Part shown: positions 1 through 33,552 of the stretch, piece after piece
Numbering within the stretch: position 1 is the stretch's first letter
Layout of the letters: each line of letters starts with the position of its first letter
Origin: Spirochaetae bacterium HGW-Spirochaetae-1
GTDB taxonomy: Bacteria; Spirochaetota; UBA4802; UBA5550
Direction of reading: 5' to 3'
Assembly (NCBI GenBank): GCA_002839375.1
Contig: PGXY01000003.1
Location: 1-33,552, forward strand
DNA length: 33,552 nucleotides
Notes under the pieces: model-generated
Databases searched by the model: none
What the model was told of the DNA's origin: nothing
Seen by the model: only the letters and a program-made list of their open reading frames with translations
Program-made: the position numbers and the translations under genes

Positions 1-1108
1 CCTCGGTGCTCATGACAATCTGAGTCACAATATCGGAAAGCCGCAGTGTCATGCCGTTCATTGCCGTCAGCATTTCGCCGATCTCATCATCGGGCACCTG
101 GCCGGTATAGCGGACCGACAGGTTACCGACTGAAAGCTGCTCCAGTATGTCCCGGGCCTGCGCAAGAGGTTTCAGCTTGCGGTTTACCACGATATAAATG
201 ATAAAGGCGGCAAGACCAATACCGACTAATCCAAAAAGAAACATGACGACGGCCATATCCCGCGCATCTTCTTTTATATCTGCATTGCTCAGGGTTATAA
301 CTGAATAAACATTGTATTTTTCTGATTTTTTAAAGGTAAGCAGCTTGTTATCGCCCTTAAAATTATACCTGACGAGAGTGCCGCTGGGAGAGGAAAACAT
401 TGTTTGTCCGAAATCATAATCTTTCAGGTTCATTTTCATAATCAGCTCTTCTTTCGGGTGTGCAAAAGTCAAACCCTTCCCAGTCACAAAAGCTGGATAA
501 CCTGTTTTACCGATTATTATACTCTTGACCATGTTCTGGGCGAGTGAACTAATATCACAACTCAGTCCAATGATGCCAGCGACCCGGCCGCCATTCATGA
601 CAGGCACAGTAACCAGAACAACAGGACGCCCCGTTGCGGGCGATGTATTAGGCTGGCTCACATGGATCTCACCTTTCAGCGCTTTTTCTATATTTTCTTC
701 ATAGCCGATGCCTCCCCAACGTATGCCATTGGCCTTCATGGAGCCGCATGCCATTACCATCGGATTTTTCTCCGGAGTAGAGAGAATCACATCCTCATAA
801 ATACCCTTGCTGGCATAAAAGCCCTTCAGCAAAGGAACAGCCAGACCATACCTTCCGGTCACCATAGCATCTCTTACCGGCAACTGCGAAGCCAAAAATG
901 CCGCGCTAGTTAGCTGATCCTCGTAAAAACGCTCGAGCTGCATCATGAGGTCCTCATTGAAATTGGAAAGCTGGTTGACATAGGCCTTTTCTACGGCCTT
1001 GTATGCGGCATTATATGATACCGATACCAGTATTACCGTAAGCACCGTCACTATAATGGTAACAAAAAATGATATAAGCACTTTTACGCTGTTAAATTTA
1101 ATTCCCAT
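1..1108 (-). CDS. methyl-accepting chemotaxis protein, dCache sensor (3' end cut by window)
   Basis: This is a membrane chemoreceptor that would sense a periplasmic ligand and signal to CheA/CheW. I translated it from the ATG at 1108, which follows a good ribosome site (AGGGGAA), to the window edge, giving about 369 residues. Residues 8-30 form a first membrane helix. About 250 periplasmic residues follow with features of a double Cache domain, including GRPVVLVTVPV, a GIIGLSCDI stretch and a FAHPKEEL motif. A second membrane helix lies near residues 284-306. A HAMP linker (RKLKPLAQ to DDEIGEMLTAMNGM) follows. The cytoplasmic signalling hairpin lies outside the window, so a histidine kinase or a cyclase with the same input module cannot be excluded. 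It appears to be a single transcription unit with its own promoter. Confidence 0.85.
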   Translation of the reverse strand, partial: MGIKFNSVKVLISFFVTIIVTVLTVILVSVSYNAAYKAVEKAYVNQLSNFNEDLMMQLERFYEDQLTSAAFLASQLPVRDAMVTGRYGLAVPLLKGFYASKGIYEDVILSTPEKNPMVMACGSMKANGIRWGGIGYEENIEKALKGEIHVSQPNTSPATGRPVVLVTVPVMNGGRVAGIIGLSCDISSLAQNMVKSIIIGKTGYPAFVTGKGLTFAHPKEELIMKMNLKDYDFGQTMFSSPSGTLVRYNFKGDNKLLTFKKSEKYNVYSVITLSNADIKEDARDMAVVMFLFGLVGIGLAAFIIYIVVNRKLKPLAQARDILEQLSVGNLSVRYTGQVPDDEIGEMLTAMNGMTLRLSDIVTQIVMSTE

Positions 1109-1141
1109 GATTATTCCCCTGGCAAAACAAGATTTACCATA

Positions 1142-1170
1142 ATCGTATCACGGGATAGAAATCAATTCAA
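1142..1170 (-). promoter_or_regulatory. predicted sigma70-type promoter of the chemoreceptor gene
   Basis: On the minus strand, TTGAAT (1165-1170) is followed after 17 bases by TACGAT (1142-1147), about 35 bases before the ATG at 1108. The assignment rests on consensus match and spacing only. Confidence 0.45.
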
Positions 1171-1217
1171 GTAAGATTTGAGATATTTTTAATTTATATT
1201 TGCGGGAAAAGACTCAA

Positions 1218-1463
1218 TTAATTCAGTTCTTCAGCCCGTTTCCTGAAAAGAAAATGGTAGATCATATCGCTGTAGCGGTCCATTTTTACCCGCCCTTTGC
1301 CGGACACGGAATAGCGCCAGAAGCCGTACAGTTTGGCAAGATTTATAAGGCGCTCACTGTAAAGCTCCCAGGTGAAGGCCGACTGGACCCGTTCAATCCC
1401 TCCCCGTGATACACTGTCCCAACTGCCGGGATCATTGATAAACCGTGCTATCTGCTCTTCCAT
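1218..1463 (-). pseudogene. detached C-terminal fragment of sucrose synthase
   Basis: This frame reads as the C-terminal tail of bacterial sucrose synthase: IARFINDP, then FTWELYSERLINLAKLYGFW, then a final DRYSDMIYHFLFRKRAEEL helix. It has no ribosome site of its own. The Met at 1463 is simply the first one after the break. Joined to the 711-residue frame upstream, it would give a protein of roughly 800 residues, the usual size, if about 17-24 residues were restored after the GGP turn. The missing piece is therefore not a multiple of three bases. Confidence 0.8.
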
Positions 1464-3567
1464 CCACGGGACCGCCGAAACGGGGCCCGAAAGTGGGAAG
1501 CCCCGTCACCATAGCTTCGAGAATGGTAAGCCCAAAGGCCTCAAAAAGAGCCGGCTGCACAAAGGCGCCCCGGTGATCGGCAATTACCCGGTACACTTCG
1601 CCCGTTTCCATTTTGTCGATACTGGGAAGCCACCGCACCCGGTCCTTCAGACCATAGTGCGCAATAAGTCCATGCATCTTCTCTATCTCCTTTCTTTCCT
1701 CGGCATCGGACGATTCCTCAAGCCTGATCGTTCCCGCTGCGACTATGAGGTTACAGTGTTCTTTCAGAAATTCACTCATGCCGAAAGCCTCCATCAGGCC
1801 GGTGATATTCTTGATTTTGTCAAGGCGGGCCATGGTAAACAGGGGCATCCTTTCAGTGTCGGCCAGCTCCCCCATGATATCGGCTACGGTGTCGGTGAAA
1901 ATTCTCTTTTCCCAGTATTCCGTGCGGTGAGATATCCTCTTCTCTCTTTCATAATGAGGAAAATAAAATTCCTGATCCACACCCGGCGGGATAACATTGA
2001 ATCGCGGCACATAGAGATTGATGCCGTTTCTCACCTGAAATAATCCCGGCATGGTGAAGAACTGATACGATTCGTACTGACCCATGGTCTCCTCCGTACC
2101 GGCGATTTCCTGATAGGTGCTGGTGATGATAAAATCAGCCTTGTTCATGGAAAGGAGGTCTGCGACAAACTGCAGGGAAAAGTTATATTCCTTTTCGTAT
2201 CCCTGCCAGTACGCGTCGGAAAAGAGGTACTTTGTTTTTTCCAGAGCATGCGCTATGGTACACTGAATGACATCCAGCTTATCGGAAAGAAGGGACGCCA
2301 CAAGGTTGCCGTCGGAGTAATTCCCGATGATAAGGTCGGGACGTCCCCGGAACTCGGCCAGAAGCGCATTGGCGGCATCCTCGGCAAATTTTTCCAGATA
2401 TGGCCAGATATGGAAGCGAGATATCCAGCTCTCCATTATATGGTCGTTTTTATCTTTAAAGGGGACCCTCAGTATCCAGCAATTGTCCGTTCCGTGTATC
2501 TTTTCCTTTCTTATGTTGCAGGTGGTGCCCAGCGCTTCGGGGATATACCGTGTCAGAACCACGATAGCCGGAACCACTTCGATTCCCGCCAGGGCGATAT
2601 CGCTCTTCAGCCGCTTTTCCAGCGCCCGCACCTGGTCCAGAATGTAAATCACCTGGCCGCCCGTGTCGGGCTTTCCCAGAACATTTTCCTGACCGAACCA
2701 TCCATGGGGAGAGATAACTGCAATCTTCGATATGAGCGGCATGGTGGTTCGAGAGAGAAATTTCTCCAGCAGTATGTCCGTTGGTTCATTTATAAGGTCT
2801 GCGAGCACCTGCATGGTCTCCAGAATCCTTCCGGCGGTATCGCCCCACCCCGGTTCGAATCCCGCCTTTTTCAGCTTATCCTGCAGCCGGGCCACAGGCG
2901 TATCCGGTTCCTGCTCTCCGAGAAAGCCCATTATATTTTCCAGCTCATTGACAAAACGGTCAAAATCCAGGGACATCCCTCCGTTCACGAGCAGTTGCTG
3001 ATTGTTATACGTATGAAGCTTCATGAATTCAAAAAGCTTCCTGTTCCACTCTTCGGGGCGATTGAATATATTACTGGAAAGATAGCGGTTGAGATAACGG
3101 ATACCGTTACCGAGATTCTTCGCGTCCTTCATTACCGGTGAATAGTCATAGAAAGGAAGGTAATCAATACGCAGGTGCTTGTCACCGGGCATACGGTTCA
3201 GGATGTGATACTCCTTCAGGTCAAGAAAACGGGATATATCTATCTCCTCCATGTAGGAACCGTCCACGCGGAGCATAAAGAACCGGTAGCGCGCGATCTG
3301 GCTCCTGTGCAGTATCACAAGGTAATGGTCCTGGTAAAATAACTCCTGTATTCTGCAGATAAAATTGTACACCGATGTCTCATTACGCCCCCTCCCCGCA
3401 CCGCTGTCTTCATGCAGGTCCATGAAACCGGCATAAGTGAGCATAATGTCATTCCGGAGCATAAAGCCCCCTTTCTGGGCCAGGGGAACAAGCACGCTGA
3501 CAAACTCCCGAAACAGGGCAATGTCTTCCTCGGTGATAATCCGGCCTATTAAATCAGCACCATCCAT
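1432..3567 (-). CDS. sucrose synthase, truncated by a frameshifting deletion near its C terminus
   Basis: Sucrose synthase reversibly makes sucrose from NDP-glucose and fructose. The 711-residue frame carries the family's N-terminal regulatory region, then the GT-B glycosyltransferase core: ISPHGWFGQ and GKPDTGGQVIYILDQ in the middle, IPPGVDQEFYFP, and the nucleotide-sugar E-x7-E motif in FEAFGLTILEAM. After GLPTF and a GGP turn the frame runs into eleven unrelated residues and stops. The family normally continues with an LEII...GFHIDP-type segment and about 80 further residues. Those further residues are present in another frame at 1218-1463. A ribosome site (GGAGG, 7 bases before ATG) is intact. 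The gene begins 20 bases after the sucrose-phosphate synthase stop, so the two were probably co-transcribed. The protein is probably inactive or altered, unless the gap is a sequencing or assembly error. Confidence 0.88.
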   Translation of the reverse strand: MDGADLIGRIITEEDIALFREFVSVLVPLAQKGGFMLRNDIMLTYAGFMDLHEDSGAGRGRNETSVYNFICRIQELFYQDHYLVILHRSQIARYRFFMLRVDGSYMEEIDISRFLDLKEYHILNRMPGDKHLRIDYLPFYDYSPVMKDAKNLGNGIRYLNRYLSSNIFNRPEEWNRKLFEFMKLHTYNNQQLLVNGGMSLDFDRFVNELENIMGFLGEQEPDTPVARLQDKLKKAGFEPGWGDTAGRILETMQVLADLINEPTDILLEKFLSRTTMPLISKIAVISPHGWFGQENVLGKPDTGGQVIYILDQVRALEKRLKSDIALAGIEVVPAIVVLTRYIPEALGTTCNIRKEKIHGTDNCWILRVPFKDKNDHIMESWISRFHIWPYLEKFAEDAANALLAEFRGRPDLIIGNYSDGNLVASLLSDKLDVIQCTIAHALEKTKYLFSDAYWQGYEKEYNFSLQFVADLLSMNKADFIITSTYQEIAGTEETMGQYESYQFFTMPGLFQVRNGINLYVPRFNVIPPGVDQEFYFPHYEREKRISHRTEYWEKRIFTDTVADIMGELADTERMPLFTMARLDKIKNITGLMEAFGMSEFLKEHCNLIVAAGTIRLEESSDAEERKEIEKMHGLIAHYGLKDRVRWLPSIDKMETGEVYRVIADHRGAFVQPALFEAFGLTILEAMVTGLPTFGPRFGGPVDGRADSTVYQ

Positions 3568-3587
3568 GCGTTATCCTCCTTAACAGA

Positions 3588-5765
3588 TCAATTTTTGCGG
3601 TTTAAAAAATCATAGTAATTGATACCCTCTGTTATGCCGCCAGCGCCGGCTCTTTCAGCAAAATATATTTTCCTCAGACCGCGGAGCTTTTCCAGCTCTT
3701 CACTGTAATTCCCCACAACGACGGCAGGCATGTCTCCGCGCAGCATCTCTTCATCGTTGCCTGAATCACCGCAGACAAGAATATTATCCATGGGGATATC
3801 CCATTTGTAGCTTATATACCGTATGGCCTTTCCCTTGGAAGCGCGATAGGGCAGAATATCCAGAAACTGATTATGCGAATAGATAAGATTATATTTCAAT
3901 TTCGCCGCAAGGAGCAGTTCGTGTGCTCTTGTCTGCCTGTCCCTCCCCGGCTCCATGAAATAGCTGATTTTGTATTTCCTCTGTGTCTCCTCTTCCTGTA
4001 TCTCAAGAAAGTCGGCCCTGTCCAATATTTCCCGTATCCTGTCACGTTCCCACCGGTGGGAGATATGGGTGTCCCAGCCTTTGTCATAAAATTTAGCGTC
4101 ACCGTAATATATTTCAGAACCAACCGAAGAGATGACAATATCCGGAGCCGGAATATCGTACTTCTTTATATATTTCAGAGCCGAATCCACGGTCCTTCCC
4201 GTTGCCAGGGCAAAACCCATGCTGTCCCGGTGTTCCTTCAGTATTTCAATAAGACCGGGAAGGCCGCTGTTATCATCACCGATAAGTGTGTTGTCGATAT
4301 CGGTTACCAGAAAATAATTCAGGCCCGTGATACGTTTCCCCACAGGGTTTGCCGACAGAGGACTGAATTCCTCCCGAGTCGTTCCCTTGAGCAGCTTTTT
4401 CAACGCCGATGTATATTTCTCAACATGGGCCTCCCAGGTATAATGCTTCCTGACATTGACAGCACCGTTACGCGAATATTTATCCCAGCGTTCCGGTTCG
4501 GTGATTATTTTTTTTATTTCCACGGCTATCGCAGCCGTATCGGAGGGATCCACCAATACGCCGTTTTTACAGTTTTCCACGATATCCCTGGGCCCCCCGT
4601 CGTTGGTGGCCACCATGGGAATCCCGCACGCTGAAGCCTCCAGGAGCGTCAGCCCAAATGGTTCAGTCAGAGCCACATTTACAAAAACACCTCTCCGTTC
4701 ACCCGTTATGTGATATAATTCGGGAACTTCATACTCAAAATCGTGCTTCTTGGGAATGGCCATTTTACCATACAGATCATAGGCATCCATGAGCAGGAGC
4801 ATTTCCGTAAGAACATCCTTCTCATTTTCCTCCATATCAGAAATCCATTTCCTGATCCCGGCAAAAATTGCAAGGTTTGCCATAGCCTGAAGTTCCAGGC
4901 TCTCACCATAGGCCCGTATAAGACCGGCAATATTTTTTCTCTTATCGGGCCGACACAGGGCCAGAATCAGGGGTTTTTCGGGAAAAATAAAAAACCTGTT
5001 CAACTCGTTGAGTACGGATACATAGGCATGTTTTTCCATCTCATCTTTCCGGTTTTCCGGAAGCATGCCATGATAAAAGGGGGAAAACTTTTCCAGATCC
5101 AGACCCGGGGGAATGATGGAATAATCCGGAATAGTCCGGTTGTGATACATACCATACTGTTTCTCTACTTCCTGACTCGTGCTGGTGATCACCAGGTCGG
5201 CCATTTCCATTATTTTTTCCTCCGTATCAATGCGCCGGTCGATACGGTATTTTTTTACAACGTCATCTTCAGACATTCCTTCATTGATAAGTTTTTGCCG
5301 TTTTGACCTCCCGAGGCTGTGTCCGGTAAAAACAAATGGTGTTCCGAAAAATTCAGAAAGTTGCATGGCCACATATCCGGCATCGGCATAGTGCCCATGA
5401 AAAACATCGGGGATGGAACCCTCACGTTTGATAAATATAAGCGTCTTGTCCACAAATTCGTCGAGGTGGGGCCAGAGGAGCTCCTTGCGCATATACTTCC
5501 TTCCCCCACACTGAATCCGGACTATTCTAAATTTTTCATCGACCTGTTCAATAGGGTTCGAATAGTCCACGGAAATGCCCTTATCGGCAATAAGCCGTGT
5601 AAAAAGGTCCACCTGTCTCACGGCGGGATGACGACCCAGGGATTTCCCGAGCTCCACCACGTATTTAATCTGCCCGCCCGTATCGGCGTCGCGCCCCATC
5701 TCCATATTTTCACTGCGTACCAGACCATGTATGCTGAAAAGCTGTATATACAGTCCTCTGCTCAT
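3588..5765 (-). CDS. sucrose-phosphate synthase with C-terminal HAD phosphatase domain
   Basis: This enzyme makes sucrose-6-phosphate from UDP-glucose and fructose-6-phosphate, and the fused domain may remove the phosphate. The first ~460 residues are a GT-B glycosyltransferase: SIHGLVR, GRDADTGGQIKYVVEL, FTGHSLGRSKRQKL, LALCRPDKRKNI, and E-x7-E in TEPFGLTLLEA. From about residue 485 an HAD phosphatase domain begins with DIDNTL (motif I, DxDxT). It ends with GDSGNDEEML near residue 665, as in sucrose-6F-phosphate phosphatase. I chose the ATG at 5765 because GGAGG lies 11 bases upstream. A GTG at 5783 would add six residues but overlaps that ribosome site. It follows rpsU by about 46 bases and precedes sucrose synthase by 20. 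With sucrose synthase broken, this could still make sucrose as a compatible solute. Confidence 0.92.
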   Translation of the reverse strand: MSRGLYIQLFSIHGLVRSENMEMGRDADTGGQIKYVVELGKSLGRHPAVRQVDLFTRLIADKGISVDYSNPIEQVDEKFRIVRIQCGGRKYMRKELLWPHLDEFVDKTLIFIKREGSIPDVFHGHYADAGYVAMQLSEFFGTPFVFTGHSLGRSKRQKLINEGMSEDDVVKKYRIDRRIDTEEKIMEMADLVITSTSQEVEKQYGMYHNRTIPDYSIIPPGLDLEKFSPFYHGMLPENRKDEMEKHAYVSVLNELNRFFIFPEKPLILALCRPDKRKNIAGLIRAYGESLELQAMANLAIFAGIRKWISDMEENEKDVLTEMLLLMDAYDLYGKMAIPKKHDFEYEVPELYHITGERRGVFVNVALTEPFGLTLLEASACGIPMVATNDGGPRDIVENCKNGVLVDPSDTAAIAVEIKKIITEPERWDKYSRNGAVNVRKHYTWEAHVEKYTSALKKLLKGTTREEFSPLSANPVGKRITGLNYFLVTDIDNTLIGDDNSGLPGLIEILKEHRDSMGFALATGRTVDSALKYIKKYDIPAPDIVISSVGSEIYYGDAKFYDKGWDTHISHRWERDRIREILDRADFLEIQEEETQRKYKISYFMEPGRDRQTRAHELLLAAKLKYNLIYSHNQFLDILPYRASKGKAIRYISYKWDIPMDNILVCGDSGNDEEMLRGDMPAVVVGNYSEELEKLRGLRKIYFAERAGAGGITEGINYYDFLNRKN

Positions 5766-5811
5766 AGGATACTTAACCTCCACATGATCTCTGAATTGGG
5801 GAAACGCCTGA

Positions 5812-6033
5812 TCAGCGAGACTTTCTCCTGGCCATGGCCTTTGCCCTGCGCTCCCTCTTTCTTCGCCTTCTCTCGGCTTCCTGTCTCTTTTTCCTTTTTT
5901 GTATGGAAGGCTTATCGTAATGCCGTCTCTTCTTCAGCTCTCTGAAAACACCTTCAAAGGCCATTCTTTTTTTCAGCTGTTTCAGAGCCTGCTCGATATT
6001 ATCAAGTACTTCAACTTCCAGTGGTCTAGTCAG
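5812..6033 (-). CDS. rpsU: 30S ribosomal protein S21 (apparent CTG start)
   Basis: This frame encodes 73 residues: [19 protein letters not shown], then [16 protein letters not shown] and a long Arg/Lys-rich tail ([17 protein letters not shown]), the classic S21 layout. S21 sits near the anti-Shine-Dalgarno end of 16S rRNA on the small subunit. In this frame a TAA occurs at 6049-6051, and no ATG, GTG or TTG lies between it and the conserved N terminus. The codon after a near-perfect ribosome site (GAAGGGGGTGA) is CTG at 6033. The first in-frame ATG is 23 codons further in and would delete the conserved N-terminal helix. A second CTG four codons downstream lies too far from the ribosome site. 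The gene is first in an apparent rpsU-sucrose gene unit. Confidence 0.85.
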
Positions 6034-6071
6034 AAAATCACCCCCTTCTTACAGTAAAACATTATTTTCAG

Positions 6072-6077
6072 ATTATA
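6072..6077 (-). promoter_or_regulatory. predicted -10 box of the rpsU promoter
   Basis: A perfect TATAAT lies on the minus strand here, about 39 bases before the CTG start of rpsU. No convincing -35 box is visible at 16-18 bases upstream. Nothing else was recognised between 6034 and 6126. Confidence 0.4.
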
Positions 6078-6126
6078 TCAACTCACAAATGATATTTGAT
6101 ACATTAAATTATGCATGATAACAATT

Positions 6127-6378
6127 TCAGATGATCACAACTCGGCTGGAACCGCATAAAGGGCAAAACAAATGTTTTTCTTCCTCGACATCCACCATAT
6201 CTTCCCATTGATTTGTGCAATCCTCGCACACGGCAATTATTTCACGGACAGGGACTGAAACATCCCCCTGCCCCTCTTTTTCTTCCTGAATTTCAAGGTC
6301 AGACTCAAACTCCCGGTAAAAATCATCATCGTAAACATAGTCATCAAAGTTATTCTCGAAATTGCCTTTCTTTTTCAT
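6127..6378 (-). CDS. small acidic protein with C-terminal zinc ribbon, function unknown
   Basis: I chose the start at ATG 6378 because AGAGGG precedes it by 8 bases. An ATG at 6396 has no good ribosome site. The product is 83 residues. The first half is very acidic and low in complexity (FENNFDDYVYDDDFY, then many Glu). The last ~30 residues hold two CxxC knuckles, CEDC and CPLC, about 18 residues apart, which should bind one zinc ion. Zinc ribbons of this type often mediate protein or nucleic-acid contacts, but I cannot name a family. It follows the GspC-like gene by 36 bases and is probably the last gene of the ectoine operon. Confidence 0.7.
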   Translation of the reverse strand: MKKKGNFENNFDDYVYDDDFYREFESDLEIQEEKEGQGDVSVPVREIIAVCEDCTNQWEDMVDVEEEKHLFCPLCGSSRVVII

Positions 6379-6414
6379 ACAAGAAACCCTCTGCATCAGA
6401 CTCTAACAACACAC

Positions 6415-7290
6415 TTATTCTTGAATATTGTATTCAAACTGAAGCAGTTTCCCTCTCCGATCCAGATCGACAACAATTTTCGACTCATCCTTCAGGGACT
6501 GCCACATGGAATAAAGCTTGTTCACACTATCCACTGTTTTCCCATTGATCCTTTTAACGATGTCGCCGCTCCTGACACCCAGTTTATATAAAATATTATA
6601 GGGCCTCACCTTCTGCAGGCGAAAGCCGGCAATAGCCCCGCCCCTGCGGTACGGTCCGGCCACCAGGCCCCGCATAGCGTTATCCAGATTATTCATAACG
6701 CGCTGTTTTATCTCGGCACGGCTGATGTTCTTTCGGATAACGCCGCCGTTATTGCGTAACACGGCTCCCTTGTTTGCGACTAATGACGCCTTCTCGCGCT
6801 TGTCGTATATACCGATTTTTTCAATCCTGTCCCCCGCTTTCAGATAAACGCGTTCCCTGGCTATCTTGACCAGCCGATATCCATATACTTCCTGCCACAG
6901 CCGGTAAACCCCGGGATCTTTTTCGCGCCTGCTCCGGATCATGGCACGGGCGATACTGCTGTGCCCGGTTATGGTCCCCACGAGAAAAAGATCATCGATA
7001 GGAACACCCGGTGCTGATTTCATTACACCGGACTCACCACTACCGCTCGATTCGGAACCGATTTTAAAAAAACCCGAGCCGATTATTGCCTTTCGGTATT
7101 CCTCGATTGATAAGCCGCCACGCTCTGTCCGCCGGATATTTTTTTTCACCCGGGACGCTGAGAACACCTTTGATTCCCTCAGATTTTCGCGATAATAAAA
7201 CCTTACACCCTGATTAATAGTCTGTGCCGACGTATAAGAAAAAAGTGTAACAGCGGCTATATTCATAAGATGATACCTGAGATTATCCAC
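6415..7290 (-). CDS. GspC-like type II secretion protein with PDZ domain
   Basis: The protein has about 291 residues. Near the N terminus is a single membrane segment (HLMNIAAVTLFSYTSA). Residues ~110-190 match the GspC homology region: DLFLVGTITG, SIARAMI, then a VYLKAGDRIEKIG strand. The last ~75 residues form a PDZ domain (GAIAGFRLQKV, LGVRSGDIVKRINGKTVDS). In type II secretion GspC links the outer-membrane secretin to the inner-membrane assembly. No other gsp gene is nearby. The GTG at 7290 starts 11 bases after the ectC stop and follows GAAGGG at a rather long 14 bases. An ATG at 7266 is an alternative. Longer forms starting inside ectC are unlikely. The tight junction to ectC suggests co-transcription. 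Confidence 0.72.
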   Translation of the reverse strand: MDNLRYHLMNIAAVTLFSYTSAQTINQGVRFYYRENLRESKVFSASRVKKNIRRTERGGLSIEEYRKAIIGSGFFKIGSESSGSGESGVMKSAPGVPIDDLFLVGTITGHSSIARAMIRSRREKDPGVYRLWQEVYGYRLVKIARERVYLKAGDRIEKIGIYDKREKASLVANKGAVLRNNGGVIRKNISRAEIKQRVMNNLDNAMRGLVAGPYRRGGAIAGFRLQKVRPYNILYKLGVRSGDIVKRINGKTVDSVNKLYSMWQSLKDESKIVVDLDRRGKLLQFEYNIQE

Positions 7291-7301
7291 AATAAAAACT
7301 T

Positions 7302-7694
7302 TTACCCTTCGAGTATAGAATAGGAACCGTCGCCGTCGTGCACTTCCGCACCCGTCAAAGGAGGAACAAAAACACAGATGAGCTTCATTTTCTTCGAACA
7401 CCGCAGCCAGTGCTCATCATTTTTGTCAAGCGCATAGAGCATCCCCGGCATTATTCCATACTTTTTCCCGTCACCGACCGTTTCAATCTCGCCTTCACCT
7501 TCAATGCAGTAAACGGCCTCTAAATGGTTCTTATACCAGATATGGGTCTCGGTGTCGGGAAATATTATTGTTTCATGAAAAGAGAACCCCATGCCGTCAT
7601 TTTTAAGAAGAATACGTCTGCTCAGCCAATTGCCGTTCCCGGCCATTATATCATGTTCTGACCCGATTATTTCATCTATCATTTTTACAATCAC
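7302..7694 (-). CDS. ectC: L-ectoine synthase
   Basis: EctC closes the ring of N-gamma-acetyl-diaminobutyrate to give ectoine, a cytoplasmic compatible solute. At 130 residues it has the normal length. It is a single cupin with the family features [40 protein letters not shown] and [15 protein letters not shown]; the Glu and His residues in these stretches form the metal site in this family. Its ATG overlaps the ectB stop (ATGA at 7691-7694), which points to coupled translation. No ectD hydroxylase, aspartokinase or EctR gene is present beside the cluster. Confidence 0.96.
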
Positions 7695-8968
7695 GAAGTC
7701 TCCCCCCTCAGCATATTCTTTTTCTTTTCCAGAACGTCGGCTATTGACTGTTCGATAATATCCAATCCCTTTATCAGCAGTTCCTCCTCTATCACCAGAG
7801 GCGGTAAAAATTTCACCACGTCATCACGGGCACCGGCCAGCTCTATGATCAGCCCTCGTTCAAAAGCGCAGGCTGATATCTCCTGCGCGAAGCCCTTCTC
7901 CGGTATATGCAGACCATAGACCATGCCCCTGCCGCGCACTGTCGCTCCCATTTCCGGAAAAGCGACGGCCATTTTTTCGAGGGATTCACGAAGTATCTTT
8001 TCCTTGTAATAGACGGCTTCGGTAAGGTTATCGTTCTCCCAGTAATCAAGCAGTTCCGTGGACGCCACGAAAGCCAGGTTGTTCCCCCTGAACGTTCCGG
8101 TATGCTCACCGGGCTTCCACTGGTCAAGTTCCGGTTTGAGCAGAACCATCGCAAGGGGCAGGCCGCCGCCAATGGACTTCGACAGCGTCACGATATCGGG
8201 ATTGATGCCCGAATCCTCGAAACTGAAAAACCTGCCGGTCCTGCCGTTACCCACCTGTATATCATCGATAATGAGGAGTATGTCAAAATCACGGCAGATA
8301 GCCTCTATGTTCCTCAGCCATTCCGGCGAGGCGACATTGACCCCGCCCTCGGCCTGGACCGTTTCCAGAATAATGGCCGCGGGACAGTCCACACCGCTGC
8401 TGTTGTCATTAAGAAATTTACGCAGGTATTCCGACGTGTCCACGCTGTCGCCGAAATAGCCGTCAAAGGGCATGAAGGTGACGTTAGACCGATTAATAAA
8501 AGCCTCATCCCGGTAAAAGGAGTTCCCCGTTACGGCCATAGAGCCCATGGTCAGCCCGTGAAAGGCATTCGTAAAGGCGATGATATTGGACCGTCCCTTT
8601 ACCATGCGTGCCAGCTTAAGCGACGTTTCAACGGCATTGGTGCCCGTGGGACCGGGGAACTGTATTTTGTAATCCATGTGCCGGGGCTCAAGAATGACCG
8701 AATAGAACTTCTGCAGAAAATTTTTCTTTGCCGTTGTCGCCTTATCCAGGCCGTGTACTATGCCGTTATTCTGGAGGTGTTCTATCAATTTTTCATTTAC
8801 ACGCGGATTGTTATGGCCGTAATTCAGCGTGCCGGCGCCGGCAAAAAAATCAATGTACTCCTTTCCCTGTTCATCACACATCACCGAACCCAGTGCGCTA
8901 TGGAACACCGTGGGAAAGGTACGGACATAGCTCCGCACCTGCGATTCAAGCTGCTCAAATATCCTCAT
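7691..8968 (-). CDS. ectB: diaminobutyrate-2-oxoglutarate transaminase
   Basis: EctB converts aspartate-beta-semialdehyde to L-2,4-diaminobutyrate with glutamate as amino donor, the first committed step to ectoine. The 425 residues form a complete class III aminotransferase: [15 protein letters not shown] near the N terminus, [18 protein letters not shown], the cofactor Asp in [15 protein letters not shown], and the PLP lysine in [11 protein letters not shown]. The [12 protein letters not shown] stretch is typical of EctB. A strong ribosome site (AAGGAG) precedes the ATG, and ectA ends 20 bases upstream. Confidence 0.96.
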
Positions 8969-8988
8969 AATACTTCTCCTTTTTTGCT

Positions 8989-9516
8989 TTAATTTTCAGA
9001 TAGACGGAACGGCCCTATCCTGAGAAGCACTTCATCCTCGTGGGCGTCTTTTCCAAACAGTTCAGCGGGATAACATATCTCCTCGATACAATGAGTCTTT
9101 AGTTCGCCGGCAAGGGAATAAAACATATTTCTCGAGGCGTCGTTGGACGGCGTAACAGTTGTTTCGATATATGAAACCGAATGAAACGCCGGCCTGCGAA
9201 TGAGATGCTTCAGCATTCCTATACCAAGCCCTTTTCTCCTAAAACGAGGATGAACGGCCACCTGCCACACGAAAAACGTATCACGCCGGGAAGGATGGAG
9301 GTATCCCGAGATAAACCCCGCAGGACCTGAATTGCTCCCGGCGAATATGCAGGTATCCCTGAAATGATCGCAGAGAAGCATATAATTGTATCGGGAATTG
9401 ATATCCAGCGGTTTGCACAGATCAACCAGGTTGTAAACCGCCGCAGCGTCTTTGATTTCAGGGGGTCGGAAAAATAGCTCGTCATTTTCAATTACATAAA
9501 TATTCGTATCTTTGAT
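8989..9516 (-). CDS. ectA: L-2,4-diaminobutyrate acetyltransferase (non-canonical start)
   Basis: EctA acetylates diaminobutyrate with acetyl-CoA, the second step of ectoine synthesis. A GNAT fold is evident: VWQVAVHPRFRRKGLGIGML is the acetyl-CoA loop, followed by ETTVTPSNDASRNMFYSLA. The first in-frame ATG is at 9381 and gives only 130 residues. The family's N-terminal block (LFFRPPEIKDAAAVYNLV, then PLDINSRYNYMLLC) lies upstream in the same open frame, so the real start must lie between the TGA at 9529-9531 and about 9480. No ATG, GTG or TTG occurs there. ATC at 9516, five bases after GGAGG, is the best-placed codon (about 175 residues, the normal length). ACG at 9507 and ATT at 9501 are alternatives. 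A frameshift or base error is also possible. Confidence 0.85.
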   Translation of the reverse strand: MKDTNIYVIENDELFFRPPEIKDAAAVYNLVDLCKPLDINSRYNYMLLCDHFRDTCIFAGSNSGPAGFISGYLHPSRRDTFFVWQVAVHPRFRRKGLGIGMLKHLIRRPAFHSVSYIETTVTPSNDASRNMFYSLAGELKTHCIEEICYPAELFGKDAHEDEVLLRIGPFRLSEN

Positions 9517-9592
9517 ACACTCCTCCCTTCACTGCCTGGATTTCCGGTACATTCCGAAAGGGGAATTCTCTGTAAAAACTCCCTTACGTTAA

Positions 9593-9621
9593 AGGATAAG
9601 AAAGGGAGGGTTACCCGTCAA
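9593..9621 (-). promoter_or_regulatory. predicted promoter of the ectoine operon
   Basis: On the minus strand TTGACG (9616-9621) and TATCCT (9593-9598) are separated by exactly 17 bases. Transcription would start near 9586, giving a leader of about 70 bases before ectA. The -35 box abuts the inverted repeat at 9625-9634. Confidence 0.7.
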
Positions 9622-9641
9622 TAGACCCAAAGGTGTAAAAA
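9616..9641 (-). promoter_or_regulatory. putative regulator site upstream of ectA (copy 1)
   Basis: Read on the minus strand, this block contains ACCTTTGGGT (9625-9634) directly before the -35 box. It matches the block at 11533-11558 upstream of the histidine kinase in 22 of 26 bases, with identical spacing from the palindrome to the -35 box. Binding by the neighbouring response regulator is inferred from location and repetition. Confidence 0.6.
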
Positions 9642-9670
9642 GGTATACCAAAGAGAGTAAAATAGCCGGG

Positions 9671-10339
9671 TTACACTTCCACAAAACCGTTTTTAATTGC
9701 ATAGGCCACAAGGTCATTAACCTTGTGAATATTGAGCTTTTTCATGATATTTACCCTGTGGGTCTTCACCGTTTGCGGAGATATGCGCAGCACCGTGCCG
9801 ATTTCCCTGCTGTTTCCTCCCTCGGCGATGAGCTTCAGTATCTCGCGTTCCCGGGGCGACAATATATCAAAAGAGGACGTGTCGCCTGTTTTTTCACTTC
9901 GGGGCGGTACACCCGTCATGATAAATTCCGTGATAAGGTTTGAGGCAATCCGGGGACTGAGATATATGTTGCCTTTAAATATCTCCCGGATGGCCTTGAT
10001 GAGCTCATCGGATGCATCATCTTTCAGGATATAACCGTGCACACCGTACTGGAGAAGCTGTTTGACATATTCTTCCTTGTCATGGCGGGAGAGAATAAGG
10101 ATTTTTGTTCCCGGTACGAACCTGCGCAGGTGGCGCGCGATTTCTATACCGCTCATGGCGGGCATGGAAATATCGAGCACGACAATATCGGGCTTTTTCT
10201 TCTCAATCATTTCCAGAGCCTCCCGGCCATCACCGGACTCGCCGACAATCTCGAAGTCCTCTTCTGCGTTGAGAATGAGCTTCAGCCCGTCTCTGAGTAT
10301 GGAATGGTCATCGGCCAGAAATATTTTTTTCTTTTTCAT
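9671..10339 (-). CDS. NarL/FixJ-family response regulator
   Basis: This cytoplasmic transcription factor has 222 residues. Residues 5-120 are a receiver domain with acidic pair D10-D11, phosphoacceptor D56 (VVLDISMP), a switch Ser in LILSRHD and the conserved Lys in YILKDD. A linker follows, then a LuxR-type helix-turn-helix: LSPREREILKLIAEGG and SPQTVKTHRVNIMKKL. Its ATG shares one base with the kinase stop (TAATG), so the two are translationally coupled and very likely a cognate pair. The next gene downstream is the ectoine operon. A repeated inverted-repeat element at both promoters suggests autoregulation and control of ectABC, which is inference. Confidence 0.93.
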   Translation of the reverse strand: MKKKKIFLADDHSILRDGLKLILNAEEDFEIVGESGDGREALEMIEKKKPDIVVLDISMPAMSGIEIARHLRRFVPGTKILILSRHDKEEYVKQLLQYGVHGYILKDDASDELIKAIREIFKGNIYLSPRIASNLITEFIMTGVPPRSEKTGDTSSFDILSPREREILKLIAEGGNSREIGTVLRISPQTVKTHRVNIMKKLNIHKVNDLVAYAIKNGFVEV

Positions 10340-11439
10340 TACTGCACACCGATCTCTATTGATATTGTCGTCCCCTTCCCGGGTGATGATTCTATTTCAA
10401 GTCTGCCGTCAAAGTCCCTGACGCGCTGGCGGATATTGGAGAGACCGAATCCTCCTCTCCTGCCCACATCCTGGATTGAGAAGCCGGCGCCGTCATCGCT
10501 GATCCTGAGGCGTACAACCGAGTCTGCCTCGATCAGGGACAGTTCCACTTTCCGGGCCCCGGCATGTTTTATAATATTGGAGAATATCTCCCTGATAATC
10601 CGGTACAGGTTGACTTCCAGATCGCGGGAAAGCCTGGACTTAAAATCAATTGAAAGCGATACATCCGTTGCGCTCACCTGGAGATAATTCTTAACGTACC
10701 AGCGGATGGTGGATTCCAGGCCATGATCCTTCAGGAGCGAGGGATACAGGTCATCACAGACCTCGCGTAACTCGTGGCTGACCTTGTCAAGGAAATCAAT
10801 GCCCACCTCAAAGCGGTCCCGATACTTCACGGGGTCTTTCTGGAAGGCGATAAAGTTGATCTTCGCCGCATATATGGTCTGGGCGATACTGTCATGGAGG
10901 TCCCTGGCTACACGCTCCCGTTCTATCTCCTGGGACTTGAATATCTGCGACGAAAGCCGCTTATTTTCCATCTCGGCGCTTTTTCGCACGGATATATCCA
11001 CAAAGGAAGCCATCATGCCCACCGTTTTACCGTCGGTGTTCCTCACGGCCGAAGTGGATACTTCCACGTGAAAGGTGGAGCCGTCCTTGCGATGCACAAG
11101 AAATTCCTCGCTCTCGCCTTCGGCAGTATCAATTATCTTTTCTACATCCCGAAGACTTTTCACCTTCCCGTCGGCGAAGAGGTCAGAAGCACTTTTATTC
11201 AGCAGTTCCTGACGATAACCGTATTCAAACATCCTGACGAAGGCGGGATTGACATAGACTATGAGCCCTTCCATGCCTGCTATAACGACCCCGTTTATGG
11301 TCGATTCCAGAGCATCAAAAACAATACTCAGTTGTTCTTCAATATTGTCTTTATGGCCGGGGATCAGTTCTTCTGCGTCAAGATTATTGGTAATATTCCT
11401 GATTCTTCTGGCCCGGTTGTCCTTTTCCTTTTTTTCCAT
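10339..11439 (-). CDS. soluble PAS-domain histidine kinase (NarX/HisKA_3 type)
   Basis: This is a sensor kinase of 366 residues with no membrane segment. Residues ~35-155 form a PAS domain: INGVVIAGMEGLIVYVNPAF, then FLVHRKDGSTFHVEVSTSAV and ASFVDISVRK. A dimerisation/phosphoacceptor region follows with H182 in ERVARDLHDSIAQTIY, the HisKA_3 signature. The HATPase domain shows an N box (REIFSNIIKHAG), SDDGAGF and GGFGLSNIRQR. It would phosphorylate the regulator encoded immediately downstream. The lack of transmembrane segments implies an intracellular signal such as redox state, a small molecule or ionic strength. The signal cannot be read from sequence. Confidence 0.93.
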   Translation of the reverse strand: MEKKEKDNRARRIRNITNNLDAEELIPGHKDNIEEQLSIVFDALESTINGVVIAGMEGLIVYVNPAFVRMFEYGYRQELLNKSASDLFADGKVKSLRDVEKIIDTAEGESEEFLVHRKDGSTFHVEVSTSAVRNTDGKTVGMMASFVDISVRKSAEMENKRLSSQIFKSQEIERERVARDLHDSIAQTIYAAKINFIAFQKDPVKYRDRFEVGIDFLDKVSHELREVCDDLYPSLLKDHGLESTIRWYVKNYLQVSATDVSLSIDFKSRLSRDLEVNLYRIIREIFSNIIKHAGARKVELSLIEADSVVRLRISDDGAGFSIQDVGRRGGFGLSNIRQRVRDFDGRLEIESSPGKGTTISIEIGVQ

Positions 11440-11509
11440 CGGTTTTCAGTTATTTCTATTTTGCCGGAAACACGGTATAGCCCCGGAGGGATAGGGCTGC
11501 CCTGGAATA

Positions 11510-11538
11510 AACATATATCCCATCCATGAATCTGTCAA
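11510..11538 (-). promoter_or_regulatory. predicted promoter of the two-component operon
   Basis: On the minus strand TTGACA (11533-11538) and TATGTT (11510-11515) are 17 bases apart, an excellent sigma70-type match. The start point would be near 11503, about 64 bases before the kinase ATG. Confidence 0.7.
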
Positions 11539-11558
11539 TAAACCTAAAGGTTTAAAAA
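11533..11558 (-). promoter_or_regulatory. putative regulator site upstream of the kinase gene (copy 2)
   Basis: On the minus strand the block reads TTTTTAAACCTTTAGGT and continues into the -35 box. It contains the inverted repeat AAACCT-TT-AGGTTT. It is the better palindrome of the two copies; see 9616-9641. Being directly upstream of the -35 box fits an activator that contacts RNA polymerase, although occlusion is equally possible. Confidence 0.6.
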
Positions 11559-11583
11559 TCGGGGATAAAGATGGTATATGATA

Positions 11584-12183
11584 TTAAAAAAGTATATTTT
11601 CCCGGTAATACGCATAAAGATCTTCCCGCGTGGCCTTGACATTCCGTATAATATCCGCATCCTTCCGATGTTCAGGCGTATCGGTCACAATTTTAAAGAG
11701 GTATACATCCTTATTGTAGAGTCCGCAGGCCTGGGCCACGGCCGCTCCCTCCATGTCGATGAGATCGGCCTGCGCGGCCAGGACAGCTCTCCTTTCCGGT
11801 TCCAGCACGGGAATATCCTGTGTGGCAAGAACGGCCATGGCATGACCTTCCAGCACCTTCGGCAGGAATATCCTGGGTTTCCCGCTTATGAGCACGGGCC
11901 GGTCATATTCCACAATGCTCTGTATGTGAAGAACCTGTCCCACGGTGAACCCGTCGCGCAGAGCCCCGGCCGCTCCCATGTTCAGGATTATGTCGGCCCC
12001 ATACCGGTCCATGAGGTGGACTGCGGCCATGGCAGCACAGGCCTTGCCGATACCGGATATAATGAGTACGACATCATCCCCGCAGTATACGCGAAACGGC
12101 TTTTCTTCAACCTGATTGAGGGACAGACCTCTCGCAAAGGGCTCCGCCTCCATCCATGTGGCCATGACTATCCCCCTCATCAT
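11584..12183 (-). CDS. mqnB: futalosine hydrolase
   Basis: This is a PNP/UDP-phosphorylase-fold nucleosidase of 199 residues. In the futalosine pathway it releases the base from futalosine or 6-amino-6-deoxyfutalosine on the way to menaquinone. Visible motifs are LIISGIGKACAAMAAVHL, LNMGAAGALRDGFTVGQV and the nucleoside-binding DMEGAAVAQAC. The fold is shared with MTA/SAH nucleosidases; I prefer MqnB because the gene overlaps mqnD by four bases (ATGA) and the other mqn genes are in this window. Its start ATGATG falls on the mqnD stop, so translation is probably coupled. Confidence 0.8.
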   Translation of the reverse strand: MMRGIVMATWMEAEPFARGLSLNQVEEKPFRVYCGDDVVLIISGIGKACAAMAAVHLMDRYGADIILNMGAAGALRDGFTVGQVLHIQSIVEYDRPVLISGKPRIFLPKVLEGHAMAVLATQDIPVLEPERRAVLAAQADLIDMEGAAVAQACGLYNKDVYLFKIVTDTPEHRKDADIIRNVKATREDLYAYYRENILF

Positions 12184-13040
12184 GCAACACCCCGGCCGAT
12201 TATCCCGGCGGCCCTGGCCATCTCCTCCAGGACCCGGATCGCTTCACGCCCCCCGTCTCCCAGGTCCAGGGTGAAAGCATTCACGTAGAGTTGTATATGT
12301 TCATTAACAACCTGGTCATCAAGTTCCTGCGCATGGAGACGGATATAATCCCTTGAGGCGTCCCTGTTGCCCATGGCAAACTCCACGGAGGAACGGAGTA
12401 CGTCGTTTATTTTTTCACGCACTGCAACGGGGCATTCCTTTTTCACGGCGATACATCCCAGCGGTATGGGCATGGAAGTTTTTTTCTCCCACCATTCCCC
12501 CAGGTCCACGAGGCTCACCAGATCATATTGCGGATAGACAAAACGCCCCTCATGGATAATGAGTCCCGCGTCATAGAGCCCGTCACGCACACCGGGCATG
12601 ATGCGGTCGAAACGCACGGCTTCCACGCGGGTCGCTTCGGGCATCCAGAGCCTGAGCAGCAGGCAGGCCGTGGTATATTCACCGGGAATGGCAATACGCG
12701 CCCCGGCCAGATCCGTTTTTACATCGCGGGCCACCACTAGAGGACCGCAGCCATGCCCCAGGGCTGCGCCGGAATTAAGCAGAGCATACCGATCCCGGAG
12801 CAGCAGCCAGGCATGAAATGACAATTTGGTCACATCATAGGCCCCGCTGAAGGCCCGTCGATTCAATTCTTCCACGTCATAGATATGAGGCCTGAAAGTG
12901 ATCCCCGCCGTATCAACAAGCCCATGCAACAGGGCATGAAAAATAAAGGTGTCGTTGGGGCATGGTGAAAAACCCAGATCAATATTCATGATACCGCCTG
13001 TATTTAAAGCATGTCTTTCCTGAAAAAACAGATCAATCAT
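12180..13040 (-). CDS. mqnD: 1,4-dihydroxy-6-naphthoate synthase
   Basis: MqnD converts cyclic dehypoxanthinylfutalosine to 1,4-dihydroxy-6-naphthoate, the ring precursor of menaquinone. The protein shows the family hallmark LGFSPCPNDTFIFHALLHG, then YDVTKLSFHAW, ALGHGCGPLVV, IPGEYTTACLLLRLW and GLIIHEGRF, in a periplasmic-binding-protein-like fold. The ATG at 13040 has AGGAGG ten bases upstream but adds 17 residues before the conserved start. The ATG at 12989 fits the family length better and has only a weak ribosome site, so the start is open. It is the first gene of an mqnD-mqnB pair. Confidence 0.92.
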   Translation of the reverse strand: MIDLFFQERHALNTGGIMNIDLGFSPCPNDTFIFHALLHGLVDTAGITFRPHIYDVEELNRRAFSGAYDVTKLSFHAWLLLRDRYALLNSGAALGHGCGPLVVARDVKTDLAGARIAIPGEYTTACLLLRLWMPEATRVEAVRFDRIMPGVRDGLYDAGLIIHEGRFVYPQYDLVSLVDLGEWWEKKTSMPIPLGCIAVKKECPVAVREKINDVLRSSVEFAMGNRDASRDYIRLHAQELDDQVVNEHIQLYVNAFTLDLGDGGREAIRVLEEMARAAGIIGRGVA

Positions 13041-13095
13041 TTAAAATCTGCCTCCTCTTCCGACGACAGTCAACTATAAAAAATTGTAAAAATCC

Positions 13096-13124
13096 TTGAC
13101 GTATTTAGAACGTTTAAGTATTTT
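13096..13124 (+). promoter_or_regulatory. predicted promoter of the thioredoxin-like gene pair
   Basis: TTGACG (13096-13101), 17 bases, then TATTTT (13119-13124). The start point would be near 13131, about 40 bases before the ATG at 13171. The stretch 13041-13170 separates this from the opposite-strand mqnD; no clear promoter for mqnD was recognised. Confidence 0.6.
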
Positions 13125-13170
13125 AGTGTAAACTTTACAATCAACATTTCTATTCAGGGTGAACATATTT

Positions 13171-13737
13171 ATGAAAAAGAAAAATCTTATGTATATTCTC
13201 GTGCTTGTCTCAGCACTCCTTTTCATCGGTTCATGCTCAAAAACTGACGACACCGCTTTATCCGGCGACCGGGGTGAATCCGTGGCCTGGATGAATTTCA
13301 ATGAGGGTTACAAAAAGGCCCTGGCAGAAAAAAAACCCATGGTCATTGATTTCTACGCCGACTGGTGCAAATGGTGCAAAGTCATGGACACTGAGACCTT
13401 CAGCGACGGCGAGGTGGCGAAAAAACTGAAAAACGATTATGTGGCAATCCGCATTCATACGGACACGCAGGCCCACGAGCGGCTTAAATTCAACAATCAC
13501 GAATTTTCCGTGCAGGAGTTCAGTTCAATGATGGGCGTCCAGGGACTTCCCACTGTGGTTTTTATGGACCGCACGGGAAAACCCATTACCCAGATACCGG
13601 GATTCTTAAAAAAGGACGTATTTCTCCCTTTGCTCAACTATATCACCGAGGAGTGCTACAACAGGAATGTTCCCTTTGAATCATATATGAAAGATGATAA
13701 GGCCTGCCAGAAGATTAAATCATCAGGAACGCCTTGA
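13171..13737 (+). CDS. thioredoxin-fold lipoprotein
   Basis: The product has 188 residues from the ATG at 13171, which AGGG precedes at good spacing. A GTG at 13159 lies within that ribosome site and is unlikely. The N terminus is a lipoprotein signal: KKK, a hydrophobic stretch, and a lipobox ending IGSC. The mature part has the thioredoxin-like active site DFYADWCKWCKVMD, then GVQGLPTVVFMDRTG with the cis-Pro. This resembles the C-terminal domain of DsbD and thioredoxin_7 proteins and suggests a membrane-anchored extracytoplasmic thiol-disulfide protein. A close paralogue follows 21 bases downstream. The partner and substrate are unknown. Confidence 0.85.
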   Translation: MKKKNLMYILVLVSALLFIGSCSKTDDTALSGDRGESVAWMNFNEGYKKALAEKKPMVIDFYADWCKWCKVMDTETFSDGEVAKKLKNDYVAIRIHTDTQAHERLKFNNHEFSVQEFSSMMGVQGLPTVVFMDRTGKPITQIPGFLKKDVFLPLLNYITEECYNRNVPFESYMKDDKACQKIKSSGTP

Positions 13738-13758
13738 TTTTTAAGGATTAATAAAACT

Positions 13759-14274
13759 ATGAAAAAAATATTTCTTTTTACTGCAATCATAGCCGCAGTC
13801 GCAATATATGCATTTCCAGGTCCGACGCAGGCAGAACAGCTTCGATGGTATTCCTTTAACGAGGGATTAGCTCAGGCCCGCATTCAGAAAAAACCTGTGG
13901 TACTGGATTTTTATGCCGACTGGTGCCACTGGTGCAAGGTCATGGACCGGGACACCTTCAATGACAAAAAAGTGGCTGAATATCTGGGTGCCCATTATAT
14001 CCTGATACGGATAAACACGGAAGACAGAAGCAAAACCGTACTGTACCAGGGACAGTCCTTTTCAAATGCGAATTTTTTCAGAATGGTTGGAGGCACCGGG
14101 CTCCCCACGGTGGTTTTCATGGACAGACAGGGAAATCTCATCACGAAGATACCGGGCTACATAGAAAAAGGGGTCTTTCTTCCCCTTTTAGGATACATTA
14201 AAAGCGAGTGCTACCTGAAACAGGTTCCTTTCGATGAGTCATATATTCAGGGAAAGAATCCCTGCACCAGATAA
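13759..14274 (+). CDS. periplasmic thioredoxin-fold protein
   Basis: This 171-residue protein has a cleavable-type signal peptide (MKKIFLFTAIIAAVAIYAFP, with likely cleavage after TQA). The thioredoxin-like site is DFYADWCHWCKVMD and the cis-Pro loop is GTGLPTVVFMDRQG. It is a tandem paralogue of the lipoprotein before it: both share WYSFNEG/WMNFNEG, PGF/PGY and FLPLL blocks and an EC pair near the C terminus. One is predicted to be lipid-anchored and the other soluble, so they may act as a relay on exported thiols. It converges with the barrel-protein gene, with nine bases between stops and no obvious terminator. Confidence 0.85.
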   Translation: MKKIFLFTAIIAAVAIYAFPGPTQAEQLRWYSFNEGLAQARIQKKPVVLDFYADWCHWCKVMDRDTFNDKKVAEYLGAHYILIRINTEDRSKTVLYQGQSFSNANFFRMVGGTGLPTVVFMDRQGNLITKIPGYIEKGVFLPLLGYIKSECYLKQVPFDESYIQGKNPCTR

Positions 14275-14283
14275 TATATACTA

Positions 14284-15054
14284 TCAGTACAGTTTATTCT
14301 CCAGCGGAATTCCCATATAGACTTCAATATTGATTCCATGAAGATTTGTATTTCGCCCCAGGGCTGGATATATGACCTTATCCATAGTAAGATTGATGAG
14401 TGAGTAAAAAAGATTTAATCCCAGATTAATACTGCATACACTGATTTCAGCCCCGAAACCTATATCAAACTTTGAACCGGTTATCTTTGTCTCATAGTCT
14501 CCCACTACTACATCATTGCTTCTCTGGGCCGGAAATGCCGTAAGTTTTCCGTCCAGGAGCCGCCCATAGAGCATAAAAAAGGTAAAACCTCCCTTGGCCG
14601 AATAATTGCCGCCAATGCCCATGGGACTTATGGACGGCGCATAATAGATCACCGGTCCGACACACCAGGTCTTATAGGTCATCAGGTCGCCACCGTATTC
14701 CGTTTCATCATTGCCGTTGACGACGGTTATCGTTTGCTGAAGATAATGCATCCGGAAACCTCCCCGGACTCCAATCTTGATGGCATGCGCCTCATAGCCG
14801 AGAATGATGGGTTTGAACGGAACCAGATCGACGGTTATCCCGAAAGCCGAATCAAAATAGGTAGGCTTGAAGGTCTTCCCATTATCAACAATGGAATACT
14901 TATCCTCCTCATCCCTGAGATCACCCATAAACGCAAGATTATACATAACACCCAGATTGATATGCATGAAGGTGTTAAGAAACTCCTTGGCTTGAAGCAT
15001 GAGAGGCGTAATAAGCAACAACATAGTTATAAGGGCTTTTTTTATATGATTCAT
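14284..15054 (-). CDS. predicted outer-membrane beta-barrel protein
   Basis: The protein has 256 residues with a signal peptide (KKALITMLLLITPLMLQA, with cleavage likely after QAK or LQA). The remainder alternates polar and hydrophobic residues in short strands rich in Gly, Tyr and Phe, such as IKIGVRGGFRMHYL, FTFFMLYGRLLDG and FDIGFGAEISVCSINLGLNL. It ends with a strand-like IEVYMGIPLENKLY, consistent with a small outer-membrane barrel. No specific family was recognised. It appears to be a monocistronic gene facing the thioredoxin pair. Confidence 0.65.
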   Translation of the reverse strand: MNHIKKALITMLLLITPLMLQAKEFLNTFMHINLGVMYNLAFMGDLRDEEDKYSIVDNGKTFKPTYFDSAFGITVDLVPFKPIILGYEAHAIKIGVRGGFRMHYLQQTITVVNGNDETEYGGDLMTYKTWCVGPVIYYAPSISPMGIGGNYSAKGGFTFFMLYGRLLDGKLTAFPAQRSNDVVVGDYETKITGSKFDIGFGAEISVCSINLGLNLFYSLINLTMDKVIYPALGRNTNLHGINIEVYMGIPLENKLY

Positions 15055-15184
15055 AGTATGTTTCCACGATTACATGCAGTAAAAATCAAATGACCGCTCA
15101 TCAGAGCAAAGAAACGAATTCAAGAATAACCATCTCACGGCTCATTGGCAAGCAGAATTTTCTCCAGGAAGTAAAATAGAGGGA

Positions 15185-16102
15185 TCAGTCGTTTCTCATG
15201 AGCATAAACCGGGACACGGTTCGTTCAAGCTGGAAAAGTTCCTCCATGTGATCGTTCAGAGAGGGGTCCCTGTCGGCATTGCCCTTGACTTTCTGGATCA
15301 TGGACCGCAGGCGAGACAAATCCTCTTTCCTCCTGATGATCCTTCTTTCAATAACGCCTTTAATAAGGTCAAAATTATATTTCCGCAGGTTTACCCGGTA
15401 AAAAAAATCAATGCCGTATATCTGAAGGATCTTTTCAACATTCTTCAGGGATACCCCGGGAGCAAATTCATCGGCCTGAACAGTGTCTACGGCCCGCATT
15501 CCCTTCTGTTGTGCGGTCACGGCAGAAACAGGATCTGCTTCAACCGGCGCCGGTTCTTTTTGACTGAGTTTCTCCTGCAGGGTTGCGCTGTGCTCCGCAA
15601 TAAGTTCATCGATCGCCCGATCCTTCCAGTCCTCGGTGTAGTGGCTGAATTCCTTTTCCAGAAGCAGTTCATACTCCTCAAGCATGATCGCCTTATTGGC
15701 TATATGGCCGAGAGGTGTATTGTTATAGCGGTATATTTCAGGAAATATTTCCCGTATAATCTGGTGAGGTAAAACCCGCTTGTTGTATTCCTCTTCATAT
15801 AAATCGGAGAGCAGTTTCTGAAATGCGTTTTTCAGCCTGCGCACCGTGGAAAGATCGGCATCTATATATCCGTCTATGCGCTCTACACTCCTGTCACTGT
15901 CCTCCTTGACAATGCCTATAATAAAAATTTTATGGGCCTCCTTGAGAATATAGAGGATCTCTTTAAGCGCCTGCTCGCTGATACCGTAGGTTGACTCCAT
16001 TTTTTTCTGGAAATCATTGGAATGGGGAATAGCATCACGGTTGTCCAGGGCGTTCTGCGCTAGAATTGATTTGAACACTTCATGTATTGTCTTTTTCAGC
16101 AT
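15185..16102 (-). CDS. hypothetical protein, 305 residues, mostly helical
   Basis: I do not recognise this protein. It is hydrophilic and rich in Glu, Lys, Arg and Leu, with no signal peptide or membrane segment, so it is probably cytoplasmic. Residues ~1-175 look like packed helices. A low-complexity linker near 180-205 is rich in Pro, Ala and Val. The C-terminal ~95 residues contain VSLKNVEKILQIYGIDFFYR and a basic run, GVIERRIIRRKEDLSRLRSM. The linker suggests two domains. The start (ATG after GGGAAGG) is reasonable. It stands alone, divergent from ilvB. Base usage and length favour a real gene. Confidence 0.6.
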   Translation of the reverse strand: MLKKTIHEVFKSILAQNALDNRDAIPHSNDFQKKMESTYGISEQALKEILYILKEAHKIFIIGIVKEDSDRSVERIDGYIDADLSTVRRLKNAFQKLLSDLYEEEYNKRVLPHQIIREIFPEIYRYNNTPLGHIANKAIMLEEYELLLEKEFSHYTEDWKDRAIDELIAEHSATLQEKLSQKEPAPVEADPVSAVTAQQKGMRAVDTVQADEFAPGVSLKNVEKILQIYGIDFFYRVNLRKYNFDLIKGVIERRIIRRKEDLSRLRSMIQKVKGNADRDPSLNDHMEELFQLERTVSRFMLMRND

Positions 16103-16424
16103 AACCTTCCCATTGCATGTCTCGATACGGTGCCCGATTAAAAAGAAAAACCGGGCATGGCCTCCCTGCTCATAAAAAACTTCGACAGGTTAGTATATTA
16201 AATATTCAAATTCAAGCTTTTAAAACCACTTAAGAAAAAAAATTGACAAATTCCCATTCATTTAAATAAGTAACAATATTTTCTGTAACATTTTCCCTGT
16301 GTTCCACTATGTACTGATGTAATCCAATTCTCGCTGACGCTTATAACCAGTTCGGTACAGTTAACTCTCAATACAGGCTCGCTGCATTAATATATATTTT
16401 AAGTCTGCATAAAGGAGCATTACA
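16103..16424. other. intergenic region upstream of ilvB
   Basis: This 322-base stretch separates the 305-residue protein from ilvB. It holds a 6-base-pair hairpin candidate (TGCCCG 16131-16136 with CGGGCA 16152-16157), an A/T-rich promoter-like area near 16243, and a leader of about 145 bases. I saw no short leader peptide rich in Leu, Ile or Val codons and no T-box-like element. Confidence 0.5.
16243..16270 (+). promoter_or_regulatory. possible promoter of ilvBNC
   Basis: TTGACA (16243-16248) is followed after 16 bases by AATAAG (16265-16270). The -35 match is perfect and the -10 match is moderate. The leader to the TTG start would be about 147 bases. Confidence 0.45.
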
Positions 16425-18104
16425 TTGAAAGTAAAAGGATCTGACATCATTATCGAATCCCTGAAAAAGGAAAATGTCGAGGTCATGTTCGGCTACCCCG
16501 GGGGTGTGGTAATCCCCATTTTTCATTCTCTTTTCAATGCGCCTTTCAAATTCATATTGAGCAGGCATGAGCAGGGAGCGGTGCATGCCGCCGACGGGTA
16601 CGCCCGGGCCTCGGGAAAAACCGGCGTAGTCCTGGCCACTTCAGGACCGGGCGCCACCAACCTGGTGACGGGAATCGCCACGGCCTATATGGATTCCGTT
16701 CCCCTGGTCGTATTTACCGGCCAGGTATCGCGTGACATGATCGGCAACGATGCTTTCCAGGAAGTGGACGTTACCGGCATCACCAGGCCCATCACCAAGC
16801 ACAACTACCTTGTTCAGGATATAAAGGACCTGTCCCGCATAATCAAAGAGGCCTTTCACATTGCTTCAACAGGACGACCGGGCCCCGTCGTTATTGACGT
16901 GCCCGTAGATATTTCAAACTCAACGTATAAATTCGAATACCCCGACACCGTCAGCATCCGGGGATACAAGCCCAATTACGAGGGACATCCCGGTCAGATC
17001 AAAAAGGCGGCGAAGCTTATCGAAACGTCTAAGCGCCCCGTTATATACGCCGGCGGCGGTGTTATTATATCCGATGCATCAAAGGAGCTCCGTGACTTCG
17101 TAAAAAAAACGGGGATACCAATCACCACAACCCTCCTGGGCCTGGGAATATATCCCGAAACTGACCCGCTCTCCCTGGAAATGCTGGGCATGCACGGCAC
17201 CTATTACGCGAACCACGCCGTCCATAACTCCGACCTGCTCATAGCCGTCGGCGCCCGTTTCGACGACCGTGTAACAGGCAAGATAGCCACCTTCATCCGC
17301 GAGGCCAAGGTTATCCATATCGACATAGACCCGGCCTCGGTGAGCAAAAATGTCATGGTTGACGTACCCATCGTGGGCGACTGCAAAAGGGTTCTTCAGG
17401 AACTGAACAAGATCGTAGAACCGCCGAAGATCGACGAATGGGTTGATGAGATAATGAAACTTAAAACTGACAATCCCCTCACCTATGAGGACAGCGAGAG
17501 CGTCATAAAACCCCAGTTTGTCGTGGAGGAACTGTACCGCCTCACCAAAGGCGAGGCCATAATAACCACGGAAGTAGGCCAGAACCAGATGTGGGCAGCC
17601 CAGTTCTATAAATACTCGGAGCCCAGGACCTTTATCTCCTCGGGAGGGCTGGGAACCATGGGATACGGCTTTCCCGCGGCCATTGGCGCCCAGCTGGCAA
17701 GGCCCGACAAGCGGGTCATAGATATCGCCGGCGACGGCTCCATTCAGATGAACATCCAGGAACTCATCGTTGCCGTGCAGCACCGTCTCCCGGTCATCAT
17801 CGCAATCCTGAACAATGGATTCCTTGGCATGGTCCGTCAATGGCAGCAGCTCTTCTACGATAAACGCTATTCACACACCTGCATCAAATCCGCCCCTGAT
17901 TTCGCCCGGCTCGCCGAGGCCTACGGGGCCGTGGGCATCCGCATCGACAAAAAGACCGATGTGGAGCCGGCTATAAAAAAGGCACTGAGCATTAAGGACA
18001 CACCCATAATTCTTGACTTCCACGTAGCCAAGGAGGAGAATGTGTATCCCATGGTCCCCGCCGGTAAATCCGTAAAAGATACGATCATGAGGGAGCTTGC
18101 ATGA
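16425..18104 (+). CDS. ilvB: acetolactate synthase, large (catalytic) subunit
   Basis: This enzyme joins two pyruvates, or pyruvate and 2-oxobutyrate, in the first shared step of valine, leucine and isoleucine synthesis, using thiamine diphosphate, FAD and magnesium. The 559 residues are complete: FGYPGG near the N terminus, the catalytic Glu E49 in [19 protein letters not shown], the middle FAD domain ([11 protein letters not shown]), and the ThDP motif starting GDGS near residue 436 and ending at NN. The start is TTG at 16425, seven bases after AGGAG. The stop overlaps the ilvN start (ATGA). Confidence 0.97.
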
Positions 18105-18583
18105 AACAGCATATAATTTCGGTAACGGTAGAAAATAAATTCGGCGTTCTCGCCCGGGTATCGGGACTTTTTTCCGCCCGGGGCTACAACATAGACTCCC
18201 TGGCCGTGAGCAACACCTGCATGGAGGATGTATCCATCATGACCATAGTAGTGCGCGGCGATGACAGGGTTATCGAGCAGGTAAAAAAACAGCTCAATAA
18301 ACTTATTGACGTAATTAAAGTTTCAGACCATACTAACAGTCCAGTAATAGAGAGGGAATTTGTCCTCATGAGGGTGAATGCCGCTCCTGACAAGCGGGCC
18401 GAAATCATCAAGCTCGGAGAGGTCTATAACGCCAATATTGCCGAGATATCCCCGCGGAGCATCACCCTGGGAGTCAAGGGCGAGCCCGAGCGTCTCGATG
18501 AATTCATTGAGCTCCTGCGCCCTTACGGCATAAAGGAACTGATGAGAACCGGAAGAATTTCCATGCTGAAAGAAATTATTTAA
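18101..18583 (+). CDS. ilvN: acetolactate synthase, small (regulatory) subunit
   Basis: IlvN is the regulatory partner of IlvB and mediates valine feedback inhibition. The 160 residues are the standard length. The N-terminal ACT domain shows [19 protein letters not shown] and [12 protein letters not shown]. The C-terminal part shows ERELVLMR-like [25 protein letters not shown] and [15 protein letters not shown]. Four-base overlap with ilvB indicates coupled translation in an ilvBN-ilvC operon. The common name ilvH is equally used for this subunit. Confidence 0.96.
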
Positions 18584-18608
18584 AGAACCATGACATGATA
18601 CAGGGACA

Positions 18609-18657
18609 ATCGCCGCAGAAATGACAGCCTTACAGCACTGCCGGTGTCCGCGGCGAT
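18609..18657 (+). other. inverted repeat between ilvN and ilvC
   Basis: ATCGCCGC (18609-18616) and GCGGCGAT (18650-18657) form a perfect eight-base stem around a 33-base loop. There is no T run after it, so it is not a typical terminator; it might protect or separate the ilvBN and ilvC mRNA parts. Confidence 0.4.
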
Positions 18658-18703
18658 GACCTGATGAAATACATGAAATAATTACAAAAAAAGGAGTAAG
18701 ATC

Positions 18704-19699
18704 ATGGCAAGAATGTATTATGATGCCGATGCGGATTTTGGTGTATTAAAGGATAAGGTAATCGCAGTAATCGGTTACGGGAGTCAGGGACACGCCCAGG
18801 CCCAGAACCTCCGCGACAGCGGACTCAATGTCATTGTGGCGGAACTGCCGGGAACCGATAATTTTAAACTGGCCGAATCCCATAATTTTAAACCGGTTAC
18901 GGCACGGGAGGCGGCGGAGAAGGCCGACCTGATTCAGATCCTGGCCCAGGACCACATCCAGGCCACCCTGTATAAAAAAGAAGTGGAGCCCTGCCTTAAA
19001 GAAGGGAAGGTGCTCGTTTTTTCCCACGGCTTCAATATCCACTTCAGCCAGATTGAGGCACCCAAAAATGTCGATGTCATCATGATCGCCCCGAAGGGAC
19101 CGGGACACCTGGTGCGCAGTGAGTACGAGAAGGGAGGCGGCGTTCCGGCGCTAATAGCCGTTCATAACAACGCCTCGGGCAAGGCAAAGGAAATCGCCCT
19201 TGCCTACGCGAAAGGAATCGGGGCCACTAGAGCCGGTGTTCTTGAAACCACTTTCAAGGAAGAGACCGAGACGGACCTTTTCGGCGAACAGACCGTTCTC
19301 TGCGGCGGCGCCTCTGAGCTCGTCAAGGCCGGTTTTGAGACTCTCGTCCAGGCGGGATATCAGCCCGAGATCGCCTATTTCGAGTGCCTCCATGAACTGA
19401 AACTCATCGTCGACCTTTTTTACCAGGGCGGCATCAACTATATGCGTTATTCCGTTTCCGATACGGCAGAATTCGGCGACTACGTGAGCGGACCGCGTAT
19501 AATAACCGACGCCACCCGCGCGGAAATGAAAAAAATTCTTACCGAGATCCAGGATGGTACTTTCGCGAAAAGATGGATCAAGGAAAACCAGGACGGCCGT
19601 CCCTTCTACAACAAGGTGAAGGAAGAACAGAAGAATCATCCCATCGAAAAGGTCGGCGCCCAGCTCCGTAAAATGATGAAGTGGATAGATTCGAAATAA
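18704..19699 (+). CDS. ilvC: ketol-acid reductoisomerase, class I
   Basis: IlvC isomerises and reduces acetolactate or acetohydroxybutyrate in branched-chain amino-acid synthesis. The 331 residues fit class I. The Rossmann motif is [17 protein letters not shown]. The catalytic part contains [20 protein letters not shown], the magnesium-binding [10 protein letters not shown] region and [12 protein letters not shown]. The cofactor loop (residues 46-54, AELPGTDNF) differs from the usual GLRPGS-type loop: the Arg is Leu, Glu ends strand beta-2, and an Asp sits where Ser often binds the NADPH phosphate. NADH preference is therefore likely. A strong ribosome site (AAAAGGAG) precedes the ATG; it is 120 bases after ilvN. 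Confidence 0.96.
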
Positions 19700-19712
19700 A
19701 AATTGAATACTG

Positions 19713-19748
19713 ACAACCGGGGCGTCTTTACATCACCGTCCCGGTTGT
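19713..19748 (+). terminator. stem-loop after ilvC, terminator-like without T run
   Basis: ACAACCGGGGCG (19713-19724) pairs with CGTCCCGGTTGT (19737-19748) in a 12-base-pair stem with one G-U pair and a 12-base loop. No T run follows, so it may be a weak terminator or an mRNA-stabilising element before the Nudix gene. Confidence 0.45.
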
Positions 19749-19775
19749 GTATATCGATGCATTGCAAATACAATA

Positions 19776-20318
19776 ATGAAAAAATGGATACAGAAACAAA
19801 GCAGCGAGCTCATCGCCCGCAGGGTTTTCACCCTGCGGGACATCGACTGCCATCACCCCGAAAAGGACATACACCACACCTTTTTCAGGCTCGAGACACT
19901 GGACTGGATCAATGTTATCGCCGTCACCGGCGATAACAGGTTCATCATGGTGAAACAGCACCGCCTGGGCAATGACGAAATAACCATCGAAACAACGGGC
20001 GGACTCATTGATCACGGCGAGGACCCCCTGGAGGCTGCACGTCGTGAACTGCGCGAGGAAACGGGCTACAGTCCGGCCCGCATGACACTACTGAAGAAAC
20101 TGGCCGTGAATCCCGCTATAATGGACAACTACATTTATTACTATCTCGCCGACGGATGCGTCCGTGTTTCAGACCAGGATCTCGATAAAGAGGAAGACAT
20201 CGAAGTCCTGACCTACAGCAGGGATGAGATCAGGTCAATGATGCATAACGGAGAGATCGATCATGCCCTGGTGATCACGGGTCTCCTGCTCTTCTTCGAT
20301 CATGAGCAGGATATCTGA
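19776..20318 (+). CDS. Nudix hydrolase, ADP-ribose pyrophosphatase-like
   Basis: This 180-residue protein has a perfect Nudix box: G-x5-E-x7-REL-x-EE-x-GY, seen as GLIDHGEDPLEAARRELREE then TGY. The N-terminal strand pattern (VFTLRDID, INVIAVTGDNRFIMVKQHR) and the E-T-T-G-G before the box resemble the ADP-sugar pyrophosphatase subgroup, which hydrolyses ADP-ribose-like housekeeping by-products. The exact substrate cannot be told from the box. It follows ilvC on the same strand, after a stem-loop. Its last 19 bases overlap the tail of the opposite-strand patatin gene. Confidence 0.88.
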   Translation: MKKWIQKQSSELIARRVFTLRDIDCHHPEKDIHHTFFRLETLDWINVIAVTGDNRFIMVKQHRLGNDEITIETTGGLIDHGEDPLEAARRELREETGYSPARMTLLKKLAVNPAIMDNYIYYYLADGCVRVSDQDLDKEEDIEVLTYSRDEIRSMMHNGEIDHALVITGLLLFFDHEQDI

Positions 20319-21190
20319 TTCCTGAACATGCCTTTTTTCACGGCCGCCGCAAAAAACTCCCCGTCCCTTCGTCCCATGTCAAAAGCACTCTGAAGACCCG
20401 CCGGGTTGGTATAGTCCCATTTCTCCACGGGCGGCGTCCCCGATGGCTGCACATACAGCCTCCCCGGCATAAAAGGAATCCGCTCAACGGGATACCGCCG
20501 CGTCAGCATAATCAGGGCCATACCCTGAAAATCTTTCAACGTCATGACCGGTACATTGTCGATGAGACCGCCGTCCAGGACCGTCCCTCCCGCCCTTTTC
20601 ATAATGGGGACCACGGGTGGTGTGCACGATGACTGCAACAGAAGATCGGCAAGATCATTGGGCGTCCTGCATTCCCTGACCGAAACGATTTCGGGCACGA
20701 ATCCCAGGCCTGCAGTCCACCGCGGATGAACCGGATACATTATTTTTTTCTCGAGGGAATAGGTAACAAGGCCCACTACCGTGGCCGACCGGGGGCCGAG
20801 CCATCGCGGCGGCCGCGACAGAACTATGCTGAGCTCGGGCCCCTCAATGATTTTCCGTAACGCCCCGGCGTCGATAGTCTCCAGTATGGTGCTCCTGTAC
20901 ATATCAAAGTGGGGGAAGGCCTTCACTCCCCTCAGGGGGCCCGTGAGGTAAAAATTTTTTTTATTTTCACCTGAAATTTTTTTAAAATATTCCAGTCCCT
21001 CCCGTATCTTTCCCGAAAGACACATGCATGCCATTGTGGCCCCGGCGCTCACACCGGTCACCAGTTCCGGCTTCAGTTTCAATTCCGGCACGGCCGTCTC
21101 CCAGAAACCGGCCTGCCACAGGCAGCGCACACCGCCGCCGGCAAAGACAACGGCTCCAAATGGTGATATCTTCTTCAATCTGGACATCAC
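20300..21190 (-). CDS. patatin-like phospholipase
   Basis: This is a putative lipid acyl hydrolase of 296 residues. The oxyanion motif is FAGGGVRCLWQAGF, the nucleophile elbow is GVSAGA, and the catalytic Asp is in DGGLIDNVP, together the full Ser-Asp dyad. There is no signal peptide, so it is probably cytoplasmic or peripheral. Members of this family cleave phospholipids or act as effectors; nothing here indicates export. It starts six bases after the stop of the Cache-like lipoprotein gene and may share its promoter. Confidence 0.88.
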   Translation of the reverse strand: MMSRLKKISPFGAVVFAGGGVRCLWQAGFWETAVPELKLKPELVTGVSAGATMACMCLSGKIREGLEYFKKISGENKKNFYLTGPLRGVKAFPHFDMYRSTILETIDAGALRKIIEGPELSIVLSRPPRWLGPRSATVVGLVTYSLEKKIMYPVHPRWTAGLGFVPEIVSVRECRTPNDLADLLLQSSCTPPVVPIMKRAGGTVLDGGLIDNVPVMTLKDFQGMALIMLTRRYPVERIPFMPGRLYVQPSGTPPVEKWDYTNPAGLQSAFDMGRRDGEFFAAAVKKGMFRNQISCS

Positions 21191-21196
21191 CTCCTG

Positions 21197-21649
21197 TTAT
21201 TGTTCCGGAGGAATCGCATCGCTTTTCTCTATAAACCTGCAGTTGCCGGTAAAATCGATTACTTCAGCTGACGGGATGGCGAGACAGAGAGTCTCATTGT
21301 CATTAATGGGCCTGAAAAAAACAAGGTGGCTGATAGTCCCCATCTTATAGTGAAAGCATCCCGAACCGCTCTCCAGCACCTGGCTGATAAACCAGTATCC
21401 CTTTAAATCAGCACCGATGAGCACCGCCCGTGGATGAAAAACTACAAGCCCTTCTCTATCGATGATGTAATAATATCCCGACACTCCCACACGTTTTGTC
21501 CTGAGTTCATAATAATTGCGTCGGTCTTTTTTCAGCGAGGCGATGACAGAGTCATAATTTTTATAAATTGTCGGCGTATCCACAACTGATGTTCCGGCAC
21601 AGGAGGGTATTATTGCAAAAACAGTAAGGAGAAGAAAAAATCGTTTCAT
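21197..21649 (-). CDS. lipoprotein with a Cache-like ligand-binding domain
   Basis: I chose the ATG at 21649 because GGGAGA precedes it; an upstream ATG at 21688 would put 13 residues before the signal. The 150-residue product starts MKRFFLLLTVFAIIPSCAG with lipobox IPSC. The mature part contains GYYYIIDREGLVVFHPRAVLIG and a following aromatic segment (YWFISQVLESGSGCFHYK), the order of strands seen in single Cache domains of chemoreceptors. There is no signalling domain. It could bind a small ligand at the membrane and hand the signal to another protein. The assignment to Cache rests on motif resemblance. Confidence 0.6.
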   Translation of the reverse strand: MKRFFLLLTVFAIIPSCAGTSVVDTPTIYKNYDSVIASLKKDRRNYYELRTKRVGVSGYYYIIDREGLVVFHPRAVLIGADLKGYWFISQVLESGSGCFHYKMGTISHLVFFRPINDNETLCLAIPSAEVIDFTGNCRFIEKSDAIPPEQ

Positions 21650-21721
21650 AGGCATCTCTCCCGCTAATTTACAGCCGTGGCATCCCATTCACCGGGTAAT
21701 CGGGCTGAAGAATTGCTTTTA

Positions 21722-21749
21722 AATGTACAGATCGAAAACAAACTGTCAA
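21722..21749 (-). promoter_or_regulatory. predicted promoter of the lipoprotein-patatin pair
   Basis: On the minus strand TTGACA (21744-21749) and TACATT (21722-21727) are 16 bases apart, about 70 bases before the ATG at 21649. Confidence 0.5.
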
Positions 21750-21797
21750 GTGCAATATTCTGCTTGACGCCCCAAATCCCCGGGCCGATGATTTGCC

Positions 21798-22565
21798 ATG
21801 GAAATATCATTATCGGTATTCATCTTTTTTTTCGGCGCCCTCTGGGGCAGTTTTTTTTATACACTGTCATTGCGTTATGCAAACGGCAGCATGGCTGCCC
21901 ATCCCTTCCAGGCTCTGTTTTCATCATCGCGGTGTCCCTGCTGTGCGGAAAAAATATCCCCCCTGTACCTGGTGCCGCTCCTGGGATTTCTGGCACTGCG
22001 GGGAAAATGTAAAAGCTGCGGCGCCTCCATTTCGTGGATATATCCCGCCGCTGAAATAGCCAGCGGTCTGCTGCTTCTCTTCATGACGCAAACCATGGGT
22101 TTCTATCCCGGTACCATGCTCACTTTCATGCTCATTCAGACAGCAATGGCCATTTCAATAGTTGATGTAAAAACTCTCACGATCCCCGATTCTCTCATTG
22201 CGCTCTTCCTCATGCTTTCCCTGTACCCCATGGTACTCCACAACACCTTCAGGGATTCCCTTTATGGACTTATCCTTATGTCCCTCTTTTTCATAGTAAT
22301 ATTGCTGATTTTCCCCGGTTCCTTCGGGGGCGGCGATGTAAAATTCTCCGCGATGATCGGTCTCTATTCGGGACTTGAACTTTCCCTGGTAGTACTGGAA
22401 ACGGCACTGATTACCGGCGCCCTGGCGGGCGTCTTCTATGCGGTGATAACAAAAAAGGGATTCCGCAGTAAAATCCCTTTTGGCCCCTTTCTTGCCCTGG
22501 GCCTCGTCGTATCAATTCTTTACGGCCGGGATATCATCCTGATCTACTACCGGTTCATGCGCTGA
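21798..22565 (+). CDS. prepilin peptidase (type IV leader peptidase, A24)
   Basis: This inner-membrane aspartic protease cleaves and N-methylates prepilins and pseudopilins of type IV pili and type II secretion. The 255 residues show an N-terminal GALWGSFFYTL, two CxxC pairs (CPCC, CKSC) in the cytoplasmic loop, the first catalytic Asp region IVDVKTLTIPD, and the second in FGGGDVKF, with about seven membrane helices. The ribosome site is weak. It could serve the machinery to which the GspC-like protein belongs, but no pilin or secretion cluster is here. Its end overlaps the mtnA end by 11 bases. Confidence 0.92.
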   Translation: MEISLSVFIFFFGALWGSFFYTLSLRYANGSMAAHPFQALFSSSRCPCCAEKISPLYLVPLLGFLALRGKCKSCGASISWIYPAAEIASGLLLLFMTQTMGFYPGTMLTFMLIQTAMAISIVDVKTLTIPDSLIALFLMLSLYPMVLHNTFRDSLYGLILMSLFFIVILLIFPGSFGGGDVKFSAMIGLYSGLELSLVVLETALITGALAGVFYAVITKKGFRSKIPFGPFLALGLVVSILYGRDIILIYYRFMR

Positions 22566-23583
22566 CCAGCGACGAGATACCCTTTCCGGCCGGTTCTTCT
22601 ATCACACCTTTCTCGGTTATTATAGCGCTTATCAGCTCCGCCGGTGTCACATCAAAGGCCGGATTGTATATGCGCACGCCTTCGGGAACGATCTGCACAG
22701 AACCCACATAGGCCACCTCGTCGACGGAACGCTCCTCGATGACAATATCACCGCCGGTATGTGTATTTATATCCAGGGTGGAAACCGGGGCCGCCACGTA
22801 AAAGGGAATGCCATGATGCCTGGCCAACACCGCATGGGAGTAGGTGCCGATCTTGTTCGCCGTGTCGCCGTTAGCGGCCACGCGGTCGGCACCCACGATA
22901 ATTTTTTTAACAAGACCCTTTTTCATAAAAAATCCCGCCATATTGTCGGTGATAACCGTTACGGGAATATTATCCTTCTGCAATTCCCAGGCCGTGAGCC
23001 TGGCACCCTGCAGGTACGGCCTCGTTTCACAGGCGATCACTTCTATCTTTTTGCCCTCTTCCACGGCAGCCCTGATCACTCCCAGGGCCGTACCATATCC
23101 GCCAGTGGCCAAAGACCCGGCATTACAGTGCGTCATCACCACATCACCGTCACTGAGAAACCTGCTTCCGTTTTTACCCATGGTCCTGTTTATGGCGATA
23201 TCCTCCTCGAGAATGTTGACCGCTTCCATCACCAGGGCATCGATGATCGAGTCGATATCGCTTCCGCTGGATACAAGGGATCTCATTCTTTCAATGGCCC
23301 AGAACAGGTTCACAGCAGTAGGCCTCGTTTCCGCAAAGAGCAATAAAACACCATCCATGGTCTCACGGAAATCCTTCAGGTCCCTGCCTTTAAAATTTTT
23401 CGCCGCCAGGGCGATACCCATGGCAGCCGTGATCCCAATAGCCGGAGCCCCCCGAACTTCCATGGACCTGATGGCCTCGGCCACGCCGATATAGTTACCA
23501 TAATCATTGTATATTTCCTGCAGGGGCAGCTTCCTCTGATCCAGAATTGAAACGGATTCCCCCATCCATTTTACCGTATGCAT
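22555..23583 (-). CDS. mtnA: S-methyl-5-thioribose-1-phosphate isomerase
   Basis: MtnA converts methylthioribose-1-phosphate to methylthioribulose-1-phosphate in methionine salvage. The 342 residues are the normal length. Motifs include MEVRGAPAIGITAAMG near the N terminus, HCNAGSLATGGYGTALGVI with the catalytic Cys, ETRPYLQGARLTAWEL, and VGADRVAANGDTANKIGT with the catalytic Asp. No other methionine-salvage gene is in the window. A paralogous role in ribose-1-phosphate metabolism is possible. It is the last gene of the run acpS/ribBA/REC-HATPase/mtnA. Confidence 0.94.
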   Translation of the reverse strand: MHTVKWMGESVSILDQRKLPLQEIYNDYGNYIGVAEAIRSMEVRGAPAIGITAAMGIALAAKNFKGRDLKDFRETMDGVLLLFAETRPTAVNLFWAIERMRSLVSSGSDIDSIIDALVMEAVNILEEDIAINRTMGKNGSRFLSDGDVVMTHCNAGSLATGGYGTALGVIRAAVEEGKKIEVIACETRPYLQGARLTAWELQKDNIPVTVITDNMAGFFMKKGLVKKIIVGADRVAANGDTANKIGTYSHAVLARHHGIPFYVAAPVSTLDINTHTGGDIVIEERSVDEVAYVGSVQIVPEGVRIYNPAFDVTPAELISAIITEKGVIEEPAGKGISSLVSA

Positions 23584-23586
23584 ATA

Positions 23587-24504
23587 TTATTCCTCGCCTC
23601 GCTCTACTCTGTTTTTTCTCATGGTGATTTTATTACCCTTTTCATTCCAGGATACTTCATCCATGTGTATTCGAATGATAAGAAGTCCGCGCCCGCTGTT
23701 CTTGAAAAAGTTTTCCGGGTCCCGCGGGTCCGGCAGAGTTCTAAAGTCAAAACCCCTGCCCTGATCCTCAATAGTATATTCCACCATGTTTTTTGTCTGT
23801 TCGCAGGTAATCACCACCATCCGGTCCTTGTACCGGGGATCTTCACGACGGCGCTCTATTTCCTCGTTGAAAACCTTGATCCCTCCCTTTTCCCGCATGG
23901 ACGACGAAACTTCAAGATTGCCGTGAAACATTGCGTTAGCGACTCCCTCTTTCAGTGCCAGGGAAATATTTTCCGCTGTCGTCTGATTGCACAGGCCCGA
24001 GGGAACCAGGTTCTTGGTGAGTTCATAGGATATGGTGTTGATGATGGCGGAATCAACAGGTATTCTGTACACCATCTTTTCAAATTCAATATATCGGCCA
24101 AAACTATCGGCAAGTTTTTTTTCATGCTTGCGCTTCAGGATAGAACGCACCGACGAGGCAACATCGTTGATATCAAAGGGCTTCCTGATGAAATCATCGG
24201 CGCCGAAACGCAGGGCTGTGATGGCGTCTTCAACGTTCCCGTGGCCCGTTATGAGCAGCACCGGTACCGGCTCATCCTGGGCTTTTACGCGCCGAAGGAG
24301 CTCAATGCCGTCCATTTTTCGCAATTTTATATCGCTGATGATAAGATCGATCTTCTCCTCGCCGGTTTTGAGGAGATAGAGGACATCCTCGGCCTTCTCA
24401 AGCGATATGACATTATACCCCAGTCGGGCCAGTTTTTTCTGAAGAGTAAACCGTATGACCTCTTCATCGTCGACCACAAGTATCCTGGGCTGGCTTTCCT
24501 GCAT
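23587..24504 (-). CDS. receiver domain fused to RsbW-type HATPase
   Basis: The protein has 305 residues. Residues 7-125 form a receiver domain with D13-D14, phosphoacceptor D58 (LIISDIKLRKMDG) and the conserved Lys in FIRKPFD. The C-terminal half is an anti-sigma-type ATPase (HATPase_c_2): ALKEGVANAMFHGNLE is the N box, followed by EDQGRGFD and SGRGLLIIR. It lacks a phosphoacceptor His and a DNA-binding domain. Such fusions usually put a partner-switching anti-sigma kinase under phosphorelay control; the sigma factor and anti-anti-sigma partner are not in the window. Its ATG overlaps the ribBA stop by one base. Confidence 0.88.
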   Translation of the reverse strand: MQESQPRILVVDDEEVIRFTLQKKLARLGYNVISLEKAEDVLYLLKTGEEKIDLIISDIKLRKMDGIELLRRVKAQDEPVPVLLITGHGNVEDAITALRFGADDFIRKPFDINDVASSVRSILKRKHEKKLADSFGRYIEFEKMVYRIPVDSAIINTISYELTKNLVPSGLCNQTTAENISLALKEGVANAMFHGNLEVSSSMREKGGIKVFNEEIERRREDPRYKDRMVVITCEQTKNMVEYTIEDQGRGFDFRTLPDPRDPENFFKNSGRGLLIIRIHMDEVSWNEKGNKITMRKNRVERGEE

Positions 24505-25730
24505 TATGACTCGTCTCCGGTATTGTTGTCTCCGCCCAAAATGAGGTGCCCCATCTTGTCCCTTTTCGTTCTCAGGTAATTCAGATTCTCCGAACCCGGT
24601 TCTATCTCTATGGGAACGCGCTCCACAATCTCCAGGCCGTACCCCTCGAGACCGATGACCTTCTTGGGATTATTCGTTAACAGGCGGATTTTATGCAGAC
24701 CCAGATCAACGAGGATCTGGGCGCCGATGCCGTAATCCCGGAGATCTTCGGCGAAGCCCAATTCGATATTGGCTTCCACGGTATCCATGCCGCTCTCCTG
24801 CAGATGGTAGGCCTTTATTTTATTACCCAGGCCGATTCCCCTTCCCTCCTGGCGCATATAGAGAAGAACTCCCTTTCCCTCTTTTTCGATGATCTGCATA
24901 GCCCGGTGGAGCTGAGAACCGCAGTCGCAGCGCCTTGATGCCAGAACATCGCCTGTAAGGCATTCAGAGTGAACCCGAACCATGACATTTTCGGCCCCGG
25001 AAACATTGCCCTTCACCATGGCGACATGTGTTACGTTTTCAAACTGTGATTCATAGGCTATGATCTTGAAATCACCGTAATCCGTGGGAAGATTGGCCTC
25101 GGAAACACTGTGTACGAGCCTTTCAATGTGCTGACGATATTTGATGAGATCGGAGATGGTGGCTATCTTTAGGCCGTGTGCCCGGGCGAACTTGTCCAGA
25201 TCAGGACGTCGCGCCATTGTGCCGTCCTCGTTCATTATTTCGCAGATGACCCCGGCGTTTTTAAGGCCTGCAAGTTTCGCCAGATCAACGGCCGCCTCAG
25301 TATGTCCCGCCCGAACCAGAACACCACCGGGCTTAGCAGCCAGGGGGAACATATGCCCGGGCCTTCGCAAATCGTTGGGTCCGGATTTTTCATCTATCAT
25401 GACCTGCACGGTCTTCGCGCGGTCCTGGGCCGATATGCCCGTTGTAGTTTCCTCAACGGCATCAACGGATACGGTGAAGGCCGTGCCAAATTTATCCTTA
25501 TTATCTTCGACCATGAGCTTCAGACCCAGGCGGTCTATCATGTCGGAAGTCATGGGAACACAGATAAGCCCCCTCCCGTGTTTGGCCATGAAGTTAATAA
25601 TCTCAGGTGTGCAGAATTCGGCGGCTACAATCAGATCACCCTCATTTTCCCGGTCCTCGTTGTCGACTATGATGATCATTTTGCCGTTGCGAACATCTTC
25701 GATTATTTCCTGGATTGAACTGGATTTCAT
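24504..25730 (-). CDS. ribBA: bifunctional riboflavin enzyme (DHBP synthase / GTP cyclohydrolase II)
   Basis: The N-terminal domain makes 3,4-dihydroxy-2-butanone-4-phosphate from ribulose-5-phosphate; motifs are [32 protein letters not shown] and [11 protein letters not shown]. The C-terminal domain is GTP cyclohydrolase II with the zinc site (SECLTGDVL then RRCDCGSQL), [12 protein letters not shown] and LLTNNPKK. Together they feed both branches of riboflavin synthesis. The 408 residues are full length with both active sites intact. No FMN riboswitch was recognised upstream. It forms an operon with the receiver-HATPase gene. Confidence 0.96.
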
Positions 25731-25760
25731 GGGAGGCTCCTTTATATTTCAGATCTGTAC

Positions 25761-25789
25761 ATTAGATTTTTACCCGGCAGCGCCGTCAA
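25761..25789 (-). promoter_or_regulatory. predicted promoter of the ribBA operon
   Basis: On the minus strand TTGACG (25784-25789), 17 bases, TCTAAT (25761-25766), about 30 bases before the ribBA ATG. Confidence 0.65.
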
Positions 25790-25828
25790 GATTTTTTACT
25801 GTTTTCATTATCATGCAACAATGAGCAG

Positions 25829-26203
25829 CTACTCACACCCCTCAATAACAACAAAGGCAAGGGCATGATCCTTTTCGTGGCTGATACTGACATGGATCCT
25901 GAGAATAATACTGTTTTCCTGATCAGTCCCGAATAAAACACGGGGATTCGCAATATAGGGACGCCCCTTCTCATCGTTGAGTACCGACACCTCGTTGAAA
26001 GAGAAGGCTCTGTCCCCCAGGGCCTTCACCAGGCATTCCTTCACGGCAAAGCGCCCGGCAATATAATTGCCGGGATTTTGAGCCGGAAGATGCTCGATCT
26101 CTTCACGGGAGAGGACTCGATCTAAGAAACGTTTACCATACTTCTTATGAAGTTTTTCAATACGGCTGATGAGAACCATATCAGTCCCTATTCCGGTGAT
26201 CAT
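25829..26203 (-). CDS. acpS: holo-[acyl-carrier-protein] synthase
   Basis: AcpS transfers 4'-phosphopantetheine from CoA to acyl carrier protein, activating it for fatty-acid synthesis. From the ATG at 26203 (GGAGG nine bases upstream) the product has 124 residues, the usual size. The magnesium-binding Asp is in GIGTDMV and the second acidic residue is in RFAVKECLVKAL; the conserved end HVSISHEKDHALAFVV is present. An ATG at 26209 is too close to the ribosome site, and the frame remains open further upstream to 26272 without family similarity. A GGGGTCAGAGC repeat lies just upstream at 26279. Confidence 0.94.
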   Translation of the reverse strand: MITGIGTDMVLISRIEKLHKKYGKRFLDRVLSREEIEHLPAQNPGNYIAGRFAVKECLVKALGDRAFSFNEVSVLNDEKGRPYIANPRVLFGTDQENSIILRIHVSISHEKDHALAFVVIEGCE

Positions 26204-26278
26204 GCCCATAAACCTCCAGCAATGTTCATTGTAATCATGACAGTCATACTCAAGATTCCGTTGCAAACCCATATCGGG

Positions 26279-26327
26279 GCTCTGACCCCTGATAATTTTT
26301 AAGACATATTTAAATGCTCTGACCCCT
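26279..26327 (-). repeat. two copies of the GGGGTCAGAGC repeat
   Basis: On the minus strand AGGGGTCAGAGC occurs at 26279-26290 and again at 26316-26327. The second overlaps the TAG stop of the dihydrouridine synthase gene (26326-26328). Both lie in the gap before acpS. Confidence 0.85.
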
Positions 26328-27255
26328 ATTCATGAACCGTATCCAGGATACGGGATATTTCTTCCCTGCACATGGTAGTGACAAGCCCCTGTCTCACCTG
26401 TGAGGCATTGCGGAAACCATGAATATAGCGGGTAAGATGCTTCCTCATGAGAATAATTCCCCGGTCTCCATAGAAGGATATATTCAGATCCAGGTGCTCC
26501 AGTATCTGCGCCTTGATATCCTCAATACCGGGCACCGTATCGGAAAAAATCCAGGGGTTGCCACAGGCGCCCCTGCCTACCATAACAGCAGCGCATTCTG
26601 ACGAGGCAAGCCTTTCCAGCGCTTCAGAGTGAGTCCTGATATCACCGTTGCCAATAACGGGCATCCTGGTCATGGCATTTATTTCGCCAATGATATCCCA
26701 GTCGGCCTCACCGCTGTATCCCTGGGCTCTGGTACGCCCATGCACGGTGATAAAATCAACACCGGCCGATTCCAGGGCCGTCACCACGTCGCGATAATTC
26801 CGGCTCTGATGGTCCCATCCCGTGCGTATCTTGGCAGAAACGGGCAGCGTCACACTGGCCACAACAGCAGCGGCGATCTTTTCAACAAGGTCCGGCTCCC
26901 GGAGTAGGGCTGCGCCTGACCCGATTCCGCCCTTGCACACATTGGAGGAAGGACAGCCCATATTGAGATCAATAAAATCCGGTCCCAGGGACTGCACCTT
27001 TGCAGCCGCCTCCCCCATTATCACCGGGTCACGTCCAAAAATCTGTATGCCCAGGGGCCGTTCATCAGGGAAAAAACGCAGAAGATCTATGGTTTTGCGG
27101 TTATCCCGCACAATACCCTCGGCGCTGATAAGCTCCGTGATGACAAGGCCGGCACCGGACCGGCGTGCAATACGGCGGAACGGTGAATCTGTGTAGCCCG
27201 CAATGGGGGCGAGCACAACAGGGCTGTCTATGGTCAATTTATTGAGCTGTGTCAT
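26326..27255 (-). CDS. tRNA-dihydrouridine synthase (DusB-like)
   Basis: This flavoenzyme reduces uridines in tRNA to dihydrouridine. The 309 residues show APIAGYTDSPFRRIARRSG (FMN site), IQIFGRDPVIMGEAA, the catalytic Cys in DLNMGCPSSNV, KIRTGWD, FITVHGRTRAQGYSG and IGNGDIRT, then GRGACGNPWIF. These match the bacterial Dus family, closest to DusB in layout. A C-terminal helical domain is present but short. It follows menG by 34 bases, so it is probably carried along in the mqnC-menG transcript. Confidence 0.93.
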   Translation of the reverse strand: MTQLNKLTIDSPVVLAPIAGYTDSPFRRIARRSGAGLVITELISAEGIVRDNRKTIDLLRFFPDERPLGIQIFGRDPVIMGEAAAKVQSLGPDFIDLNMGCPSSNVCKGGIGSGAALLREPDLVEKIAAAVVASVTLPVSAKIRTGWDHQSRNYRDVVTALESAGVDFITVHGRTRAQGYSGEADWDIIGEINAMTRMPVIGNGDIRTHSEALERLASSECAAVMVGRGACGNPWIFSDTVPGIEDIKAQILEHLDLNISFYGDRGIILMRKHLTRYIHGFRNASQVRQGLVTTMCREEISRILDTVHE

Positions 27256-27289
27256 GATTTTAACCCGCCGGTATGTATATGTCCGCTGC

Positions 27290-28009
27290 CTATTCTCTTT
27301 CAGCGACGAAGATGGTGGCGATCCCGCCTGTCTGTCTCTCGATCCTTACGGCGGAAAAACCGGCATCCTTCAAAATCATGGCCAACTCATCGGGATCAAG
27401 GAATGTGGCGATGGTCCCGGCCAGATAGCGGTAGGCATCGCGTTTCCCCGAGACAAGCCCGCCAACAAGGGGAAGGATAAAGCCAATATAGAGCCTGTAC
27501 GCCATTTTCATCAGCATGCCCGAAGGCCTGGTAAGCTCCAGTATCTGCAGCATTCCGCCCGGGACAAGCACCCTGCGGGCCTCGGCCATGAATACATTAA
27601 TATCGGGGATATTTCTGATGCCGAAAGCAATGGTGAGCAGGGCAAAGGACTCTGACCTGAAGGGAAGGCGCGCCGCATCGGCTGCAACAGCACCGCTGCC
27701 GAGCCATCCCCGGGCCTTGCCCGTCTTAAGCATGGCATGAGAAAAATCCAGGGAAAAGACCATAGCGCCGGCATTTGTAAGACGGTTAGAGAGATCGCCG
27801 GTGCCGCAGCACACATCAAGCACGGGCCTTCCGGTTACAGAGCCGGCGTTTCGTACCACCCTCTTCCTCCAGCCCCGGTCAATCCCCAGGGACAGAATCC
27901 GGTTGAGCAGATCATATGTGGACACAATATCATCGAACATGCCCTTGATTTTTTCCTTTCTCAGGCCCGGTTCCCTATCATCGACTCGGTAAGTGAAATC
28001 CTCTCTCAC
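27290..28009 (-). CDS. menG: demethylmenaquinone methyltransferase
   Basis: MenG (UbiE family) adds the final methyl group to demethylmenaquinone from S-adenosylmethionine at the membrane. The 239 residues show the family start VSTYDLLNRILSLGIDRGWR, SAM motif I VLDVCCGTGDLSN, then SLDFSHAMLKTG, AFGIRNIPD and VLVPGGMLQILELTRP. Its start overlaps the mqnC stop by four bases (ATGA), and the neighbourhood is menaquinone biosynthesis, so the menaquinone role is well supported. A dual role in ubiquinone synthesis is unlikely since no ubi pathway genes are seen apart from ubiX. Confidence 0.95.
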   Translation of the reverse strand: MREDFTYRVDDREPGLRKEKIKGMFDDIVSTYDLLNRILSLGIDRGWRKRVVRNAGSVTGRPVLDVCCGTGDLSNRLTNAGAMVFSLDFSHAMLKTGKARGWLGSGAVAADAARLPFRSESFALLTIAFGIRNIPDINVFMAEARRVLVPGGMLQILELTRPSGMLMKMAYRLYIGFILPLVGGLVSGKRDAYRYLAGTIATFLDPDELAMILKDAGFSAVRIERQTGGIATIFVAERE

Positions 28010-29073
28010 GCCATTCTCCTGATAATTTCGTATCGGGAATCACGCAAAACCGGTATCCGTCCCGCGTTCCGAATTATTTCAACGAGTTCATCCATACCGG
28101 TGTTGGTGCGGATGCCCGTGGCTTTTACCACGACCTCCTCGGTGAGAATGCCTCCCATATCATTGGCGCCCATGGCCAGAGCCACCTGGGCCAGTTTCAG
28201 CCCCTCAGTAAGCCATCCCGCCTGTATATAACGGATATTGTCCAGATAGATACGAGCTATGGCAACCACCTTCAGGTAATCCACACCTGTGGCAGGCATG
28301 ATCTCATCCATCCGCGTATATCGTGGCGAAAAAGACCAGGGAATGAATGCCCTGAGTATTCCGGTTTTATCCTGAACAGTCCGTACCGTATCAAGATGTT
28401 CTATCTTCTCATCAAGGGTCTCCCCCATACCATAGGTCATGGTGGCCGTGGAGGTCATCCCAGCGCGTTCCAGGGCATACATGACCTCGCACCAGTTTTC
28501 CCGTGATATCTTGCCGGGGCTCACATAGGTACGTATCCTGTCCACCAGAAGGTCCGATGCCCCCGGCACCGAATCGAGTCCCGCGCTTTTCAGCCGCTGA
28601 AGTACTTCGTCGAGGGTCAGATCCGATTTCTGCGATATATGATATATTTCTGCCGGCGAGAAGGAGTGCAGATAAATTTGAGGAAAAGCCGCCTTTACTT
28701 CTTTTACCATGGTCAGATAGGTTTCAATGGTATAATCGGGATGAAGCCCTCCCTGGAGCATCACCTGGGTTCCGCCGGCCCGGACCAGATCATCGATCTT
28801 TCCCAGCATCTCTTCCATAGAGAGCTCATATGCCTCCACCTTGCCCGCCCTGGCATGATAGGCGCAGAAACGACAGCCCGCCTCGCATACATTGGTAAAA
28901 TTTACTATCCGGTCCAGAATGAAGCCCACGGTGTTTTCAGGATGGATAAGGGCAAGGCGTGCATCAGCAGCATGGCCCAGCTCCCGTATATCCCACTGGA
29001 ATAGCGTGACCGCCTCTTCTCGGCTAATACGCTCTCCGGTATAGATTTTCAGCTTTATAGTATTCTTGTCCAC
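28006..29073 (-). CDS. mqnC: cyclic dehypoxanthinylfutalosine synthase (radical SAM)
   Basis: MqnC cyclises dehypoxanthinylfutalosine in the futalosine pathway by radical SAM chemistry. The 4Fe-4S motif is CEAGCRFCAY (CxxxCxxC). Other family marks are MLQGGLHPDYTIE, LHSFSPAEIYHI, DSVPGASDLLVDRIR and the end AMGANDMGGILTEEVVVKATG, which distinguish MqnC from MqnE. The GTG at 29073 has AGGG nine bases upstream and fits the family start (KIYTGERISREEA). A longer form from ATG 29175 adds 34 residues unlike the family, and a TATAAT box at 29131 lies inside it. Confidence 0.92.
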   Translation of the reverse strand: MDKNTIKLKIYTGERISREEAVTLFQWDIRELGHAADARLALIHPENTVGFILDRIVNFTNVCEAGCRFCAYHARAGKVEAYELSMEEMLGKIDDLVRAGGTQVMLQGGLHPDYTIETYLTMVKEVKAAFPQIYLHSFSPAEIYHISQKSDLTLDEVLQRLKSAGLDSVPGASDLLVDRIRTYVSPGKISRENWCEVMYALERAGMTSTATMTYGMGETLDEKIEHLDTVRTVQDKTGILRAFIPWSFSPRYTRMDEIMPATGVDYLKVVAIARIYLDNIRYIQAGWLTEGLKLAQVALAMGANDMGGILTEEVVVKATGIRTNTGMDELVEIIRNAGRIPVLRDSRYEIIRRMA

Positions 29074-29130
29074 GAAACCATTCCCTGCAAGTTTTCTGAA
29101 AAATGATACTCTGCCTTTTCCAGAATCGGT

Positions 29131-29136
29131 ATTATA
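29131..29136 (-). promoter_or_regulatory. possible -10 box of the mqnC-menG transcript
   Basis: A perfect TATAAT lies on the minus strand about 58 bases before the GTG start of mqnC. The -35 region is poor. Confidence 0.35.
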
Positions 29137-29233
29137 AAATACCCTGTAAACCTTATATTTAAAATATAACACCATTGATTGTAAAAATACTGCTATGACA
29201 AGTAAAAAAGGCTTTCCAATATCTTTTCTATTG

Positions 29234-29264
29234 AGGGGTCAGAGCATATGAGGGGTCAGAGCAT
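29234..29264 (+). repeat. tandem pair of the GGGGTCAGAGC repeat, 17-base period
   Basis: AGGGGTCAGAGCAT occurs at 29234-29247 and again at 29251-29264. The units AGGGGTCAGAGCATATG and AGGGGTCAGAGCATAAA repeat with a 17-base period. Confidence 0.85.
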
Positions 29265-29310
29265 AAATCCATCTCCTTCCCGTATTTGAAACTTGAATTC
29301 AGGAACTCGA

Positions 29311-29322
29311 AGGGGTCAGAGC
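29311..29322 (+). repeat. GGGGTCAGAGC repeat copy
   Basis: AGGGGTCAGAGC, intergenic, about 90 bases before the CoA-transferase start. Confidence 0.8.
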
Positions 29323-29413
29323 CTGTAATTTTCATTGACATTATTTCCAAGATATTTTTCCTGACATCTTTATTTTACTGCATACACATTAAACCCAATG
29401 TAAAGGTATTATT

Positions 29414-30811
29414 ATGAATTACTCCGGTGAATATTCGCAAAAACTGACAAACGCTTATGATGCGGTTAAAGTCATTGATTCCGGCGATGTTGTCGATTAC
29501 GGCTCCTTTAATGGAAAACCCGTGGAATGTGACCGGGCTCTGTCCCTAAGAGCCGATGAATTGCACGATGTATCCGTCTATGCTACGGTTACCGTGCCCC
29601 CTGTACCTGAGGTTGCCCGACGCCCAGATATCTTTACCTATTCCGATTGGCACTGGACAAAGCTGACCCGCCTCCTTCAGTTCCAGGGAAAACCCTTTTA
29701 TTCACCTGTCCTTTACCAGCGCGCCCCGTACTATCACCGCCACAGCAGGCCGAAATCCTATCGTTCCACGTATTATGATAACCCTGAGAAGGGGCCGGGA
29801 GTAAAGGTCGTGGCCATTCTCCAGACCGGGCCCATGGATGAATACGGATTTTTTAATTTCGGACCCCAGTGTTCCCATACCTGCGCCTGTGTGGGCACCG
29901 CAGATATCGTTATCGTGGAAGTAAACCGGAACCAGCCCCGATGCCTGGGCGTGGAAAATGCCGTGCATATATCCGAAATCGATCATATCGTTGAAGCACC
30001 GGAGTCGCAAAGGCTTTTCAGCCCTCCCCCGGCAGCCCACACCGACATAGACCGCCAGATAGCCGGACATATCATGCAGTACATTCACAACGGATGCTGC
30101 CTGCAGCTCGGCATCGGCAGCCTTCCTAATCTGGTTGGCGAAATGATCGCCGAATCCGATCTCAGAGACCTGGGAGGCCACACGGAGATGTTCGTTGATG
30201 CCTTTGTCAAAATGATAGAATCGGGCAAGATGAACGGAAGGAAAAAAAATATAGATCATAACCTCTGCGCCTACACCTTCGCACTGGGGTCAGAGCATAT
30301 GTATGATTTCATGAACGACAACCAGGGCCTCATAGCCTATCCAGTTGATTATACAAACAGCGACGAGATAATCGGGCAGATAGACAATTTTGTCAGCATA
30401 AACAACGCCCTGCAGATAGACCTCTTCACACAGGTCAACGCCGAAAGCATGGTGATAGAGGGCCGGCCGCAACAGATATCGGGCAACGGCGGCATGCTGG
30501 ATTTCGTCATGGGGTCGCACAAGTCGCACCGGGGCAGAAGTTTTATCTGTTTTTCATCGACCTACACGGACAAAGACAGCCGCGTACAGTCCCGTATTGT
30601 CCCCACGCTCGAGCCGGGCACTATCGTAACCGTGCCGCGCCAGGCTGTTGATTTCATCGTTACGGAATACGGGGCTGTCAGGCTTGCAGCCTGTTCCACA
30701 TGGATGAGGGCGGAAAAACTCATCAGCATCGCCCATCCCGATTTCAGGGACGACCTTGTCAAAGAGGCTGAAAAGCTAGGAATATGGAGAAGAACGAACA
30801 GGATATCATAG
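29414..30811 (+). CDS. acetyl-CoA hydrolase/transferase family (butyryl-CoA:acetate CoA-transferase-like)
   Basis: This 465-residue cytoplasmic enzyme moves CoA between an acyl-CoA and a carboxylic acid. Family marks are QLGIGSLPNLVGEMI, GGHTEMFVDAFVKM, the catalytic Glu region DLFTQVNAESMVIEG, SGNGGMLDFVMG, FICFSSTYTDKDSRVQSRIV, VTEYGAVRLAACSTW and a very characteristic end, HPDFRDDLVKEAEKLGIWRR. The layout resembles butyryl-CoA or 4-hydroxybutyrate CoA-transferases, but substrates cannot be fixed. AAAGG precedes the ATG. It is the only plus-strand gene between mqnC and mqnA. It contains one GGGGTCAGAGC copy coding LGSEHM, and its 3' end overlaps the mqnA end by six bases. Confidence 0.9.
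   Translation: MNYSGEYSQKLTNAYDAVKVIDSGDVVDYGSFNGKPVECDRALSLRADELHDVSVYATVTVPPVPEVARRPDIFTYSDWHWTKLTRLLQFQGKPFYSPVLYQRAPYYHRHSRPKSYRSTYYDNPEKGPGVKVVAILQTGPMDEYGFFNFGPQCSHTCACVGTADIVIVEVNRNQPRCLGVENAVHISEIDHIVEAPESQRLFSPPPAAHTDIDRQIAGHIMQYIHNGCCLQLGIGSLPNLVGEMIAESDLRDLGGHTEMFVDAFVKMIESGKMNGRKKNIDHNLCAYTFALGSEHMYDFMNDNQGLIAYPVDYTNSDEIIGQIDNFVSINNALQIDLFTQVNAESMVIEGRPQQISGNGGMLDFVMGSHKSHRGRSFICFSSTYTDKDSRVQSRIVPTLEPGTIVTVPRQAVDFIVTEYGAVRLAACSTWMRAEKLISIAHPDFRDDLVKEAEKLGIWRRTNRIS
30286..30300 (+). repeat. GGGGTCAGAGC repeat copy inside the CoA-transferase gene
   Basis: GGGGTCAGAGCATAT lies in frame as G-S-E-H. With the next base it is 16 bases identical to the first unit of the tandem pair at 29234. 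Confidence 0.8.
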
Positions 30812-31615
30812 TTCAGCGAAATGAATTTCAGGTACATGGGCCAGCAGTCCCAGTTCCATGGCCTCGTCAAAATAAAACCGCAACGCTTTTTTCAGATTGA
30901 TGCTAAAGTCGAATTTCAACAATTCATAATAATGACGTATATCGTAGCGAATTTCAGGATATCTCTCCGCTGCCTTCCGAACCACTTCATCGTCATTTGT
31001 CCTGAGTTCCTGCAGTGATAAAGTATATGAAGAAATGACCTTTTTAACCAGATCCCGTTGTTCACTGAGACAATCCCTATCCACAACAAACACGGCAAAA
31101 ACAACGGGAAAACCAGTTTTGCGAAGCCATAGATCGCCCAGATCATAACTATACTGGATGGGCTCACTGCTGTCCAGCATGGCTTCATTGCCGATAACCA
31201 GGGCGGCATCAATATTTTCATAGGATGGTTTCGGTTCCACCGTGACATACCGCGGGGTCAGAGCATAATATTTCTCAAGCAGAATACGCAGAAGAATAAG
31301 GGACGTCTGAGAAGCCGAGGTTAATCCAACAATTTTCCCGCTCAGGGTCTCAATCGGAACCTTACTATTAAGAACGACGGAACGCACATAGCCAATGGAA
31401 CTGAGGCAGAAATAAGGGAGTACTAATGCGGAGCCCTGCATATCAGCATACGCCGCCGCCGATATGGGACTCATATCCAGGGCTCTGTCCCTCATGAGCC
31501 TGTTGAGCTCGCTGGGATGATGCGGCACTACCTCAACACCGGGTATCGATTCTTTTTCAAACATATGATAGTAAAAAGGGTAACAGTTGAGATAATCGAT
31601 ATAGCCGATTTTCAT
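30806..31615 (-). CDS. mqnA: chorismate dehydratase
   Basis: MqnA removes water from chorismate to give 3-enolpyruvyl-benzoate, the entry step of the futalosine pathway. The 269 residues have the periplasmic-binding-like fold: IGYIDYLNCYPFYYH at the start, HPSELNRLMRDRALDMSPISAAAYA, LPYFCLSSIGYVRSV, KIVGLTSASQTSLILLRILL, ALVIGNEAML and DLGDLWLRKTGFPVVFAVFV. It lies 17 bases after mqnE and probably belongs to a ubiX-mqnE-mqnA transcript. A GGGGTCAGAGC copy on the opposite strand encodes Y-A-L-T-P here. Confidence 0.95.
   Translation of the reverse strand: MKIGYIDYLNCYPFYYHMFEKESIPGVEVVPHHPSELNRLMRDRALDMSPISAAAYADMQGSALVLPYFCLSSIGYVRSVVLNSKVPIETLSGKIVGLTSASQTSLILLRILLEKYYALTPRYVTVEPKPSYENIDAALVIGNEAMLDSSEPIQYSYDLGDLWLRKTGFPVVFAVFVVDRDCLSEQRDLVKKVISSYTLSLQELRTNDDEVVRKAAERYPEIRYDIRHYYELLKFDFSINLKKALRFYFDEAMELGLLAHVPEIHFAEL
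31255..31268 (+). repeat. GGGGTCAGAGC repeat copy inside mqnA
   Basis: GGGGTCAGAGCATA on the plus strand, antisense to mqnA, where it is translated as part of YYALTPR. Confidence 0.8.
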
Positions 31616-31632
31616 GTGGATATCCTTCTTGC

Positions 31633-32724
31633 TTATTTTTCCCTATAGTCCGCTGTGGCCCGCACCGGTATTTTCCCTGAAGCCCGGATAAGGCGGCAGA
31701 GATGTTCTTCCGTACCATAATCCGGCGTTTCGGCACCGGCCGAATGTACCACCTTTTCGTAATGATATGTTGCTCCAATATCATCGACTCCAAAATCAAG
31801 AAGCACCTGGGCCATCTTTTCTCCCAGGTACATCCATAACCCTTTTATATGCGGGATATTATGCAGAAAAATCCTTGCCGTTGCATACAGCCGGATATCA
31901 TCGAATCCTGTACTGCTTTTTCTCTTTGATTTTATTTTCGTATTCTCTTCATGAAACTGCAGAGGAACAAAGGTCTTAAATCCCCCGGTCTCATTCTGGA
32001 CACTACGCAGCATCTCCATGTGTTCAACGATATCTTTCGTGTCCTCGATGTGATTATAAAGAAGCGTGGCATTGGTTTTAAGCCCCAGGGAATGAGCAAT
32101 TTTCATTACTTCGAGCCACTGGGCCCCGGATATCTTTCGGGGAGCGATGATATTTCTCTTTTCTTCGGCAAAAATTTCAGCCCCACCGCCGGGAATGGCT
32201 CCCAGTCCTGCATCAATGAGGGTTTCCATTACCTCTCGCACAGTCATGGCATTTCTCTTCGCAAAATAATCGTATTCAGCGGCAGTGAAAGCAACTATAA
32301 AAAGATCATTCCTGACACTCTTAATCCGACGCAGCATTTCCGTAAAATAACCTATATCAAGCTTCGGATTCAGACCACCGACGATATGCACCTCATCTAT
32401 ACCGAACTCAACGGCTTTCCTTACACGTTCCTCGATCTCATCCAGTGAATAGAGATAGGCATTTGCATCCCCTTCATCGCAGGAGAAAGCGCAAAGTGGA
32501 CAGCGCAATTCGCAGATGTTTGTATAATTAAGATTCATATTCACACCGTAATAGGCTCTGACCCCATGATACTGTTCACGTAAATAATTGGATATCGTAC
32601 CGAGTCCAAGGATGTCATCGGTGTTGAGCATAACAAGTGCGTCATCAGTGCTAACCGGTACACCCGCTTGAACCTTTTCGGCTATTGAATATAATTTTTT
32701 TTCTTTGATTAACGATATATCCAT
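31633..32724 (-). CDS. mqnE: aminofutalosine synthase (radical SAM)
   Basis: MqnE joins 3-enolpyruvyl-benzoate to S-adenosylmethionine, forming aminodeoxyfutalosine. The 363 residues carry CELRCPLCAF (CxxxCxxC), preceded by NMNLNYTNI. Further marks are VHIVGGLNPKLDIGYFTEML, IDAGLGAIPGGGAEIF, LKTNATLLYNHIE, FVPLQFHEENT and DDIGATYHYEKVVHSAGAE, which identify MqnE rather than MqnC. It lies 25 bases after ubiX. A GGGGTCAGAGC copy near the N terminus encodes HGVRAY, matching the position of the family's HG-x-x-x-Y stretch. Confidence 0.95.
   Translation of the reverse strand: MDISLIKEKKLYSIAEKVQAGVPVSTDDALVMLNTDDILGLGTISNYLREQYHGVRAYYGVNMNLNYTNICELRCPLCAFSCDEGDANAYLYSLDEIEERVRKAVEFGIDEVHIVGGLNPKLDIGYFTEMLRRIKSVRNDLFIVAFTAAEYDYFAKRNAMTVREVMETLIDAGLGAIPGGGAEIFAEEKRNIIAPRKISGAQWLEVMKIAHSLGLKTNATLLYNHIEDTKDIVEHMEMLRSVQNETGGFKTFVPLQFHEENTKIKSKRKSSTGFDDIRLYATARIFLHNIPHIKGLWMYLGEKMAQVLLDFGVDDIGATYHYEKVVHSAGAETPDYGTEEHLCRLIRASGKIPVRATADYREK
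32554..32565 (-). repeat. GGGGTCAGAGC repeat copy inside mqnE
   Basis: GGGGTCAGAGCC on the minus strand, read as G-V-R-A. Confidence 0.8.
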
Positions 32725-32749
32725 AACAATTAACCCACATTAGCATCAT

Positions 32750-33355
32750 CTAATTTTCCAGGCTCTGACCCCATTCAGGAAAAAGATTATGCTCAATCTC
32801 CAGGAGATTTAATATTTTGCCAACAATGAAATCCACCACATCTTCAATAGTAGCCGGGAAGGTGTAGAAACCGGGAGCAGGTATCACTACAGATACTCCG
32901 GCCCGTCTCACCTTGACCAAATTCTCCAGGTGTATAAGATTCAGTGGTGTTTCCCTGGGTACAATTATAACACGACGTTCTTCCTTCAGAGCCACGTCAA
33001 CAGCCCTGGTAATAAGAGAATCAGCATATCCAGATGCAATCGCTCCCAGGGTCTTCATGGAGCAGGGAACAACTATCACTCCCTCATTTTTTGATGTTCC
33101 ACTGGCGGCAGGGGAAAAATAATCCCCCGGACTGCATTCTTTAAGAAGCGCAAAATCAGGCTCTGACCCTTTCTCTGACAAAACATCTTTTACGGATCGA
33201 AACCGCTTCCTGCTTTTAAACATTTCGTAGGATATAGTTTCCCATGCCGAATCGGAAACAATGGCAAGTACTTCTTTACCAGATTTCAGTATAAGTTCAA
33301 TCAAACGTATCCCCAGAACCGGACCACTGGCACCTGTAATAGCTACAATATACAT
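32750..33355 (-). CDS. ubiX: flavin prenyltransferase, UbiX family
   Basis: UbiX prenylates FMN to make the cofactor of UbiD-type decarboxylases; in futalosine-pathway organisms such a pair decarboxylates the naphthoate ring. The 201 residues start MYIVAITGASGPVLGIRL and show IVSDSAWETI, VIVVPCSMKTLGAIASGYADSL, LITRAVDVALKE and RRVIIVPRETPLNLIHLENL, the full set of FMN and active-site motifs. The last residues (EWGQSLEN) are encoded by a GGGGTCAGAGC copy, and a second, imperfect copy encodes KGSEP. No ubiD is seen in the window; it may lie beyond the edge. Confidence 0.93.
   Translation of the reverse strand: MYIVAITGASGPVLGIRLIELILKSGKEVLAIVSDSAWETISYEMFKSRKRFRSVKDVLSEKGSEPDFALLKECSPGDYFSPAASGTSKNEGVIVVPCSMKTLGAIASGYADSLITRAVDVALKEERRVIIVPRETPLNLIHLENLVKVRRAGVSVVIPAPGFYTFPATIEDVVDFIVGKILNLLEIEHNLFPEWGQSLEN
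32761..32772 (-). repeat. GGGGTCAGAGC repeat copy at the ubiX 3' end
   Basis: GGGGTCAGAGCC on the minus strand, translated as part of W-G-Q-S-L just before the ubiX stop. Confidence 0.8.
33159..33169 (-). repeat. imperfect GGGTCAGAGCC copy inside ubiX
   Basis: GGGTCAGAGCC on the minus strand has three G instead of four and is read as G-S-E-P. Confidence 0.6.
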
Positions 33356-33454
33356 TCTCAGCCTCTCGCCCTTTTATGTATGTACAGATACAGCCTATCT
33401 ACATGTCTGGCATGCTGTCAATTATTAGTTTAATCAGATAGACAGAATATCTAA

Positions 33455-33465
33455 GCTCTGACCCC
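33455..33465 (-). repeat. GGGGTCAGAGC repeat copy upstream of ubiX
   Basis: GGGGTCAGAGC on the minus strand lies in the 120-base gap between ubiX and the partial gene at the right edge, 11 bases after that gene's stop. Confidence 0.8.
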
Positions 33466-33475
33466 GCATAGTGTT

Positions 33476-33552
33476 TTAAAAATACAACGCCAGCCTTTTA
33501 CGATATGCCTCTTCAAACCAGAGAAATTTCTCCACACACTGCTCAAAGGTCT
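33476..33552 (-). CDS. C-terminal end of an unidentified gene (cut by window)
   Basis: The minus-strand frame entering at the right edge is open for 24 residues and ends FEQCVEKFLWFEEAYRKRL plus ALYF before TAA. The composition looks like a protein C-terminal helix. It is too short to identify. Position suggests it may belong with the menaquinone genes. Confidence 0.4.
   Translation of the reverse strand, partial: TFEQCVEKFLWFEEAYRKRLALYF

Follow-up and report, generated by a model that had tools for sequence, protein, structure and literature searches.

The question raised by this locus is why a protein of the type II secretion system should be encoded together with the enzymes of ectoine biosynthesis. 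GspC joins the inner-membrane platform of the secretion machine to the secretin, and its PDZ domain is thought to help in the choice of substrates. The gene studied here, gspC2, lies directly behind ectC in a spirochaete. The stretch of DNA analysed (the window) corresponds to bases 1–33,552 of a contig of 725 kb, and the genome of 5.2 Mb is assembled in 14 contigs with 96.5% completeness.

Organization of the ectABC-gspC2-znR2 locus

The genes ectA, ectB, ectC, gspC2 and znR2 follow one another in this order, all on the minus strand. Upstream of ectA in the direction of transcription are genes for a PAS histidine kinase and a LuxR-type response regulator, also on the minus strand. The three ectoine genes score above the cut-offs of their models. 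These are ectA (diaminobutyrate acetyltransferase, ∼8989–9516 (−); TIGR02406, 143 bits, cut-off 120.6), ectB (diaminobutyrate–2-oxoglutarate transaminase, 7691–8968 (−); TIGR02407, 650 bits, cut-off 552) and ectC (ectoine synthase, 7302–7694 (−), with its stop codon at 7304–7302; NF009806, 185 bits, cut-off 128). They are adjacent and in the same order as in the ectoine biosynthesis operon ectABC, from which the present locus differs in that gspC2 and znR2 have been appended. gspC2 (6415–7290 (−)) encodes a protein of 291 amino acids, starting with GTG at 7290 and ending with a stop codon at 6417–6415. znR2 (6127–6378 (−)) starts with ATG at 6378 and encodes an acidic zinc-ribbon protein of 83 amino acids. 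Only 11 bases separate the stop codon of ectC from the GTG of gspC2, and 36 bases separate the stop codon of gspC2 from the ATG of znR2. The description of these two genes as an appendage to ectABC, made in the initial annotation, is thus borne out.

The start of ectA is irregular. When translated from the first ATG (9381) the match to TIGR02406 begins only at profile position 31. The frame is open upstream of this ATG, and there is no in-frame ATG, GTG or TTG at the expected N-terminus. The sequence AGGGAGGAG is located just upstream of a candidate start codon ATC at 9516–9514 (window 8989–9528), and our guess is that translation begins at this ATC, directly after AGGGAGGAG. An unusual start codon like ATC is possible, as is a base error.

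A promoter-like site with the form TTGACG-17-TATCCT, matching the consensus at 9 of 12 positions, lies upstream of ectA (9593–9621 (−)). Further promoter-like sites on the operon strand are found inside ectB (8442–8415) and after znR2 (6088–6061). Neither the 11- nor the 36-base gap contains a promoter-like or terminator-like site, in agreement with the earlier statement that no promoter is visible between the genes. The consensus scan has little power, and carries little weight because the numbers of sites in the region are no higher than in shuffles (six sigma-70 promoter sites against 5.3 expected, and three terminator sites against 4.5 expected by chance). By layout gspC2 would belong to the ectoine operon, with the same strand, short gaps and, in this low-power scan, no signal in between.

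Genes for sucrose synthase and sucrose-phosphate synthase/phosphatase (1432–5783 (−)) lie beside the ectoine operon, and the sucrose and ectoine genes together are likely to be a compatible-solute locus. Between znR2 and the sucrose-phosphate synthase gene is rpsU, encoding ribosomal protein S21 (5812–6033 (−); PF01165, 54 bits), which appears to begin with CTG. Elsewhere in the window there are two adjacent thioredoxin-like genes (13159–14274 (+)), one with a lipoprotein-like start and the other with a signal-peptide-like start as judged by reading.

GspC2 has the anatomy of a GspC protein

To judge from model and homology, GspC2 comprises a transmembrane helix, a linker, the GspC homology region (HR, ∼94–166) and a C-terminal PDZ domain (∼187–292, both in P0001 numbering), as do the proteins of the GspC/EpsC/OutC/PulC family. 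It is homologous over its full length to those GspC proteins of its relatives that are encoded beside gspD or gspE, with 35–50% identity over long matches. The NCBIfam GspC models are hit below their cut-offs, with E = 1.1e-31 and 110.8 bits for GspC_delta (NF041515, cut-off 150), and E = 2.8e-15 and 56.6 bits for TIGR01713, again below the curated cut-off. The GspC protein from the gsp cluster of the same genome (GspC1, see below) also scores under both curated cut-offs (113.8 bits with NF041515 and 69.8 bits with TIGR01713). Since it falls short too, the low scores are a trait of the lineage and not a mark of decay. GspC2 differs from the known family in its location outside a gsp cluster and in its scores under the equivalog cut-offs, the latter being shared with GspC1.

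The AlphaFold2 model of GspC2 contains an N-terminal helix, a disordered linker, the HR and the PDZ domain. Overall confidence is modest (mean pLDDT = 73.7, pTM = 0.37), while the HR is modelled as six strands with pLDDT of 92–96. The best PDB match of the PDZ domain in Foldseek is the EpsC PDZ domain of Vibrio cholerae (2i4s), and the commonest other matches are PDZ domains of the DegP/DegQ type. No GspC HR structure was present among the 50 Foldseek matches listed for the model. The family profile does match a solved GspC HR (2lnv, E = 3.7e-4) and the EpsC PDZ domain. GspC2 thus combines a six-stranded HR with a C-terminal PDZ domain by model and profile, and both its homology and its predicted fold identify it as a true GspC. 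The initial annotation had called the HR and PDZ domain clear. This is supported by the relatives and by the model, but the Pfam T2SSC and PDZ matches of GspC2 are below cut-off; indeed a Pfam T2SSC search of the genome misses both of its full GspC copies. The same search gives a weak match on another contig (C4; E = 0.029) in a frame of 128 amino acids. The net charge of GspC2 is high (+27), but as that of the relative L005 is +31, no adaptation to salt was read from it. A reading of gspC2 as a pseudogene was rejected, as its frame is open and conserved columns are kept.

The genome has a second gspC and a single secretin

A gsp cluster is located on another contig (C2), with its own gspC and gspD. 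The D, E, G and N proteins score over the NCBIfam cut-offs, and C, F, I, J and K match their models below cut-off. The protein at the H position has a prepilin-type start, that at the L position matches PilM and, weakly, GspL, and that at the M position matches nothing and is named by its place only. GspC1 and GspC2 are 53%, 50% or 48% identical in three alignments. gspC2 is thus the second GspC gene of the genome. The idea that it might be a lone gspC, missing from a cluster elsewhere, was rejected, as the cluster carries GspC1. Two observations had been named beforehand as together counting against the initial reading. One of these, a complete gspC in a gsp cluster elsewhere, was made here. 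The other would be a promoter of its own upstream of gspC2, and the consensus scan, with its little power, showed none.

Searches with PF00263 and TIGR02517 each lead to the same result, one secretin in the genome, and revealed no second secretin that might be a partner of GspC2.

No other structural gsp gene is near gspC2, but the earlier statement that no other type II secretion genes are near has to be qualified. A prepilin peptidase of the GspO type (PF06750 A24_N_bact and PF01478 Peptidase_A24) is encoded in the same window (21798–22565 (+)), ∼14.5 kb from gspC2 and on a different contig from the gsp cluster. As the only match to PF06750 in the genome, it is probably responsible for the maturation of the type II pseudopilins.

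gspC2 is an old duplicate

In a tree of 31 GspC proteins GspC2 falls within its own family, grouped with the cluster copy and L016 (support 96/86), and, more broadly, with the cluster copy, L016, L005 and L014 (95/91). A horizontal origin was rejected on this basis. Topology tests are compatible with either the cluster copy (p-AU = 0.109) or L005 (p-AU = 0.125) as the exact sister of GspC2. In a tree of the HR alone GspC2 lies outside the family, with weak support, and has the longest of all end branches. The GC content of each gspC copy resembles that of its own neighbourhood.

The two proteins of this genome differ unevenly along their length, with 71% identity in the PDZ part and 41% in the HR. 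In view of this difference we considered that the copies might have arisen by a recent duplication, or that gene conversion might have acted on the PDZ part. Both were rejected, since the four-fold degenerate sites are randomized (2 of 19 agree) and no identical run is longer than 11 bases. The combination of a PDZ domain 71% identical in protein with four-fold sites so little alike points to an old duplication, and from these sequence comparisons we take gspC2 to be an old, family-internal duplicate under purifying selection.

Within the HR, strands 1–3 of GspC2 and GspC1 are 56% identical, which equals the mean among the relatives, while strands 4–6 are 30% identical. Strands 1–3 form most of the contact with the N0 domain of GspD, according to a published account (PMC3169554). 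Taken as a whole, the HR of GspC2 is third lowest of the 31 proteins in mean identity. Among the 62 columns that are conserved at ≥85% in 29 relatives, seven are changed in GspC2, one of these being the GTG start read as V, and three in GspC1. The HR and linkers have changed faster in GspC2 than in GspC1.

The zinc-ribbon protein is also a second copy

Members of the znR2 family carry the motif DD-VY-D-YY at the N-terminus, together with an acidic linker and a CxxC...CPxCGS ribbon. znR2 scores below the cut-offs for FmdB-type zinc ribbons (PF09723, 21.2 bits, cut-off 34.4; TIGR02605, 21.4 bits, cut-off 31.3), and none of four family members tested was above any Pfam or NCBIfam cut-off. Of 392 genomes in the phylum, 100 gave a match to the family in an alignment search based on 12 members. 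A search with the znR2 protein alone missed the uvrA-linked copy of the same genome, which was recovered by the alignment search.

In each of the 30 best-scoring loci (L095–L124) the znR gene stops at the uvrA start or a short distance from it, as noted also for L057 (4263–4556 (−)). The present genome contributes one of these 30 loci. With one copy adjoining uvrA there, znR2 is the genome's second member of the family found before uvrA. It shares the motif, the acidic linker and the ribbon with the uvrA-preceding acidic zinc-ribbon protein of Spirochaetota, and differs in having a shortened loop and in lying away from uvrA. Another copy that lies away from uvrA is a second znR gene in genome G006 (L036, 1495–1743 (−)). 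This is, by reading, the other copy most similar to znR2, and it adjoins a gene that reads as PIN/PhoH-like. G006 gives no match to ectC, so a second znR copy is not specific to ectoine. gspC2 and znR2 are thus better read as two second copies; the gsp cluster holds the first copy of the one, and the first copy of the other precedes uvrA.

Across the 392 genomes the znR family and GspC co-occur strongly (79 genomes with both, 9 with GspC only and 21 with znR only), in counts that are not corrected for kinship. The uvrA-linked protein may be a partner of the repair protein UvrA, or may regulate it; one literature search on uvrA and zinc ribbons in spirochaetes found no paper.

The arrangement is seen in a single genome

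Within the order, 38 of 46 genomes (the present one included) have a GspC match at E 1e-12 or better. Two such matches occur only in the present genome, and in none of the 45 others. At each of the 29 loci of the order that were examined (L005 to L033) gspC is located beside gspD (27) or gspE (2).

In the wider survey of the phylum 88 of 392 genomes have GspC alignment matches, and five of these have more than one. In G203 three GspC-like stretches lie in a row directly before gspD (L088, 5391–8001 (+)), one of them nearly full length, while the other two cover chiefly the C-terminal part. G072 and G089 each have a second match that is of PDZ length. The second GspC of G144 is cut by the end of its contig and may be complete, and next to the first GspC of that genome there is another weak stretch. 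No other gsp genes were detected by blast with the proteins of the present genome around the main GspC of G072, G089 or G144, in stretches of 6–20 kb. These three genomes (L090, L130 and L127, respectively) belong to distant families of the phylum. From sequence context, gspC may have moved out of the gsp cluster in their lineages. Since an unlinked gspC is not unusual elsewhere in the phylum, an unlinked place alone needs no special reason.

ectC is found in seven of the 392 genomes, the present one included. In the other six, GspC is on another contig in four and was not found in two; the frames around ectC were read with overlapping frames dropped, and one contig ends ∼400 bases past ectC. 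A search of the contig collection with GspC2 gave a single relative, L052. Literature searches on ectoine together with gspC, and on genes downstream of ectC, showed nothing on this arrangement among the open-licence PMC papers listed.

Discussion

We propose that GspC2 is an accessory GspC that is made with the ectoine enzymes, shares the single secretin with GspC1 and alters export under osmotic stress, a proposal to which we give an even chance. gspC2 would be transcribed with ectABC; its position after ectC makes co-expression with ectoine synthesis likely. GspC2 would then accumulate when osmotic stress induces the synthesis of ectoine, and its HR would dock onto N0 of the only GspD. Because one secretin was found along with two GspC proteins of full anatomy, GspC2 most likely serves the same machine, where it would compete with GspC1 or replace it. 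Its PDZ domain, with the diverged linkers, might select or support another subset of exported proteins, or might keep the machine coupled in a salt-loaded periplasm. A selective role has a parallel in V. cholerae, where the GspC PDZ domain is required for only a subset of substrates according to PMC12369372. The zinc-ribbon protein would probably be a passenger in the transcript, or have a cytoplasmic role of its own.

This proposal draws on the presence of a gspC in the gsp cluster itself, the single secretin, the conserved GspC features, the age of the duplication with its signs of purifying selection, and the short intergenic gaps. The retention of HR strands 1–3, the pLDDT of the HR, the match to 2lnv and the compatible-solute neighbours also speak for it. 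Against it stand the restriction of the arrangement to one genome and the unlinked gspC genes of G072, G089 and G144. The same is true of the missing partner secretin, the low mean identity of the whole HR, the modest overall confidence of the model and the lack of a GspC HR structure among the 50 Foldseek matches listed. A more specific version is an osmotic-stress switch. A single secretin would be served by two GspC proteins, of which one comes from the gsp cluster and the other is produced solely together with the ectoine enzymes, and the exported set or the salt tolerance of the coupling would vary with salinity. We regard this version as unlikely.

The same observations on distribution would be explained if gspC2 were a redundant GspC gene that came to lie behind ectC by chance. 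Its product would still be made with the ectoine enzymes, and would affect dosage only or be exchanged for GspC1 without a change of substrates. The GspC modules and most of the conserved residues are retained in GspC2, the linkage to ectC is seen in one genome only, and gspC is unlinked elsewhere in the phylum. The adjoining znR2, itself the second copy of a gene unrelated to gspC, fits a haphazard assembly. Yet the gene has been kept for long enough that its synonymous sites are randomized, and its HR and linkers have changed faster than those of GspC1, which suggests some specialization. We regard simple redundancy as somewhat unlikely. Alternatively, GspC2 may have departed from type II secretion and act as a stand-alone, membrane-anchored periplasmic PDZ protein, for example in envelope stress during osmotic shock. 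The low identity of its HR could, as far as sequence goes, mean a loss of secretin binding. Strands 4–6 in particular have diverged from GspC1, and the matches to DegP/DegQ-type PDZ domains are in keeping with such a function. But the secretin-facing strands 1–3 are as similar to those of GspC1 as the relatives are to one another, and the HR folds confidently in the model; a PDZ protein acting alone would need neither feature, and we consider this improbable.

gspC2 might instead form a transcript of its own with znR2, unrelated to ectoine, from a promoter invisible to the consensus scan. The sigma-70 scan did no better than shuffles, and other types of promoter fall outside it. With just 11 bases between ectC and gspC2, however, such a promoter would have to sit inside ectC or further up, and we think a separate transcript very improbable.

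The accessory GspC proposed here is comparable, by analogy, to XphA of Pseudomonas aeruginosa. There, according to PMC6567927, the genes xphA and xqhA are located away from the xcp locus, give a hybrid Xcp system and are responsive to environmental conditions. In both organisms a gspC copy is found outside the main cluster in a genome whose cluster has a gspC of its own, and in both its regulation is expected to differ from that of the cluster. XphA, in contrast, has a partner secretin, XqhA, whereas no secretin partner was found for gspC2 in a genome with a single secretin and hence without a GspD dedicated to the second copy. gspC2 differs too in being located in the osmolyte operon of a spirochaete.

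Should gspC2 prove to be no more than a chance duplicate, it would be a small oddity confined to one genome. As an accessory GspC it would be of wider use, since one secretin served by two GspC proteins, one of them apparently tied to stress, would let the role of GspC in the choice of substrates be compared on the same channel.
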